Shown here in pieces: positions 1 to 64,000 of a stretch of DNA of 64,000 nt. The DNA is taken from contig NZ_CADFDK010000007.1 in assembly GCF_902832885.1 (NCBI RefSeq), forward strand, positions 248,001 through 312,000. The letters are read 5' to 3'. The DNA is from Burkholderia seminalis DSM 23518. Its GTDB lineage: Bacteria > Pseudomonadota > Gammaproteobacteria > Burkholderiales > Burkholderiaceae. The first letter of the stretch is position 1. Each line of letters begins with the position of its first letter. A model generated the notes under the pieces. That model was not told the DNA's origin and made no database searches. It saw only the letters and a list, made by a program, of their open reading frames with translations. A program made the translations under genes and the position numbers.

Positions 1-572
1 AGCACGAAAAGGTGCCAGATACCGTGCCCGTGGCGGATGCGTTCGTCGTTGATGAAGAAGTAGATCCCCGCGCTGTAGATCACGCCGCCGGCCACGAGCC
101 AGGCGGTGCCGACCGGCGGCAGCGCATGAATCAGCGGACGCACCGCGACGAGCGCAAGCCAGCCCATCAGCACGTACAGGATCATCGACAGCATGCGCGT
201 GCGGCGCCCGAGCGTCAGCTCCTGCACGATGCCGAACACGGCGAGCCCCCAGCTCACGCCGAACAGCGACCAGCCCCACGGGCCGCGCAGCGTCACCAGC
301 GTGAACGGCGTGTAGCTGCCGGCGATCAGCAGGTAAATCGCCGAATGGTCGCATTTCTGCAGGATCGCCTTCAGGCGCGGATTGCGCACGCTGTGATACA
401 GCGTCGAGATCGCGTAGAGCAGGAACAACATCGCGCCGTACACGCTGAAGCTCACCACCTTGTACGGATCGCCTTCGAGCGCGCCCATCGTCACGAGCGC
501 CACGAGACCGGCCACCGACAGCACCGCGCCGACGAGATGGGAAATGCTGTTGAAACGCTCACCGACATGCAC
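1..572 (-). CDS. TrhA/hemolysin III family membrane protein (3' end cut by window)
   Basis: The minus strand is open from a GTG at 572 to the window edge, giving 190 residues of a family that is normally 205-220 long, so only the last few residues are missing. The protein starts MHVGERFNSISHLVGAV, has seven hydrophobic segments and ends in HGIWHLFVL, which is the conserved last-helix motif of the PAQR/TrhA (YqfA) family. An AGGAG lies 8 bases before the GTG, which decides the start. The family is linked to membrane energetics and fluidity homeostasis; the name hemolysin III is historical. It sits alone, followed on the minus strand by whatever lies left of the window. Confidence 0.85.
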   Translation of the reverse strand, partial: MHVGERFNSISHLVGAVLSVAGLVALVTMGALEGDPYKVVSFSVYGAMLFLLYAISTLYHSVRNPRLKAILQKCDHSAIYLLIAGSYTPFTLVTLRGPWGWSLFGVSWGLAVFGIVQELTLGRRTRMLSMILYVLMGWLALVAVRPLIHALPPVGTAWLVAGGVIYSAGIYFFINDERIRHGHGIWHLFV

Positions 573-701
573 GACGTGTTCTCCTGCGGTCCATCGGGGA
601 AAAGAGGGACCCCTATGATACCGGCGGCCGGATTTTGCCGTGCTGCGCACGGGCAAACGGCGAAGCGGCCGTCACGCGACGTGCGTCGCCGGCCGCCCAA
701 G

Positions 702-733
702 AAAAAAGCGCCGCGACTGCCATCGCGGCGCTT
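702..733 (-). terminator. Rho-independent terminator of the cstA-ybdD operon
   Basis: A perfect 11-bp stem (706-716 with 723-733, loop of 6) is followed on the minus strand by six T. It lies 35 bases past the ybdD stop codon. Confidence 0.85.
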
Positions 734-768
734 CCGTTTCGATCGTCGAACCGCCTGGACAGTCCGGC

Positions 769-975
769 TCAGCAACACTTCCCGGCGCCCGACCCGTACC
801 GCGCGTTCTGGCGTTCGCGGAAAAATTCCTCGTACGTCATCGGCTCGCGGTCCGGATGGGTGTCGCGCATGTGCGCGACGTAGGTGTCGTAGTCGGGCAG
901 GCCGACCATCAGCCGCAACGCCTGCCCGAGGTAACGCCCCGCGCTGCGCAGGTCGCTGCCAAGATCGCTGAACAT
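769..975 (-). CDS. YbdD/YjiX family small protein, partner of CstA
   Basis: A 68-residue protein beginning [23 protein letters not shown] and containing [16 protein letters not shown] and [16 protein letters not shown], which are hallmarks of the DUF466 (YbdD/YjiX) family. It ends in GKCC. A GGGAGG lies 6 bases before the ATG, and the start is 12 bases past the cstA stop, so the two genes form one operon. In enterobacteria the same small gene always follows cstA or btsT; its molecular role is not settled, but it is thought to assist the transporter. Confidence 0.9.
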
Positions 976-987
976 CGCGGCCTCCCC

Positions 988-3066
988 TTAACGTCCGCTG
1001 CCGAGCGCCTGCGCGGCCGGCATCGCTTCGTACGGCGTCTCGCGCACGGTCGGCTTCGACTCGCGGCGCGCGCGCAGCACGGCGATCACGCCGTACACCG
1101 CGATGCTCACGACGACGAAGATGAACAGCCCGGCCAGCGCCGCATCGATGTAGTCGTTGAAGATGATCCGCTTCATCTGCGCGATCGACTTGGCCGGTGC
1201 GAGCACCTTGCCTTCATCCACCGCGGCCTGCAGCTTCGCGGCGTGCGCGAGGAAGCTGACCTTCGGGTTCGCGTCGAAAATCTTCTGCCAGCCGGCCGTC
1301 AGCGTGCAGATCAGCAGCCACGCGGTCGGCACGACCGTCACCCACGCATAACGTTCGCGCTTCATCTTGAACAGCACGACGGTGCCGAGCACCAGCGCGA
1401 TCGCGGCGAGCATCTGGTTCGAGATGCCGAACAGCGGCCACAGCGTGTTGATGCCGCCGAGCGGATCGACCACGCCCTGGTACAGGAAGTAGCCCCACGC
1501 GGCCACGCACAGCGCGGTGGCGACGAGGTTCGCGGGCAGCGACTCGGTGCGCTTGAGCGCCGGGTGGAACGTGCCGAGCAGGTCCTGCAGCATGAAGCGG
1601 CCCGCCCGCGTGCCGGCGTCGACGGCCGTCAGGATGAACAGCGCTTCGAACAGGATCGCGAAGTGATACCAGAACGCCATCATCGCTTCGCCGCCGATCA
1701 CCTGGTGCAGGATGTGCGCCATGCCGACGGCCAGCGTCGGCGCGCCGCCCGCGCGCGCGATGATCGTCGTTTCGCCGACGGCCTTCGCGGTCTGCGTCAG
1801 CATGTCGGGCGTCAGCACGAAGCCCCATTGCGTGACGGTGTTCGCCACCGCTTCCGGCGTCGAGCCGAGCACGGCGGCCGGTGCGTTCATCGCGAAGTAG
1901 ATGCCCGGCTCGATCACGCAGGCCGCGACCAGCGCCATGATCGCGACGAACGATTCCATCAGCATCGCGCCGTAACCGATGAAGCGCGCGTTGGTTTCGT
2001 TGTCGATCAGCTTCGGCGTCGTGCCCGACGAGATCAGCGCGTGGAAACCCGACACCGCGCCGCACGCGATCGTGATGAACAGGAACGGGAACAGGTTGCC
2101 CGACCACACCGGGCCCGTGCCGTCGACGAACTTCGTCAGCGCGGGCATCTTCAGTTCCGGTGCGACGACCAGGATGCCGATCGCGAGGCCGAGGATCGTG
2201 CCGATCTTCAGGAACGTCGACAGGTAGTCGCGCGGCGCGAGCAGCAGCCACACCGGCAGCACCGACGCGACGAAGCCGTAGCCGATCAGGATCCACGTGA
2301 GCTGCGTGCCGGTGAACGTGAACCATGCGGCGAAGGTCGGCGACGCGGCCACGTTCTGGCCGAACGCGATCGCCGCCATCAGCCCGATGAAGCCGATGAC
2401 CGACACTTCGCCGATGCGGCCCGGGCGAATGTAGCGCGTATAGATGCCCATGAACAGCGCGATCGGAATCGTCGCGGCGACGGTGAACGTACCCCACGGC
2501 GAGTTGGTCAGCGCCTTCACGACGATCAGCGCGAGCACCGCGAGGATGATCACCATGATCAGGAACGCGCCGAACAGCGCGATCACGCCGGGCACCGTGC
2601 CGAGTTCCATCTTGACGAGATCGCCGAGCGAACGGCCGTCGCGGCGCGTCGAGATGAACAGCACGATGAAGTCCTGCACCGCGCCGGCGAACACGACGCC
2701 GGCCAGGATCCACAGCATGCCGGGCGTGTAGCCCATCTGCGCGGCGAGCACGGGGCCGACCAGCGGCCCGGCGCCGGCGATCGCGGCGAAGTGATGGCCG
2801 AACAGCACGTACTTGTTGGTCGGCACGTAGTCGAGGCCGTCGTTGTACTTGACCGCCGGCGTCATCCGCAGCCCGTCGAGCTGCATGACCTTGCTGGCGA
2901 TGAAACGACTGTAGAAGCGATACGCGATCAGATACACGCAGACAGCGGCGATCACGATCCAGAGGGCACTCACGCGCTCGCCGTGTGCGAGTGCGATGGT
3001 GCCGAACGAGAACGCGCCGAGCAGCGCGACCGCGATCCAGAGCAGGGTACTGGAAGCCCGATTCAT
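988..3066 (-). CDS. cstA: Carbon starvation protein A, peptide/pyruvate transporter
   Basis: A 692-residue polytopic inner-membrane protein. Residues 1-40 hold a first helix and the stretch HGERVSALWIVIAAVCVYLIAYRFYS, followed by the CstA core signatures VPTNKYVLFGHHFAAIAGAGPLVGP and DFIVLFISTRRDGRSLG. E. coli CstA and BtsT are about 700-716 residues. The family imports pyruvate or peptides by proton symport during carbon limitation. I chose the ATG at 3066, giving MNRASSTLLW, because AGGAG lies 6 bases upstream; an open extension to 3123 has no ribosome site. The gene is divergent from the DapF-like gene and shares a control region with it. Confidence 0.93.
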   Translation of the reverse strand: MNRASSTLLWIAVALLGAFSFGTIALAHGERVSALWIVIAAVCVYLIAYRFYSRFIASKVMQLDGLRMTPAVKYNDGLDYVPTNKYVLFGHHFAAIAGAGPLVGPVLAAQMGYTPGMLWILAGVVFAGAVQDFIVLFISTRRDGRSLGDLVKMELGTVPGVIALFGAFLIMVIILAVLALIVVKALTNSPWGTFTVAATIPIALFMGIYTRYIRPGRIGEVSVIGFIGLMAAIAFGQNVAASPTFAAWFTFTGTQLTWILIGYGFVASVLPVWLLLAPRDYLSTFLKIGTILGLAIGILVVAPELKMPALTKFVDGTGPVWSGNLFPFLFITIACGAVSGFHALISSGTTPKLIDNETNARFIGYGAMLMESFVAIMALVAACVIEPGIYFAMNAPAAVLGSTPEAVANTVTQWGFVLTPDMLTQTAKAVGETTIIARAGGAPTLAVGMAHILHQVIGGEAMMAFWYHFAILFEALFILTAVDAGTRAGRFMLQDLLGTFHPALKRTESLPANLVATALCVAAWGYFLYQGVVDPLGGINTLWPLFGISNQMLAAIALVLGTVVLFKMKRERYAWVTVVPTAWLLICTLTAGWQKIFDANPKVSFLAHAAKLQAAVDEGKVLAPAKSIAQMKRIIFNDYIDAALAGLFIFVVVSIAVYGVIAVLRARRESKPTVRETPYEAMPAAQALGSGR

Positions 3067-3138
3067 GGCGTCTCCTGGTCTCCAATGTGGTTTTAGATGG
3101 CGTGCGGCGCAGGGGCCGCGCACACGTGACGTCGATGC

Positions 3139-3184
3139 GTCGTGCCGCGGCCTCGCAAAGGCCGCGACGATGGGCCGTAGTATT
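3139..3184 (-). promoter_or_regulatory. Possible cstA promoter with 5' leader hairpin
   Basis: On the minus strand TTGTAA (3203-3208) lies 18 bases before AATACT (3179-3184), a weak sigma-70-like pair. Just downstream, 3139-3170 forms a strong stem-loop (CGCGGCCT paired with AGGCCGCG, loop CGCAA or its complement, plus four outer pairs beyond a 2-base bulge). If the promoter is right, the transcript begins with this hairpin, about 70 bases before the cstA ribosome site. Confidence 0.35.
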
Positions 3185-3217
3185 CCGCGCGACGGGGGCG
3201 GCTTACAAGCGGATAAC

Positions 3218-3248
3218 TACGTACGCGCGACTACGTAGAATTACGTAG
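3218..3248. promoter_or_regulatory. Three TACGTA boxes, candidate operator between cstA and dapF-like gene
   Basis: TACGTA occurs at 3218-3223, 3232-3237 and 3242-3247. The last two make a perfect inverted repeat, CTACGTA-GAAT-TACGTAG (3231-3248). The cluster lies about 34 bases upstream of the -35 box of the dapF-like gene and upstream of cstA on the other strand, a usual place for a regulator. Confidence 0.4.
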
Positions 3249-3281
3249 ATGCCGGTTGCGTGGCGATCGGCTGGCATGCGA

Positions 3282-3310
3282 TTGATCGTGGACGGCGAGC
3301 CACGTACAGT
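3282..3310 (+). promoter_or_regulatory. Sigma-70-like promoter of the dapF-like/ECF operon
   Basis: TTGATC (3282-3287), a 17-base spacer and TACAGT (3305-3310). The predicted start near 3317 gives a 22-base leader to the ATG at 3339, which supports that start over the in-frame ATG at 3249. Confidence 0.5.
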
Positions 3311-3338
3311 GTTCGCCTGTCTCCATTCCGGAACCGCC

Positions 3339-4148
3339 ATGCCGATCCGATTTCAGAAGATGAACGCAAACGGCGATGACTTCGTCATCGTCGACCTGCG
3401 CGGTCAGGATCGGGATCGCGTGCCCCGCCTCGATCGCGACCTCGTGCGGCGCATGGGCGACCGGCACAGCGGCATCGGCTTCAACCAGCTCGCGGTGGTG
3501 ACGGACTGCGACGACGCGGCCGCACAGGTCGCGTTCTGGAATCCCGACGGCTCGACGCTCGATACCTGCGGCAGCGCGACACGCGGCGTCGCGTGGCAGC
3601 TGATGCGGGAAACCGGCGCGGCGTCGATCGTGCTGCGCACGAATCGCGGGCCCCTGCAGTGTGCGTACGACGCGCACGGGTCGATCAAGGTCGAGATGGG
3701 CGTGCCGCGCGTCGGCTGGCGGGACGTGCCCGTCGCCGAAGCCGTCGATACGCTCGCGCTGCCGTTGCCCGGCGCGCCGGCCGCGTGCAGCATGGGCAAT
3801 CCGCACTGCACGTTCTTCGTCGACGACGTCGATGCGGTCGACCTCGAAGCGCTCGGTCCGGCCATCGAAACGCATCCGCTGTTTCCGCGGAAAACCAACG
3901 TGCACGCCGTACAGGTCATCGATCGCACGCACATTCGTCTTCGCATCTGGGAGCGCGGCGGCGGCGTGCCGCTCGGGTCCGGCTCGTGTTCGTGCGGCGC
4001 GGCGGTCAACGGCATCCGGCGCGGGCTGCTCGACGATACCGTGCGGGTGACGTGCGACGGCGGCGACGTCGCCGTTCAATGGGACGGCGCCGGCAGCGTG
4101 TTCCTGAGCGGGCCCGTCACGTTCGGGTTCAGCGGGGTGTGGCTGTGA
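3339..4148 (+). CDS. Diaminopimelate epimerase-like protein, divergent active site
   Basis: A 269-residue protein with the DapF fold pattern: KMNANGDDFVIVD at the N-terminus, DTCGSATRG around Cys77 (family: CGNG), SMGNPH at 151-156, and the second active-site loop WERGGGVPLGSGSCSCG at 204-220. DapF interconverts LL- and meso-diaminopimelate using two cysteines. Here the first cysteine is present, but by eye the second aligns with Ser214, with Cys217 and Cys219 nearby, and the usual GET before it is replaced. It may therefore be a racemase or epimerase of another amino acid rather than the lysine/peptidoglycan enzyme. Its stop overlaps the start of the sigma factor gene by one base (TGATG), so the two are translationally coupled. 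Confidence 0.75.
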   Translation: MPIRFQKMNANGDDFVIVDLRGQDRDRVPRLDRDLVRRMGDRHSGIGFNQLAVVTDCDDAAAQVAFWNPDGSTLDTCGSATRGVAWQLMRETGAASIVLRTNRGPLQCAYDAHGSIKVEMGVPRVGWRDVPVAEAVDTLALPLPGAPAACSMGNPHCTFFVDDVDAVDLEALGPAIETHPLFPRKTNVHAVQVIDRTHIRLRIWERGGGVPLGSGSCSCGAAVNGIRRGLLDDTVRVTCDGGDVAVQWDGAGSVFLSGPVTFGFSGVWL

Positions 4149-5032
4149 TGACCGACGACGCACAAGCCTTCCACGCGCTGCGCCCGCGCCTGCAGAAGAT
4201 CGCGTACCGGATGCTCGGCTCCGTCGCGGATGCCGAGGACATCGTGCAGGACGTGTGGCTGCGCTGGCACGACGCGGCGCGCGGCAGCATCGAGAACCCC
4301 GAGGCCTGGCTCGTCGCGGTCACGACGCGCACGTCGATCGACCGCCTGCGCGCGGCGAAGCTCCGGCGCGAGCACTATGCGGGCATCTGGCTGCCGGAAC
4401 CGGAGCTCGGCGAATCGCCTGCAACGCCCGAGGAAATGACGGAGCGCGCGAACGACGTGTCGGTCGCGTACCTCCTGCTGCTCGAACGGCTGACGCCGGA
4501 AGCGCGCGCGGCGTTCCTGCTGCACGAAATCTTCGAGTTCGACTACGACCGGGTCGCCGACGCGATCGGCAAGTCCGAAGCCGCGTGCCGGCAGCTCGTC
4601 AGCCGGGCCCGGGCGCGGCTGCGCGACGATCTCCAGCCGCGGCGCACGGTGCCGCACGAAACGCATCGCCGATTGCTGCAGACGTTCACGCATGCGCTCG
4701 CGCACGGCGATTTCCCGTCGATCCAGGCGCTGCTCGCCGAGGACGCGATGCTGATCGGCGACGGCGGCGGCCACGTCCAGAGCTTCCCGAAACCGATGGT
4801 CGGCGGCCGGCGGATCGCTCAACTGTTCTATGCGACGTGGTTGCGCTCCGGCAGCGGTGTCGAGATGCGGCCGGTCGTGCTGAACGGCCAGTGGGCAATG
4901 CTGCGTTTCATCGACGGGCAGCTCGAAGCGGCGATGTCGTTCGAGACCGACGGCACGCGCATCGTCCGGCTTCTCGTGCAGCGCAATCCCGAGAAGCTCG
5001 CCCGCATCGCGGCCGCCTGCGCCGCCGGCTGA
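4148..5032 (+). CDS. ECF41-type extracytoplasmic-function sigma factor with SnoaL-like C-terminal extension
   Basis: A 294-residue SigJ-like sigma factor. Residues 10-75 are sigma region 2 (IAYRMLGSVADAEDIVQDVWLRW), a linker holds WLPEPEL (81-87), and 110-165 are region 4 (LTPEARAAFLLHEIFEFDYDRVADAIG). The last 120 residues form an NTF2/SnoaL-like domain with DGGGH (205-209) and NPEKL (280-284). WLPEP, DGGGK and NPDKL-type motifs are diagnostic for group ECF41, whose C-terminal domain replaces an anti-sigma factor. ECF41 genes usually adjoin carboxymuconolactone decarboxylase, oxidoreductase or epimerase genes; the next gene is exactly such a decarboxylase-family member. The gene overlaps the preceding dapF-like gene by one base. 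Confidence 0.9.
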   Translation: MTDDAQAFHALRPRLQKIAYRMLGSVADAEDIVQDVWLRWHDAARGSIENPEAWLVAVTTRTSIDRLRAAKLRREHYAGIWLPEPELGESPATPEEMTERANDVSVAYLLLLERLTPEARAAFLLHEIFEFDYDRVADAIGKSEAACRQLVSRARARLRDDLQPRRTVPHETHRRLLQTFTHALAHGDFPSIQALLAEDAMLIGDGGGHVQSFPKPMVGGRRIAQLFYATWLRSGSGVEMRPVVLNGQWAMLRFIDGQLEAAMSFETDGTRIVRLLVQRNPEKLARIAAACAAG

Positions 5033-5223
5033 CGCGCGCATCGCGCCCCCGCGCCGACCGCGCCCGCCGTCGAGCGCGGATTGGTGCAGCGCGCGCAACA
5101 CGATGCGTCCCCGTGCGTGGCTACCGCGCACGGATGCACACCCCTAAGATGATTTCGCGCGGCGCCCTGCCGCCCACGACACCCGCGCCATGCGGGCCAG
5201 CCTCTTCGTCGCCAGGAGAAATC

Positions 5224-5703
5224 ATGACGCAGCGTCTCGACTACATTCAACAGTCCCCCGAGTTGTTCCGGAAACTCCTCGAACTCAGCAACCTGCTGCG
5301 CAGCAGCGCGATCGAGGAATCGATCCGGGATCTCGTGTCCGTCCGGGCGTCCCAGATCAACGGCTGCGCCTTTTGCCTCGACATGCACGTGAAGGAAGCG
5401 CGCATCCACGGCGAGCGCGAACTGCGCCTGCATCATCTGGCGACCTGGCGCGAATCGACGCTGTTCTCGCCGCGCGAGCGGGCCGCGCTCGCATGGACCG
5501 AAGTGCTGACGACGCTGCCCGCGCACGGCGTGCCGGACGATGTCTACGACCGCGTGCGCGGCCAGCTCTCCGAGAAGGAATTGTCGGACCTGACGTTCGA
5601 AGTGATGGCGATCAACGGCTGGAATCGCGCGAACGTCGCGTTCCGGACCGTGCCGGGCTCGTCCGACAAGGCGTTCGGGCTCGACAAGGCCAACCTCGCC
5701 TGA
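5224..5703 (+). CDS. Carboxymuconolactone decarboxylase/AhpD-family protein
   Basis: A 159-residue alpha-helical protein with the AhpD-type redox motif CAFCLDMH (Cys48, Cys51, His55) preceded by LVSVRASQING. Members with this CxxC act as alkylhydroperoxidases or thiol-disulfide reductants rather than as ring-cleavage decarboxylases. AGGAGA lies 5 bases before the ATG. It is the classical genomic partner of ECF41 sigma factors and follows the sigma gene by 191 bases on the same strand; that gap holds no recognisable gene or clear promoter. Confidence 0.88.
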   Translation: MTQRLDYIQQSPELFRKLLELSNLLRSSAIEESIRDLVSVRASQINGCAFCLDMHVKEARIHGERELRLHHLATWRESTLFSPRERAALAWTEVLTTLPAHGVPDDVYDRVRGQLSEKELSDLTFEVMAINGWNRANVAFRTVPGSSDKAFGLDKANLA

Positions 5704-5762
5704 CGGCCGCCCCCCTCTCTCGCTGCCGGCCGTCAGCCGGCGGCCCACCGGAAGCCACCACC

Positions 5763-6167
5763 ATGATTCGCATGAAACACGTGATCGCGTCCGCGCTCGT
5801 CGTCGCGGCCCACGCGACCGGCGCCGTTCGCGCGGCGCCCTCGGCCATCGTCACGCCGCTGATGACGAAGCCGCTCGACGCTTACCCGGGCAAGGAAGCG
5901 CAGATGATCTCGGTCGAGTACCCGCCCGGCGCGGTCGACCCCGTTCACCGCCACCACGCCGACGCGTTCGTCTATGTCGTCGAGGGGTCGATCGTGATGC
6001 AGGTGAAGGGCGGCGAGCCCGTCACGCTGAAACCGGGCCAGATCTTCTACGAGGGTCCGGACGACCTGCACACGGTCGGACGCAACGCGAGCCGGACCCG
6101 ACCCGCGAAGTTCATCGTGCTGCTGTTGAAGGACAAGGGCGCGCCCGTGCTCGTGCCGGAAAAATAG
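5763..6167 (+). CDS. Secreted cupin-domain protein
   Basis: A 134-residue protein with a signal peptide (MIRMKHVIASALVVAAHATGAVRA, cleavage near residue 25) and one cupin_2 barrel. The metal-binding pattern is visible as DPVHRHHADAFVYVVEGS in motif 1, and motif 2 runs LKPGQIFYEGPDDLHTVG. The substrate cannot be told from sequence. It follows the AhpD-family gene by 59 bases on the same strand and may be co-transcribed with it; export places it in the periplasm. Confidence 0.8.
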   Translation: MIRMKHVIASALVVAAHATGAVRAAPSAIVTPLMTKPLDAYPGKEAQMISVEYPPGAVDPVHRHHADAFVYVVEGSIVMQVKGGEPVTLKPGQIFYEGPDDLHTVGRNASRTRPAKFIVLLLKDKGAPVLVPEK

Positions 6168-6215
6168 CCGGCCCGCACGCCGCCGCGACCTTTTTGAAAA
6201 AAATGCGGCGGGCGG

Positions 6216-6242
6216 TGTCACAGGCGGCAGCGCTGAAACGTC
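6216..6242 (+). promoter_or_regulatory. ECF41-type promoter, TGTCACA-N16-CGTC
   Basis: TGTCACA (6216-6222), exactly 16 bases, then CGTC (6239-6242). This equals the published ECF41 target consensus. It points at the LysR gene whose ATG is 36 bases after the CGTC. It argues that the upstream-most in-frame start at 6194 is not used. Confidence 0.75.
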
Positions 6243-6277
6243 TAGTCGCATACGGACACCACGATTCCAGCGCCTCC

Positions 6278-7282
6278 ATGCCCGATACCTCCATCCGCCG
6301 CCCCGACGCCGACGATCCATTCGCGCGCAGCTTCTCGACCTGCTATGCCGGCGTGGTCACGTTCCTGGCCGTCGTCACCGAGGGCAGCTTCGCGCGCGCC
6401 GCCGATCGCCTCGGCGTCGGCCGCTCGTCGGTCAGCCGTCACGTGCAACGGCTCGAGGACCGGCTCGACGCACGCCTGTTCCAGCGCACCACGCGCAGCA
6501 TGTCGCTGACGCGCGAAGGCGAGCTCTTCTACGAAAACTGCCGGCCCGGCATCGAGCATCTGGCGCAGGCGCTCGAGGACATGCGCGAGCTGCGCAGCGG
6601 ACCGCCGAGCGGGCACCTGCGCATCGGCTCGACGCCAGGCTTCGGCCGCAAGGTCATCGCCCCGCTGCTGCGCGATTTCCATGCACGCTATCCGGACATC
6701 ACGCTCGACCTGCTGTTGAACGACCGGCCGGCCGATTTCTCCGCCGACCGCATCGACGTCGCGTTTCGCGACGGTCGCATGGAGGACAGCGCGATCGTCG
6801 CGCGCCGGCTGATTCCGATGCAGATGATCGTCTGCGCGTCGCCGTCGTATGCGCACCGGCACGGCTTGCCGCGCCACGTCGACGAACTCGCGCGGCATCG
6901 CTGCATCAACCTGTGCACCGCGTCGGGCCGCGTGACGGAATGGGAATTCAGGATCGACGGGGTGACGCAGCAGCGCCAGCTCGCCGCGCATCACACGTTC
7001 AACGACATCGATCTCGTCGTGCGCGCGGCGCTCGACGGGCTCGGCATCGCGCAACTGCCCGCGTACCAGGTGTGCGACCTGCTCGCCGACGGCCGGCTGG
7101 TGAGCTGTCTCGGTCAGCATGCGCCGGACGACGGCGGCCACTATCTCTGTTACCTGAGCCGCAAGCACCTGCCCACGCGCATCCGCGCGTTCATCGACTA
7201 CATGATCGAGCAGACGCGTGCGCGCGACCTGCAGTGCCCGACGACGATGACGACGATCGCGCCGCTGGAGACGATCGATTGA
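6278..7282 (+). CDS. LysR-family transcriptional regulator, likely ECF41 target
   Basis: A 334-residue regulator. The winged helix-turn-helix spans about residues 25-85 (VVTFLAVVTEGSFARAADRLGVGRSSVSRHVQRLEDRL), followed by a LysR substrate-binding domain that begins near GHLRIGSTPGFG. The N-terminal 24 residues are an unusual polar extension. The C-terminus carries a short extra tail (DLQCPTTMTTIAPLETID). The start at 6278 lies just after the ECF41 promoter. It precedes the NmrA-like and Ohr-like genes on the same strand and may control them. Confidence 0.88.
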   Translation: MPDTSIRRPDADDPFARSFSTCYAGVVTFLAVVTEGSFARAADRLGVGRSSVSRHVQRLEDRLDARLFQRTTRSMSLTREGELFYENCRPGIEHLAQALEDMRELRSGPPSGHLRIGSTPGFGRKVIAPLLRDFHARYPDITLDLLLNDRPADFSADRIDVAFRDGRMEDSAIVARRLIPMQMIVCASPSYAHRHGLPRHVDELARHRCINLCTASGRVTEWEFRIDGVTQQRQLAAHHTFNDIDLVVRAALDGLGIAQLPAYQVCDLLADGRLVSCLGQHAPDDGGHYLCYLSRKHLPTRIRAFIDYMIEQTRARDLQCPTTMTTIAPLETID

Positions 7283-7357
7283 TGCATTCGCGGCAACATG
7301 ATGAGGGCTTGCGGGACGCTGGCGGATCGCGCGGCGCATGCCTACGATGCGGGCTGT

Positions 7358-7389
7358 TCGACCGGCATGCCGATACGGCGGTGCACCGC
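7358..7389. promoter_or_regulatory. Two short palindromes upstream of the NmrA-like gene
   Basis: CGGCATGCCG and, 10 bases on, the 12-bp perfect palindrome GCGGTGCACCGC (7378-7389) lie in the 205-base gap between the LysR gene and the NmrA-like gene, about 100 bases before its start. They could be operators; the high GC content makes chance palindromes common. Confidence 0.25.
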
Positions 7390-7487
7390 TCGGCAAGGTC
7401 CAGGCCCCGTCGCGCGAACGCGCTGGGCGCCGGTTTCGGCACATTCAAGCGGCGTGCATGTCGCGCGCCCGTTCAAGGAGAGCAATC

Positions 7488-8243
7488 GTGCAAATCGTCG
7501 TGATTGGTGGTACCGGCCTCATCGGCAGCAAGGTCGTCAGGAACCTGATCGCACGCGGCCACGACGCGGTGGCGGCAGCGCCGTCGACGGGCGTCGATAC
7601 GATCACGGGTGCGGGACTGGACGCCGCGCTCGCCGGCGCGGAGGTCGTCGTCGATCTCGCGAATTCGCCGTCATTCGAGGAAGCGGCCGTGAAGGCGTTC
7701 TTCGAGGCGTCGGGGCGCAACCTGTTCGCCGCGGAGCGCGCGGCCGGCGTGCGTCATCACGTCGCGTTGTCGGTGGTCGGCACCGACCGACTGCAGCAGA
7801 GCGCGTATTTCCGCGGCAAGATCATCCAGGAAGACCTGATCCGCGCGGCAGGCGTGCCGTACACGATCGTGCGTTCGACGCAGTTCTTCGAATTCGTCGG
7901 GGCGATCGCTCAGGCCGGCGCGCAAGGCGACACGGTCCGGTTGACCACCGCGCACTTCCAGCCGATCGCCTCCGACGACGTCGCGGCCGCCGTGACCGAC
8001 TTCGCGCTCGACGCGCCGCGCAACGGCATCGCCGAAATCGGCGGCCCCGAGCGCGTGCGGATCGCCGATCTGGTCGAGCGTTTTCTGTCGGCCACGCACG
8101 ACGCGCGCACGGTGACGCGGGATGCGGACGCCGACTACTTCGGCGCGGTGCTGCAGGACGACACGCTCGTGCCGGCGCCCGGTGCGCGCCTCGGCGCGAC
8201 GACCTTCGACACGTGGTTCCGGCAGAACGCGCTCGCGCGCTGA
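7488..8243 (+). CDS. NmrA-like NAD(P)-binding protein (SDR superfamily)
   Basis: A 251-residue atypical short-chain dehydrogenase. The nucleotide-binding glycine motif is at the extreme N-terminus (MQIVVIGGTGLIGS), and HHVALSVVGTDRLQQSAYFRGKIIQEDLI matches the NmrA/NAD(P)H-binding group, which lacks the usual Tyr-Lys catalysis in many members. It may act as a redox-sensing or quinone-reducing protein. The start is a GTG with AAGGAG 7 bases upstream. The Ohr-like gene follows after 23 bases, suggesting an operon for oxidative stress. Oxidoreductase/epimerase proteins of this type are frequent ECF41 neighbours. Confidence 0.85.
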   Translation: MQIVVIGGTGLIGSKVVRNLIARGHDAVAAAPSTGVDTITGAGLDAALAGAEVVVDLANSPSFEEAAVKAFFEASGRNLFAAERAAGVRHHVALSVVGTDRLQQSAYFRGKIIQEDLIRAAGVPYTIVRSTQFFEFVGAIAQAGAQGDTVRLTTAHFQPIASDDVAAAVTDFALDAPRNGIAEIGGPERVRIADLVERFLSATHDARTVTRDADADYFGAVLQDDTLVPAPGARLGATTFDTWFRQNALAR

Positions 8244-8266
8244 ACGCCGCCGCCGGATCGCACACC

Positions 8267-8782
8267 ATGACGCCGCTGCGCCCGCCGCCCCTCTCGCTGC
8301 TCGACCGGTATCGCGGTCGGGAACCGCAAACGCTGTACTCGACGACGGTGACCGTCACGGGCGGGACGGCGGAGCACGGCCGCGCCTCCGGCGTCGCGCG
8401 TTCCGACGACGGGCGCCTGGATGTCGAGCTGCGCCTGCCGCCCGCGCTCGGCGGGCCCGGCGACGGCCCGAACCCGGAGCAACTGTTCGCCGCGAGCTAT
8501 GCGGCGTGCTTTCACGGCGCGCTGAGCCTGCTGGCTGCACGGGCCGGCGTGTCGATCGCCGGGGCATCGGTGTCCGCATCGATCGACTTCTGTCGCGATC
8601 CGGTGGACGGGCTGTTCATGCTGAACGCGAACATTCGCGTGCGGCTGCCGGGTGTCGAACGCGCAGTGGCGGCGGAGCTCGTGCGCAATACGGAGCGCTT
8701 CAGCCCGTATACGAAGATGGCGCACGAAGGGATCAGTCATGTCGTGGCGCTTGCGCCGCCGGACGAGACATCGCAGCGCTGA
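8267..8782 (+). CDS. Ohr/OsmC-family protein with substituted second cysteine
   Basis: A 171-residue protein matching organic hydroperoxide resistance proteins: PNPEQLFAASYAACFHGAL contains the peroxidatic Cys81, and ERFSPYTKMAHEG aligns with the VCPYSNATRG motif of Ohr. The resolving cysteine of Ohr is Ser146 here, while another cysteine stands at 109 in a strand. Ohr normally reduces organic hydroperoxides with two cysteines and lipoylated partners, so this protein may work differently. There is also about 20 residues of extra N-terminus. It is the last gene of the stress block, 23 bases after the NmrA-like gene. Confidence 0.85.
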   Translation: MTPLRPPPLSLLDRYRGREPQTLYSTTVTVTGGTAEHGRASGVARSDDGRLDVELRLPPALGGPGDGPNPEQLFAASYAACFHGALSLLAARAGVSIAGASVSASIDFCRDPVDGLFMLNANIRVRLPGVERAVAAELVRNTERFSPYTKMAHEGISHVVALAPPDETSQR

Positions 8783-8795
8783 GCGAAAATGAAAA

Positions 8796-8830
8796 CGCGG
8801 GGCCCGCCGCATCGCGCAGCGGGCCCCGCG
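8796..8830. terminator. Bidirectional terminator between convergent genes
   Basis: A perfect 12-bp GC-rich stem (8796-8807 with 8819-8830, 11-base loop) separates the Ohr-like gene from the PRC-barrel gene. The minus strand has a TTTT after the stem; the plus strand has no T run. Confidence 0.7.
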
Positions 8831-8843
8831 CCGGTAACGCAGG

Positions 8844-9272
8844 TCAGTGCTTTTCGTCGAGCTTCTTCGGCTTCGGCGGCGACGGCACCTTCGCGTACTG
8901 GAACGCCGGCGTGGCCTTCAGCGCTTCCTTCGTCGCGCCCGGCAGGTAGATGTTGCCGTTGCGCACGTCGAGCGACGCGATCGGCACCGCGACGTCGTGC
9001 GCGGCCACGCCGAGGAAGCCGCCGGCCGACACGATCGCGGCCGACACCGAGCCGTCCGGCGCGACGATCAGGTCGCGCACCTTGCCGACTTTCTGGTTCT
9101 CGTCGTTGTACACGGTCTTGCCGAGCACGCTCTTCTTCACGCTCCAGCCTTCGAGCAGCGCCTGCGACTGCTCGACGGTGACGCTGATCGGCTGCGCGCC
9201 CGCGATCTGCGCGTGCGCGCCGACGCTCGACGCGAGGACGGTTGCTGCGATGAGGGTCTTGTAAAACTTCAT
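8844..9272 (-). CDS. Secreted PRC-barrel domain protein
   Basis: A 142-residue protein with a signal peptide (MKFYKTLIAATVLASSVGAHA) and a PRC-barrel (VLGKTVYNDENQKVGKVRDLIVAPDGSVSAAIVSAGGFLGV, about residues 48-100). Such periplasmic PRC-barrel proteins are common in Burkholderiales; their function is not established, though PRC barrels often bind other proteins or RNA. GGAG lies 10 bases before the ATG at 9272; the frame is open to 9494, but the signal peptide fixes this start. Confidence 0.85.
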   Translation of the reverse strand: MKFYKTLIAATVLASSVGAHAQIAGAQPISVTVEQSQALLEGWSVKKSVLGKTVYNDENQKVGKVRDLIVAPDGSVSAAIVSAGGFLGVAAHDVAVPIASLDVRNGNIYLPGATKEALKATPAFQYAKVPSPPKPKKLDEKH

Positions 9273-9655
9273 ATGCGTTGCACTCCGGTTCGGTTGTTGT
9301 TGATTCCGGGGACGAAGCGGCGCGGGCGCAACGGCTGATCGGTGAGCGCCCCGCGCTTCGTCGGTCGCGTGGCGGCCGGCCGCACCGCCACGCCATGTGT
9401 ACGTGACGGACCGGCGCAGCCGGGCCGCAGCGTGCGACACGGCTTCATGGTAGCGGCATTCGGCGGATCGTGCGCCCAGGGTGCAACGTGACACGCCGGA
9501 CGAGCCGGATCAGGATCAATGATCGTGCGGACAGACCGGGCGGGCGGCGCGGAAAAATGGCATCGATGCCCGTCGATCAGGACAACCTCACGGATGGTCC
9601 CCCGATCTTCGCGGCGCCTCGAACGGCGCGGCCGGCGCCGCGGCGCCACGCGGCG
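9273..9655. other. Intergenic stretch, no gene seen
   Basis: 383 bases between the PRC-barrel gene and the DAHP synthase gene, both on the minus strand. It should hold the promoter of the PRC-barrel gene, but no convincing -35/-10 pair or repeat is visible. Longer readable frames here lack start sites and family resemblance. Confidence 0.5.
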
Positions 9656-10786
9656 TCACGCATTCCGCGAATAGGTGCGCCGGTGCCGCACGGCATCGGC
9701 CAGCACGTCGAGCACCGGCTCCGTCTGCGCCCAGCTCAGGCAGGCATCGGTGATCGACACGCCGTACTTCAGCGGCACGCCCGGCTTCAGGTCCTGGCGC
9801 CCGGCTTCGAGGTGGCTCTCGACCATCACGCCGACGATCCGATGTTCGCCCTGCGACAGTTGCCGCGCGAGATCCTGCGCGACGTCGACCTGCCGGTCGT
9901 GCGACTTGTTCGAGTTCGCGTGCGAGCAGTCGACCATCACCTGCTCGCGCAGCCCGGCCTTGCGCAGCACCGCGCAGCATGCCTCGACATGCTCGGCGTC
10001 GTAGTTCGGGCCGGTCTTGCCGCCGCGCAGGATCACGTGCGCGTCGTCGTTGCCGCGCGTCTCGAAGATCGCGGCCATCCCCATCTTCGTCATCCCCATG
10101 AACGCATGGCTCGCGGCGGCCGCGACGATCGCATCCGACGCGACCTGCACGCCGCCGTCGGTGCCGTTCTTGAAGCCGATCGGGCAGCTCAGGCCCGACG
10201 CGAGCTGCCGATGGCTCTGGCTCTCGGTCGTGCGCGCGCCGATCGCCCCCCACGCGATCAGGTCGGCGATGTATTGCGGGCTCAGCAGGTCGAGGAATTC
10301 GGTCGACGCCGGCAGGCCGAGCGCATTGATGTCGAGCAGCAGCTGCCGCGCGGCGCGCAGCCCTTCGTTGATGCGGAAGCTGCCGTCCAGGCGCGGGTCG
10401 TTGATGTAGCCCTTCCAGCCGACCGTCGTGCGCGGTTTCTCGAAGTAGACGCGCATCGTGATCAGCAGGTCGTCCTTCAGCGCGTCGGCGGCGGCTTTCA
10501 GGCGGCGCGCGTAGTCGAGCGCCTGGTCGTGATCGTGGATCGAGCACGGGCCGACGACGAGCAGCAGCCGGTCGTCGCGGCCGTGCAGGATGTCGCCGAT
10601 CGCGCGGCGCGTGTCCTCGACGAGCGTCTGCGTGCCGGCCGGCACCGGCAGCTCGTCCAGCAGCAGCGCCGGCGAAATCAGCGGGCGCACGGCGCCGATG
10701 CGGACGTCGTCGATGCGCGTGGTGTCCTGCGTCGCGTCGGCGCTGCCTACCTCGCGATCGTGGGAAGGATTGTCGAGGTTCTGCAT
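9656..10786 (-). CDS. aroG: 3-deoxy-7-phosphoheptulonate (DAHP) synthase, class I
   Basis: A 376-residue class I (AroF/G/H) enzyme. VVGPCSIHDHDQALDYA (the metal-ligand cysteine loop), MRVYFEKPRTTVGWKGYINDPRLDGSF, ESQSHRQLASGLSCPIGFKNGTDG and MVDCSHANSNK are all intact. It condenses phosphoenolpyruvate and erythrose 4-phosphate, the first step of the shikimate pathway, in the cytoplasm. GGAG lies 7 bases before the ATG. A CATAAT at 10828-10833 on the minus strand, 40 bases upstream, could be the -10 box. It stands alone and not in an aro or trp operon; which amino acid inhibits it cannot be told. Confidence 0.92.
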   Translation of the reverse strand: MQNLDNPSHDREVGSADATQDTTRIDDVRIGAVRPLISPALLLDELPVPAGTQTLVEDTRRAIGDILHGRDDRLLLVVGPCSIHDHDQALDYARRLKAAADALKDDLLITMRVYFEKPRTTVGWKGYINDPRLDGSFRINEGLRAARQLLLDINALGLPASTEFLDLLSPQYIADLIAWGAIGARTTESQSHRQLASGLSCPIGFKNGTDGGVQVASDAIVAAAASHAFMGMTKMGMAAIFETRGNDDAHVILRGGKTGPNYDAEHVEACCAVLRKAGLREQVMVDCSHANSNKSHDRQVDVAQDLARQLSQGEHRIVGVMVESHLEAGRQDLKPGVPLKYGVSITDACLSWAQTEPVLDVLADAVRHRRTYSRNA

Positions 10787-10918
10787 GGTGATTCTCCGGG
10801 GGACGTCTGGAATGATGGGCAGGCTCGATTATGGCACCCGGAGAAGGCGGCAGCGGGGGACGGCAGGGGAAGGCGGACAGTCGTCACACCGGTCACGCGA
10901 CCGACGTCGAAACATCGT

Positions 10919-10947
10919 AAAAAAGGGCGACCCGAAAAAGATCGCCC
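10919..10947 (-). terminator. Terminator of the secretory lipase gene
   Basis: GGGCGA (10925-10930) pairs with TCGCCC (10942-10947), followed on the minus strand by six T (10919-10924). It lies 30 bases beyond the lipase stop. Confidence 0.75.
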
Positions 10948-10977
10948 GGCCATGCATCCAGTCGTACGCCGTCGCGC

Positions 10978-12294
10978 CTAATGCAACGTCTCGGGCGCCA
11001 GCGAGTTGCTCGGCAGCAGCGACGTCAGCCAGCAATTGCTCGGCGCGGCTTTCCCGTTGAAGCGGTCGTAGAGCCAGGGCAGCATCCCGGCCACCCACGG
11101 CACGATCGCGCCCGCATGCTCGAGCGGATACTCGGTGTACGTGACCCGCGTGCCGCTGGCGCAGAACTTCTGCGCCAGCGCGCGCACGTCGTACGCGAGC
11201 ATCACGCCGTCGCCCACCTGGCTGCTGAAGGTGCCGTCGAGCGCCCCGGCCGTGCCCTGGCCGATGAACATCGGGATCGTCGGCGACGCGGCCAGCCCCG
11301 CATTCACCTTGTTCGCATACGTCACGTACGCCGGGATGCTGTTGATGTCGTTCGCGTATTGCGGCTTGAACAGCGTGCCCCAGCGCAGCCCCGTGTACTT
11401 CGGCAGGATGTACGCGAGCGACTGGTTCTGGATGTCCTTGAACACGGCCACGCCGGTATCGCTGAGATACGGCGTCAGGTCGAAGTCGTAGCCGCGCACC
11501 AGCCCGGCGAGCGCCGCCGCCGCGACGCCGCCCCACACGATGCTGCCGTCGACGTAACGCAGGTTGTGCGCGGGATCGACCAGCACGCCGCCTTCCGCCG
11601 CGCCGACGAGCTGCTTGTTGACGTCGGGCGCATAGCTCGGCGCGAGCTGCGCGGCCCAGTTCGTCGCGATCGCGCCGCCGGAATAACCGATCATCGCGAC
11701 CTTGCTCGACGGATTCAGGCCGGTCGACGGCGTATTGAGCGCCGCACGGATCGAATCGAGCGTCGTCATCCCGTATTCGGGGCCGGCCGCGAAGTCTGCC
11801 GTCTGGCCTTCCGTATCGGGCACGATGATGTTGTAGCCGAGCAGCAGCAGCGTCGACAGCGGGATCGATTCCGCGCTGTAGAGCAGCGTGCCGACGTTGA
11901 TGACCTTGGTCACGTCGCGGTCGCCGGCGATCACCTGCGACGGCTCGTCGTACGGGTTCAGCGAATCGTAGGCCGACTGGTACGAAATGGCGTGGCCGTT
12001 GCTGACCTGGCTGCGAATCACCGACGTCACGTTGACGACGGGCTGGTTCCGCGCGTTGTTGGTGCGGTACAGCAACTGCTGCGCGGTCACGGCGGTCGGA
12101 ATGCCGGCCACGTGATAGGTGACGCTGCGCGTCTTGAGCACCGTGCCCGGCGGAATCGACGCCAGCGGCGTGGTGCCGGTGTACGTGTAGAACGGATCGG
12201 ACACGGTCGGCGCGGCGGCGCCGGCCGACGGTGCGGCGATGGCCAGCGCGGCGCACACGGTGGCCGCGACGGTCATGAGTCGTCTGGAGGACAT
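10978..12294 (-). CDS. Secretory lipase-family (LIP) alpha/beta hydrolase
   Basis: A 438-residue exported protein with a signal peptide (MSSRRLMTVAATVCAALAIAAPSAGA). It matches the secretory lipase family first known from Candida: DPFYTYTGTTPLASIPPGTVLKTRSV near the N-terminus, the nucleophile elbow GYSGGA (about residue 198) and a C-terminal histidine in YPLEHAGAIVPW. It should hydrolyse esters or triacylglycerols outside the cytoplasm. The gene is monocistronic with its own terminator. The start is the first ATG before the signal peptide. Confidence 0.88.
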   Translation of the reverse strand: MSSRRLMTVAATVCAALAIAAPSAGAAAPTVSDPFYTYTGTTPLASIPPGTVLKTRSVTYHVAGIPTAVTAQQLLYRTNNARNQPVVNVTSVIRSQVSNGHAISYQSAYDSLNPYDEPSQVIAGDRDVTKVINVGTLLYSAESIPLSTLLLLGYNIIVPDTEGQTADFAAGPEYGMTTLDSIRAALNTPSTGLNPSSKVAMIGYSGGAIATNWAAQLAPSYAPDVNKQLVGAAEGGVLVDPAHNLRYVDGSIVWGGVAAAALAGLVRGYDFDLTPYLSDTGVAVFKDIQNQSLAYILPKYTGLRWGTLFKPQYANDINSIPAYVTYANKVNAGLAASPTIPMFIGQGTAGALDGTFSSQVGDGVMLAYDVRALAQKFCASGTRVTYTEYPLEHAGAIVPWVAGMLPWLYDRFNGKAAPSNCWLTSLLPSNSLAPETLH

Positions 12295-12699
12295 GGGTGG
12301 GGGCCTCTGGGATAACCTGCTTTCATCGAAGGAAGTTCGGCGGTATTGCAGACCATCGTGCCTGCCGCATCAAAACCGTTTCCGTGCCATCGACTGTCTC
12401 CTGTGAGTGAATGATCCGGCCTGTTCTGAACCTGTCGTTTTAGTAGGAGTACAAACCGGATTCATTGAAGCACAACGCGAACGCGTTCGACGCGCGTTTT
12501 CGATTGTTTGAAGGTAAACGTCTAAAACCCTCGCCGGCCGACGCATGCGCACCGGCCGTTCGGCCGACTGTTCGCGTTTTGCCGGGGTACCGTACGATCG
12601 GCGCTGTCCGGTAACGAAGCGGCCCGTCGCAGGAGGCGGTCCGCGCCGTCCACCGCCTGCTCTGCAACCGTTCGCTCCCCGCCCCACGGACTCGCCACG
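12295..12699. other. Intergenic stretch between divergent genes
   Basis: 405 bases between the lipase gene (minus) and the unknown gene at 12700 (plus). The part 12420-12530 is AT-richer than the surroundings and probably holds the lipase promoter; on the minus strand TTCAAT and TACTAA lie 18 bases apart there, a weak match. Open frames covering it lack support. Confidence 0.4.
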
Positions 12700-13254
12700 A
12701 TGACCGTATCCGAACTGCTCAGTGCCATCCGCCAACCCTACGCCGACCTGCTCGCGAAAGCGGCCACGCGACCGTCGGTGATCGTCGAGCCGGCCTACCG
12801 GAAGGCCGACGGCACGCTCGCCACTGAAGGGCCGCTCGCGCTGCCGTGCCGCGCCGACACCATCGCGGCCGAAGGCGAAGCGGCCGGCCGGCCCGTGATG
12901 ATCGATTCGACCACGCAACTCGATTTCGACCCGTTCGAGTTCGACCTCGAAACGGCAGCCGTGTCAGTCCGCCCGTTCGTATGGGACTGGGTCGTGATCG
13001 AGGCCGACGGTCTCGACGAAAGCGCGGCGGCCGATGCGTTCAAGACGTGGTTCCTCGCGTGGTTCGATGTCGACGACGAGAACGATCCGGCCGAAGACGG
13101 GCTGCACGGCATCGTGCATTACCTGTCGGAACCGGTTCGCGCGGAACACGGGTGGCGCGTCAATGCGGATCTCGGCTCGGCGCCCGAGACGGCCGTCGAG
13201 GATCTGCTGTTCCGGCTCGTCGATGCAGGTGCGACGCGGATCAGCGTGGGTTGA
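12700..13254 (+). CDS. Protein of unknown function, acidic, 184 aa
   Basis: I do not recognise the family. The 184-residue protein is acidic, lacks a signal peptide and membrane segments, and has an aromatic stretch VRPFVWDWVVIEADG followed by FKTWFLAWFDVDDENDPAEDGLHGIVHYL. Codon use is typical for the replicon and the frame is intact. The start is ATG at 12700; the preceding bases hold no strong ribosome site. The small secreted-protein gene at 13283 follows after 28 bases on the same strand, so the two may be co-expressed. Confidence 0.7.
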   Translation: MTVSELLSAIRQPYADLLAKAATRPSVIVEPAYRKADGTLATEGPLALPCRADTIAAEGEAAGRPVMIDSTTQLDFDPFEFDLETAAVSVRPFVWDWVVIEADGLDESAAADAFKTWFLAWFDVDDENDPAEDGLHGIVHYLSEPVRAEHGWRVNADLGSAPETAVEDLLFRLVDAGATRISVG

Positions 13255-13282
13255 AATGGCGCATCGTCGTTCACATACGCTC

Positions 13283-13705
13283 ATGAAGAAAGCGCTCGCG
13301 CTGCTGATGCTTTGCATCGCATTGCCCGCCTCGGCCGAAGTGAGCACGAAAGTGCCGTGCTTCCGGACAGCCGGCGGCCAACCCGTGCGCGTCGAACCGC
13401 GCATGTACCACGACGACGTCGCGAAATGGTCAGGTGGCATCGTCCGTCATGCGAAATCGAACACGGCCATTCCGTTGCCGTTCAAGCACCGGGACGCGGA
13501 AATGCTGGCAGCCGACCGGTCGTATCAATACACGACGACGTGGTGGGGAATGGTCGACGGCACGATCGACGGCGAATACGAAATGATGAGCCAGGGTGCG
13601 ATGGTCTATTCGATCCCCTACACAAACGCGCGCACGGGCAGGAAAACCGATTTCGCGTGGGCGCCGGATATCGACGCTTCGGCGAAATCGGGGCGCCGCT
13701 GGTAG
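13283..13705 (+). CDS. Small secreted protein of unknown function
   Basis: A 140-residue protein with a clear signal peptide (MKKALALLMLCIALPASA, cleaved before EVSTKVPCF). The mature part holds one cysteine, a WWGMVDGTIDGEYEMMSQGAMVYSIPY segment and ends in a basic tail. I cannot assign a family. It lies 28 bases after the acidic unknown protein gene on the same strand. Confidence 0.7.
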   Translation: MKKALALLMLCIALPASAEVSTKVPCFRTAGGQPVRVEPRMYHDDVAKWSGGIVRHAKSNTAIPLPFKHRDAEMLAADRSYQYTTTWWGMVDGTIDGEYEMMSQGAMVYSIPYTNARTGRKTDFAWAPDIDASAKSGRRW

Positions 13706-13730
13706 CGAGGAGCGCGTTGCAGGCTGTCGG

Positions 13731-14438
13731 TCAGCCGGCGTCGCCCGGCGCGTCGACGTCGATGCCGAGTTCGCTCGCCATCCGCTGAACCAGCGCATTC
13801 AGTCGCGCCACTTCATCCGCGAGTCGCTTCTGCTCGGCCTTCAGCGCCTCGAACTCGGAAGGCGGCACCGAATCCGCGCCGCCGGCCTCCGCGCTGGCGA
13901 AATCGGCCACGTTCACCTCGCCGCACATCAGGTGCATCCAGCGGTTCTCGCGCGCGCCCGGTGCGCGCGGCAGCCGGACGACGAGCGCCGGCGCGCGCGC
14001 CGCGAGTTCGTCGAGGAACGCCTCGACCGACGAGATATCCGCGAAGCCGTGCAGGCGCGCGCTGTTCAGGCGCAGCTCGGCGGCCGTCTGCGGGCCGCGG
14101 AGCAGCAGGATCGTCAGCAGCGCGATCGCCTGGCTCGGGATGCCCAGCACGCGGTTCATGTTGTGTTCGAAACGCGGCACGCGGCTGCTGCTGCCCTCCA
14201 TCACGAGGCTCAGGTGCTTCAGCCCGTCGAGCGCGGTCGTGACCTCGTCCTCGCTGACGTTCATCACCGGCGCGCGCGCGGTTTTCTGGTTGCAGCCCGC
14301 GGTCAGCGCGTTCAGCGACAGCGGGTACGTATCCGGCACCGTGTGCTGTTTCTCGACGAGCACGCCGAGAATGCGGGCCTCGAGGGGCGTGAGTTCGCGA
14401 AGGGCGCGTGGCGTGGGCGTATCCGGCGTGGTGTTCAT
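13731..14438 (-). CDS. YceH/DUF480 family protein
   Basis: A 235-residue protein with two winged-helix-like halves: LTPLEARILGVLVEKQHTVPDTYPLSLNALTAGCNQKTARAPVM (about 15-58) is the DUF480 signature, followed by LTILLLRGPQTAAELR. The C-terminus is a predicted coiled coil (FEALKAEQKRLADEVARLNALVQRM). The E. coli homologue YceH is of unknown function but looks like a nucleic-acid-binding fold. The ATG at 14438 fits the family N-terminus; the frame is open further upstream without homology. Confidence 0.9.
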   Translation of the reverse strand: MNTTPDTPTPRALRELTPLEARILGVLVEKQHTVPDTYPLSLNALTAGCNQKTARAPVMNVSEDEVTTALDGLKHLSLVMEGSSSRVPRFEHNMNRVLGIPSQAIALLTILLLRGPQTAAELRLNSARLHGFADISSVEAFLDELAARAPALVVRLPRAPGARENRWMHLMCGEVNVADFASAEAGGADSVPPSEFEALKAEQKRLADEVARLNALVQRMASELGIDVDAPGDAG

Positions 14439-14811
14439 GAGTGGCGTCGCAGCGTGCAGCAGGTGAAGGGAAACGATCGCGGCCCGTCCGGCATCGCGCA
14501 CGGGCGAGCCATATGATAGCTCGCGACGCACGGCCCGGCGGCGCGCGCTGCGCCGGCGCGCGCACTTGCCGCAGCGGGCTGTCGTCCAGCCTGTCGGCGC
14601 GCCCGATACCGCGCGGCAACGCTTGCGCGCACGCACCGGCATTTGCGCGATACACATGCCGGCGCTACGATATGCGTTCACCCCGGTATCCGTGGCGCCG
14701 CACACGATCGTCTTCGCCCGCCGATGCCACGCGTCGCCCGTCCTTATCGTGCTGCCGCCGCGCATGCACGCCGCCCGTCAACACCGTTCACGCCTTCACC
14801 GGTTCACTGCC
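14439..14811. other. Divergent intergenic stretch before the SDR gene
   Basis: 373 bases between yceH (minus) and the SDR gene (plus). TTGCGC (14643-14648), 17 bases and TACGAT (14666-14671) is a possible promoter for the SDR gene, with a 130-base leader. Nothing else is recognisable. Confidence 0.3.
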
Positions 14812-15567
14812 ATGACTGCATCCTCTTCCGCGCCGCACGTGCGCGCCATCGTCACCGGACACACGCGCGGCCTCGGCGCGTCGCTCGCCGAACAACTGCT
14901 GCTGGAAGGCGTCGCCGTGCTCGGTGTGTCGCGCAGCCGCCATCCGTCGCTCGCGTCGCAAGCCGGCGACCGCTTCTCCGAAGTCGAGATCGACCTGTCC
15001 GACACCACGGCCGTCGCAGCCTGGCTCGCCGGCGACACGCTGCGCCGCTTCGTCGACGGCGCGTCGCTCGTGCTGCTGTTCAACAACGCAGGCATCGTCG
15101 ATCCGATCGGCCCGCTCGCCACGCAGGATCCGGCGATCGTCGCGCGTGCGGTCGGCCTGAACGTCGCGGCGCCGCTGATGCTGTCGGCCGCGCTCGCGCA
15201 AGCGGCTTCGGCCGCGACCGAATGCCGGATCCTGCACCTGTCGAGCGGCGCGGCCCGCAACGCATACGCGGGCTGGAGCGTTTACTGCGCGACCAAGGCC
15301 GCGCTCGATCACCATGCACGCGCGGTCGCGCTCGACACGAACGGCGCGCTGCGGATCTGCAGCGTAGCGCCGGGCGTCGTCGACACGGGCATGCAGGCGA
15401 CGATCCGCTCGACCAGCGAAGACAACTTCCCGATGCGCGAGAAGTTCGACGAATTGAAATCGAGCGGCGCGCTCGCGACGCCCGAGGCCGCCGCACGCCA
15501 GCTGATCGGCTATGCGCTGAGCGATGCGTTCGGCGCCGAGCCGACGGCCGACGTGCGGAACCTGTAA
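14812..15567 (+). CDS. Short-chain dehydrogenase/reductase, benzil/sepiapterin reductase-like
   Basis: A 251-residue classical SDR: TGHTRGLGASLAEQLL (cofactor motif), LFNNAGIVDPIGPL, and the catalytic Ser-Tyr-Lys set in HLSSGAARNAYAGWSVYCATKAALD. The LFNNAG-IGPL pattern and the C-terminal layout resemble sepiapterin or benzil reductases of the YueD type, which use NADPH; the substrate is unknown. It stands alone between yceH and the hutC-like gene. Confidence 0.85.
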   Translation: MTASSSAPHVRAIVTGHTRGLGASLAEQLLLEGVAVLGVSRSRHPSLASQAGDRFSEVEIDLSDTTAVAAWLAGDTLRRFVDGASLVLLFNNAGIVDPIGPLATQDPAIVARAVGLNVAAPLMLSAALAQAASAATECRILHLSSGAARNAYAGWSVYCATKAALDHHARAVALDTNGALRICSVAPGVVDTGMQATIRSTSEDNFPMREKFDELKSSGALATPEAAARQLIGYALSDAFGAEPTADVRNL

Positions 15568-15699
15568 TCGACATCGCCCCCCTGTCGACGGACGGAAAGG
15601 AGTCGTCGGATCAGCGGCCGCCCGCGAGGCCGCGTCCGGAGCGCCACCGGGCAAAGACGATAGAATCCCGCTGGTATTTCACCCACGGAAACCTCCTTG

Positions 15700-16437
15700 A
15701 TGGTCACGAAGGCCGCCGCACCGTTCCAGCAGATCAAGACGCTCGTTCGCCAGAACGTCGAGTCCGGCGACTGGCGCCCGGGCGACCGCATCCCGTCCGA
15801 GCTCGATCTCGCCGCGCAGTTCGGCGTCGCGCGCATGACGGTCAACCGCGCGCTGCGCGAGCTGACCGAGGAAGGCGTGCTGAAGCGCATCGCGGGCGTC
15901 GGCACCTTCGTCGCCGAGGTGAAGCCGCAGTCGAACCTGCTGATGATCGCGCACATCCGCGACGAAATCCGCGCGCGCGGCCACGAATATCGCTGTCGCG
16001 TGCTGAGCCGGGCGAGCGAGCCGGCGTCGTTCGACGTGGCGGCCGCGTTCGGGCTGCCGGTCAATACGCCGGTCTTTCATGTGGTGTGCGTGCACGAGGA
16101 AAACGGCCGCCCGATCCAGCTCGAGGACCGCTACGTGAACCCGGCCGCGGCGCCCGGCTTCATCGACCAGGATTTCCAGACCGAGCCGCCGTCCGAATAC
16201 CTGTACAACAACGTGTCGCACTACGAACTGGAAATCGAGCACGTCGTCGACGCGTCGCTGCCGACCGTCGAGCAGGCGCGGCTGCTCGACATGCGCGCCG
16301 ACGAGCCGTGCCTCACGCTCACGCGCCGCACGTGGACCGACGGGCTGCCCGTCACGTTCGTGCATTTCCTGCATCCGGGCAACCGCTACCGGCTCGGCTC
16401 GCGCTTCAAGCCGGGCGCCGGGCGCCACCCGACCTGA
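15700..16437 (+). CDS. hutC: GntR-family repressor of the HutC subfamily
   Basis: A 245-residue regulator: GntR winged helix at residues 8-75 (GDRIPSELDLAAQFGVARMTVNRALRELTEEGVLKRIAGVGTFV) and a UTRA effector domain (about 95-235, ending VTFVHFLHPGNRYRLGSRF). The sequence closely resembles HutC, the histidine utilisation repressor whose inducer is urocanate. No hut genes are in the window; the neighbours are an amino-acid-binding protein and a PhyH dioxygenase. Just upstream TAGAAT (15661-15666) could be a -10 box. The ATG at 15700 and TTG at 15697 are adjacent; the ATG was chosen. Confidence 0.82.
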   Translation: MVTKAAAPFQQIKTLVRQNVESGDWRPGDRIPSELDLAAQFGVARMTVNRALRELTEEGVLKRIAGVGTFVAEVKPQSNLLMIAHIRDEIRARGHEYRCRVLSRASEPASFDVAAAFGLPVNTPVFHVVCVHEENGRPIQLEDRYVNPAAAPGFIDQDFQTEPPSEYLYNNVSHYELEIEHVVDASLPTVEQARLLDMRADEPCLTLTRRTWTDGLPVTFVHFLHPGNRYRLGSRFKPGAGRHPT

Positions 16438-16463
16438 TCTTTCCCCGTACGCGCCAATGGACA

Positions 16464-16494
16464 CGGCGGCCGTTTCATGACGAAACGGCCGCCG
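16464..16494. terminator. Hairpin between convergent hutC-like and phyH genes
   Basis: A perfect 13-bp stem (16464-16476 with 16482-16494, 5-base loop). No T run follows on either strand, but its position between convergent stops suits a bidirectional terminator. Confidence 0.6.
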
Positions 16495-16513
16495 CGTTCG
16501 TTCGCCGCGCCGG

Positions 16514-17362
16514 TCAGATCGCGCCGACCTGCCCCGCGCCGCGCGACCACACGACCGGAAACAGCGGATGGTCGAGCGGTGCGCCGTCGGCCAGCTGCTC
16601 CGCGAGCCCGGGGAAGTCGGGCGACGTTTTCCAGCGGCGCGGCGCGTGACGGATATCGTCGCCGACGAAGCGGATCGAGAACGCGCGCCGGCGGTTCCGC
16701 GTGCCGCCCGACGCATGCAGCGTGAGCATCCGGAAGCACACCATGTCGCCGGGCTCGAGCGCCCAGCGGCGGATCGGGAACGCCGCGCGGTCGGCTTCGA
16801 TATCGGGCAGGTCGGCCAGGGTGCCTTCCGGGAACCACTTCGCTTCCTTGTCCATGAACGTGCGCGGCATCAGCCACGGCCCGCGATGCGAGCCCGCGAC
16901 GAATTCCAGCGTCGATTCGAGCGGCACCGGATCGACCGGAATCCACATGCTGACGTTGTCGTCGCCTTCGATGTTGTAGTACGGCTGGTCCTGGTGCCAC
17001 GGCGTGCGCTGCCGCGTGCCGGGCTCCTTCACGAGCAGGTGGTCGTGATGCAGTCGCACGCGCCCGGTTCCCATCAGCGCGGCGGCGACCGACGGCGCCG
17101 GCGAGCGCACGATGAAGTCGCGATACGCGTCGTTGTGCTGCCAGTTGCAGAAATCCTCGAAGAACCAGCCGGGATCGTCGGGCCGGCTCGCGACTTTCGC
17201 GCGCGCGCTCGGCCGGGCAAGATTCACGTCGATGCCGGCCCGCAGCGCGGCCACTTCGTCGGGCGAAAAGATGCCCTTGATGCAGACCGCGCCTTCCTCG
17301 CGGAACGCGGCAATCAGTTCGGGCGTCACGGCTTGCGCGACTCGATCCTGGATACTCGTCAT
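16514..17362 (-). CDS. Phytanoyl-CoA dioxygenase (PhyH) family protein
   Basis: A 282-residue Fe(II)/2-oxoglutarate dioxygenase. The iron ligands are visible as the HxD in TPWHQDQPYYN and the distal histidine in MLTLHASGGT; the arginine in RRAFSIRF binds 2-oxoglutarate. It also shows GDDNVSMWIPVDPVPLESTLEFVAGSHRG, typical of the family. Bacterial members hydroxylate small molecules including amino acids. It begins 31 bases after the stop of the binding-protein gene, so the two form an operon. ATG at 17362 was preferred; in-frame starts at 17377 and 17389 are possible. Confidence 0.87.
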   Translation of the reverse strand: MTSIQDRVAQAVTPELIAAFREEGAVCIKGIFSPDEVAALRAGIDVNLARPSARAKVASRPDDPGWFFEDFCNWQHNDAYRDFIVRSPAPSVAAALMGTGRVRLHHDHLLVKEPGTRQRTPWHQDQPYYNIEGDDNVSMWIPVDPVPLESTLEFVAGSHRGPWLMPRTFMDKEAKWFPEGTLADLPDIEADRAAFPIRRWALEPGDMVCFRMLTLHASGGTRNRRRAFSIRFVGDDIRHAPRRWKTSPDFPGLAEQLADGAPLDHPLFPVVWSRGAGQVGAI

Positions 17363-17393
17363 GGTGTGCCTGTCCATTGAATGAATCACCGGG

Positions 17394-18197
17394 TCACGGC
17401 GCCGAAGTCAGCTGCTGCTTCGCGCCGTAGATGTCGAAGTCGAAATATTTCGCGGCGATCTTCCGGTATGTGCCGTTCGCGCGGATCGCGACGATCGCGT
17501 CGTTCAGCCGCTTCTTCATGTCCGCGTCGCCCTTGCGCACGCCCATCGCGACGCCGTAGCCGGTGATCCGTGCGTCGGTCACGTCGGGGCCGGCGAACGC
17601 GTAGCCCTTGCCGCGCGGCGTCTTCAGGAACGAGTAGCCGGCTTGCGTCTTGTCCTGGAAGGTCGCGTCGAGGCGGCCGTTGACGAGATCCTGGTACACC
17701 TGGTCCTGATTCTGGTAAGAGACGATCGTCACGCCCCGGGTCGCCCATTCGGCCTTCGCGTACGCCTCCTGGGTCGTGCCCTGGTCGATCCCGATGCGCT
17801 TGCCCGCGAGCGACGCGGCGGTCGGCAGCAGCTTCGAGCCGACCGGCGCGACGAGCGCACCCGGCGACGCATACAGCTTGTTCGAGAAGTCGATCTGCTT
17901 GAGCCGCTCGTCGGTGGCCGTCATCGCCGACATGATCACGTCGAACTTGCGCGCGCGCAGCGCCGGAATCATCCCGTCGAAGCCCTGCTCGACCCACACG
18001 CACTTCGCATGCAGCTGCTCGCAGATCGCATTGCGCAGGTCGATGTCGAAACCGGCGAGCGAGCCGTCGGGCTGCTTCGCCTCGAACGGCGGATACGTGG
18101 GGTCGATGCCCCAGCGGATCGTCGACGTGTCCTGGGCGAACGACACGAGCGGCGCGAATGCCAGCGCGGTAACGAGGAGCGTTGCAGTGCAGTTCAT
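17394..18197 (-). CDS. Periplasmic amino-acid-binding protein (Lys/Arg/Orn/His type)
   Basis: A 267-residue family 3 solute-binding protein with a signal peptide (MNCTATLLVTALAFAPLVSFA). IRWGIDPTYPPFEAKQPDGSLAGFDIDLRNAICEQLHAKCVWVEQGFDGMIPAL is the characteristic N-terminal lobe of the HisJ/ArgT group, with the conserved cysteine pair. It should deliver a basic amino acid or derivative to an ABC permease, but no permease or ATPase genes are nearby, so it is an orphan or shares another transporter. It heads the operon with the PhyH dioxygenase. Confidence 0.88.
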   Translation of the reverse strand: MNCTATLLVTALAFAPLVSFAQDTSTIRWGIDPTYPPFEAKQPDGSLAGFDIDLRNAICEQLHAKCVWVEQGFDGMIPALRARKFDVIMSAMTATDERLKQIDFSNKLYASPGALVAPVGSKLLPTAASLAGKRIGIDQGTTQEAYAKAEWATRGVTIVSYQNQDQVYQDLVNGRLDATFQDKTQAGYSFLKTPRGKGYAFAGPDVTDARITGYGVAMGVRKGDADMKKRLNDAIVAIRANGTYRKIAAKYFDFDIYGAKQQLTSAP

Positions 18198-18508
18198 GGC
18201 GGGTCCTTGCAGGTCTCGACGCGGCGGGCGACGCCGGCGTCCGGTGGAGGCGCCGCGCCGGAGAGCCGGCGCGGTGCGCGAAAGGCGGGGCTTCGATGAG
18301 ACTGGGATGCAGTCTAGACCGCCTAAATTTCGAGTGCAAGCAGGGGAAACAAGGGAGCGCGATGGACCGACTGGAGATGAGGACCAGGGAGGCAGGGGAG
18401 CCTTCGATTCAACGCATTTCTATGCGGAATTCAGGTGCTCCCGTGCGCGACACCCGTCCGCGACGAAACGCAAGAGATAGCGGTCTATACCGGTAGCCGT
18501 GGCGATAG
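18198..18508. other. Intergenic stretch upstream of the binding-protein gene
   Basis: 311 bases. The promoter of the binding-protein/phyH operon (minus strand) must lie here. No convincing promoter or gene is visible; the part 18320-18480 is AT-richer than the chromosome and may belong to the remnant region to its right. Confidence 0.35.
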
Positions 18509-18841
18509 GTTGCCCGATGTTTCATCGAACCTGCCGGTCACGCGCCCCATACCGCAGTGGACTTCCGCGGCGATCGTCCGACCGCGCGGGACTTGTTCGA
18601 CTTGTGCCTGGTCATCGAGCGGGAGCCGGCAAGCTTGATCGAAACCGCTGCGTTTCCCGTTCGGCATCGCGACACGTTTCTGCGTTTGCTCAACGAGCCT
18701 CGCACGTTCGTACGACCGCGGTTCGACGACATCCGGACATTCGGCTACACGCCGTCGTTCGACTCTTGTGTTGAACTCGCCGACGCCTTCCTGCGAAAAC
18801 TCCCCGGCGGCACGCCCGAGCCCAAATCGCGCCGCCGCTAA
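18509..18841 (+). pseudogene. C-terminal remnant resembling AbiEii-type nucleotidyltransferase
   Basis: The plus frame is open from 18509 to a TAA at 18841. From 18557 it reads DFRGDRPTARDLFDLCLVIEREP followed by FPVRHRDTFLRLLNEP. The pattern RGDRxTARDLFDLALVIEREP is, from memory, the C-terminal part of AbiEii/AbiGii-type nucleotidyltransferase (toxin) proteins. The upstream catalytic part is absent: an in-frame TAG stands at 18506-18508 and nothing before it resembles the family. It looks like a truncated, dead copy. Identification rests on a short motif only. Confidence 0.42.
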
Positions 18842-18848
18842 CCCCGGC

Positions 18849-18989
18849 CGCGCCCGCATCGATCAGCCTGCGCACCGTCTCGACATGACCGCGTTCGGCC
18901 GCCGGATTCAATGCGGTGTCGCGATACCGGTGCGTGCCGCGCAGGTCGGCGCCGGGCGCGAGCGTCATCCGCAGGATGTCGTCAGGCGC
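18849..18989 (-). pseudogene. Ankyrin-repeat gene remnant
   Basis: On the minus strand this stretch reads GADLRGTHRYRDTALN followed by PAAERGHVETVRRLIDAGA, a clear ankyrin repeat of the kind seen in Burkholderia ankyrin proteins (TALIPACERGHVETVRTLIDAG). The similarity ends abruptly at 18849, only 8 bases from the stop of the AbiEii-like remnant, and upstream there is at most part of one more repeat. Both ends of the original gene are missing. Confidence 0.5.
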
Positions 18990-19115
18990 CTCAAAAGCCC
19001 GCGAAACGCGCCGCCCCAAGTCCGGCCAAACCGCGATTGCCCGCGCCGTCCGCGCATGTTAAAAGTCGTCGCATGCATGTGGAAATGCAATGCTCGAATC
19101 CGCAAAAGTGCAAAA

Positions 19116-19979
19116 ATGAATAGACCCCTGTTCGACCTCGACCTGCTGCGCGCGCTCGTGATGGTCGCCGACTGCGGCAGCTTCACGACGGCTTCCGCGC
19201 GCCTGCATTCGACGCAGTCGACGGTCAGCCAGAAGGTGCGCCGGCTCGAGGAAATCGCCGGCCACCGCCTGCTCGATCGCGGCACGCGCGATGTCCGGCC
19301 GACCGATGCGGGCGTGACGGTGCTCAGCTATGCGCGGCGCATGCTTGCGTTGAACGACGAAATGCTGGAAGCGTTGTCGGGCGCCACGGTCGCGCTGACG
19401 ATCCGGCTCGGCGTGCCCGACGATTTCGCGGCGGGCCGCACGACGCACGCGCTCGCGGCATTCAAGCGCGAGCATCCGCAGGTCAAGCTCGAAGTGACGT
19501 GCGGGCTGAGCCGCGACATCTGCGCCGCGTACGATCGCGGCGAACTCGATCTCGTGCTGATCAAGCAGCGGCGCGACAGCCGCGAGGCCGTCGTGCGCTG
19601 GCCCGAGAAGCTGCGCTGGATCGACAGCGCGAAGCATCCGTCGATCGATCTCGACCCGGTGCCGATCGTCGTGTTTCCGCCGCGCGGGCTCTATCGCGAC
19701 GACATGATCAAGGCGATCGAGGAGCGCGGGCGCCGCTGGCGCATCAGCTTCACGACGTCGAGCCTGAGCGGCATCCAGGCGGCCGTCGCGGACGGGCTCG
19801 GCATCAGCGTGCTGCCCGCGCGCGTGGTGACCGACGAGCACGTCGTGCTGACCGCGAAGCAGGGCTTCGCGCCGATCGAGAACATGGATATCGCGATCCT
19901 GCACCGGCCGACGGCCGACCCGATGGTCAGCGAGCTGACGAAAGCGCTCGCGGCGATGCTGGAACTCGAGGGGCGATAA
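19116..19979 (+). CDS. LysR-family transcriptional regulator
   Basis: A 287-residue regulator: winged helix at 5-65 (LLRALVMVADCGSFTTASARLHSTQSTVSQKVRRLEEIAGHRLLDR) and a substrate-binding domain from about 88. It ends early compared with most LysR proteins but has no frame break. It lies immediately right of the two gene remnants and convergent with the NTF2-like gene. The target is unknown; it may act on the amidohydrolase cluster. Confidence 0.88.
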   Translation: MNRPLFDLDLLRALVMVADCGSFTTASARLHSTQSTVSQKVRRLEEIAGHRLLDRGTRDVRPTDAGVTVLSYARRMLALNDEMLEALSGATVALTIRLGVPDDFAAGRTTHALAAFKREHPQVKLEVTCGLSRDICAAYDRGELDLVLIKQRRDSREAVVRWPEKLRWIDSAKHPSIDLDPVPIVVFPPRGLYRDDMIKAIEERGRRWRISFTTSSLSGIQAAVADGLGISVLPARVVTDEHVVLTAKQGFAPIENMDIAILHRPTADPMVSELTKALAAMLELEGR

Positions 19980-20006
19980 GCCGCGCGGATTTCATCCGGG
20001 CGCCAC

Positions 20007-20029
20007 GCACGGGGCGCACTGCCCCGTGC
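20007..20029. terminator. Hairpin between convergent LysR and NTF2-like genes
   Basis: GCACGGGGC (20007-20015) pairs with GCCCCGTGC (20021-20029), 5-base loop, lying 27 bases past one stop and 3 bases from the other. No T run follows. Confidence 0.5.
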
Positions 20030-20032
20030 ATG

Positions 20033-20506
20033 TCAGAACATCGTGTTGCCGTTCGCGGCCTGCTCGGGCACCGGCTGGTTCACGTCCCAGTGCTCGACGA
20101 TCTTGCCGTGCTCGAGCCGGAAGATGTCCATGATCGCGCTGCCGCGCGTGCCGGGTTCGCGCACCGCGTGCACGTGCAGGATCACGTAGTCGCCGTCGAC
20201 GAACGAACGCTTGATCTCGCTGTGCGACTGCGGATAGGTGTCGCGCAGAAAGGCGACGAACTTGCGGAAACCGTCGCGGCCGTCGGCCGCGTTCGGGTTG
20301 TGCTGCACGTAGCGATCGCCGACATACGCGAGCGCGGCGTCCGCATCCTTTTCGTTGAGGCCTTTCTCGTAGAACGCGAGCACCGTCCGCCGGTTGGCTT
20401 CCTGCCGCGCATCGGCCGGATCGGCCGCCACCGCGTGCGCGGCCGTCACGGCGAACAAGGCCGCCGCCGTCCATCGTGCGGCCCGTGCCGCTGTCGTGCG
20501 TCGCAT
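20033..20506 (-). CDS. Secreted NTF2-like/SnoaL-like protein
   Basis: A 157-residue protein with a signal peptide (MRRTTAARAARWTAAALFAVTAAHAVA) and an NTF2-fold domain: RRTVLAFYEKGLNEKDADAALAYVGDRYVQHNP and GSAIMDIFRLEHGKIVEHWDVNQPVP. Members include SnoaL cyclases, but most bacterial ones have unknown substrates. GGGGAG lies upstream of the ATG at 20506. It follows the two amidohydrolase genes on the same strand with a 56-base gap and may belong to their operon. Confidence 0.85.
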   Translation of the reverse strand: MRRTTAARAARWTAAALFAVTAAHAVAADPADARQEANRRTVLAFYEKGLNEKDADAALAYVGDRYVQHNPNAADGRDGFRKFVAFLRDTYPQSHSEIKRSFVDGDYVILHVHAVREPGTRGSAIMDIFRLEHGKIVEHWDVNQPVPEQAANGNTMF

Positions 20507-20562
20507 CGTCGTCTCCCCGGAAATCCGGCTGAAAACCCGATCATACCGGCGCGACGCCGTGC

Positions 20563-21747
20563 TCAGACGAGTGCGCCGTTGCGCGCGACGATCGCCCCCG
20601 ACGATACGACGAGACGCCGCACCGGCCGCGCGACGACGGCCTCGGCGAACGTCAGCGCGTCGACGAGCACGACGTCCGCACGGCTGCCCGGCTGCAGCCC
20701 GTAATCCGCGAAACCGCAGCCGTGCGCCGCACCGTGCGTCACGCAGTCGAGCGCGACTTCGAGCGCATCGTCGCGGCGGAAATCGTTGCGCATGCCGATC
20801 AGCATCGCGCGTTCGAGCATGTCGGGCGAACCGTACGGCGTCCACGTGTCGCGTATGCCGTCGTTGCCGCCGATCACGATCACGCCCGCCGCCCGGCACG
20901 CGGCGACCGGCGGCACCGGCACCGCCGCCGGCGCGGTCGTGACGATCGCCACCCCGAGCGCGGCCATTCGCGCGAGCAATGCATCGCGCTCGCGCTCGGC
21001 GAGATCGCCCAGGCAGAAACCATGACTGATCGTGACCTTCCCCTGCATGCCGAGCGCGGCCGTGCGCTGCAGGATCAGGTCGAGCGAATACGCGCCCATC
21101 GACCCGCGCTCGTGCAGATGGATATCGAGCCCGCGGCCGTGACGCTCCGCGATCGCGAACAGCACGTCCACCGCCTCGACCGGATCGCCTTCGATCGCGC
21201 ACGGATCGAGTCCGCCGAGCAGGTCCGCGCCGGCGCCGAGCGCATCGGACAGCAGCGCATCGGTGCCCGGCCGCTTGAGTACGCCCGACTGCGGAAACGC
21301 GACGATCTGGATGTCGACTTGCCCGCGCAGCGTCTCGCGCGTCGCGAGCACGCCGTGCAGGTGGCGCAGGCCCGCTTCGGTATCGACGTCGACGTGCGTG
21401 CGGATGCGCGTCGTGCCGGCCGCGAGGAAGGCTCGTGCCAGCGCGAGCGACGCGGCGCCCGCGTCGTGGCCGCTCGTCGCGCGATAGTGGCGTTCGTTCT
21501 CGATGCGGTCGACGAGACGCGGCCCGACCTGGTTGCGATACCACGGCATCCCCCAGTGCGTCTTGTCGAGGTGCGCGTGGCCTTCGACGAGGCCGGGCAG
21601 CGCGAGCGCGCCCGCGCCGTCCTCGATCGCGCAGCCGGCGGGCGCGTCGAGCGACGGGCCGACACGCGCGATGCGGTCGCCTTCGATCAGGATGTCGAGT
21701 GCGGTGTCGGCGCTCGTGCGGACGTTGCGGATCAGCAGGTTCGTCAT
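20563..21747 (-). CDS. Amidohydrolase, cytosine deaminase/AtzC-like (copy 2)
   Basis: A 394-residue metal-dependent hydrolase. HAHLDKTHW (first metal histidines), IRTHVDVDTEAGLRHL, DIHLHERGS, ISHGFCLG and the late aspartate in GGNDGIRDTWTPYG match cytosine deaminase and N-isopropylammelide hydrolase (AtzC) relatives. It removes an amino or amide group from a ring or small amide; the exact substrate is unknown. ATG at 21747 gives the family start MTNLLIRNVRT. It is a paralogue of the preceding gene in the same operon, 66 bases downstream of it. Confidence 0.87.
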   Translation of the reverse strand: MTNLLIRNVRTSADTALDILIEGDRIARVGPSLDAPAGCAIEDGAGALALPGLVEGHAHLDKTHWGMPWYRNQVGPRLVDRIENERHYRATSGHDAGAASLALARAFLAAGTTRIRTHVDVDTEAGLRHLHGVLATRETLRGQVDIQIVAFPQSGVLKRPGTDALLSDALGAGADLLGGLDPCAIEGDPVEAVDVLFAIAERHGRGLDIHLHERGSMGAYSLDLILQRTAALGMQGKVTISHGFCLGDLAERERDALLARMAALGVAIVTTAPAAVPVPPVAACRAAGVIVIGGNDGIRDTWTPYGSPDMLERAMLIGMRNDFRRDDALEVALDCVTHGAAHGCGFADYGLQPGSRADVVLVDALTFAEAVVARPVRRLVVSSGAIVARNGALV

Positions 21748-21778
21748 GTCGATTCCGGTGAAGTCGGTCAGTGCAAGG

Positions 21779-21798
21779 CCGGCACGGCGCATGCCGTG
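21779..21798. repeat. Palindromic hairpin between the two amidohydrolase genes
   Basis: GGCACGG and CCGTGCC flank a 6-base loop; extra GCCGG pairs extend the stem across a bulge. It lies in the 66-base gap inside the operon and could limit readthrough. Confidence 0.4.
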
Positions 21799-21813
21799 CC
21801 GCCGGCCGGTGGG

Positions 21814-23013
21814 TCAGCGCGTGAAGCGCAGCGACGGCGCGAACGGCGCCCCCGTATCACTTTCGCCGCGGCGGAACACCCAGCGTTCGGCCGGCACGCC
21901 GGCGACGGCCGCCGCCGCGTTCGGCGCGCGCACCGCGACGAAACTCGCATCGCAGCCCACCGCGATGCCGTAGTGCGCGTTGCCGATCACGCGCGCGCCG
22001 GCGTACGTCGCCATGTCGAGCGCGATGCCGAGCGCTTCGTCGGTGTAGAAACCCGACCGGTAGCCGACCATCATCGCGCGCTGCAGCATGTCGCCGTTGC
22101 CGTACGGCCACCACGCGTCGCGAATGTTGTCGTTGCCCGCGAACACGTGCACGCCCGCGTCGCGCAACAACCGCACCGGCGGAAACGCGCAATCGCCCGG
22201 CGCATTCGTCAGGATCGATACGCCCGCTTCGGCCAGCGCCGCCGCGGTGCGCCGGACATCGTCATCGCTCACCTGGCCGAGCGCGTACGCATGGCTCACG
22301 TTCACGCGCCCGCCGAGCCCGGCCGCACGCGTGCGCGCCGCGATCCGCAGCAGTTGCGCGATGCCGATCTCGCCCGGCTCGTGCAGGTGGATGTCGATCT
22401 TCGCGCCGCGTTTCTCCGCGATGCCGAACACGATGTCGAGCTGGCCGTCCGCGTCGCCGTCGAGCGTCGTCGGATCGATCCCGCCCACGACGTCCGCGCC
22501 TTCGCGCACGGCCGCGTCGAGCATCGCGGCCGTGCCCGGGCACGTCACGACGCCGGCCTGCGGAAACGCGACCAGTTCGATGTCGACGATCCCGCGCCAT
22601 TGCTCGCGCGCGGCCATCACGGCCTGCAGGTTCGACAGGCCCGTCGTCGCATCGACGTCGACGTGGCTGCGCATCGCGATCGTGCCGAATGCGGCGGCCT
22701 GCGCGATCAGCGCGTTCGCGCGCTCGACGATCGGCGGTGCGGCGGCAAGCTGGCGCTTCTCGACCGCGAGCCGCTCGCGCAGCGAACCGACCGATTCGTG
22801 CGGCACCCAGCGAGCGCCGACGAAGCTCTTGTCGAGGTGGATGTGGCCGTCGACGAAGCCGGGCAGCACGACGCGGCCGTCGAGGTCGATGGTCTCCGCG
22901 CCGGGCGCGGCTGCGCAATCGGCGCCGATCGCCGTGAAGCGGCCGTCGCGGACGACGAGGTTGACGGGCTGGCCGCCGGCATCGACGGCGTTGATGAAGA
23001 ATCGTTCGGTCAT
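21814..23013 (-). CDS. Amidohydrolase, cytosine deaminase/AtzC-like (copy 1)
   Basis: A 399-residue paralogue of the next gene. Metal motifs: GFVDGHIHLDKSFVG, MRSHVDVDATTGLSNLQ, IDIHLHEPGE, VSHAYALG and AGNDNIRDAWWPYGNGDML. Dimer-forming or substrate-sharing pairs of this family are seen in pyrimidine, creatinine and triazine breakdown, but no such pathway genes lie nearby. It leads a two- or three-gene operon on the minus strand ending with the NTF2-like protein. The ATG at 23013 fits the family; a long upstream open frame is not coding. Confidence 0.87.
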   Translation of the reverse strand: MTERFFINAVDAGGQPVNLVVRDGRFTAIGADCAAAPGAETIDLDGRVVLPGFVDGHIHLDKSFVGARWVPHESVGSLRERLAVEKRQLAAAPPIVERANALIAQAAAFGTIAMRSHVDVDATTGLSNLQAVMAAREQWRGIVDIELVAFPQAGVVTCPGTAAMLDAAVREGADVVGGIDPTTLDGDADGQLDIVFGIAEKRGAKIDIHLHEPGEIGIAQLLRIAARTRAAGLGGRVNVSHAYALGQVSDDDVRRTAAALAEAGVSILTNAPGDCAFPPVRLLRDAGVHVFAGNDNIRDAWWPYGNGDMLQRAMMVGYRSGFYTDEALGIALDMATYAGARVIGNAHYGIAVGCDASFVAVRAPNAAAAVAGVPAERWVFRRGESDTGAPFAPSLRFTR

Positions 23014-23476
23014 GGCCTGGAAGGTGGGGCGGTCGCGGCGCGCCGCCGGCGCGGATAGGGGAAGGAACCGCAGCCGGCGCGGCGCGACCACTGGCAGGGA
23101 ATCCGGCCACGATATCGGACGCTGCCGCCCGCGGCCAATTAAATGTCGCGATGCCGCGCATTCGATTTCGCGATGTGTGCCGCACACGCCCGCCGGGTCT
23201 CGCGTGACGCAGGGGTTCGATCGCAACGGAGGGCCGACACGCCGCATGAAACAAGCGGGCCGCATCACTGGCACGCGGATGACTGGAAGCCGCTTCGCGC
23301 CGTTGTCGGGCCTGGCTCGAACGCCGCGCCGGCGCAGCGATTTACGCGGCAACAGACTTTACACGTTGTTACCCGGCCGCACCGGACGCGCATCCGGCCA
23401 TTCCTTATACTCACGCCGAGTTCGCCACCCATGACGGGAATCCATCGGCGGACACGTTGCCGATGCAGGAAACATC
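23014..23476. promoter_or_regulatory. Divergent control region, amidohydrolases and lipoprotein
   Basis: 463 bases. For the lipoprotein gene, TATACT at 23406-23411 is a good -10 box with CGGACG 17 bases before it; the leader would be about 59 bases. The sequence around 23130-23150 is AT-richer (AATTAAATG) and may hold the amidohydrolase promoter. Readable long frames here are not coding. Confidence 0.45.
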
Positions 23477-24127
23477 ATGATGCGCATGCCCTCCACGAAG
23501 ACCGTTCTGTTCGCCTCGCTCGTCGCCGTGGCGGCGCTTCCCCTGACCGCCTGCGTCGCACCCGGCTACTACGGCGCGCAGCCGGGCTATCCGCAGCAGC
23601 AGCAATACGCGACGCCCGGCTACGCGCAGCCCGCGTATTCGCAGCCGGGCTACGTGCAGCAGCAACCGGCGTATCCGAACCCGGCGCCGCAGCCGTACGA
23701 TCAATACGGCAACCCGTCGCAATACGGCTCGCAGCCGTATGACCAGTACGGCAACCCGCAACAGCAATACGCGAACCCGTACGGCGCGCAATACGGCACC
23801 GTCGCGAACATCCAGCCGGTCAACGGCTCGGTCGGCCCGTCGGGCGTGGCCGGTACCGTCGTCGGCGCGCTCATTGGCGGCGTGCTCGGCAACCAGGTCG
23901 GCCGCGGTCACGGCCGCGATGCAGCGACCGTCATCGGCGCGCTCGGCGGCGCGGTGGCGGGCAACCAGATCGGTCAGCAGATGGGTGCCGCGCAGGGCCC
24001 GAGCAGCTACCGGATCGACGTGCAGGTCAGCGACGGCTCGATGCGCTCGTTCGACGTGCAGTCGCCCGGCAACCTGCGTCCGGGCGACCGCGTGCAGATC
24101 AACGGCAATCAGCTGTCGCGGTATTGA
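23477..24127 (+). CDS. Glycine-zipper outer-membrane lipoprotein (SlyB/OmpA-2TM type)
   Basis: A 216-residue lipoprotein with signal peptide and lipobox LTAC (Cys26). Residues 27-115 are rich in Gln, Tyr, Pro and Gly with repeated YPQQQ and PYDQYGNP units. Residues 118-170 form a double glycine-zipper (VAGTVVGALIGGVLGNQVGRGHGRDAATVIGALGGAVAGNQIGQQ), typical of SlyB-like surface lipoproteins. The C-terminus (YRIDVQVSDGSMRSFDVQSP) is a small beta domain. It probably anchors in the outer membrane and affects envelope integrity. AGGA precedes the ATG. Confidence 0.88.
   Translation: MMRMPSTKTVLFASLVAVAALPLTACVAPGYYGAQPGYPQQQQYATPGYAQPAYSQPGYVQQQPAYPNPAPQPYDQYGNPSQYGSQPYDQYGNPQQQYANPYGAQYGTVANIQPVNGSVGPSGVAGTVVGALIGGVLGNQVGRGHGRDAATVIGALGGAVAGNQIGQQMGAAQGPSSYRIDVQVSDGSMRSFDVQSPGNLRPGDRVQINGNQLSRY
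23690..23758 (+). repeat. In-gene tandem repeat encoding QPYDQYGNP
   Basis: Two near-identical 27-base units (23690-23716 and 23732-23758) with a 42-base period inside the lipoprotein gene. The period is a multiple of three, so copy-number change would keep the frame. Confidence 0.7.
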
Positions 24128-24364
24128 TTGATGCCCGTTGCGTGCGCGTGATCTGATCGCGCGCACGTCGTCCCTTCCGTCACGCCGGCACGGCCGCGTG
24201 ACCCGCCATGCGCGCACGGCCCGCAACGCTCCGGCGCCGCCGAAATGCGCAATGCGCCGAACGGCGCCACGCGACATCCGAATTCCCATTAGGATGAGGA
24301 CGATGCATCCCGCGGCTACGGCAGCCCGCGCCGGCATGCACGCCCCTCAACCGGAATCCCGCCG

Positions 24365-24874
24365 ATGACGATCACGACCCGCCTGCTCGATGCGGCCGAC
24401 GCCGCCCGTTTCCAGACCGTTCGCCTGCGTGCGGTCGATACCGCGCCCACGTCCTTCCTGCCCACGCTCGACGAGGAATCGCAGGTGCCAGTCGACGAAT
24501 TCGCGACGCGCCTCACGCCGAACCACGAGCGCGCGGTGTTCGGCGCGTTCGACGGCGAGACGCTCGTCGGCATCACCGGCGTGCGCCGCGATGCACGCGC
24601 GAAGATCGCGCACAAGGCGACGATCTGGGGCGTGTTCGTCGAGCCCGCGTATCGCGGCCGCGGCATCGCGCAGGCGCTGCTCGAAAGCGCGACCGAGCAT
24701 GCCGCGCAGGCGTGGCAGTGCAAGCAGCTGATGCTGTGCGTAAACGAGGTCAACGGCAACGCGGAGCGGCTGTATGCGTCGCAAGGGTTCGTGCGGTTCG
24801 GCACGGAGCCGCGCTCGATGTTCGTCGACGGCCGGTTCTACGACGAGCACTACATGATCAAGACGCTCGCGTAA
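24365..24874 (+). CDS. GNAT-family N-acetyltransferase
   Basis: A 169-residue acetyltransferase with the acetyl-CoA pyrophosphate loop in GVFVEPAYRGRGIAQALLESA (motif A, RGRGIA) and the later NEVNGNAERLYASQGFVRFG (motif B). It transfers acetyl from acetyl-CoA to an unknown amine or protein. It stands alone on the plus strand, 237 bases after the lipoprotein gene; that gap contains nothing recognisable. Confidence 0.88.
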   Translation: MTITTRLLDAADAARFQTVRLRAVDTAPTSFLPTLDEESQVPVDEFATRLTPNHERAVFGAFDGETLVGITGVRRDARAKIAHKATIWGVFVEPAYRGRGIAQALLESATEHAAQAWQCKQLMLCVNEVNGNAERLYASQGFVRFGTEPRSMFVDGRFYDEHYMIKTLA

Positions 24875-25602
24875 CGCGTTCACGTTCGTCCGCTTCCGTA
24901 TTTGCCGTTGCGTTCGCGTGCATCGGCCGACCACGCCGCACGCGAATGCCCTTCCTCCCTCGCCTCATGGCATCGCCGCTTGTCGGTGATCGTCACGTTC
25001 GTCGGCGTCATCGCGCTCACGTTGAACGTTTGGACCGGCCCCGGCGATGTGACTGTCGGCGTGCGCGTTGCGACGGGCGTGCCGAAGTCGCAGTTGCCCG
25101 TCGTCGCGCCGGGGATCGGCCGCACGGCAGGCGTGGGCGGCGTGCCGTTGCAGTCGGACGCGACCCGGCCCCTGCGCGACGATCGCCTGGAAGCGTGGTG
25201 GGTCCCGCCGTTCGGCGTCAATTCATACGTCGTCGTACCGCATCACACCGTCCAGGCAGGATCATATCAAGGCAGATTCTTGTCTTCGACTGCACTCTCA
25301 TTGGGTCGATGCTATGAATGTGTGCGCACACTCACTTCTGACAGACCGCCTCTAAAGATACGTTGTCGTACCTTTATGCGCAAAAACTTCAGCTAAAAAT
25401 CCTCGTCGGATTCGATCGCCTCCCGCGCCAATTCGCGCGCCGGTCAGTATCCGGCATAGCTTCGATTCACTCGCGCCATCTTGAAATCGAACAGGACGCG
25501 CCCGGGCGTTCCCCCGCCATCACGCCTCGGGAATTCCGCCCCTGTTCAGCCCCCTGCCGCCCGCGCTATCGTTTCTCCTTGTTCACAGCCCAGGAGCTGC
25601 CT
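24875..25602. other. Unassigned 728-base stretch with weak coding signal and a dyad
   Basis: No gene can be supported. On the plus strand a frame from 24902 to 25396 has GC-rich third positions between about 24974 and 25215 and reads VIVTFVGVIALTLNVW, but it has no ribosome site and no known family. From 25220 to 25480 the DNA is clearly AT-richer than the chromosome. At 25316-25335 lies a dyad around GTGTGCGCACAC. It could be decayed coding DNA plus the promoter region of the aminotransferase gene. Confidence 0.35.
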
Positions 25603-26961
25603 TTGCCTTCCCGCCACGGAGTCGACCTCATCCGCGCCCGCGCCTTGTTCGATCGCGAGCGCCAAGCGTTCACCGAAGCCATGCCGGTCTCCCGCGCGCT
25701 GTCCGCGGAAGCGTCCGAGCACCTGCTGTTCGGCGTGCCGTTGCACTGGATGCAAGACTGGTCGACACCGTTCTCGCTGTATGTGAAGGAGGCGCGCGGT
25801 GCGACGTTCACCGACGTCGACGGCCATCGCTATGTCGATTTCTGCCTCGGCGATACGGGCGCGATGTTCGGCCACGCGCCCGAACCGGTCGCCCGCGCGC
25901 TCGTCGAACAGGCCACGCGCGGTTATACGACGATGCTGCCGAGCGAAGACGCCGCATGGGTGTCGCGCGAACTCGCGCGCCGCTTCAAGCTGCCGGTCTG
26001 GCAATTCGCGCTGAGCGCGAGCGACGCGAACCGCTTCGTGCTGCGCTGGGCACGCGCGGCCACCGGCCGCAACACGATCGTCGTGTTCAACGGCTGCTAT
26101 CACGGCACGGTCGACGACGTATTCGTCGATCTCGTCGACGGCCGCCCGGTTCAGCGCGACAGCCTGCTCGGGCAATCCTACGACCTGCTCGCCAACACGC
26201 GCGTCGTCGAATTCAACGACCTGGCCGCGCTCGAAGCCGCATTGAAGGATGGCGACGTCGCGTGCGTGCTGGCCGAGCCCGCGATGACGAACATCGGGAT
26301 GGTGCTGCCCGACCCGGGCTTCTGGGCGGCCGCGCGCGAACTGACGCGCCGCTACGGCACGCTGCTCGTGATCGACGAGACGCACACGATCAGCAGCGGC
26401 CCCGGCGGCTATGCGGTCGCGCATGCTCTCGAACCGGACATGCTGGTGGTCGGCAAGCCCATCGCGGGCGGCGTGCCGTGCGCGGTATACGGCTTCAGCG
26501 CCGAATTCGCGGAACGCGCGAAGCAGGCCAAGCTGAACGCGCCGCCCGGCCATTCGGGCATCGGCACGACGCTTACCGCGAACATGCTCGCGATGCATGC
26601 GATGCGCGCGACGCTGGCCGACGTCGCGACCGACGCCGCGTATGCACACATGTTCGAACTCGCCGCGCGGCTGGCGACGGGGCTCGAGCAGGCGATCGCG
26701 AAACACCGGCTGCCGTGGTGCGTGACGCGCATCGGCGCGCGCACCGAATTCCAGTTCGCGTCCGCGCCGCCGCGCAACGGCACGCTGGCCGGCGCGCAAC
26801 TCGACAGCGAACTCGAGCACATCGTGCACCTGTACCTGCTGAATCGCGGCGTGCTGATCACGCCGTTCCACAACATGATGCTCGTGTGTCCGCAGACGAC
26901 GGCCGACGATGTCGACCGGCTCGTCGCGCAGTTCGACGCGTGCCTCGGCGAACTGGTGTGA
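25603..26961 (+). CDS. Class III PLP-dependent aminotransferase (glutamate-semialdehyde aminomutase-like)
   Basis: A 452-residue fold-type I enzyme. Family motifs: PLHWMQDW-SPFSLYVKEARGATFTDVDGHRYVDFCLGDTGAMFGHAPEPV, SASDANRFVLRWARAATGR, FNGCYHG, VIDETHTIS (Asp258 binds the pyridine nitrogen) and VVGKPIAGGVP, where Lys285 should hold PLP. It resembles glutamate-1-semialdehyde 2,1-aminomutase but is a catabolic-type homologue, as the chromosome should carry hemL elsewhere. The start is a TTG with AGGAG 6 bases before it; an upstream extension to 25363 is not conserved in character. The substrate is probably an amino acid handled with the neighbouring M20 and ammonia-lyase enzymes. Confidence 0.85.
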   Translation: MPSRHGVDLIRARALFDRERQAFTEAMPVSRALSAEASEHLLFGVPLHWMQDWSTPFSLYVKEARGATFTDVDGHRYVDFCLGDTGAMFGHAPEPVARALVEQATRGYTTMLPSEDAAWVSRELARRFKLPVWQFALSASDANRFVLRWARAATGRNTIVVFNGCYHGTVDDVFVDLVDGRPVQRDSLLGQSYDLLANTRVVEFNDLAALEAALKDGDVACVLAEPAMTNIGMVLPDPGFWAAARELTRRYGTLLVIDETHTISSGPGGYAVAHALEPDMLVVGKPIAGGVPCAVYGFSAEFAERAKQAKLNAPPGHSGIGTTLTANMLAMHAMRATLADVATDAAYAHMFELAARLATGLEQAIAKHRLPWCVTRIGARTEFQFASAPPRNGTLAGAQLDSELEHIVHLYLLNRGVLITPFHNMMLVCPQTTADDVDRLVAQFDACLGELV

Positions 26962-26972
26962 CGTGACGACGC

Positions 26973-27008
26973 GCGGGACGGTGCTCGCGCGAGCGCGTAC
27001 CGTCCCGC
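26973..27008. terminator. Hairpin between convergent aminotransferase and M20 genes
   Basis: GCGGGACGGT (26973-26982) pairs with ACCGTCCCGC (26999-27008); the loop itself can fold (GCTCGCGCGAGC). It fills the 55-base gap between two convergent stops. No T run. Confidence 0.6.
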
Positions 27009-27016
27009 AGCACGCG

Positions 27017-28192
27017 CTACGCGGCCCGCAACGCCCGCCGCGCCACTTCCGCGAAATACCGCGCGCCCACCGGCAGGATCGCGTCGTTGAAGTCGTACGT
27101 CGCGTTGTGCAGCGGCACGCCGCCGAGGCCACCCGCTTCACCGTTGCCGATGAACACGAAATTGCCGGGCACCGCCTGCAGGAACGCGCCGAAATCCTCC
27201 GAGATCATCATCGGCTGCACGTCCGCATTCACCGCGGCAGCGCCCGCGACCTGCGCGGCGGCCTGCACGGCCGTGTCGACCCACTCCGGCGAATTCACCG
27301 TCGGCGCGAACTCGTGCGTGTACTCGAACGTGCAGGTCGCGCCATGCGTGCGGCAGATTCCTTCGCTGATCTCGCGCATCCGCGTTTCGAGCAGCGCCTG
27401 CACGTCCCGCGAATAGCTGCGCGTGTCGCCCTTGATCGTCACGGTTGACGGCAGCACGTTGCGCAGCCCGTCGGTGATGAACTCCGTGCACGAAATCACC
27501 GCCTGCTGGCCCGGGTCGAGATTGCGCGACACGATCGTCTGCAGCGCGAGCACGACCTGCGCGCCGATCACGATCGGATCGATGCCCATGTGCGGCCGCG
27601 CCGCATGCGTGCCGCGCCCGTCGATCCGGATCACGAAATTGTCCTCGCTCGCCATGATGCCGCCCGCGCGCGTCGAGAACGTGCCCGCGCGCATGCCGGG
27701 CATGTTGTGCGCGCCGAAGATCGCGTCGACCGGAAAACGCTCGAACAATCCGTCGGCCATCATCGCCTTCGCGCCGCGGCCGTGCTCTTCCGCCGGCTGG
27801 AAAACGAAACGCACGGTGCCGTCGAAATCCTTGCGCTCGGCCAGCAGTTGCGCGGCGCCGAGCACCATCGACATGTGGCCGTCGTGCCCGCACGCATGCA
27901 TCTTGCCCGGCGTGCGCGATGCATGTTCGCGGCCCGGCGCGTGCTCGGCGATGTTCAGCGCGTCCATGTCCGCGCGGATGCCGATCGCGCGCTTGCCGGT
28001 GCCGGCCGTCAGGTTCGCGACGAGCCCGGTGCCGCCGATCCCGCGATGCACGTCGAGCCCGAGCGTCGTCAGGATGCGCGCGACGTAGTCCGACGTGTTC
28101 ACTTCCTCGAAACCCGTTTCAGGATACTGGTGCAGATGGCGGCGCCAGGTCTTCAGTCGCGCCTGCAGCGTGCTTTCCTCGATTGTTTCCAT
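27017..28192 (-). CDS. M20-family amidohydrolase/N-acyl-amino-acid deacylase
   Basis: A 391-residue di-metal peptidase-fold protein: RRHLHQYPETGFEE at the N-terminus, MHACGHDGHM (metal ligands), FVFQPAEEHGRGAKAM (catalytic and bridging glutamates) and a lid domain with GRGTHAARPH. Such enzymes remove acyl groups from amino acids (hippurate hydrolase type). I chose ATG 28192 because GAGG lies 8 bases upstream; ATG 28216, 5 bases past the lyase stop, is an alternative. It is the second gene of an operon with diaminopropionate ammonia-lyase. Confidence 0.88.
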   Translation of the reverse strand: METIEESTLQARLKTWRRHLHQYPETGFEEVNTSDYVARILTTLGLDVHRGIGGTGLVANLTAGTGKRAIGIRADMDALNIAEHAPGREHASRTPGKMHACGHDGHMSMVLGAAQLLAERKDFDGTVRFVFQPAEEHGRGAKAMMADGLFERFPVDAIFGAHNMPGMRAGTFSTRAGGIMASEDNFVIRIDGRGTHAARPHMGIDPIVIGAQVVLALQTIVSRNLDPGQQAVISCTEFITDGLRNVLPSTVTIKGDTRSYSRDVQALLETRMREISEGICRTHGATCTFEYTHEFAPTVNSPEWVDTAVQAAAQVAGAAAVNADVQPMMISEDFGAFLQAVPGNFVFIGNGEAGGLGGVPLHNATYDFNDAILPVGARYFAEVARRALRAA

Positions 28193-28221
28193 TGCGTTCG
28201 CCTCGTCGGTCGTCATGTCGT

Positions 28222-29454
28222 TCAGGCCGCCACCGCCACGCGGTCCAGCCAGTCGCGCTGCCGCGCGCGCACCGCGTCGGCCGTCTCGCCGACGCAGTGC
28301 CGGTAAACGGACGGCGCCGTCGCGCCTTCCGTATTGATCGCCAGCACATGCGCGTTCGCGTCGAGCCCGGCCTGCCGCGCGAGCGCCGGGTCGCGCATCA
28401 GTGCCGTCAGGCCAGCCACGCCGGCCGCGCCCGATTCGCCGGCGACGACCGGCACGTCGCGGGCGCTGCCGGCCGCAAGGCCGCGCATCGCCTGCACCGC
28501 GTCGTCGTCGTCGATCAGCATGAAGTGGTCGATGCACCTCTCGAGGAAATCCCATGCAAGCGGCGACGCCTCGCCGCACGCGAGCCCGGCCATCACCGAA
28601 TCGACGCTGCCGGTCGCCTTCGTCGCACGGCCGGCCAACGCGCTCTGGTACAGGCAATCGGCCTGGCGCGGCTCGACGACGACGAAGCGCGGCCGCCGCA
28701 CGCCGTCGCGTTCCCAGAGATAACTCGCGACGCCCGCGGCGAGGCCGCCCACGCCGCCCTGCAGGAACACGTGCGTGAACGGTCGCCCGTCGTCCTGCGC
28801 CGCCTGCGCGGCCGCTTCGGCGGCGATCACGCCGTAACCCTGCATCACGTCGCGCGGAATCGCTTCGTAGCCGTCGTACGACGTGTCCGACACGACATGC
28901 CAGCCGTTCGCCTGCGCGAGCTGCGCCGCGCAGACGACCGATTCGTCGTAGTTCCCCGCGATGCGCACGATCCGCGCGCCGTACGCCGCGATCGCGCGTT
29001 CGCGCTCGGCGTCGACGTTCGCGTGCAGCACGATCACGCAGCCGCAGCCGATCGCGCGCGCGGCGGCGGCCAGCGCCCGGCCGTGGTTGCCGTCGGTCGC
29101 GCTGATCACCGTCAGGTCGGCCAGCTCCGCCGCGTACGCGCCGGTGACGAGCCCGCGTGGCTCGAGATCCCGCGTGCGCCGCAGCCGCTTCACGAGCCGC
29201 ACCAGCGCGATCGGCGCGCCGAGCGCCTTGAAGCTGCCGAGCGGCGAGCGGCACGACTCGTCCTTCACGCGGACGCTCGCGACGCCGAGCCGCGCGGCAA
29301 GATCGGGCAGCGCGCGCAGCGGCGTGCGCGCGTTGCCGACGAGCGGCCAGTGCGACAGCCATGCGCCGCTTTCGTCGGCCGATGCGATGTTCATCACGCG
29401 ACGCAGCGCGTTCGGATAGGCGGTGCGCGACGCGCGCGGGTTGGCGATCAGCAT
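28222..29454 (-). CDS. dpaL: Diaminopropionate ammonia-lyase (YgeX-like)
   Basis: A 410-residue fold-type II PLP enzyme. CRSPLGSFKALGAP holds the PLP lysine (Lys76), SATDGNHGRALAAAARAIGC is the phosphate/Asn loop and FLQGGVGGLAAGVA the glycine-rich phosphate cup; NPRAS-RTAYPNALRRVM is the DpaL start. It deaminates 2,3-diaminopropionate, and related compounds, to pyruvate and ammonia in the cytoplasm. GGAG precedes the ATG. It heads an operon with the M20 deacylase and is divergent from the Lrp-type gene, which probably controls it. Confidence 0.87.
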   Translation of the reverse strand: MLIANPRASRTAYPNALRRVMNIASADESGAWLSHWPLVGNARTPLRALPDLAARLGVASVRVKDESCRSPLGSFKALGAPIALVRLVKRLRRTRDLEPRGLVTGAYAAELADLTVISATDGNHGRALAAAARAIGCGCVIVLHANVDAERERAIAAYGARIVRIAGNYDESVVCAAQLAQANGWHVVSDTSYDGYEAIPRDVMQGYGVIAAEAAAQAAQDDGRPFTHVFLQGGVGGLAAGVASYLWERDGVRRPRFVVVEPRQADCLYQSALAGRATKATGSVDSVMAGLACGEASPLAWDFLERCIDHFMLIDDDDAVQAMRGLAAGSARDVPVVAGESGAAGVAGLTALMRDPALARQAGLDANAHVLAINTEGATAPSVYRHCVGETADAVRARQRDWLDRVAVAA

Positions 29455-29635
29455 GGCGAAAGGCTCCGGGGGCAGGACCGCGCGGGCGGTCCGTCGGGTG
29501 GGTCGGATCGGGCGAGCGCCAGTTGCGCTCGCCGTCGGTTCGAAAAATAATATTGCGCGGACCGGTCAATAAAATCGCCAAATCGACGGCTTCAACGCAA
29601 AAATTTCTCATTCTTTCGAGGGCTCACGCGCGATC
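29455..29635. promoter_or_regulatory. AT-rich divergent control region, dpaL and Lrp-type regulator
   Basis: The stretch 29540-29625 is strikingly AT-rich (AAAAATAATATTG, AATAAAAT, AAAAATTTCTCATT), as expected for Lrp-type binding regions. On the minus strand TTGAAG with TTATTG 17 bases on is a possible dpaL promoter. Confidence 0.4.
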
Positions 29636-30112
29636 ATGACGACCCCACTCGATGCGTTCGACCGCAAGCTGCTGGCGGAGCTGCAGCGCGACGCGCACAC
29701 GCCGCAGGCCGAGCTCGGCGCGCGCGTCAACCTGTCGACCGCCGCCGTGAACCGGCGGCTGAAGCGCCTCGCGGAAGACGGCGTGATCGAGCGCTATACG
29801 GCCGTGATCGCGCCGGACAAGGTCGACCATCCGCTGACGATCGTCGTGAACGTCGAGGTCGAGAGCGAGCAGATCGATCAGCTCGATGCGATGAAGCGCG
29901 CGTTCGAGCGCTGCCCGCAGATCCAGCAGTGCTACTACGTGACGGGGGAATGGGATTTCGTGCTGATCCTCGCGGTGCGCAACATGGATCAGTACAACGC
30001 GCTCACGCGCGAGCTGTTCTTCGCGAACAACAACGTGAAGCGGTTCAAGACGCTGGTGAGCATGAGCCGCGTGAAGGTCGGGCTCGACGTGCCGCTCGAT
30101 CTCGGCGAGTAA
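29636..30112 (+). CDS. Lrp/AsnC-family transcriptional regulator
   Basis: A 158-residue protein: helix-turn-helix at 8-55 (FDRKLLAELQRDAHTPQAELGARVNLSTAAVNRRLKRLAEDGVIERY) and a RAM ligand-binding domain (about 65-145, TGEWDFVLILAVRNMDQYNALTRELFFANNNVKRFKT). The family senses amino acids and forms octamers. It is divergent from the dpaL-M20 operon with a 181-base gap, so it most likely regulates amino-acid breakdown by that operon. Confidence 0.9.
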   Translation: MTTPLDAFDRKLLAELQRDAHTPQAELGARVNLSTAAVNRRLKRLAEDGVIERYTAVIAPDKVDHPLTIVVNVEVESEQIDQLDAMKRAFERCPQIQQCYYVTGEWDFVLILAVRNMDQYNALTRELFFANNNVKRFKTLVSMSRVKVGLDVPLDLGE

Positions 30113-30138
30113 GTACGCGCCTGCCGGCAAAAATGAAA

Positions 30139-30168
30139 CGGCCGGCGCGAGACTGCCCGCGCCGGCCG
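30139..30168. terminator. Terminator between Lrp-type and tannase genes
   Basis: A perfect 11-bp stem (30139-30149 with 30158-30168, 8-base loop) followed on the minus strand by TTTCATTTTT. It serves the tannase operon and probably also the convergent Lrp gene. Confidence 0.75.
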
Positions 30169-30187
30169 CTTCCCGTCGACGGCTACG

Positions 30188-31912
30188 TCAACGACAACTG
30201 AAGCTCGCCGCCGAATTCACGTCGCCCGAGCCGTTGTAGCGCGCGACCTGCGGATACGGGCACAACGGCCGCGTGCGTCCCGCGCCCCACGAGGCAGGCA
30301 CGTCCGCATTCGGCACCGCGTTGGTCGTGTCGCGCGCGGCGGCCACGATCGCGGCAGGCGCCTGGCCCTGCTCGACCCACGCGACGAGCGGCGTCAGCAT
30401 GTCGAACTGGTCGGCCGCCGGCCCGCCCGAACAGTGGTTCATCCCCGGCACCGGATAGAACCGCGCGAAATCCGACGCATCGCCGCCGTTCGCCTGCGCG
30501 ACCTTCGCATACCAGTCGCGCGTATCGTTGAACGAGAACACCGGGTCGCCCGTGCCGTGATAGACGAGCAGCTTCGCGCGGCGCGCCTTCAGCGCGGACA
30601 GGTTCGTCTCGTCGGGCGGCGTCATGAACGACCATGAAGATTGCGTGTACACGCCGTTCGTCGCGAAGATCGCCGGTGCATCGTTGTCCATGTCGAAGCC
30701 GAGCGCGAAACCAGGCAGGTTCGCGAGCGCCGCGGCGGTTTTCGGCGGCGTCATGAACGTGAACGCCATCGCGGCCGGATCGAGCGAGACCGAATTCGAC
30801 TGCTTCCACGCGGCCCAGCCGCCGCCGGCCACGCCCGGATCGTACGGAAAGCTCGCGTAGAGCGCCGTGCCCGCGCTGTTGCGCGCCCCCGTGAACACGT
30901 TCTCCAGCGCGGTCTTCTGCGCGGGCGTGAGGCAGGCGCCCGTGCGGGTGCCGTTCGCGCAGGTCGGGATATCGGCCTCGACGCTGAAATGCGCCTGGCA
31001 CGCGGCGACGTCCTGCACCATCCCGTCGGCCGCGCCGTCGAGCGCATCGCATTTCTCGAGGATCTTCGCGCCAACGAACTGCCGCTCCGCATCGTTGAAG
31101 CCGCTGCGGATATCCGGCAGCCCGTTCGCGCCGGTCGCCGACGCGATCTTCGCGAACTGCTGCGCGCCGTACATCTCGCCGATCGCCGCCTTCGGCAGAT
31201 GGAAACCCGGATCGCCCGCGATGATGCCGTCGTAGTCGGCCGGGTTGCGCACGGCGGTGACCATCGCGTGACGGCCGCCGTTCGAGCAGCCGCCGAAATA
31301 GCTGCGATCGGGCGCCTTGCCGTACGCGAGCCGGATCACCTGCTTCGCCATCGGCGTGAGCGCATCGACCGCGCCGTAGCCGTAGTCGATCCGCGCCTGC
31401 GGATCGAGGCCGAACAGCGGGTTCTGCGCGGCGCTGTGCCCGGAATCCGAGCTGATCACCGCGAAACCCTGGTTCAGCGCGTCGGTCAGGGGCCCGCCGC
31501 CGCCGATCTCGCCGGTCGCTGTCACGACGTTGCCGTCGAGCCCGCCGTTCGCCTGGTAGAAGAAGCGGCCGTTCCACGCTTTCGGCAAGCGCATCTCGAA
31601 GCCGATCGCATAGGTCTTGCCGTCCACCGCGCTCACGCGCTCGTTCATCTTCCCTTCGATCACGCAGTGCTCGGCGATCGGCTTGCCGGCCACCGTCAGC
31701 GCGCCGGCGGCCGCGGTCGTCACCGACGTGAACGACGTGTTCGCATACGCGAGCTTCGCGGCAAGCGCGTCGCAGGTCTGCGCCATCGCGGCCGGCGTCG
31801 CGGCGCTCAGGTGGGTCGGCGTGGAACTGACCGAGTCGTCGCCACCGCAACCGGCGAGCATGGCCGCCGCGGAGAGCGGCGCGATGCAGAGGAATGCAGA
31901 TTTCCTGTTCAA
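30188..31912 (-). CDS. Tannase/feruloyl esterase-family lipoprotein
   Basis: A 574-residue esterase of the tannase family (PF07519, which also includes MHETase). The signal peptide ends in a lipobox LAGC (Cys22). The family's CS-D-HC triad is visible: FGGCSNGGRHAM (Cys-Ser nucleophile), HGTGDPVFSF (Asp) and PGMNHCSGGP (His-Cys), where the two flanking cysteines form a disulfide. It should cleave aryl esters such as feruloyl or galloyl esters outside the inner membrane. The start is a TTG with GGGAG 5 bases before it. It is the last gene of the MFS-porin-tannase operon, 28 bases after the porin. Confidence 0.88.
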   Translation of the reverse strand: MNRKSAFLCIAPLSAAAMLAGCGGDDSVSSTPTHLSAATPAAMAQTCDALAAKLAYANTSFTSVTTAAAGALTVAGKPIAEHCVIEGKMNERVSAVDGKTYAIGFEMRLPKAWNGRFFYQANGGLDGNVVTATGEIGGGGPLTDALNQGFAVISSDSGHSAAQNPLFGLDPQARIDYGYGAVDALTPMAKQVIRLAYGKAPDRSYFGGCSNGGRHAMVTAVRNPADYDGIIAGDPGFHLPKAAIGEMYGAQQFAKIASATGANGLPDIRSGFNDAERQFVGAKILEKCDALDGAADGMVQDVAACQAHFSVEADIPTCANGTRTGACLTPAQKTALENVFTGARNSAGTALYASFPYDPGVAGGGWAAWKQSNSVSLDPAAMAFTFMTPPKTAAALANLPGFALGFDMDNDAPAIFATNGVYTQSSWSFMTPPDETNLSALKARRAKLLVYHGTGDPVFSFNDTRDWYAKVAQANGGDASDFARFYPVPGMNHCSGGPAADQFDMLTPLVAWVEQGQAPAAIVAAARDTTNAVPNADVPASWGAGRTRPLCPYPQVARYNGSGDVNSAASFSCR

Positions 31913-31940
31913 GATATCTCCCGTTTGTCTGGCTGCCGGA

Positions 31941-33089
31941 TCAGAACATGTGCCGCACGCCGACCATCGCGCCGAGCTGCCCCATCCCTTCGCCCGGCGT
32001 CGTGCCGGGCCCGCCGCCGCTGACCGCGTAGCGTGCGTGCGCGCTGTTCCACAGATACGACGATTGCGCATAGACGGCCGTGCGCTTGGTCAGCAGATAG
32101 GTCGCGCGCAGCGTCGCCATCGTCGCGCGCGTGTCGTGCGCGGTGTTGACGATCCGGTAGCCTTCGCCGTCGACGACGAAATCGGGCTTCACCGCATACG
32201 ACGCGCCGACGAAGAACAGGTCCGAATGCGCGCCGGGCGCGGCCGGCGAACCGGTCGACACGCGCCGCCCGATCCAGCCCGCGCCGATCCGCGCGCCGGC
32301 GGCCTGCGCGTACGCGCTCACGTGCGTGCGGGCATCCTTGCCGCCGCTGCTGGTGAAGGCGACGGGGGCGATGCCGTCGAAGAAGTTGGCGGCCGCGCCG
32401 GTGCCGCCGCGCTGTTCCTCGTACGACGCTGCCGCGCCGAAATACGCGCTGTCGTACTTGAGCATCACCGACCAGTTGCGGCACTGGGTGGCATCGCCCG
32501 GCACCTGCCCGGCGCACGTCCCCTGCCCCGGCGAGTTGCCGGTGCCCGCGCCGTCGCGGCCGAACGAATACGCGGCGCCGAGCGTCACGCCTCGATAGGT
32601 GCCGAGGTAGGTCACCGCGTTGTCGGCGCGGCCGTTCGGCACGTAGGCGTCGAACGAGCCGAGCCCGTAGATGTCGGGGCCGATGATGTCCGCGCCCTGC
32701 AGCGCGAGGTAGGTCATCGTGTACTGGCGGCCGAACGCGAGCGTGCCGAAGCCGCCCTTCAGCCCGACGAACGCCTGCCGGCCGAACAGCCGGCCGCCCT
32801 GGCCGAGATCGCCGCCGCGCACGTTGAAGCCGCTTTCGAGCGTGAACACCGCCTGATAACCGCCGCCGAGATCCTCCGTGCCGCGCAGCCCCCAGCGCGA
32901 CGGCAGCTCGCCCGTCACGCCCGGCATGCGCACCACGTGATCGCCGGCCGCGTTCGCGTGCGACACGAACTCCACGCCCGTGTCGATGATCCCGTACAGC
33001 GTCACGCTCGACTGCGCGTGTGCGCCGGTTGCGGCGAGCGCGCAGCATGCGCCGGCGGCCAGCAGGCCGTTCCTTGTCTTCGTCTTCAT
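31941..33089 (-). CDS. Gram-negative trimeric porin
   Basis: A 382-residue outer-membrane beta barrel with a signal peptide (MKTKTRNGLLAAGACCALAATGAHA) and the beta-proteobacterial porin start QSSVTLYGIIDTGVEFVSHAN. SRWGLRGTEDLGGGYQAVFTLESGFN, GRQAFVGLKG-GFGTLAFGRQY and the terminal strand ending in Phe (GVRHMF) are classic. As the middle gene between an aromatic-acid transporter and a tannase-like esterase it probably passes the aromatic acids or esters. It starts 66 bases after the MFS stop. Confidence 0.92.
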   Translation of the reverse strand: MKTKTRNGLLAAGACCALAATGAHAQSSVTLYGIIDTGVEFVSHANAAGDHVVRMPGVTGELPSRWGLRGTEDLGGGYQAVFTLESGFNVRGGDLGQGGRLFGRQAFVGLKGGFGTLAFGRQYTMTYLALQGADIIGPDIYGLGSFDAYVPNGRADNAVTYLGTYRGVTLGAAYSFGRDGAGTGNSPGQGTCAGQVPGDATQCRNWSVMLKYDSAYFGAAASYEEQRGGTGAAANFFDGIAPVAFTSSGGKDARTHVSAYAQAAGARIGAGWIGRRVSTGSPAAPGAHSDLFFVGASYAVKPDFVVDGEGYRIVNTAHDTRATMATLRATYLLTKRTAVYAQSSYLWNSAHARYAVSGGGPGTTPGEGMGQLGAMVGVRHMF

Positions 33090-33155
33090 ATCGTTGCGTC
33101 TCCAGACCATGTTGAATGGCGCGCTCTGACGGCGCGTATCGAAAAAAGCGAAACC

Positions 33156-34361
33156 TCAGTCGTCCGCCTGCGGGCGGCGGATCAGCAGCAGCGCGGCGAC
33201 GGCCGCGACGAGCGTGACAGGGATGCTCGCGCCGATCACGACGGGCGCGCTGCGGCCCATTGCGAGCAGCTCGGCGGCGGCGAGCGGCCCGACCACCGAG
33301 CCGAGGCGGCCAACGGCAACGGCGGAGCCGACGCCGGTGCCACGCATCGCGGTGGGGTAATAGATCGCGGCCAGCGCATACAGCACCGACTGGCCGCCGA
33401 CGACGAACATCCCGGCCGCGAACGCGGCGGCGGACAGCCACAGGAGTCCGGGCGCGATCGCCAGCGCGGCAAGCGACAGCACGATCCCCGCGTACATGCC
33501 GCCGACCACGCGCGACGGACGCAAGCGGTCCATCGACATGCCGATGCCGAGCACGCCGAGGCCGCTGCCGATGTTGAAGAAGATCTGCACGATCCCGGCC
33601 TGGCTGCGCGCGAGCCCCTTCGCGGCCATCAGCGACGGCAACCAGTTCAGCAGGAAATACAGCACGATCAGCGTGCAGAAGTAGCTGAGCCACAACGCCA
33701 GCGTCGTGCCGGTGCGCGAGCCGCCGAACAGCGTCTGTCCGACGCTGGGGCGCGCCGCGCCCGATGCGCTGACGTCGAGGAACGCACGCGATTCGGGCAG
33801 CAGGGCGAGCAGCAGCGGCGCGAGCAGCAGCGGGCCGACGCCTCCGACATAGAAAATGTGCCGCCATTCGGTGTCGCCTGCGAGCAGCACGCCGATCAGC
33901 GACGCGATCACGCCGCCGAACGGAATCCCGCAATACATCACGGCCACCGCGCTGCTGCGCGAGCGTGCGTCGACCGCTTCCGACGACAATGCAATGAGGT
34001 TCGGCATCGCGCCGCCGAGGCCGAGGCCGGTCAGCGCGCGAACGGCGACCAGCATCGCGAAGCTCGACACCTGCGCGGTCGCGATCGACAGCAGCCCGAA
34101 CAGGCAGACCGACGCGATCAGCACGTGCTTGCGGCCGATCCGGTCGGCCAGCCAGCCGCCGAGCATCGCGCCCGGCAGCAGGCCAAACGTGCCCGCGCTG
34201 AACGCGAGTCCCATCTGTGAAACCGAGAGCCCGAATTCGTGGGCCATGCGCGGTGCCGCGACGCCGACCGACTGCAGGTCGAGCCCCTCGAGCAATGCGA
34301 TCGCGAAACACAGGCCGAGCGTCGTCGCGACGGCCGGCCTTGCGGCAACGGAAGTATCCAT
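33156..34361 (-). CDS. MFS transporter, aromatic acid:H+ symporter type
   Basis: A 401-residue, 12-helix transporter. GLCFAIALLEGLDLQSVGVAAPRMAHEFGLS is helix 1 with the acidic residue seen in the AAHS family (PcaK, MhpT), and GGWLADRIGRKHVLI is the 2-3 loop motif. It resembles MhpT-like importers of phenylpropanoids. The cluster suggests hydroxycinnamates as cargo. AGGAG lies 5 bases before the ATG at 34361. Two copies of the MarR-type palindrome lie upstream, so induction by hydroxycinnamoyl-CoA is likely. Confidence 0.9.
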   Translation of the reverse strand: MDTSVAARPAVATTLGLCFAIALLEGLDLQSVGVAAPRMAHEFGLSVSQMGLAFSAGTFGLLPGAMLGGWLADRIGRKHVLIASVCLFGLLSIATAQVSSFAMLVAVRALTGLGLGGAMPNLIALSSEAVDARSRSSAVAVMYCGIPFGGVIASLIGVLLAGDTEWRHIFYVGGVGPLLLAPLLLALLPESRAFLDVSASGAARPSVGQTLFGGSRTGTTLALWLSYFCTLIVLYFLLNWLPSLMAAKGLARSQAGIVQIFFNIGSGLGVLGIGMSMDRLRPSRVVGGMYAGIVLSLAALAIAPGLLWLSAAAFAAGMFVVGGQSVLYALAAIYYPTAMRGTGVGSAVAVGRLGSVVGPLAAAELLAMGRSAPVVIGASIPVTLVAAVAALLLIRRPQADD

Positions 34362-34446
34362 GTCGTCTCCTAACCGTGACTCGCGCGGCATACGCGGAAC
34401 GCATGCGCGGTGTCCTTGCTTTATCGTGATCGGGTCTCGTTACTTT

Positions 34447-34461
34447 ATCAGGTAGCCTGAT
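34447..34461. promoter_or_regulatory. MarR-type operator, site 1 (MFS leader)
   Basis: ATCAGGTAGCCTGAT, a near-perfect palindrome 86 bases before the MFS start, inside the predicted leader. Same motif as sites at 34507 and 41406. Confidence 0.7.
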
Positions 34462-34478
34462 TAATAACCCGAAAGAAA

Positions 34479-34498
34479 ATCCCGTCGAGGGACGGGAT
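34479..34498 (-). terminator. Terminator of the ech-vdh-fcs-acd-marR operon
   Basis: ATCCCGTC pairs with GACGGGAT around a 4-base loop, followed on the minus strand by TTTCTTTC. It lies between the two operators, overlapping the predicted MFS transcription start. Confidence 0.6.
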
Positions 34499-34499
34499 G

Positions 34500-34528
34500 A
34501 TTTAATAACAGGTAACCTGATATTTCAA
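34500..34528 (-). promoter_or_regulatory. MFS-operon promoter with MarR-type operator, site 2
   Basis: On the minus strand TTGAAA (34523-34528), a 17-base spacer and TTAAAT (34500-34505). The spacer contains AACAGGTAACCTGAT (34507-34521), one base from the perfect palindrome. The same arrangement is found before ech. Confidence 0.65.
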
Positions 34529-34634
34529 GTGTCGCGAGCGCGGTGTTAACCCGCAACCCGTTCGCAACCCGGGCCACGCCGCGGCGTGGCCCGGCGCGGC
34601 CGGAGAAACCGGAACGAAAGACGCGGCGGCGTGC
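34529..34634. repeat. Perfect 22-bp palindrome after marR
   Basis: GGGCCACGCC and its complement form a perfect 22-bp palindrome at 34571-34592, 42 bases past the marR stop. It may act as an RNA-stabilising hairpin or part of the operon end; the rest of the stretch is featureless. Confidence 0.4.
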
Positions 34635-35159
34635 TCAGTCGCGCAGGTTGCGCACGAACAGCTCGAGCGTGCGGTGAACCTGCTCGACGTCGTCGGCGTT
34701 CACGTCGTCCCCGAGCATCCGGCGCTCGAGCGGCCGCAGCACCCGCTCGCAGTCGCGCAGGATTGCCGAGCCCTCGTCGGTCAGACGCAGCAGGATCACG
34801 CGGCCATGGCTGGGATCGGCCTCGCGCGTCACGAAGCCGCGGGCGGCCATCGCAACCATCACTTCGTTCGCGGATTGCGGCGTGATGAACGAGCGCACCG
34901 CGAGTTGCGCATTGGACAGCGCGCCGCGCGCCTCGAGCACCGACAGCGCCGTGTACTGCGCGAGCGTCACACCGAGCGGCGCGAGCGCATCGCTCATCTG
35001 GCGGCGCAGCAGCCGGTCGAGATTGCCGATCAGGTAGGTAAGCCGCTGCTGCGAACGCATGCGCGGCCTGGCTTCGCTGGCGCGGGCCGTGCGTTTCGTG
35101 CCGGCCGGTTTGACGGGTGTCGAACTCATGAACGTGTCGGAAGGAGGATCGCGGGCCAT
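34635..35159 (-). CDS. MarR-family regulator of hydroxycinnamate genes
   Basis: A 174-residue protein: basic N-terminus, then a MarR winged helix (LTYLIGNLDRLLRRQMSDALAPLGVTLAQYTALSVLEARGALSNAQLAVRSFITPQSANEVMVAMAARGFVTREADPSHGRVILLRLT, about 45-130). MarR regulators of ferulate operons (FerR/CouR type) bind palindromes and are released by hydroxycinnamoyl-CoA. The protein is encoded at the end of the ech-vdh-fcs-acd operon, 104 bases after acd. GAGG lies 5 bases before the ATG at 35159, supporting this longer start. Palindromes at 34447, 34507 and 41406 are its likely targets. Confidence 0.87.
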   Translation of the reverse strand: MARDPPSDTFMSSTPVKPAGTKRTARASEARPRMRSQQRLTYLIGNLDRLLRRQMSDALAPLGVTLAQYTALSVLEARGALSNAQLAVRSFITPQSANEVMVAMAARGFVTREADPSHGRVILLRLTDEGSAILRDCERVLRPLERRMLGDDVNADDVEQVHRTLELFVRNLRD

Positions 35160-35263
35160 CTTACCTCACGCGGTCCGTCTATCGGCCCGTATATCGGCCC
35201 GCACGGCGGCTCGTGCCGGCCGGCGAGCCGCCCCGGGCCATCCACGCCCGGCTCGGACAAACC

Positions 35264-37015
35264 TTATGCCGCGGCAACCGGCAACGCCGCGCGGCAGCCC
35301 GCGTCCACCAGCGCGAGCCGGTGTGCGAACGCCGCGAGCGGATAGTCGAAGAAGTAGGTGCCGACCGCGCGCTTGCCGGCACGGAACGAATCGTCTCCCG
35401 GCGAATCGCCGACGATGCGCAGCGTGCGCGCCCACGCGAACGCGAGCAGCAGCCAGCCGACCAGCGCGAGATAGTCGTCCGCGACCCGGTAGGGCAGATC
35501 CGGATCGTGCTCGCTCGCGCGGATCACGCCGGCCGTCACGCGCTCGAGCTCCGCGCACAGCGTGGCGACGCGCGCCGCGGCGCCCCTCGCCCGCTCGTCC
35601 GCTGCCGCCTGGACGCCCTGCGCGGCTTCCGTGCGAATCAACTCGAGCAGCGCGTGCAGCGCCTCGCCGCGATCCCCCAGCACCTTGCGCACCAGCAGAT
35701 CGATCGCCTGGATCTCGTTGGTCCCTTCGTACAGCATCGACACGCGGCAATCGCGCACCGTCTGTTCGATCCCGTATTCGTGAACGTAACCGTAGCCGCC
35801 GAATACCTGCAGCGCGTTCGACGCGGCCGCGAAGCCGTTCGCGGTGAAGAACGCCTTGGCAACCGGCGTGAGCAACGATGCCAGCCGCGACGCCGCGAGC
35901 CGCGCCGGCGGCTGCGGATCGTGCGCGGCGACGTCGAGCCAGTGCGCGATCCAGTAGCCGATCGCGCGCTCGCCTTCGACGATCGCCTGCGCATCGAGCA
36001 GGATGCGGCGGATCGCGGCGTGTTGCGCGATCGGCGCCGCCCTGCCCTGCACGCGCTCGCGCGCATAGGCCGACGCGGCCTGCCATGCGCTCTGCGCATG
36101 CCCGACACCCTGCATGGCGACCTGCAGGCGCGCCGCGTTCATCATCACGAACATCGATGCGAGCCCGCGATGCGGCTCGCCGACGAGCCAGCCCGCGGCC
36201 GCGTCGAAACGCATCGTGCAGGTCGGGCTGGCCTTCAGCCCCATCTTCTTCTCGACGCCGTCGCACCAGACGCCGTTGCGCACGCGGCCGCCCGGCGCGT
36301 CGAGCCACTTCGGCACGACAAACAGCGACAGCCCCTTCGTTCCCGCCGGCGCATCGGGCAGCCGCGCGAGCACGAGGTGCACGATGTTGTCGGTCAGATC
36401 GTGCTCGCCGCCGGTGATGAACAGCTTGCTGCCGCTGATCCGGTAGCCGTCGGCGGCCGGGTCCGGCACTGCCTGCGTGCGCAGCAGGCCGAGATCGCTG
36501 CCCGCCTGCGGCTCGGTGATGCACATCGTCGTCAGCCACTCGCCGCTCGCGATCCTCGGCAGCACGTCGCGCTTCAGGCGCTCGCCGCCGTGCGCGCGCA
36601 GGCACGCCACCGCGCCGTGCGTGAGCCCCGGCGACATCAGCCACGCATGGTTCGCCCCCGCGAGCATCTCCTGCAGCGCGACGTCGAGCAGATGCGGCAG
36701 CCCCTGGCCGCCGCAATCGGCGTCGAGCGCCAGCGTCGGCCAGCCGGCGTCGACGTAGTCGCGGTACGCATCGCGAAAGCCCGCCGGCATCGTCACTCCG
36801 GTACCGTCGAACCGGCAGCCCTCGAGATCGCCGGTCGAATCGAGCGGCGCGATGCGTTCGACCACGAAGCGGGCGGCTTCGTCGAGCACCTGCCCGGCGG
36901 TCGACAGGTCGAGCTCCGCCCAGTCGGGCACGCGGCGCCACAGCGCCGGCGCATCGAGCCATTCGCCGATCACGAACAGCATGTCGCGCAACGGCGCGCA
37001 ATACGCGTTGCTCAT
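35264..37015 (-). CDS. acd: Acyl-CoA dehydrogenase of the ferulate cluster
   Basis: A 583-residue FAD enzyme of the long acyl-CoA dehydrogenase type with C-terminal helical extension. Motifs: ITEPQAGSDLGLLRTQA (FAD/substrate loop), GLASMFVMMNAARLQVAMQGVGHAQ, and QVFGGYGYVHEYGIEQTVRDCRVSMLYEGTNEIQAIDLL, which carries the catalytic glutamate (YEGTNEIQ). Such acd genes accompany fcs and ech in pseudomonads; a beta-oxidation branch for phenylpropanoid-CoA or dihydro-derivatives is a plausible role. GAGG lies 8 bases before ATG 37015, which is 10 bases past the fcs stop. Confidence 0.88.
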   Translation of the reverse strand: MSNAYCAPLRDMLFVIGEWLDAPALWRRVPDWAELDLSTAGQVLDEAARFVVERIAPLDSTGDLEGCRFDGTGVTMPAGFRDAYRDYVDAGWPTLALDADCGGQGLPHLLDVALQEMLAGANHAWLMSPGLTHGAVACLRAHGGERLKRDVLPRIASGEWLTTMCITEPQAGSDLGLLRTQAVPDPAADGYRISGSKLFITGGEHDLTDNIVHLVLARLPDAPAGTKGLSLFVVPKWLDAPGGRVRNGVWCDGVEKKMGLKASPTCTMRFDAAAGWLVGEPHRGLASMFVMMNAARLQVAMQGVGHAQSAWQAASAYARERVQGRAAPIAQHAAIRRILLDAQAIVEGERAIGYWIAHWLDVAAHDPQPPARLAASRLASLLTPVAKAFFTANGFAAASNALQVFGGYGYVHEYGIEQTVRDCRVSMLYEGTNEIQAIDLLVRKVLGDRGEALHALLELIRTEAAQGVQAAADERARGAAARVATLCAELERVTAGVIRASEHDPDLPYRVADDYLALVGWLLLAFAWARTLRIVGDSPGDDSFRAGKRAVGTYFFDYPLAAFAHRLALVDAGCRAALPVAAA

Positions 37016-37025
37016 CGCGCGCACC

Positions 37026-38930
37026 TCATGCCCGGTACGCCGTGCCGGCGACGATCACGCCCGCGTCGGCCGCGCCCGGCTCGTACATCCCGTCGACCAC
37101 CGCCGCACGGTGCATGAGCACCGCACGCTGGTTGATCGAGCCCTTGTCGGTGACTTCGCCGAGATCGAGCGAAGGCGGCGTATCGAGCACGCACAGCCGC
37201 GTGACGAACGTCGCGCTGCCGGTCGCGTCGCGGTTCAGGCGCTCGAGCAGGTCCGCGAAGAACGCTCGCACCGCGGGCGCCTGCAGGACGGTGCGCACAT
37301 CGGCATCCGGTGCCGCGCCGGCCAGGCGACGGCAATCGTCGATGCGCGGGAAGATCATCACGCCGACGTCGTCGCGGTTCATCCCCGTGACGACCGCGTC
37401 CTGCACGTACGGCGCGCCGTTCGATACGATCCGCGCGCGCATGGGCCCGACGCTCACGAAGGTGCCGGACGACAGTTTGAAATCCTCCGCGATGCGCCCG
37501 TCGAACATCAGGCCGATCTCCGGTCGCGCGGGATCGACGAAACGCACGGCATCGCCGCTGCGGTAGTAGCCCTCCTCGTCGAATACCTCGCGCGCGTCGT
37601 CGCCGCTCGCGCGCCAATAACCGGCCATCACGTTCGGCCCGCGAAAGCGCGCCTCGAGCTTGCCGTCGACCGGCACCAGCTTCGCGTCGCAGCCGGGCGC
37701 GGGCAGGCCGATGTAGCCGGCTCCCGACATCGGCCCGGTGGTGAACATGCACGATGGCGCGGCCTCGGTCATCCCGAGGCCCGCCATGATCCGGATGCGC
37801 TCGCCGCAGTGCGCGAGCGTCACGCGCTCGAGCCGGTCCCACGCGGCCTGCGACAGTCCGGCGCCCGCGAAGAAATACATCTTCACGCGCGAAAAGAAGG
37901 TTTCGCGCAGCGCGGCATCCGTCTCGAGCGCCGCGGTCAGCTCTTCCCAGCCCTTCGGCACGTTGAAATACACGGTGGGCGCGATGTCGCGCAGGTTGCG
38001 CAGCGTCTCGCCGAACTTGCCGGCGACCGGCTTGCCGTCGTCGATGTACAGCGTGCCGCCGTTGTACAGCGCGATGCCGACGTTATGGCTGCCGCCGAAC
38101 GTGTGATTCCACGGCAGCCAGTCGACCAGTACCGGCGGCTCCAGACCGAACTGCGGAAACGTCTCGAGCAGCATCTGCTGGTTGCTGCACAGCATCCGGT
38201 GCGTGGTCGGCACCGCCTTGGGCAGCCGTGTCGACCCCGACGTGAACAGGAATTTCGCGATCGTGTCGCCGGTGATCGCACCGTGCGCGGCATCGACGCT
38301 GCCCGGTGTCGTGTCGAGCAGCGACGAGAAACGCGTGACGCCGTCCATCCCGTCGGGTGCCGACACGACCACGCGCTCGACATCAGGCGGCACCGCTGCG
38401 TCGAGCGCGGCACGAAACGCCGCGCCGTCCGACGCGAAGACCAGCCCCGGCGTGAGCACGGCGAGCGCGTGGCGCAGCTTGCCGTAATCGCTCGACACGA
38501 GCGAATACGCGGGCGACAGCGGCGCATGCGGAATGCCGGCCCACATCGCGCCGAACGCGAGTTGCAGATGTTCGAGGTCGTTGCCCGACAGGATCGCGAC
38601 GGGCCGCTCGGCCGACAGCCCGCGATCGAGCAGCGCCTGGCCGATCGCGCGGGCGCGCTCGAGCATCTGCGCATACGTGATGCCGATCCACGTACCGTCG
38701 GGCCCGCGCCGCGCGACCAGCCAGCGGTCCGGATGCGCGCGCGCGCCGCTCGCGAGCCGGTCGGTCAGCCGGTGCGGGTACGCGCCGAGCGGGGTCGTCG
38801 CGCGCAAGGTCCAGCAGCCGTCGCGTTGCACGATCTCCGGCGGTGCCGTGCCGATCGCCACGGGGCGATAGCCGGCGGGAACGCGCTGTGCGGCAGCCGC
38901 GTCGCGCAGTTGGGTCGGATCCGCATCCAA
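37026..38930 (-). CDS. fcs: Feruloyl-CoA synthetase
   Basis: A 634-residue AMP-forming acyl-CoA ligase. FLFTSGSTRLPKAVPTTHRML is the ATP/P-loop motif, LPWNHTFGGSHN and YFNVPKGWEEL are characteristic of feruloyl-CoA synthases, and IAEDFKLSSGTFVSVG takes the place of the hinge motif. It converts ferulate, p-coumarate and caffeate to CoA thioesters, the entry step of the CoA-dependent non-beta-oxidative route. It is third in the operon ech-vdh-fcs-acd-marR and starts 101 bases after vdh. Length fits the family (about 620-630). Confidence 0.92.
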   Translation of the reverse strand: MDADPTQLRDAAAAQRVPAGYRPVAIGTAPPEIVQRDGCWTLRATTPLGAYPHRLTDRLASGARAHPDRWLVARRGPDGTWIGITYAQMLERARAIGQALLDRGLSAERPVAILSGNDLEHLQLAFGAMWAGIPHAPLSPAYSLVSSDYGKLRHALAVLTPGLVFASDGAAFRAALDAAVPPDVERVVVSAPDGMDGVTRFSSLLDTTPGSVDAAHGAITGDTIAKFLFTSGSTRLPKAVPTTHRMLCSNQQMLLETFPQFGLEPPVLVDWLPWNHTFGGSHNVGIALYNGGTLYIDDGKPVAGKFGETLRNLRDIAPTVYFNVPKGWEELTAALETDAALRETFFSRVKMYFFAGAGLSQAAWDRLERVTLAHCGERIRIMAGLGMTEAAPSCMFTTGPMSGAGYIGLPAPGCDAKLVPVDGKLEARFRGPNVMAGYWRASGDDAREVFDEEGYYRSGDAVRFVDPARPEIGLMFDGRIAEDFKLSSGTFVSVGPMRARIVSNGAPYVQDAVVTGMNRDDVGVMIFPRIDDCRRLAGAAPDADVRTVLQAPAVRAFFADLLERLNRDATGSATFVTRLCVLDTPPSLDLGEVTDKGSINQRAVLMHRAAVVDGMYEPGAADAGVIVAGTAYRA

Positions 38931-38949
38931 GTTCTGTCTCCGGTCGGTT

Positions 38950-38979
38950 CCGCCCCGCGCGCGTACGCGCGCCGGGCGG
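38950..38979. repeat. Strong hairpin between vdh and fcs
   Basis: CCGCCC and GGGCGG enclose the perfect 16-bp palindrome GCGCGCGTACGCGCGC (38957-38972). It lies 19 bases before the fcs start inside the operon and may reduce transcription or stabilise the upstream ech-vdh message. Confidence 0.5.
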
Positions 38980-39031
38980 AGACTTCATTGTGTCGTTGTC
39001 TTAACGGGGGCGCCGCGGCGCCCGGAACTGC

Positions 39032-40483
39032 TCAGATCGGGTAGTGACGCGGCGTGGTCTGGACCGTGATCCAGCGCAGGTCGGTAAACTCGGCGATCGA
39101 CGCCTTGCTGCCGAACCGGCCGTAGCCGCTTGCCTTCACGCCGCCGAACGGCATCTGCGCCTCGTCGTGCACCGTCGGCCCGTTGATGTGGCAGATGCCC
39201 GATTCGATCTGCTTCGCGACCTGCATCGCGCGCGCGATATCGCGGCTGAACACCGCCGCCGACAGCCCGTACTCGCTGTCGTTCGCGGCCGCGAGCGCGG
39301 CGGCGTCGCCGTCGACGCGCTGCACGATCACCACCGGCCCGAACGATTCGTCCGCATACAGCTGCATGTCGCGCGTGACACCGTCGACGATCGTCGGCTG
39401 CATCACCGCGCCGTCGACTTCACAGCCGAGCGGCAGCGCGGCGCCGTGCGCGCGCGCGTCGTCCACCATCGCCGCGATCCGCCGCGCGGCGGCCGCGCTT
39501 TCGAGCGTGCCCAGCACGACGCCCGGCGCGGCCGGGTTGCCGGCCTTCAGCGTGCGTGCCTTCGCGACGAGCCGTTCGACGAACGCATCGGCAACCTTGC
39601 GATCGACGATCACGCGCTCGGTCGACATGCAGATCTGCCCCTGGTTGAAGAACGCGCCGAAGGCGACCGCCTCGACCGCCGCGTCGAGATCGGCGTCGTC
39701 GAGCACGAGCACCGGCGCCTTGCCGCCGAGTTCAAGCAGCGCCGGCTTCAGGTGCTGCGCGGCGAGCGTCGCGACGATGCGGCCGACGCGTGTCGAACCG
39801 GTGAAGTTCACGCGGCGCACCGCCGGGTTCGCGATCAGCCGCTCGACGATCGCCGGCGCGTCCCGCGGCGCATGCGTGATCACGTTGACCACGCCGTCGC
39901 CGAGCCCTGCGTCGTGCAGCACGCTGCCGATCAGTCGGTGCACGCCCGGACACCCCTCCGACGCCTTCAGCACCACCGTGTTGCCGCAGGCGAGCGGCAT
40001 CGCGAGCGCACGGGTCGCGAGAATCACCGGCGCATTCCACGGCGCGATCCCGAGCACGACACCGCACGGCTGGCGCACGGCCATCGCGAGGCTGCCGGGC
40101 ACGTCCGACGGGATCACCGCGCCGTCGATCTGCGTGGTCATCGCGGCCGCCTCGCGCAGCATGTTCGCCGCGAGCATCACGTTGAAGCCGTACCAGTTCG
40201 CCATCGCACCGGTTTCCGCGCGGCCGGTTTCGATGAATTCGCCCGCGCGCGCGTCCATCCGGTCGGCCGCCGCGAGCAGCCGCCGACGGCGCTCGGTCGG
40301 CGCGAGCGCGGCCCATGCGGGGAATGCGCGCGCCGCTGCCGCGACCGCGGCGTCCGCGTCGGCAAGCGTCGCCGCGGCGGCGCGCGACGCCACCTGTCCC
40401 GTCGCCGGATCGATCCGGTCGAAGGTCCCGCCGTCCGACGCGCCGCGCGACACGCCGTCGATCAACAAACTCACTTCGTGCAT
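39032..40483 (-). CDS. vdh: Vanillin dehydrogenase (aldehyde dehydrogenase)
   Basis: A 483-residue NAD(P)-dependent aldehyde dehydrogenase. GIAPWNAPVILATRALAMPLACGNTVVLKASE, ELGGKAPVLVLDDADLDAAVEAVAFGAFFNQGQICMSTERV (catalytic cysteine in GQICMS) and FGPVVIVQRVDGD are the family motifs. The sequence type and neighbours identify vanillin/salicylaldehyde dehydrogenase, which oxidises vanillin, 4-hydroxybenzaldehyde and similar aldehydes released by Ech. The gene starts 43 bases after the ech stop in the same operon. Confidence 0.92.
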   Translation of the reverse strand: MHEVSLLIDGVSRGASDGGTFDRIDPATGQVASRAAAATLADADAAVAAAARAFPAWAALAPTERRRRLLAAADRMDARAGEFIETGRAETGAMANWYGFNVMLAANMLREAAAMTTQIDGAVIPSDVPGSLAMAVRQPCGVVLGIAPWNAPVILATRALAMPLACGNTVVLKASEGCPGVHRLIGSVLHDAGLGDGVVNVITHAPRDAPAIVERLIANPAVRRVNFTGSTRVGRIVATLAAQHLKPALLELGGKAPVLVLDDADLDAAVEAVAFGAFFNQGQICMSTERVIVDRKVADAFVERLVAKARTLKAGNPAAPGVVLGTLESAAAARRIAAMVDDARAHGAALPLGCEVDGAVMQPTIVDGVTRDMQLYADESFGPVVIVQRVDGDAAALAAANDSEYGLSAAVFSRDIARAMQVAKQIESGICHINGPTVHDEAQMPFGGVKASGYGRFGSKASIAEFTDLRWITVQTTPRHYPI

Positions 40484-40526
40484 TTCCGTGTCTCCACTCG
40501 GATCCGGTTGCGTGCGGCGGCGCGCG

Positions 40527-41354
40527 TCAGCGCTTGTACGCCTGCAGGCCCGGCTTGATGCTCTTGTCGTCGAGGAACTGCTTGAGGCCCTGCTCGCGCC
40601 CGCCTTCCGGATCGCGGTAGTTCGCCTGGTCGAGCTTCGCGTACAGGTAGTCTTCGTTCTGCTCCCAGGTCAGCTCGCGGCAACGCTTGAAGCCGTGCTT
40701 CGCGTTACGGATCACGACCGGATTCTTGTCGAGCAGCTTCGCGGCCAGCGCGCGCACCTCGTCGCGCAGCTGCGCGCGCGGCACGCTTTTGTTGACGAGC
40801 CCCATCTGCGCGGCCTGCGGGCCGGTGAAGGTGTCGCCGGTCATGATGTAGTAGAGCGCCTGGCGATGGCCCACGGTGTCGGCCATCGCCTTGCTGACGA
40901 GGTTGCCCGGCGGGATGCCCCAGTTGATTTCCGACAGGCCGAACACCGCTTCGTCGGCCGCGATCGCGAGGTCGCACGCGACGAGCGGCGAGAAGCCGCC
41001 GCCGAAGCACCAGCCGTTGACCATCGCGATCGTCGGCTTCGCATACATGCGCAGCAATTGCCACTGCCAGCGGCTCGCGTCGCGGCGAATCTTTTCCTGC
41101 AGGATTTCCGGGCCCGCGTCGACTTCGCGGAAATATTCCTTCAGGTCCATCCCGGCCGTCCAGGCGTCGCCCTCGCCGGTCAGCACGAGCACCTGCGCCT
41201 CGGCATCGAGTTCGATCGCCTCCAGCACGTCGATCATCTCCGCGTTCAGCGTCGGGCTCATCGCGTTGCGCTTGTCCGGACGGTTCAGCGTCACCCATGC
41301 GATCCCGCCCTCGACCTCGACCTTCACCGTTTTCCAGCGCCCTTCGTAACCCAT
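40527..41354 (-). CDS. ech: p-Hydroxycinnamoyl-CoA hydratase/lyase
   Basis: A 275-residue crotonase-fold enzyme, the usual 276-residue length. AWTAGMDLKEYFREVDAG, WQWQLLRMYAKPTIAMVNGWCFGGGFSPLVACDLAIAADEAVFGLSEINWGIPPGNLVSKAM are nearly invariant in feruloyl-CoA hydratase/aldolases; the glutamate of SEINWG is the catalytic residue. It hydrates feruloyl-CoA and cleaves it to vanillin and acetyl-CoA. GGAG lies 7 bases before ATG 41354. It is the first gene of the operon, directly behind the operator-bearing promoter at 41399-41427. Confidence 0.94.
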   Translation of the reverse strand: MGYEGRWKTVKVEVEGGIAWVTLNRPDKRNAMSPTLNAEMIDVLEAIELDAEAQVLVLTGEGDAWTAGMDLKEYFREVDAGPEILQEKIRRDASRWQWQLLRMYAKPTIAMVNGWCFGGGFSPLVACDLAIAADEAVFGLSEINWGIPPGNLVSKAMADTVGHRQALYYIMTGDTFTGPQAAQMGLVNKSVPRAQLRDEVRALAAKLLDKNPVVIRNAKHGFKRCRELTWEQNEDYLYAKLDQANYRDPEGGREQGLKQFLDDKSIKPGLQAYKR

Positions 41355-41398
41355 TTTCGTTCTCCAATGACGATGCCGCCCTGTGCGACTCGCGACCA

Positions 41399-41427
41399 AT
41401 TTACTATCAGGTAACCTGATATGTAAA
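41399..41427 (-). promoter_or_regulatory. ech promoter with perfect MarR-type operator, site 3
   Basis: On the minus strand TTTACA (41422-41427), a 17-base spacer and GTAAAT (41399-41404). The spacer holds the perfect palindrome ATCAGGTAACCTGAT (41406-41420), placed exactly as in the MFS promoter. On the plus strand TAGAAT (41430-41435) lies just beyond, a possible -10 box for the amidohydrolase gene, so one operator may serve both directions. Confidence 0.72.
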
Positions 41428-41523
41428 GTAGAATGGAAGCGGCTCCGGACAAACCCCTAAACGGGCCCGGACAGCCGATTTCGCGCCGTGCCGGCCGACG
41501 AATCACGACATGAGGAGACACGC

Positions 41524-42414
41524 TTGGACATCGACAACCTGATCGCCATCGACACGCACGTGCATGCCGAGGTGTCGTGCTGCCAGCCGCCGGACCTGTT
41601 CGCGAAGGCATTCGACGACGCGGCCGACAAGTACTTCGGCACCGTGCTGAAGCAGGGCCGTCGGCCGACCATTCCGGAGACGATCGCGTATTACCGCGAG
41701 CGCCGGATCGGCTTCGTGATGTTCACCGTCGACTGCGAGACGAACATCGGCCGGCGGCGCATTCCGAACGAGGAAATCGCGCAATTCGCGCGGGACAACG
41801 CCGACGTGATGATCGCGTTCGCGAGCATCGACCCGCACAAGGGCCGCTTCGGCGCGCGCGAGGCGCGCCGCCTGATCGACGAGCACGGCGTGAAGGGCTT
41901 CAAGTTCCACCCGACGATGCAGGGATGCTTCCCGAACGACAGGCTCGCCTACCCGATCTACGAGGTGATCGCGGAATACGGATTGCCGGCCGTATTCCAC
42001 AGCGGGCATTCGGGGATGGGATCGGGGATGCACGGCGGCGGCGGGCTGCGTCTGAAGTATTCCGAACCGATTCACCTCGACGACGTCGCGGTCGACTTCC
42101 CGGACATGAAGATCGTGATCGCGCACCCTTCATGGCCATGGCAGGAGCAGGCGCTGTCGATCGCGCTGCACAAGCCGAACGTCTACATCGACCTGTCGGG
42201 ATGGTCGCCGAAGTACTTCTCGCCCGAGCTGGTGAAATACGCGAACACGCTGCTCAGGCACAAGGTGCTGTTCGCGTCCGACTTTCCGCTGATCCGGCCG
42301 GACCGCTGGCTCGAGGATTTTCAGGGCGCCGGCTTCCGGCCCGACGTGCATTCGCTGATTTTGAAAGACAACGCGGTCGCGTTGCTGGGGCTGCAGGCCG
42401 CGCGGCAGTCGTGA
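41524..42414 (+). CDS. Amidohydrolase-2 family protein of the ferulate cluster
   Basis: A 296-residue TIM-barrel metal hydrolase: AIDTHVHAEVS (His12, His14), GVKGFKFHPTMQGCFPND, VFHSGHSGMGSG, IVIAHPSWPWQ and LFASDFPLIRPDRW (Asp ligand). Relatives include ACMS and resorcylate decarboxylases and, from memory, a 4-hydroxyphenyl-beta-ketoacyl-CoA hydrolase of p-coumarate pathways, which would fit with acd in a beta-oxidation branch. The start is a TTG with GAGGAG upstream. It is divergent from ech across the shared operator. Confidence 0.82.
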   Translation: MDIDNLIAIDTHVHAEVSCCQPPDLFAKAFDDAADKYFGTVLKQGRRPTIPETIAYYRERRIGFVMFTVDCETNIGRRRIPNEEIAQFARDNADVMIAFASIDPHKGRFGAREARRLIDEHGVKGFKFHPTMQGCFPNDRLAYPIYEVIAEYGLPAVFHSGHSGMGSGMHGGGGLRLKYSEPIHLDDVAVDFPDMKIVIAHPSWPWQEQALSIALHKPNVYIDLSGWSPKYFSPELVKYANTLLRHKVLFASDFPLIRPDRWLEDFQGAGFRPDVHSLILKDNAVALLGLQAARQS

Positions 42415-42419
42415 CCCGT

Positions 42420-42439
42420 CCGGCCGTGACGGCGGCCGG
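42420..42439. terminator. Hairpin between convergent amidohydrolase and lactonase genes
   Basis: CCGGCCG (42420-42426) pairs with CGGCCGG (42433-42439), lying 6 bases past the amidohydrolase stop. No T run. Confidence 0.4.
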
Positions 42440-42496
42440 CAGCGCGTGGCGGCCCGACCGACCGCGCCGCCGCCCGCACCCGCCGCACCGGCGCGC

Positions 42497-43399
42497 TCAG
42501 TTCGCGGGCTTGCCCAAGAACCGCGCGGTCGGCAGCCCCGCGTAGCCGGTCCGGGCGACGAACACGCCGCCGGCGGCGGCATCGTTCGCCAGCGCATCGT
42601 CGCCGAGCCCGACGCGTGCGCTCGTCACGTACAACCGGCCTTCACCGTCGATGGCGACGCAGCTCGGCTGCGCGGTCGGCACGTCGACGCGATCGGTCTC
42701 GATCCCGTCCGGCCCGTAGCGCACCACCCGCCGGCCGCCCCACTGCGCGTTCCACAGCCCGCCGTCGCGATCGGTCGTCGAGCCGTCCGGGTCGCCGTCC
42801 GCATCGGTCAGCCGCGCGAACGGCCGCACGTTCGCAACGTCGCCGCCCGCACGGTAATCGCACGCGAAAATCTCGCGCACCAGCGAATCGCAGAAGTACA
42901 TCGTCGAGCCGTCCGGCGAAAACGCGATGCTGTTCGCGATCGCGGCCGGCGGCAACGCGAGCCGTTCGAGCGTGAGGTCCGCATTGAGCCGGTAGAACCC
43001 GCCGACCGCGCGCGGCGGCTCGGCGCCTTCGTCCTTCATCCCGAACACGAACGCGCCGGACGGATCGCAGCGCCCGTCGTTCAGGCGCGTCGGCAGATCG
43101 GGCTCGACGTCGACGATCCGCGTGAACGCGCCGCTGCGCAGGTCGAAGAACGCGAGATGCGTGGCGAGCCCGACGAGCAGCACGTCCGGATCGTCGGTCA
43201 GCGCGAAGCACGCGAGCCGCTCGGGCATCGCCCACGGCGTGAGGTCGGTGCCGTCCGCGCGGCAGCGCCACAGTTGCGCGCCCTCGATGTCCACCCAGTA
43301 CAGCGCGCGGGCCTTGTCGCACCACGTCGCGCCTTCGCCGAGCGTGTTGCGGGTGTCTGCCAGCAGCGTCGCGTGCGCGGCCGGATGAGTCTGTTGCAT
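42497..43399 (-). CDS. araB: SMP-30/gluconolactonase family, probable L-arabinonolactonase
   Basis: A 300-residue six-bladed propeller hydrolase: [23 protein letters not shown] (metal glutamate in GEG), [21 protein letters not shown] (Asn/Asp ligands) and [19 protein letters not shown]. Members open sugar lactones using a divalent metal. In the A. brasilense L-arabinose pathway the lactonase (called araB there) acts between dehydrogenase and arabonate dehydratase, and this gene ends the operon carrying those enzymes. The start at 43399 gives the family length. Confidence 0.87.
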
Positions 43400-43458
43400 G
43401 CCGTCTCCCGATATCTGTCGCGAATGACCGTCGCGTTCGCGGGCGGCCGCGCTGCCGG

Positions 43459-44478
43459 TCAGATCTTCATCGCGCGCCGCTGGTTGCGACGATACTGGTC
43501 GAACAGCACCGCGAGCAACAGAATTCCGCCGCGTATCAGATATTGGTAAAAGGTCGGCACGTTCAGCAGGCTCATCGCATCCTGCACCGCGCCCATGATC
43601 AGCACGCCGACCAGCACGCCGGAGATCGTCGCGACGCCGCCCGTCAGCGACACGCCGCCGAGCACGCACGCGGAAATCACGCCGAGTTCGAGGCCGACCG
43701 ACGTCTTCGGGTCGCCGAGGCTCATGCGCGACGCGAGCATCACGCCGGCGAAGCCGGTCACGAGCCCCTGCAGCACGAACACCGTGATCTTGATGCGCAT
43801 CACCGGCAGCCCCGCGAGCAGCGCGGCCTCGCCGTTGCCGCCGACGGCCAGCACGTTCTTGCCGAACACCGTCTTGCGCAGCAGGAAGCCGAACACGACG
43901 AAACCGACGATGTTGCTCCAGATCGGATACGAGATGCCGAGGAACGACCCGCCGCCGAGATCGAAGAAGCGCTCCTCGGAGATCATCACCGCGTCGCCGT
44001 TCGACGTGATGAACGCGAGCCCGCGCACGACTTCCATCATCGCGAGCGTGACGATCAGCGAATTGATCCTGTAGCGCGCGATCAGCACGCCGTTCACGAG
44101 CCCGACCGCGCCGCCCGCGAGCACGCCGGCCGCGATACCGAGCACGACGCTGTGCGTCGCGGTGATCAGCGTCGACGCGACGACGCCGGAAAACGCGACG
44201 ATCGACGCGACCGACAGGTCGACCTCGCCGAGCGCGAGCACGAACATCATCGTCACCGCGATCGAACCGATCAGCGTGACCGACAGCAGGAGGCCCTGGA
44301 TGTTGCGCGGCGTGAGAAAGTCCGGCACGGTCAACGACAGCACCGCGAACAGCACGAGAAACACCATCACGATGCCGGAGCGGTTGATCAGTTGCCACAC
44401 GCCGCCGCGCGCGCGTGCGGGCACGGCGGCGGCATCGGGGGACGGGGAAGTGCGTTGGGGTTGCATTGCCTGGCTCAT
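43459..44478 (-). CDS. araH: Sugar ABC transporter permease (AraH/RbsC type)
   Basis: A 339-residue inner-membrane permease with about nine hydrophobic helices. [34 protein letters not shown] and [28 protein letters not shown] are hallmark stretches of the CUT2 monosaccharide family; the homodimer pairs with the tandem ATPase. The gene lies 59 bases upstream of the lactonase gene and 30 bases after the ATPase gene, within the L-arabinose operon. Confidence 0.92.
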
Positions 44479-44508
44479 ATCGGTTGCTTTCCGGTTGACT
44501 GCTCGCCG

Positions 44509-46054
<1,546 letters not shown>

Positions 46055-46074
46055 CGCGTTCTCGCCTCGCCCGC

Positions 46075-47088
46075 TCAGATACCGAGTTCGGCGCGCACGG
46101 CCTGCCAGTTCGCACGCGTCATCAGCTTGCCGCTCGTCTGCGTGTCGGCCGGCGGCGTCTTGCCGTTGCGGATCCAGTCGACGAGGTTCTGCGTGCTGTC
46201 CTTGCCGTGGTTGGTCGAGCTGACCGCGATCGTCCCGTAGAAACCGGTCGGCTCCTTCTTCTGGAATTCGGCGAACGCCTCGCCCGCGCCGTTGATGCCG
46301 ACGCCGATCACGTCGGCCGCCGGGATGTGCAGCTGCTCGGTCGCGCGCACCGCGCCGAGCACGGTTTCCTCGTTCAGCGCGTAGACGACCCATTTCTTCA
46401 CGTTCGGATGGCGTGCGAGCACCGGCGCCGCCGCGCTGAAGCCGCCTTCGTCGTCGGTCGTCTTCTGCGGCGCGTCGAAGATGTTCTCCTTGCGGAAGCC
46501 GTTCGCGAGCAGCGCCTGCGTCGCGCCGTCGGTGCGCAGCTTCGCGGTCGGCAGCTCGTAGTTGGTGATCCGCAGCGCGCCGACTTCCTCGGGCTTCCAG
46601 CCGCGCCGCTTCATCTCGTCGGCGATCGCCTGGCCGACCTGGTTGCCGATCTTGGTCGCCGACATCCCGAGGTGCGGCACGTTCGGCAGCGGCTTGCCGC
46701 TCGAATCGACGAGCTGGTCGTCGACCGTCACGAACTTCATGTTGTAGCGCTTCGCGCGGGACGCGATCGCCGGCCCGAGACGCACGTCCGGCGCGCAGAT
46801 CACGAAGCCCTGCGCGCCTTGCGAGCCGAGGTTGTCGATCGCGGCCAGCACCTTCTCGCCGTCCGGCGTGCCGATCTTCACGACCGAGAAGTTCTCCTTC
46901 TGGCCGAGCGCGGACGCCGCGTTCTGCTCGTTGATGAACCACGCCTGCTCGGGCATCTTCACGAGGAAACCGATCTTCAGCGGCGCGTCGGCGCGCGCGG
47001 CGCCCTGCATGCCGAGCGGCGCGATGCAGAGCGCGGCGAGGAGCGCGCGCAGGGTATGTCGGCGAATCGTGTGAGTCGTGCGGTTCAT
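46075..47088 (-). CDS. araF: Sugar ABC transporter periplasmic binding protein (AraF type)
   Basis: A 337-residue exported protein with a signal peptide (cleavage after GAARA). [28 protein letters not shown] and [34 protein letters not shown] are close to E. coli AraF, as are [21 protein letters not shown] and [14 protein letters not shown]. It binds L-arabinose, perhaps also galactose and fucose. AAGGAG lies upstream of the ATG at 47088. The araG start follows 20 bases after its stop. Confidence 0.92.
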
Positions 47089-47171
47089 GGGATGTCTCCT
47101 TGGTATCGGCGGGTGCCGTGATGTGTGCCGTAAAGATTCGTCGGACGCGCGTCGTGCCGACGCGCGCGGGT

Positions 47172-49056
<1,885 letters not shown>

Positions 49057-49169
49057 GTTTCGCGTCCTGCGCCGGCCCTGGTAGCGACCGGCCGTCTTGC
49101 GTTCACGGTTTCACGAAGCGCGGACCGGGAAGGTCCGCAACCGGCGGCGCACGTCGCGCCGCCTGCCGC

Positions 49170-50921
49170 TCAATGCGAATGGCTCGGCACGTCCGCACCG
49201 CGCGTGCCGACCAGGAAGTCGAGGTCGCACCCCTCGTCGGCCTGCAGCACGTGATCGATATACAGTCGCGCATAACCGCCCTTGCCGAGCTGGCCGGCCA
49301 CGCCCGGCGCGGCGGTCGGATCGACATCCGACAGGCGGCGCTGCAGTTCGTCGTCCGGAATGTCGAGATGCAGCGTGCCGGCCTCGCAGTCGAGCTCGAT
49401 CCAGTCGCCGTTGCGCACCGCCGCGAGCGGTCCGCCGGCGGCCGCTTCCGGCGCGACGTGCAGCACGACCGTACCGTATGCGGTGCCGCTCATCCGCGCA
49501 TCGGAAATCCGCACCATGTCCTTCACACCCTGGCGCAGCAGCTTCGGCGGCAGTCCCATGTTGCCGACCTCGGCCATGCCCGGATAACCGCGCGGCCCGC
49601 AGTTCTTCAGCACCATCACCGAGCTCGCATCGATGTCGAGCGCTTCGTCGTTGATCGTCGCCTTGTAGTGGTCGAGGTTCTCGAACACCACCGCGCGGCC
49701 GCGATGCTTGAGCAGTTCGGGGCTCGCCGCCGACGGTTTCAGCACCGCGCCGCGCGGCGCGAGGTTGCCGCGCAGGATGCGGATGCCGCCGTCCTCGATC
49801 AGCGGCCGGTCGAGCGGGCGGATCACTTCGTCGTCATAGTTCGGCGCTTCGCGCACGTTGTCCCACAGCGACTTGCCGTTCACCGTCAGCGCGTCCGGAT
49901 GCGGCAGCAGCCCGCCTTCGCCGAGGCGGCGCAGCACGGCCGGCAGGCCGCCCGCGTAATAGAACTCCTCCATCAGGAAGCGCCCCGACGGCATCAGGTC
50001 GACGATCGTCGGCGTGTCGCGGCCGATGCGCATCCAGTCTTCCAGTTCGAGCGGCACGCCGATGCGGCCCGCGATCGCCTTCAGGTGGATCACCGCATTG
50101 GTCGAGCCGCCGATCGCCGCGTTCGCGCGAATCGCGTTCTCGAACGCCGCGCGCGTCAGCACCTTCGACAGCACGAGCCCTTCGAGCGCCATCTCGACAA
50201 TGCGGATGCCCGACATGTGCGCGAGCACGTAGCGACGCGAATCGACGGCCGGAATCGCCGCGTTGTGCGGCAGCGCGACGCCGAGCGCCTCGGCCATGCA
50301 CGCCATCGTCGACGCGGTGCCCATCGTGTTGCAGGTGCCGGCCGAGCGCGACATGCCGGCTTCGGCCGACAGGAAGTGATGGAGGTCGATCTCGCCGGCC
50401 TTCAGCGCTTCGTGCAGCTGCCATACGGCCGTGCCCGACCCGATGTTCTTGCCTTCCAGCTTGCCGTTCAGCATCGGGCCACCCGACACGACGATCGCCG
50501 GCACGTCGCAGCTCGCCGCGCCCATCAGCAGCGCGGGCGTCGTCTTGTCGCAGCCGGCGAGCAGCACGACCGCGTCGATCGGGTTGCCGCGGATCGCCTC
50601 CTCGACGTCCATCGACGCGAGGTTGCGCGTGAGCATCGCCGACGGCCGCAGGTTCGATTCGCCGTTCGAGAACACCGGGAACTCGACCGGGAAGCCGCCC
50701 GCCTCGGAGATCCCGCGCTTCACGTGCTCGGCGAGCTTGCGGAAGTGCGCGTTGCACGGCGTCAGTTCGGACCACGTGTTGCAGATGCCGATGATCGGCC
50801 GGCCGTCGAACTCGTGATCGGGAATGCCCTGGTTCTTCATCCAGCTCCGGTACATGAAGCCGTTCTTGTCGTTCGTGCCGAACCATTGCGCGGAGCGCAG
50901 CCTGGGTTTTGTTGCCGACAT
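49170..50921 (-). CDS. araC: L-Arabonate dehydratase (IlvD/Edd family)
   Basis: A 583-residue iron-sulfur dehydratase, the same length as the A. brasilense enzyme. Cluster and metal ligands are visible as ICNTWSELTPCN, LAGCDKTTPALLMG and SAGTCNTMGTASTM; SDARMSGTAYGTVVLHVAPE is the substrate loop. It dehydrates L-arabonate to 2-keto-3-deoxy-L-arabonate. It heads the arabinose operon and is divergent from the LysR gene at 51036. The 113-base gap to the next gene has no recognisable terminator. Confidence 0.93.
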   Translation of the reverse strand: MSATKPRLRSAQWFGTNDKNGFMYRSWMKNQGIPDHEFDGRPIIGICNTWSELTPCNAHFRKLAEHVKRGISEAGGFPVEFPVFSNGESNLRPSAMLTRNLASMDVEEAIRGNPIDAVVLLAGCDKTTPALLMGAASCDVPAIVVSGGPMLNGKLEGKNIGSGTAVWQLHEALKAGEIDLHHFLSAEAGMSRSAGTCNTMGTASTMACMAEALGVALPHNAAIPAVDSRRYVLAHMSGIRIVEMALEGLVLSKVLTRAAFENAIRANAAIGGSTNAVIHLKAIAGRIGVPLELEDWMRIGRDTPTIVDLMPSGRFLMEEFYYAGGLPAVLRRLGEGGLLPHPDALTVNGKSLWDNVREAPNYDDEVIRPLDRPLIEDGGIRILRGNLAPRGAVLKPSAASPELLKHRGRAVVFENLDHYKATINDEALDIDASSVMVLKNCGPRGYPGMAEVGNMGLPPKLLRQGVKDMVRISDARMSGTAYGTVVLHVAPEAAAGGPLAAVRNGDWIELDCEAGTLHLDIPDDELQRRLSDVDPTAAPGVAGQLGKGGYARLYIDHVLQADEGCDLDFLVGTRGADVPSHSH

Positions 50922-51000
50922 CGTCAGTCCTGTGGTGACGGGATACCGGCGCAGTCTAGGCAGAATTTTGATAACTGGCTAATGACGTTTTTGGCGATTA

Positions 51001-51024
51001 CGATATCGATTCCAATATCGATAT
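51001..51024. promoter_or_regulatory. ATATCGAT repeats between araC and LysR gene
   Basis: ATATCGAT at 51003-51010 and again at 51015-51022 (extended to the palindrome ATATCGATAT), centres 12 bases apart. It lies between divergent genes, about 12 bases before the LysR ATG, and is the likely regulator binding site. Confidence 0.55.
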
Positions 51025-51035
51025 AAACCCGTACG

Positions 51036-51986
51036 ATGCCCGAAGCCAGTCCGTGGGGAAACCGCGGCCGCCTGAAGACGCGCCAGCTCCTGCTGGTCGT
51101 CGCGCTCGCCGACGAAGGCAGCATTCATCGCGCGGCGGCCGCGCTGAACATGACGCAGCCGGCCGCGTCGAAGCTGCTGCGCGAACTCGAGGAATCGATC
51201 GGCGCGGTGCTGTTCGAGCGGCTGCCGCGCGGGATGCGGCCGACGCTCTACGGCGACGCGCTGATCCGCCATGCGCGCGCGGCGCTCGGCAGCCTCGACC
51301 AGGCGCACGAGGAGCTGGCCGCGCTGAAGGCCGGCCATCTCGGCCACGTGGCGGTCGGCGCGATCACGTCGCCCGGGCTGCGGCTCGTGCCGCCGGCCGT
51401 CGCCGCGGTGAAGGGCACGCATGCGGGCCTGCACGTGTCGGTCGAGATCGACACCAGCAACGTGCTGCTCGAACATCTCGCGCAGGAAAAGATCGACATC
51501 GTGCTCGGCCGGCTCTCCGCCGAACACGACAAGCTGCGCCTGCGCTACGAGCCGCTGACCGGCGAGTCGGTGGCCGCCGTCGTGCGGCCCGGCCACCCGC
51601 TGCTCGCGCACGCGCCGCTGTCGCTCGCCGACGTGCAGCGCGCCGCGTGGGTCGTGCCGCCGGCCGGCAGCGTGCTGCGCCACCGCTTCGAGCTCGTGTT
51701 CCAGCGCGCGAGCCTTGCGCCGCCCGCGAACCTCGTCGAGACGGCGGCGCTGCTGTTCATCACGCAGTTGCTCGAACAGAGCGACATGATCGCGGTGCTG
51801 GCCGAGGACGTCGCGCACTACTACGCGCGGCACGGGATCGTCACGGTGCTGCCGCTGGAAATGGATTGCCGGATGGACGATTTCGGGATCATCACGCGCA
51901 CCGACCGGCTCCATTCGCCGGCCGTCGCGGTGATGGCCGACGCGATTCGCGCGGCTGCGCGGGACGTGTACGGCGTCGCGCCGTGA
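51036..51986 (+). CDS. LysR-family regulator of the L-arabinose operon (GbpR/AraR type)
   Basis: A 316-residue regulator: winged helix at 10-70 (LKTRQLLLVVALADEGSIHRAAAALNMTQPAASKLLRELEESIGAVLFER), then a substrate-binding domain (GHVAVGAITSPGLRLVPPAV onward). It belongs to the branch that includes GbpR/AraR regulators of sugar-binding protein operons in Agrobacterium and Azospirillum, which also lie divergent from arabinose genes. The divergent position makes it the likely L-arabinose- or galactose-responsive regulator of the operon. Confidence 0.88.
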   Translation: MPEASPWGNRGRLKTRQLLLVVALADEGSIHRAAAALNMTQPAASKLLRELEESIGAVLFERLPRGMRPTLYGDALIRHARAALGSLDQAHEELAALKAGHLGHVAVGAITSPGLRLVPPAVAAVKGTHAGLHVSVEIDTSNVLLEHLAQEKIDIVLGRLSAEHDKLRLRYEPLTGESVAAVVRPGHPLLAHAPLSLADVQRAAWVVPPAGSVLRHRFELVFQRASLAPPANLVETAALLFITQLLEQSDMIAVLAEDVAHYYARHGIVTVLPLEMDCRMDDFGIITRTDRLHSPAVAVMADAIRAAARDVYGVAP

Positions 51987-52004
51987 CGATGCGGCGGGGG
52001 TCCC

Positions 52005-52481
52005 CTACGCCGCGGCGAACTCGATCGCCGGTTCGCAGCGGATCGGGAAATTGACCGAGTTAGCGATATAGCACTTCGCATGCGCATCGTGATGCAGATG
52101 CCCGGCCAGTTCACGATCGTCGCCGGCCCGGATGGTCACGTGCGGGCGCAGCACGATTTCGGTGAAACGGCCTTCCCCGGCGCCGTCGAGCATCGTGCCT
52201 TCGGCGTTGTCGGCATAGGCCAGCACGCGAATGCCGGCCTCGGAACACAGATGCAGATACCAGAGCTTGTGGCACGCCGATGCCGACGCGAGCAGCAGGT
52301 CTTCGGGGTTCCAGCGCGACGCGTCGCCGCGGAACGCCGGATCCGACGAACCGGGAATATCCGGCTTCGAGCCCGCCCGGATCACGTGATCGCGCCCGTA
52401 CTCGCGATACCCCGACGTGCCGGTGCCGCGATTGCCCGTCCACTCCACCGCGACGCGATATTTGTGCTCGCCTGCTGCCAT
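52005..52481 (-). CDS. OsmC-family protein
   Basis: A 158-residue OsmC/Ohr-fold protein. WNPEDLLLASASACHKLWYLHLCSEAGI carries the first cysteine and HHDAHAKCYIANSVNFPI the second, the two-cysteine arrangement of peroxide-reducing OsmC proteins. It probably removes organic hydroperoxides. ATG 52481 was chosen because GGAG lies 6 bases upstream; ATG 52493 is an alternative. It is divergent from the GntR gene with a 133-base gap that holds the dyad at 52577. Confidence 0.87.
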   Translation of the reverse strand: MAAGEHKYRVAVEWTGNRGTGTSGYREYGRDHVIRAGSKPDIPGSSDPAFRGDASRWNPEDLLLASASACHKLWYLHLCSEAGIRVLAYADNAEGTMLDGAGEGRFTEIVLRPHVTIRAGDDRELAGHLHHDAHAKCYIANSVNFPIRCEPAIEFAAA

Positions 52482-52576
52482 CTCGCTCTCCATTGATGTC
52501 GGTTGCCTCGATCGTGTCGGATGCCGTTTTACAGCATCCGCCTGCCTGGCCGCCATTGTGGCACTGGATGGCCATT

Positions 52577-52586
52577 TGGTATACCA
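52577..52586. promoter_or_regulatory. TGGTATACCA palindrome, candidate GntR operator
   Basis: A perfect 10-bp palindrome of the TNGTNNACNA type bound by FadR-subfamily GntR proteins. It lies 29 bases before the GntR start; a wider ATTTGG...CCAAAT dyad encloses it. Confidence 0.5.
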
Positions 52587-52614
52587 TTATTCCAAATTGA
52601 CGAAACACGCAGGC

Positions 52615-53256
52615 ATGGAAGCCAAACTCGACTCCACGGCGGACGCGGTCGCAGCGTCGCTGCGCGACATGATCATCAACGGCGAGCTTTCGGCCGGCGA
52701 ACGGCTGGTCGAGCGCGATCTCGCCGAACGGTTCGGCATCAGCCGGATTCCGATGCGCGAGGCGATCCAGCGGCTGGAACGCGAAGGATTGCTGGATATC
52801 TTCAGGAATCGCGGCGCCGTCGTGCGGATGCTGAGTGTGTCCGACGTGCAGGACATCTACGACCTTCGCGTGCTGCTCGAAGGCGACGCGATCTACCGGA
52901 GCGTGAAACGTCTGGACGACGAGACACTCGCGCGCGCCGAACTCGTGCATCGCCTGCTCGGCGACGCGAGCGTGCCGCGCCGGCAGGGCGAACTGAATCG
53001 CGAATTCCACGCGTTGCTGTATGCGGGTTGCGGCAATGCGCGGCAGCTGAAGTCGATTGCCGAACTGCGCAGCCAGGTCGAACGTTACGAGCGCCTGCAG
53101 ACGACGCTGCTCGCCGATACGCCGTCGTTCCAGGTCGAGCACGAAGCGATTCTGCAGGCGTGCCGCGCACGCGATGCGCGGGCGGCACGCTCGACGACGG
53201 TCGCGCATCTCGAGTCGGCGAGACGCATCGTGATGCGGCTCGTCGAAGGCGCTTGA
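52615..53256 (+). CDS. GntR-family regulator, FadR subfamily (FCD domain)
   Basis: A 213-residue regulator: winged helix at 12-70 (LRDMIINGELSAGERLVERDLAERFGISRIPMREAIQRLEREGLLDIF) and an all-helical FCD ligand-binding domain (VSDVQDIYDLRVLLEGDAI to the end) with the metal-binding histidines in NREFHALLYAG and HEAILQA. The effector is unknown, typically a small organic acid. It is divergent from osmC and convergent with the LacI gene. Confidence 0.88.
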   Translation: MEAKLDSTADAVAASLRDMIINGELSAGERLVERDLAERFGISRIPMREAIQRLEREGLLDIFRNRGAVVRMLSVSDVQDIYDLRVLLEGDAIYRSVKRLDDETLARAELVHRLLGDASVPRRQGELNREFHALLYAGCGNARQLKSIAELRSQVERYERLQTTLLADTPSFQVEHEAILQACRARDARAARSTTVAHLESARRIVMRLVEGA

Positions 53257-53283
53257 GACCGGTGCGCGCCGGTTCGCCGCGCG

Positions 53284-54309
53284 CTATGCCGCGCGCGGCG
53301 CCTGCCCGGTCGTGCCGCGCACCCTCAGTTTCGGCAACGACGCGACACGCATGCGCGGCGCCTCGCCGCTCCATCCGCCCGCCTCGCGCAATGTATTGAG
53401 CAGTTCGACCGCGAGGCCGGCCGCCTCGGCAGTCGGGATCGCGACGGTCGTCAGCGTCGGGCGCGTGTCGCTGGCCAGATGAATGTCGGTCATCCCGACG
53501 ATCGACAGATCGTCGGGCACGCGCCTGCCACGGTCGGCCGCCGCATGCATCGCGCCGATCGCCGGCAGGTCGTTGGTGGCCACCAGCGCGGTCAGGCTCG
53601 GATGCGCATCGAGCAGCCGCCCCGCCGCGCGCACGCCGCCTTCGATCGAATCGGGCTCGGCCGCGACGACCGACGCGTCGAGCCCGGCCTCGCGCATCAC
53701 GTCGACGAACCCGTCGTAGCGCGCCGCCTGCACGCCGCTTGCCGACCCGCCGACGATCACGCCAATCCGCCGGTGGCCGAGTTCGAGCAGATGCCGTGTC
53801 GCGATCCGTCCCGCCTCGCGGAAATCGATCGCCACGCACGGCAGGCCGTCGGGCGGCGCCTCGGGCCGCTCCCACAGGCACAGCACGACCGGCACGCCGC
53901 GCCGCGCGACGTCGAGCAGATCCGGCAGGTGCAGGTTCGCGTTGGTCACGAGAATCCCTTCCGAGATCGTGCCGGCGATCTGGTCGAGATACGCGCGCCC
54001 CTGCAACGGATCCTCATTCGTATTGCAGACGATCAGGAACTGCCCGTTGCGGCGCACCGCCCGTTCGACCGCCAGCGCGAATTCCGGGTAGAACGGGTTC
54101 GCGATGCTCGACACCATCAGCGCGACCGTCGGCGCGCGCCCTTCCGCCAGCGCCCGCGCGGCGAGATGCGGCCGGTACCCGAGCGCCTCGACGGCTTCCA
54201 GCACGCGCGCCCGCGTCGCCTCGCCCACCCGGCCGCGGCCGCGCAGCACGTTCGACACCGTCGCGGCCGTCACGCCGGCGCGACGCGCCACTTCATCCAG
54301 GGTTGCCAT
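53284..54309 (-). CDS. LacI-family repressor of the galactoside operon
   Basis: A 341-residue regulator: helix-turn-helix at 1-50 (MATLDEVARRAGVTAATVSNVLRGRGRVGEATRARVLEAVEALGYRPH) and a periplasmic-binding-protein-like effector domain (VALMVSSIANPFYPEFALAVERAV onward). It is divergent from the galactoside ABC/GH42 operon. The 20-bp palindrome at 54444-54463 with the central CG typical of LacI operators is the likely binding site; galactose or a galactoside would be the inducer. Confidence 0.9.
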   Translation of the reverse strand: MATLDEVARRAGVTAATVSNVLRGRGRVGEATRARVLEAVEALGYRPHLAARALAEGRAPTVALMVSSIANPFYPEFALAVERAVRRNGQFLIVCNTNEDPLQGRAYLDQIAGTISEGILVTNANLHLPDLLDVARRGVPVVLCLWERPEAPPDGLPCVAIDFREAGRIATRHLLELGHRRIGVIVGGSASGVQAARYDGFVDVMREAGLDASVVAAEPDSIEGGVRAAGRLLDAHPSLTALVATNDLPAIGAMHAAADRGRRVPDDLSIVGMTDIHLASDTRPTLTTVAIPTAEAAGLAVELLNTLREAGGWSGEAPRMRVASLPKLRVRGTTGQAPRAA

Positions 54310-54443
54310 CGTTTGCTCACTATATGAGACGTCGATCCAATATTTGCTTCGCTCACCGAAGCGGCGCACTATCGCCGCACACCTTGCCGCCGCCCGACGG
54401 GCGCGACTCGGACGCGATCGCATCGCCTCTTTTTTTGATCGCG

Positions 54444-54463
54444 ATGATTAAGCGCTTAATCAT
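54444..54463. promoter_or_regulatory. 20-bp perfect palindrome, LacI-type operator
   Basis: ATGATTAAGCGCTTAATCAT is perfectly symmetric around GC and lies 35 bases before the ABC ATPase start, downstream of the T run and TTGATC (54426-54431), which may be a -35 box. Confidence 0.75.
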
Positions 54464-54497
54464 GCAGTACGGCGCATTAAAACATGGAGCGGAGACA

Positions 54498-55646
54498 ATG
54501 GCGAGCATCTCGATGCGGCGCGTGCAGAAAGCCTACGGCGATCACGCGCCGGTGATACGCGACGTCGATCTGGAGATCGGTGCGCACGAGTTCTGCGTGT
54601 TCCTCGGGCCGTCCGGTTGCGGCAAGTCGACGCTGCTCCGCATGATCGCCGGGCTCGAGGACCTGAGCGCGGGCGAACTGTCGATCGACGGCCGCCGCGT
54701 CGACGACGTGCCGGCCGCCGAGCGCGGCGTAGCGATGGTGTTCCAGAGCTACGCGCTGTTTCCGCACATGACGGTGTACGAGAACATGGCGTTCGGGCTG
54801 AAGCTCGCACGGGTGCCGAAAGTCGAGATCGACCGCAAGGTGCGCGACGCCGCGCGCATCCTGCAGCTCGACACGCTGCTCGACCGCAAGCCGAAGGCGC
54901 TGTCCGGCGGTCAGCGGCAGCGCGTCGCGATCGGCCGCGCGATCGTGCGCGAGCCCGGCGTGTTCCTGTTCGACGAACCGCTGTCGAATCTCGACGCGGC
55001 GCTGCGCGGCCAGACCCGCATCGAGATCGCGCGGCTGCACCGGCAGTTCGAACGCGCGAGCGTCGTCTACGTGACGCACGACCAGACCGAAGCGATGACG
55101 CTCGCCGACAAGATCGTGCTGCTGCACGCCGGCGCGGATACCGCGCAGCACGGCAGCATCGCGCAGGTCGGCGCGCCGCTCGACCTCTACCACCATCCGG
55201 CCAGCCGCTTCGTCGCGGGTTTCATCGGGTCGCCGCGCATGAACTTCCTGCCGGCCGTCGTGACCGCGTGCGACGCGCATCGCACGACCGTCACGCTCGT
55301 GCCGTCCGGCGAGACCTTCGCGCTGCCGCGCGACGGCTCGGCACTTGGCGCCGGCGCCGCCGTGACGCTCGGCATTCGCCCCGAACACCTGACGCTCGGC
55401 GCCGCGCTCGACGCCACGACGCTCGCGCGCGACGTCGCGCTCGTCGAACGCCTCGGCGAACAGACCTACGTGCACCTCGACGGGCCCGGCGGCGCACCGC
55501 TGATCGCGAAGGTGCCCGGCGACGCGCAAGTGCGCGCCGGCGAGCGCGTGCACCTGCATGCGCCGGCCGCGGCCTGCCATCTCTTCACCGAAGACGGCCG
55601 CGCGGTGCCCGCGTGCGCCGACGTCCACGTCCACCACTACGCATAA
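54498..55646 (+). CDS. Sugar ABC transporter ATPase (MalK/LacK/UgpC type)
   Basis: A 382-residue ATPase: Walker [10 protein letters not shown] (37-45), LSGGQRQRV signature (134-), Walker B FLFDEP (155-160), H-loop [13 protein letters not shown], and a C-terminal OB-fold regulatory domain with [12 protein letters not shown]. It energises the two permeases encoded downstream. GGAG lies 5 bases before the ATG. It opens the operon with the GH42 enzyme, whose start is 8 bases past its stop. Confidence 0.93.
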
Positions 55647-55654
55647 GGATCGGC

Positions 55655-57646
55655 ATGCGCCTCGGAGCCTGCTACTACCCGGAACACTGGCCGGAATCGA
55701 TGTGGGCCGATGACGCCCGCCGGATGAAAGCGCTCGGCATCGAGCAGGTGCGGATCGCCGAATTCGCGTGGAGCCGCATCGAGCCGTCGCCGGGCGAATA
55801 CGACTGGGGCTGGCTCGACCGCGCGGTCGACGTGCTCGGCGCGGCCGGCCTCGAGATCGTGATGTGCACGCCGACCGCGACGCCGCCGAAATGGCTGGTC
55901 GACCGCCATCCCGACATCCTAGCGATCGGTGCCGACGGCCGGCCGCGCGCGTTCGGCTCGCGCCGCCACTACGACTTCTCGTCGCCGACCTATCTGGAAG
56001 CGTCGCGGCAGATCTGCACGGCCGTCGCCGAACGCTACGGCCGCCATCCCGCCGTGCGCCACTGGCAAACCGACAACGAACTCGGCTGCCACCAGACCGT
56101 CGTCAGCTACTCGCCGGCCGCGCTCGTGCGCTTCCGTGCGTGGCTGAAGGCGCGCTACGGCACGATCGACGCGCTGAACCGCGCATGGGGCACCGTGTTC
56201 TGGAGCATGGAGTATCGCCATTTCGACGAAATCGACGCGCCCGTCGGCACCGTGACCGAAGCCCATCCGTCGCATCGTCTCGATTACCGGCGCTTCGCAT
56301 CCGACGAAGTCGCGCGCTATCACCGGATGCAGGTCGACGTGATCCGCGCGCATTCGCCGGGCCGGCCGGTCGCGCACAACTTCATGCAGCTGTTCACCGA
56401 GTTCGATCACTACGAGGTGGCGCGCGACCTCGACATCGCGACGTGGGACAGCTACCCGCTCGGCGCGCTGGAGGAGCTCTGGTTCGCGCCCGACGTGAAG
56501 GCGCGCTGGCTGCGCACCGGCCATCCGGATTTCGCGTCGTTCAATCACGATCTGTATCGCGGGATGTCGAAGCTGCCGTTCTGGGTGATGGAACAGCAGC
56601 CGGGGCCCGTGAACTGGGCCCAGTGGAACCCCGCGCCGCTGCCGGGCATGGTGCGCCTGTGGAGCTGGGAAGCGTTCGCGCATGGCGCCGGCTGCGTGTC
56701 CTACTTCCGCTGGCGGCAGGCGCCGTTCGCGCAGGAGCAGATGCATGCGGGCCTCAATACGCCGGACAACCGGCTCGACGAAGGCGGCCGCGAGGCGCAG
56801 CGCGTCGCACGCGAAATCGCCACCGTGCTCGATGCCGGCGCCGATGCCGACGCGAACGGCACGGTGCGCGCCCCGGTCGCGCTCATGTTCGACTATGAAG
56901 CGAAGTGGCTGTTCGAAGTGCAGCCGCAAGGCGCCGATTTCCACTACCCGCGCGTCGCGTTCGACTACTACTCGGCGCTGCGCTCGCTCGGCCTCGACGT
57001 CGACATTGTGTCGCCGCACGCGCCGCTCGACGGCTATCGCCTCGTCGTCGTGCCGCCGCTGCCCGTCGTGCCGGACGATTTCGCGGCACGGCTCGCCGCC
57101 TCGGGCGCGCATGCGGTATTCGGGCCGCGTACGGGTTCGAAGACCGTCGACCTGCAGATTCCGCCGACGCTGCCGCCCGGCCCGCTCGCGTCGATCCTGC
57201 CGGTGCGCGTGTGGCGCGTCGAATCGCTGCGGCCGAACGTGACCGAGCGGATCGACGGCACGTTGCGCGACGGCTCGCCGCTCGCGGGCGACGCGCGCCA
57301 CTGGCGCGACTTCGTCGAGCTCCACGACGAAACGCGCAGCGTCGTGCATGCGCGTTTCGCCGACGGTCATCCGGCCTGCGTGTCGCATGGCGCGCTGCAC
57401 TACTGGGCCGCGCTGTTCGACGCCGCGACCACCGCGAAGCTGTTCGCCGACGTCGCGACCGACGCGGGCCTCGCGCCGACGCCGCTCGGCGACGGCGTGC
57501 GGGTGAGCCGGCGCGGCGGCCTGACCTACGTTTTCAACTACGGCAACGCGCCGCACACGATCGATGCGGTGCCGCCGTCGGCGTTCGTGCTCGGCGCCGC
57601 GCAAGTCGAGCCGCAAGACGTGGCCGTGTATCGAAGCCGTTCGTAG
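55655..57646 (+). CDS. Beta-galactosidase, glycoside hydrolase family 42
   Basis: A 663-residue enzyme, normal for GH42. The TIM barrel begins [49 protein letters not shown]; the acid/base glutamate is Glu142 in QTDNELGCH and the nucleophile Glu313 in [13 protein letters not shown] trimerisation domain (about 400-590) and a small C-terminal beta domain follow. No signal peptide is present, so it acts on galactosides after import by the ABC system. AAGGA precedes the ATG 8 bases past the ATPase stop. Confidence 0.94.
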
Positions 57647-57712
57647 CCCCCCGCCACCGGCGCCGCGACGCGCCGGTCACGCACAAGACGACACACTGGA
57701 ATGGAGACACGC

Positions 57713-58972
57713 ATGACACATCGCCCCCTTCGCGCCGCCGCCCGGCTCGCCGCGGCCGCCACCGTCGCGTTCGCATCGCTCGGCACGACGGCGCCCGCCG
57801 ATGCCGGCACGCTGACCATCAATATCGCGTTCAAGGGCGCGAGCCAGCGCGCGGTCTGGCAATCGACGCTCGACGCGTTCCACAAGGCGCATCCCGACAT
57901 CGACGTGAAGGCGACCTTCGTCGACGAGGAAGCGTACAAGGTGCAACTCCCCGCGTGGCTGACGACCGTCGCGCCGGACGTCGTGAACTGGCACGCGGGC
58001 GAGCGGATGGCGTACTACGCGAAGCGCGGGCTGTTCGAGGACCTGAGCGGCGACTGGACCAAGAACGGCTGGGGCGCGATGTACGCGTCGACGCGCGATG
58101 CCTCGTCGTACAACGGCAAGCAGTATGCGGCGCCCACCGTCTACTACTCGTGGGGGCTGTTCTACCGCAAGGACCTGTTCCGCAAGGTCGGCATCGCCGA
58201 CGAGCCGAAGACGTGGGACCAGTTTCTCGACGCGTGCAAGAAGCTGAAGGCGGCCGGCATCACGCCGGTCGCGATCGGCGGCCGCGACGCGTGGACGCTT
58301 GCCGGCTGGTTCGACTATCTCGACCTGCGCCTGAACGGCAACGCGTTCCACCAGCAACTGATGGCCGGCGACGTGCCGTACACCGACCCGCGCGTGAAGA
58401 AGGTCTACACGACGTGGAAGTCGCTGATCGACGCCGGCTACTTCATCGACAACGCGCTGTCCTACGATCTCGACGGCGCGCAGCCGTTCCTGTTCCAGGG
58501 CAAGGCCGCGATGATGCTGATGGGCACCTTCATCGCGGCGGGCTTTCCGCCGAACGTGAAACCGGAAATGGGCTACTACCGCTTCCCGATCATCGACCCG
58601 AAGGTGCCGACCGCCGAGGACGGCCCGGTCGAATCGCTGCACATCCCGACCAAGGCGAAGAACAAGGCCGATGCGCGCACGTTCCTCGCATTCGTCGAAA
58701 CGCCCGAGATGGGCGCGAAGCTCGCGGAAGGGCTCGGCTCGCTGTCGGCCAACAGCAAGTCGCCCGAGCCGGCCGATCCGGTCTCGCGCATCGGGTTCCG
58801 GATTCTCGCCGACACGAAGGGCGGCGTCGCGCAGTTCTACGATCGCGACATGACGAAGGAAATGGCCGACGAAGGGATGAAAGGCATGCAGCAGTTCCTC
58901 GCGAATCCCGCGCAGCTCGATACGGTGCTCGCGCAACTCGAACAGACCCGCAAGCGGATCTACAAGAAGTGA
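57713..58972 (+). CDS. Sugar-binding protein of the galactoside ABC importer (CUT1)
   Basis: A 419-residue family 1 solute-binding protein with a signal peptide (MTHRPLRAAARLAAAATVAFASLGTTAPADA). ASQRAVWQSTLDAFHKAHPDIDVKATFVDEEAYKVQLPAWLTTVAPDVVNWHAGERMAYYAKRGLFEDLS is typical of the CUT1 oligosaccharide binders. With GH42 beside it the ligand is probably a beta-galactoside. GGAG lies 6 bases before ATG 57713; the ATG at 57701 is an alternative. It follows the GH42 gene by 66 bases. Confidence 0.92.
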   Translation: MTHRPLRAAARLAAAATVAFASLGTTAPADAGTLTINIAFKGASQRAVWQSTLDAFHKAHPDIDVKATFVDEEAYKVQLPAWLTTVAPDVVNWHAGERMAYYAKRGLFEDLSGDWTKNGWGAMYASTRDASSYNGKQYAAPTVYYSWGLFYRKDLFRKVGIADEPKTWDQFLDACKKLKAAGITPVAIGGRDAWTLAGWFDYLDLRLNGNAFHQQLMAGDVPYTDPRVKKVYTTWKSLIDAGYFIDNALSYDLDGAQPFLFQGKAAMMLMGTFIAAGFPPNVKPEMGYYRFPIIDPKVPTAEDGPVESLHIPTKAKNKADARTFLAFVETPEMGAKLAEGLGSLSANSKSPEPADPVSRIGFRILADTKGGVAQFYDRDMTKEMADEGMKGMQQFLANPAQLDTVLAQLEQTRKRIYKK

Positions 58973-59026
58973 CCGCGTGACCCAACCGGCGGCCGCGCGC
59001 CGCCCTGTCCGTTCAGGAGGCTTGCC

Positions 59027-59989
59027 GTGTCCAGTCCGATCACGTCCCCCCCCCCCCCCCCCCCCCCCCCGCGCGCCGGCACCGCGCCGCCGCCGCGCGG
59101 GACATCCGCCGCCGCGTTGCCCGCGCGCCGCCCGTCGCCCGCCGTGCGGCGGCAACGGCGCGCCGCGTGGCTGTTTCTCGCGCCGGCCTGCGCGATGGTG
59201 GCCGTCTATGTGATCTGGCCGATCCTGTCGACGCTGTGGCTGAGCCTGTACAACTGGGACGGGATGACCGAGCGCACGTTCGTCGGTCTCGCGAACTATG
59301 CCGAACTGCTGCAGGCGCCGACCTTCTACACGGCGCTGCGCAACAACGTGATCTGGCTCGCGCTCTTCATGCTCGCGCCGCCGCTCGGCCTCGCGCTCGC
59401 GCTGTACCTGAACCAGGCGGTCGGCGGCATCCGCCTCGTGAAATCGCTGTTCTTCGCGCCGTTCGTGCTGTCCGGCGTGGTCGTCGGCCTGATCTTCTCG
59501 TGGTTCTACGATCCGACCTTCGGGCTGCTCGCGTTGATCGTCGGGCACGGCATCCCGGTACTCGGCGACGCACGCTACGCGACGCTCGGCGTCGTGTTCG
59601 CCGCGCTGTGGCCGCAGACGGCGTACTGCATGATCCTGTACCTGACCGGCCTCACGTCGGTCAACCCGGAACAGATCGAGGCCGCGCGGATGGAAGGCGC
59701 GCGCGGCTTCGCGCTGCTGTGGCACGTCGTGCTGCCGCAGTTGCGGCCGACCACTTTCATGGCGATCGTCGTCACGGTGATCGGCGCGCTGCGCAGCTTC
59801 GACCTGATCTCGGTGATGACGAGCGGCGGCCCGTTCGAGAGTTCGACCGTGCTCGCGTATTACATGTACGACCAGGCGATCAAGTATTACCGGCTGGGCT
59901 ATTCCGCGTCGATCGCCGCCGTGCTGTTCGCGATCATGCTCGTCTACATCGTGTTCCAGTTGCGCCGCATGCTGCGCAACGAGCAGTGA
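59027..59989 (+). CDS. Galactoside ABC permease 1 (MalF/LacF type) with poly-proline N-terminus
   Basis: A 320-residue permease with six helices. The first 45 residues are cytosolic, with eight consecutive prolines (8-15 after MSSPITS) and a Pro/Arg-rich stretch. The first helix is WLFLAPACAMVAVYVIWPILSTLWLSLYNWDG. The ATPase-contacting EAA loop is EAARMEGARGFALLWHVVLPQLRP. The start is GTG with AGGAGG 7 bases before it. The prolines are encoded by an uninterrupted run of 25 C (59046-59070). Loss or gain of one base would put the whole permease out of frame. Confidence 0.92.
   Translation: MSSPITSPPPPPPPPRAGTAPPPRGTSAAALPARRPSPAVRRQRRAAWLFLAPACAMVAVYVIWPILSTLWLSLYNWDGMTERTFVGLANYAELLQAPTFYTALRNNVIWLALFMLAPPLGLALALYLNQAVGGIRLVKSLFFAPFVLSGVVVGLIFSWFYDPTFGLLALIVGHGIPVLGDARYATLGVVFAALWPQTAYCMILYLTGLTSVNPEQIEAARMEGARGFALLWHVVLPQLRPTTFMAIVVTVIGALRSFDLISVMTSGGPFESSTVLAYYMYDQAIKYYRLGYSASIAAVLFAIMLVYIVFQLRRMLRNEQ
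59046..59070 (+). repeat. Homopolymeric C25 tract inside permease gene
   Basis: 25 uninterrupted C residues, starting 19 bases after the GTG start codon and read as CCC codons plus the adjoining TCC and CCG. At this length the gene is in frame (ON). It is by far the longest homopolymer in the window. Confidence 0.97.
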
Positions 59990-60009
59990 CCCACCGGAGA
60001 GGCTTCATC

Positions 60010-60861
60010 ATGTTTCCGACGCCCGTTGCCCAATGGAAGCCCGTCTCGCGCCGGCTGTACAAGCTGTCGCTGCCCGTCGCGCTGCTGATCTGGCTGATGC
60101 CGATGATCGCCGTGTTCGTCACGTCGGTGCGCTCGACCGAAGAACTCGTCGAAGGCCACTACTGGGGCTGGCCGCGCCACTTCGCGATGGTCGAGAACTA
60201 CCGCGACGCGCTGACGACGTCGCCGATGCTGCATTACTTCTGGAACAGCGTGCAGATCACGGTGCCGTCCGTGATCGGCTCGATCGCGCTCGCGGCGATG
60301 GCCGGCTTCGCGCTCGCGACCTACCGGTTCCGCGGCAATACCGCGCTGTTCGGCACGTTCGTCGCCGGCAACTTCGTGCCGGTGCAGGTGCTGATGATTC
60401 CGGTGCGCGACCTGTCGCTGAGGCTCGGCGTGTTCAATACGGTCGAAGCGCTGATCCTGTTTCACGTCGCGTTCCAGACCGGGTTCTGCACGCTGTTCCT
60501 GCGCAACTTCATCAAGCAGTTGCCGTTCGAGCTGATCGAGGCGGCGCGCATCGAAGGCGCGGGCGAATGGACGGTGTTCTGGCGCATCGTGCTGCCGCTG
60601 ATCCGGCCGGCGCTGGCCGCGCTGGCGATTCTCGTGTTTACGTTCGTGTGGAACGACTACTTCTGGGCGCTGTGTCTCACGCAGGGCGACGAGGCCGCGC
60701 CGATCACCGCCGGCGTCGCGGCGCTGAAGGGGCAATGGACGACGTCGTGGAATCTCGTGTCGGCCGGGTCGATTCTCGCCGCGCTGCCGTCGGTCGCGAT
60801 GTTCTTCGCGATGCAGAAGCATTTCGTCGCGGGGCTCACGTTCGGCGCGACGAAAGGCTGA
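60010..60861 (+). CDS. Galactoside ABC permease 2 (MalG/LacG type)
   Basis: A 283-residue permease with six helices: LYKLSLPVALLIWLMPMIAVFVTSVRSTEELVEGHYWGWP at the N-terminus and EAARIEGAGEWTVFWRIVLPLIRPALAALAILVFTFVWNDYFWAL containing the EAA loop. It pairs with the MalF-type permease; its gene follows after 20 bases with GGAG upstream of the ATG. It is the last gene of the operon, ended by the terminator at 60911. Confidence 0.92.
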   Translation: MFPTPVAQWKPVSRRLYKLSLPVALLIWLMPMIAVFVTSVRSTEELVEGHYWGWPRHFAMVENYRDALTTSPMLHYFWNSVQITVPSVIGSIALAAMAGFALATYRFRGNTALFGTFVAGNFVPVQVLMIPVRDLSLRLGVFNTVEALILFHVAFQTGFCTLFLRNFIKQLPFELIEAARIEGAGEWTVFWRIVLPLIRPALAALAILVFTFVWNDYFWALCLTQGDEAAPITAGVAALKGQWTTSWNLVSAGSILAALPSVAMFFAMQKHFVAGLTFGATKG

Positions 60862-60910
60862 ACGCGCGCCGCAAGCGTTTTTCGCATCTCCCCCTCCGCA
60901 TCGTGAGGTT

Positions 60911-60932
60911 GCCCGCTTCGGCGGGCTTTTTT
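60911..60932 (+). terminator. Terminator of the galactoside operon
   Basis: GCCCGC-TTCG-GCGGGC followed by six T, a textbook intrinsic terminator 50 bases after the last permease stop. Confidence 0.92.
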
Positions 60933-60968
60933 CATGCCGTGCGGATTGGAAGGCGATGCCGCTCGATG

Positions 60969-61685
60969 TCACCTGTCGGCGCGCCTGCCCTGGCGCAGGC
61001 GCTCGACGATCACGACCTCCGTGTCGTCTCGCGCCCGCAACGCGAGCCACGTTTCATCGCGAACGGCGATGCCGTCGCGTTGCGCCAGCCTGATCGGCCC
61101 GACGTCCAGCCGCCCGTGATCCGCAACCAGATAGGCGGCGCCCGGTAGCGGCAACCCGTGCTGCATCGTCGTGCCTTCGCGCAGCATCGCGATACGCACA
61201 CGTGCGTCGGCGTGAAGGGGCAGCGCGCCGGCGCGAACATCGTCTGGATCGCCGCTCGCCACCGTCACGAATCGGCCGTCGCGACATCCGGGCGAACAGA
61301 CGCGCGTCGCGCAGCGCGCGGTGCCGGCCGGTGTGCGCGGACGCAGCCAGATTCGGAACTGCCGCGCGGGTACGTTTTCCTCGTTGCGCTCGGCGTGATG
61401 AAACGCCGCGCCGGCACTCGTCACATGGACGGAATCGGCGACCAGACGCACGCGATTGCCCGCGTCGTCCTCGTGCGTGATGGCGCCCGAACGCACCCAT
61501 GTGACGATCTCGACGTCGCGGTGAACCTGCATGCCGAGGCCCGAGTGCGGCGCGAATTCGACGTCGTCCCATCCGTAGAGCGGGCCGGGCAGCGCAGGGT
61601 CGACGCCCTCGCGGAAATGCCGGCGGGCGTCGACACCGCCGCGCCGCAGCACGCCCAGCGCAAGAAAAGGCCGATGTTCGATCAT
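60969..61685 (-). CDS. Pirin-family protein
   Basis: A 238-residue bicupin: GPLYGWDDVEFAPHSGLGMQVHRDVEIVTWVRSGAITHEDDAGN carries the metal-binding histidines of the first cupin domain, and VTSAGAAFHHAERNEENVPARQFRIWLRPRTPAG completes it. Bacterial pirins of this group act as quercetin-type dioxygenases or regulators; the second cupin is degenerate as usual. The start ATG at 61685 matches the family (MIEHRPF). It follows the SDR gene on the minus strand by 84 bases, so both may be co-transcribed. Confidence 0.9.
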   Translation of the reverse strand: MIEHRPFLALGVLRRGGVDARRHFREGVDPALPGPLYGWDDVEFAPHSGLGMQVHRDVEIVTWVRSGAITHEDDAGNRVRLVADSVHVTSAGAAFHHAERNEENVPARQFRIWLRPRTPAGTARCATRVCSPGCRDGRFVTVASGDPDDVRAGALPLHADARVRIAMLREGTTMQHGLPLPGAAYLVADHGRLDVGPIRLAQRDGIAVRDETWLALRARDDTEVVIVERLRQGRRADR

Positions 61686-61769
61686 GATGAAGCTCGATTC
61701 GGGTACGCCGGGTGCGGATCGCGATCGTCGAAGACCGCGCCCCCCACACCCCGGGCGCCCCGGCAACGC

Positions 61770-62534
61770 TCAGATCTGCTGCTGACCGCCATCGACGAAC
61801 AGTTCGATGCCGTTCACGAAGCTCGCGTCGTCCGAGGCCAGGAACAGCGCCGCGCTCGCGATCTCGCCGGGCTCGCCGAGCCGCCCCATCGGGATCTGCG
61901 CAGCCAGATAATCGGCCAGCCCCTGGCGCTGCGCGGCGTCGTCGCCGGCAAGATCCAGCAGGCCCGGCGTACGGGTCGCGCCCGGGCTGATCGTGTTCAC
62001 GCGCACACGGCGGTCCTTGAGGTCGAGAATCCAGCTGCGCGCAAACGCCCGCACCGCCGCCTTCGAAGCCGAGTACACGCTGAACGCGGCAGTGCCCGCG
62101 CTACCGGCCGTCGAGCCGGTGAGAATCACCGATCCGCCCTCGGCAAGCAGCGGCAGCGCTTTTTGCACCGTGAACAGCACGCCCTTCACGTTGCGGTCGA
62201 AGGTGTCGTCGTAGTGCGCTTCGGTGATGTTGCCAAGCGGCAGCATCGAGCCGCCGCCGGCGTTCACGAACAGCACGTCGAGGCGGCCCTGTTCTTCCTT
62301 GATTTGCGCATACAGCGCGTCGAGTTCATCGAGCCGGGTGGAATCCGAACGGACGCCGGTCGCGTTGCCGCCGGCTTCGCGAATGCCTTTCACGGCGGCA
62401 TCGAGTTCCGCCTGTCGGCGGCCCGTGAGATAGACGTGCGCGCCTTCCGCCGCGAAGCGTTGCGCGGTGGCGAGGCCGATGCCGCTGGTTGCGCCGGTGA
62501 CGAGTGCGATCTTGTTGTCGAGTTTGCGTGCCAT
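61770..62534 (-). CDS. Short-chain dehydrogenase/reductase
   Basis: A 254-residue classical [24 protein letters not shown] (cofactor loop), [13 protein letters not shown] (NAG motif variant) and [32 protein letters not shown] with the catalytic Ser, Tyr and Lys. The substrate is unknown; such SDRs next to pirin and a LysR regulator are frequent in proteobacteria and often respond to quinones or electrophiles. Divergent from the LysR gene at 62672, which probably controls it. Confidence 0.92.
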
Positions 62535-62602
62535 GGTAGTGCTCCTTTCGATGAGTCGGTGATGTTTGCGTCGCAGCGGCTTGCTGCGATGTGAGGAGAA
62601 TA

Positions 62603-62644
62603 TCGACGGCCTTATCTTTTCGAAATAGAATTGATTGCAATCAA
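62603..62644. promoter_or_regulatory. Divergent promoter region with LysR-type dyad
   Basis: TTGATTGCAATCAA (62631-62644) is a perfect 14-bp palindrome of the T-N11-A type. On the plus strand TCGACG (62603-62608), 17 bases and TAGAAT (62626-62631) form a promoter for the LysR gene whose -10 box touches the palindrome, suggesting autorepression. Confidence 0.6.
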
Positions 62645-62671
62645 ACGTTGCATAAATGAAAAGACAAGGAC

Positions 62672-63589
62672 ATGGCTCAACTTCCCGATTTCGAAGGGCT
62701 CGCGATGTTCGCGAAGGTGGCCGAGCACGGATCGTTCGCAGCCGCGGCGCGCGCGACCGGCGTGTCGGTCGCCACGGTCTCGCGCGGCGTGGCCCGCCTG
62801 GAGGACCGGCTGGGCGCGCGGCTGTTCAATCGCACGTCGCGTCAGCTCTCGCTCACCGAGTTCGGCCGGACGATCAGCGAGAAAGCCGGCGAGATCTATC
62901 GCCAGGCCGAGGAGGCGGAAAGCTCGGCGCGCGAAATGTCGGTACAGCCGCGCGGGCTGGTGCGGCTGGCCGTGCCGATGTCGTACGGGCTGCGCTGGGT
63001 CGCGCCGTTGCTGCCCGGCTTCTTTCGCGCATACCCGGAGGTGTCGATCGACCTGCATCTGTCGGACGCGTCGGTCGATCTGGTCGGCGACGGGTTCGAC
63101 GCCGCCCTGCGTATCGCCGCGCTGCCGGATTCGTCGCTGGTCGCCCGGCGGCTGTGCGCGGTCACGCAATACGTGGTGGCGTCGCCGGAGTATCTGCGGC
63201 GCGAAGGGCGGCCCGCGCATCCGCGCGAACTGGCGAACCGTCCGTGTCTCTCGTACGCGTACCGTGCACGCAGCGCCGTGTGGCGCTTCACGAACGACGC
63301 GGGCGAGGAGGAACCGGTGATGCCGGCGGGCCCGCTGCGCGTGACGAACGCCGATGCGCTGCTGCCCACGCTGCTCGAGGGCCTGGCGATTGCCGAACTG
63401 CCCGAGTTCATCGCCGGCGAATATCTGGCCGACGGGCGTCTCGAAGCGATCCTCACCGACTGGTCGCTGACGAAGGGCGGTCTTTACTTCGTGACGCCGT
63501 CGGCGCGCGCGCGACCGGCGAAGGTCGCGGCGCTGTCCGATTACTTCGCCGAACATCTGAGCGATCCGACCTGGCGATGGCCGAAGTGA
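62672..63589 (+). CDS. LysR-family regulator, divergent from SDR gene
   Basis: A 305-residue regulator: winged helix at 8-65 ([48 protein letters not shown]) and a substrate-binding domain from [23 protein letters not shown], of the CrgA/DsdC-like branch that often autoregulates and activates a divergent reductase gene. The start ATG lies 28 bases after the dyad. The effector is unknown. Confidence 0.92.
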
Positions 63590-63815
63590 CGGCCTGGACA
63601 ACGGGTCGAGCAACGCGCGTCATGGCACGCATGCAACGACGGGTTTCAAGCACGTCCACCGCCTGACGGTTGATCGTGGCCGTCGGCCATGGCTACGCCC
63701 GTCCGCGCGCGACGTACGCACGACCTGTTTCAGCAAACGTCGACGCACGCCGAACAGGCCGCAGTTGCCGGATGCAGCCGGATCGGCTGACCGACTTTGA
63801 AAGGACCGATCCGGA

Positions 63816-64000
63816 TTACCTGGACGGTTTGCCCCGGCCGCCGGCAGGCTTGCCCGCTGGCTTGCCGCCAGGTTTGCCGCGCGGCTTTTTCACGCTGAAC
63901 GGACTGCCGATGGTGTAGTCCGGCCCGCCGTCGGCCGGCTTCGCATGCTGCGCCGCAGGCTTGCGCTGCCCTTCGCCGCCCGGCGATCGCGGCTTCTTGC
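63816..64000 (-). CDS. C-terminal tail of a probable DEAD-box RNA helicase (5' part outside window)
   Basis: The minus strand encodes 61 residues up to a TAA at 63816-63818: a basic, Gly/Pro/Lys-rich tail with GGPDYTIGSPFSVKKPRG and GKPGGKPAGKPAGGRGKPSR. Such tails follow the helicase core in RhlE-type RNA helicases of Burkholderia, where they bind RNA; a pseudouridine synthase with a similar tail is the main alternative. The core lies right of the window. Confidence 0.55.
   Translation of the reverse strand, partial: KKPRSPGGEGQRKPAAQHAKPADGGPDYTIGSPFSVKKPRGKPGGKPAGKPAGGRGKPSR

Follow-up and report, generated by a model that had tools for sequence, protein, structure and literature searches.

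The poly-C and poly-G contingency genes of Neisseria, Campylobacter and Helicobacter phase-vary by slipped-strand mispairing, and homopolymer phase variation itself is well known, frameshifts in a metabolic gene included. The locus described here resembles those genes in that an extended C run lies close to the 5′ end of the ORF, where a one-base change shifts the frame; unlike them, it is a sugar permease gene, the long tract is known in one genome, and the relatives examined lack it. In the carbon-metabolism gene glpK of Mycobacterium tuberculosis, a seven-base homopolymer is associated with frameshift variants in many clinical isolates (PMC6667613); the Burkholderia case is similar in that the gene also serves carbon metabolism and a one-base change in its C/G run shifts the frame (here in silico), and differs in that the tract has 25 bases and comes from a single genome. 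Burkholderia mallei, of the same genus as our locus, acquires SSR indels with frameshifts on passage (PMC1574311), but these have units of 6–14 nt whereas our tract is a homopolymer, and the section of that paper on the subject, which counts 1,506 homopolymers, describes no poly-C permease case. Among 90 genomes of Propionibacterium acnes, variable G/C tracts occur in and between genes with lengths that follow clades, a pattern read by its authors as slow accumulation and not active modification (PMC4746626); that study compared 90 genomes of one species and ours has one genome of its species, and such clade-following tracts are the more modest model for the present tract. Additionally, PMC2831843 cites a Mycoplasma fermentans ABC transporter gene with a poly(A) of 7 bases and describes poly(C) and poly(G) tracts as generally underrepresented in coding genes, and in a study of B. 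dolosa variants around homopolymers were discarded (PMC12287342). We found no Burkholderia sugar importer described as carrying a poly-C tract in the portions of the open-licence literature searched, and the extract available of an H. influenzae repeat paper holds nothing on alternative starts in other frames.

The stretch analysed here (the window, 64 kb, G+C 68.5 %, G000:C7:248001-312000) belongs to a 55-contig draft genome of 7,974,784 bases (7.97 Mb). It contains a run of exactly 25 C at 59046–59070 on the forward strand, with T before and G after it (G25 on the opposite strand), and reading the window sequence thus confirms the uninterrupted C25 of the first-pass annotation. The tract encodes most of an eight-proline stretch, and the poly-proline coding that had been proposed is borne out by the translation (S-P8); its placement directly after the start codon is not, since the GTG lies at 59027–59029, a further 16 nt precede the tract, and the residues V-S-S-P-I-T-S come before the eight prolines. 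The second-longest C run in the window is 6, and across both strands of the draft genome there are 38 C runs of at least 8, seven of at least 10 and one of at least 13. That one is the C25 tract, whose length as deposited in the draft is far beyond the genome background; as in an SSR contingency locus, it is of hypermutable length and a change in its length alters the reading frame in silico.

The gene that carries the tract encodes a MalF-type ABC permease of 320 aa (59027–59989, forward strand; GTG start, TGA stop at 59987–59989; PF00528, BPD_transp_1, 62.7 bits against a cut-off of 26.4, E 4.8e-17). Its ribosome-binding site AGGAGG (59015–59020, forward) has the AGGAGG-CTTGCC-GTG layout seen in many relatives, and a variable Pro/Ala/Arg-rich leader (59027–59173, forward; 147 nt in the window) precedes the conserved FLAPAC body. 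On the same strand lie genes for a MalK-type ABC ATPase (54498–55646, likely start 54498; PF00005, PF08402, PF17912), a GH42 beta-galactosidase (55646–57646, start as used for the scan; PF02449, E 3.5e-149), an extracellular solute-binding protein (SBP_bac_1, 57701–58972; PF01547, E 1e-44) and a MalG-type ABC permease (60010–60861, stop 60859–60861; PF00528, E 7.8e-18); a LacI-family regulator gene is divergent (53284–54309, reverse strand, likely start 54309; PF00356, PF00532). The Pfam matches of the neighbours (PF01547, PF00528, PF00005) agree with the permease identity and the surrounding genes as first annotated, and it is a fair inference from the families present that this is an operon for beta-galactoside import and cleavage, with the substrate putative. 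No close backup permease is evident, as the next best permease relative in the genome is only 31 % identical.

As deposited, C25 is in frame and yields the 320-aa permease. A tract change of −1 or +2 leads to a TGA at 59211–59213 (forward) and an ORF of 61 or 62 aa (61 aa for C24), whereas with +1 or −2 the ORF extends to 611 or 610 aa (611 for C26), reading malF out of frame and terminating at the MalG stop, 60859–60861. We considered this long wrong-frame ORF as a conserved feature and discarded it: in G011, a relative with C5 at the site, the 318-aa ORF from the same GTG stops about at the end of malF, so that the open frame into malG appears to be a chance effect of G+C-rich DNA. The expectation that any non-triplet change would abolish the permease divides into two parts, of which the shift of frame stands, according to the C24 and C26 translations, and abolition as a necessary result finds no support, given that two sister out-of-frame lineages (below) keep a permease body that looks selected and have another start in its frame. 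In the window a TTG at 59022–59024 (forward) corresponds to the one that the C5 allele has at −5 and would share the frame of the permease body if the tract were C23 or C26, and a CTG, a weaker start, occupies 59005–59007 (forward), the place of a GTG at −22 in the body frame of both C6 alleles. With the TTG present and CTG as the −22 codon, a slip may lower rather than abolish the permease.

A genus search of 65 genomes gave 46 clear matches (E 2.1e-45 or better), and 45 rows have a recognised malF body, 42 from these genomes and three from plasmid-collection records; G015, G028, G014 and G050 were distant matches without a recognised core. We scored 43 of the 45 rows, leaving out G021 and G017, which the start pattern missed and whose body frames are open upstream. 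The three plasmid-collection records have a close locus (95.4, 93.4 and 91.4 % identity) without annotated genes there; in that collection, where the comparison covers the 20 records listed of 23, six further Burkholderia records match at 79.2 % and a Caballeronia record has no recognised malF core. No second strain of the window's species was identified in the 65 genus genomes or in the listed plasmid-collection records, from which near records may be left out. The permease is largely conserved from about RRPSPAVRRQRRAAW-LFLAPAC onward and the leader is highly variable, yet its length keeps to multiples of three (114–168 nt) throughout the 34 scored rows that lack a pure C run. TCC-ACC-CCG is more frequent at the tract site than any other form (16 of the 43 rows scored), and 19 of 43 begin with TCC-ACC; five genomes (G041, G039, G054, G043 and G045) have C7 (TCC-CCC-CCG), the remaining rows differ, and most relatives have 1–3 prolines there. 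Tract lengths across species are C5, C6, C7 and C25. None of the 44 other malF rows has a C run above 7 at the site (C7 or shorter in the 42 other scored rows). Of 130 loci examined, 109 including the window's have a recognised core and 21 lack one, some species being present twice; within the 200 nt upstream of the body, C/G runs in the 108 loci besides the window's reach 7 at most. A tract of hypermutable length thus does not recur across lineages in the relatives examined.

In the body tree the window groups with G056 and G055 (97/81) inside a six-row group (96/86), and the group's other rows (G056, G055, G053, G005 and B. arboris CP101525) all have TCC-ACC-CCG. Since all five carry the interrupting A, C25 is best read as an A-to-C change plus an 18-base expansion, net in frame, that took place on the branch of the window alone; one more C/G difference from the relatives lies directly behind the run. 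Support is weak at many deep forks of this tree, 19 of its 41 inner branches being open, so the tree gives no count of origins of the pure-C state.

Considering these data, we think that C25 is probably a lineage-specific expansion, an incidental slippery microsatellite in a tolerant, poorly constrained MalF leader, although we hold this with only modest assurance. What expanded would have been a few C-rich codons of the fast-evolving leader that an A-to-C change in ACC had made C7-like, and replication slippage at C25 would then be frequent, in which case cultures of the strain should hold mixed tract lengths. One frame in three would give full-length MalF from the SD-linked GTG, the second would stop after about 61 codons, and the third would pass through malF in the wrong frame into the frame of malG; one sugar importer would now and then be lost or reduced, an effect that the possible other-frame start codons just upstream may partly buffer. 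In Vibrio mutation-accumulation lines without mismatch repair, the indel rate grows with homopolymer length (PMC5854121). An obvious mutator background was rejected for the present genome, where MutS and MutL models match above cut-off with no internal stops and both proteins look intact, so the slippage rate is presumably below that of a mutator and still high for 25 bases. On this explanation the tract would illustrate how a short coding C run turns into a hypermutable site in one lineage; if it is real and slips, it would offer a simple and testable example of metabolic, non-surface frame switching in a genus of G+C-rich environmental and opportunistic bacteria.

Frame changes at this site do occur in nature, as out-of-frame alleles are found there in relatives. 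Read from the SD-linked GTG, G026 (C6; 4 contigs), B. cenocepacia CMCC(B)23006 (C6; a complete replicon) and G011 (C5; 7 contigs) are out of frame, that is, three of the nine rows with an uninterrupted C run of at least 5 against none of the 34 scored rows that remain (a one-sided Fisher test gives 0.0068, and 0.033 if the C6 sister pair counts once, a comparison that rests on three alleles, or two events if the sisters share one). The permease body of 271 codons is open in all three. Moreover, the two C6 rows are sisters in the body tree (99/94), and their bodies differ at eight sites, seven of them third positions and one nonsynonymous (dS 0.034, dN 0.0017), where about 70–74 % nonsynonymous changes would be expected without constraint (P about 0.0005–0.0014). 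This suggests that the permease body of the C6 sisters stayed in use, provided that C6 predates their split. Both C6 alleles have a GTG at −22 in the body frame, with no SD seen, and in the C5 allele the body frame offers two start codons, a TTG at −5 immediately after AGGAGG and a GTG at −50; from these codons we infer that alternative starts may rescue the out-of-frame alleles, and reversible slippage or ribosomal frameshifting are possible other routes to use of the C6 body. The C6 and C5 calls could include sequencing errors, yet the sister C6 genomes agree. Out-of-frame relatives such as these could pass for pseudogenes, and selection on the body suggests continued use in two of them. The C6 loci themselves (L021 in G026 and L174 in B. 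cenocepacia CMCC(B)23006) share an out-of-frame leader and a conserved body, and may represent an alternatively started gene.

Among the alternatives, the one that survives best, though we judge it unlikely, is an artefact, in which the true run is shorter (e.g. C7–C12) and was over-called in sequencing or assembly. The genome is a 55-contig draft, long C/G runs of several other drafts stand at contig ends or in low-complexity stretches, and no examined relative exceeds C7 at the site, all of which would fit such an error; but the tract is interior to contig C7 (at 307046, ~307 kb into it, with 4.9 kb or more of the contig still to follow), its flanks agree on both sides with the relatives, it sits exactly at their C-rich run, its length keeps the frame (a one-in-three chance), and runs of 13–52 exist somewhere in six other assemblies of 3–7 contigs.

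It is rather doubtful that the tract is a selected contingency switch, with the long poly-C kept because turning the galactoside importer on and off helps populations in changing habitats. Its place near the 5′ end, its extreme length against the genome background, the frame outcomes of slips, the frame changes at the site in other lineages and the homopolymer frameshifts documented in glpK (PMC6667613) are all compatible with such a role. A maintained switch, however, would predict long tracts in relatives, and the other 44 malF rows have no run above 7 at the site, the nearest relatives even having an interrupting A; nor is there an evident surface or antigenic role or evidence of switching. 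The candidate phase-variable switch of the first-pass annotation thus finds no support in the relatives as a dedicated one.

We give still less credence to the idea that the tract mainly tunes expression with no frame change. Ribosomes stall on consecutive prolines when EF-P does not assist, +1 ribosomal frameshifting is favoured by CCC-C runs, and template-strand G runs such as G25 could fold into a quadruplex and hinder transcription; the tract does encode S-P8 where relatives mostly have 1–3 prolines, but tuning by itself leaves the out-of-frame alleles of relatives unexplained. Equally improbable in our estimation, start codons in three frames (the SD-linked GTG, the TTG at −5 and the GTG at −22) would make the tract a graded frame selector in the B. 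cepacia group, fast-switching in the window's lineage, such that each tract length would set its own permease level instead of an on or off state.

Long C runs as such are not unique to the window's genome, as runs of at least 13 occur in 22 of the 65 genus genomes, the window's included, and many of these runs lie where a contig ends or in draft stretches of low complexity. A shared poly-C phasome in the genus was rejected, no common function appearing among the places inspected (30 of the 64 listed with runs of at least 13, with the ORFs around 21 of the 30). The drafts G027, G045, G048, G050 and G051 have long C/G runs in clusters, at the ends of contigs or in low-complexity sequence; these are likely artefacts of assembly or sequencing, and those of G051 adjoin unknown bases. 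The six 3–7-contig assemblies with long runs are G011 (C14), G012 (C13), G041 (C14), G052 (G14), G055 (G52) and G058 (C18). At E 1e-5, Pfam matches none of eight ORFs taken from four of the inspected loci (G044 C23, G058 C18, G011 C14 and G012 C13). The G044 run (L138, G044:C1:529351) lies inside ORFs in a relative of the window, two of the ORFs having been scanned without a Pfam match; in G058, a 3-contig genome, an ATG is followed at once by C18 (L146, G058:C2:909107), and the four surrounding ORFs have no Pfam family. Finally, the 3-contig Burkholderia genome G055 carries a run of 52 G (L144, G055:C2, near 2003203) with ORFs around it.
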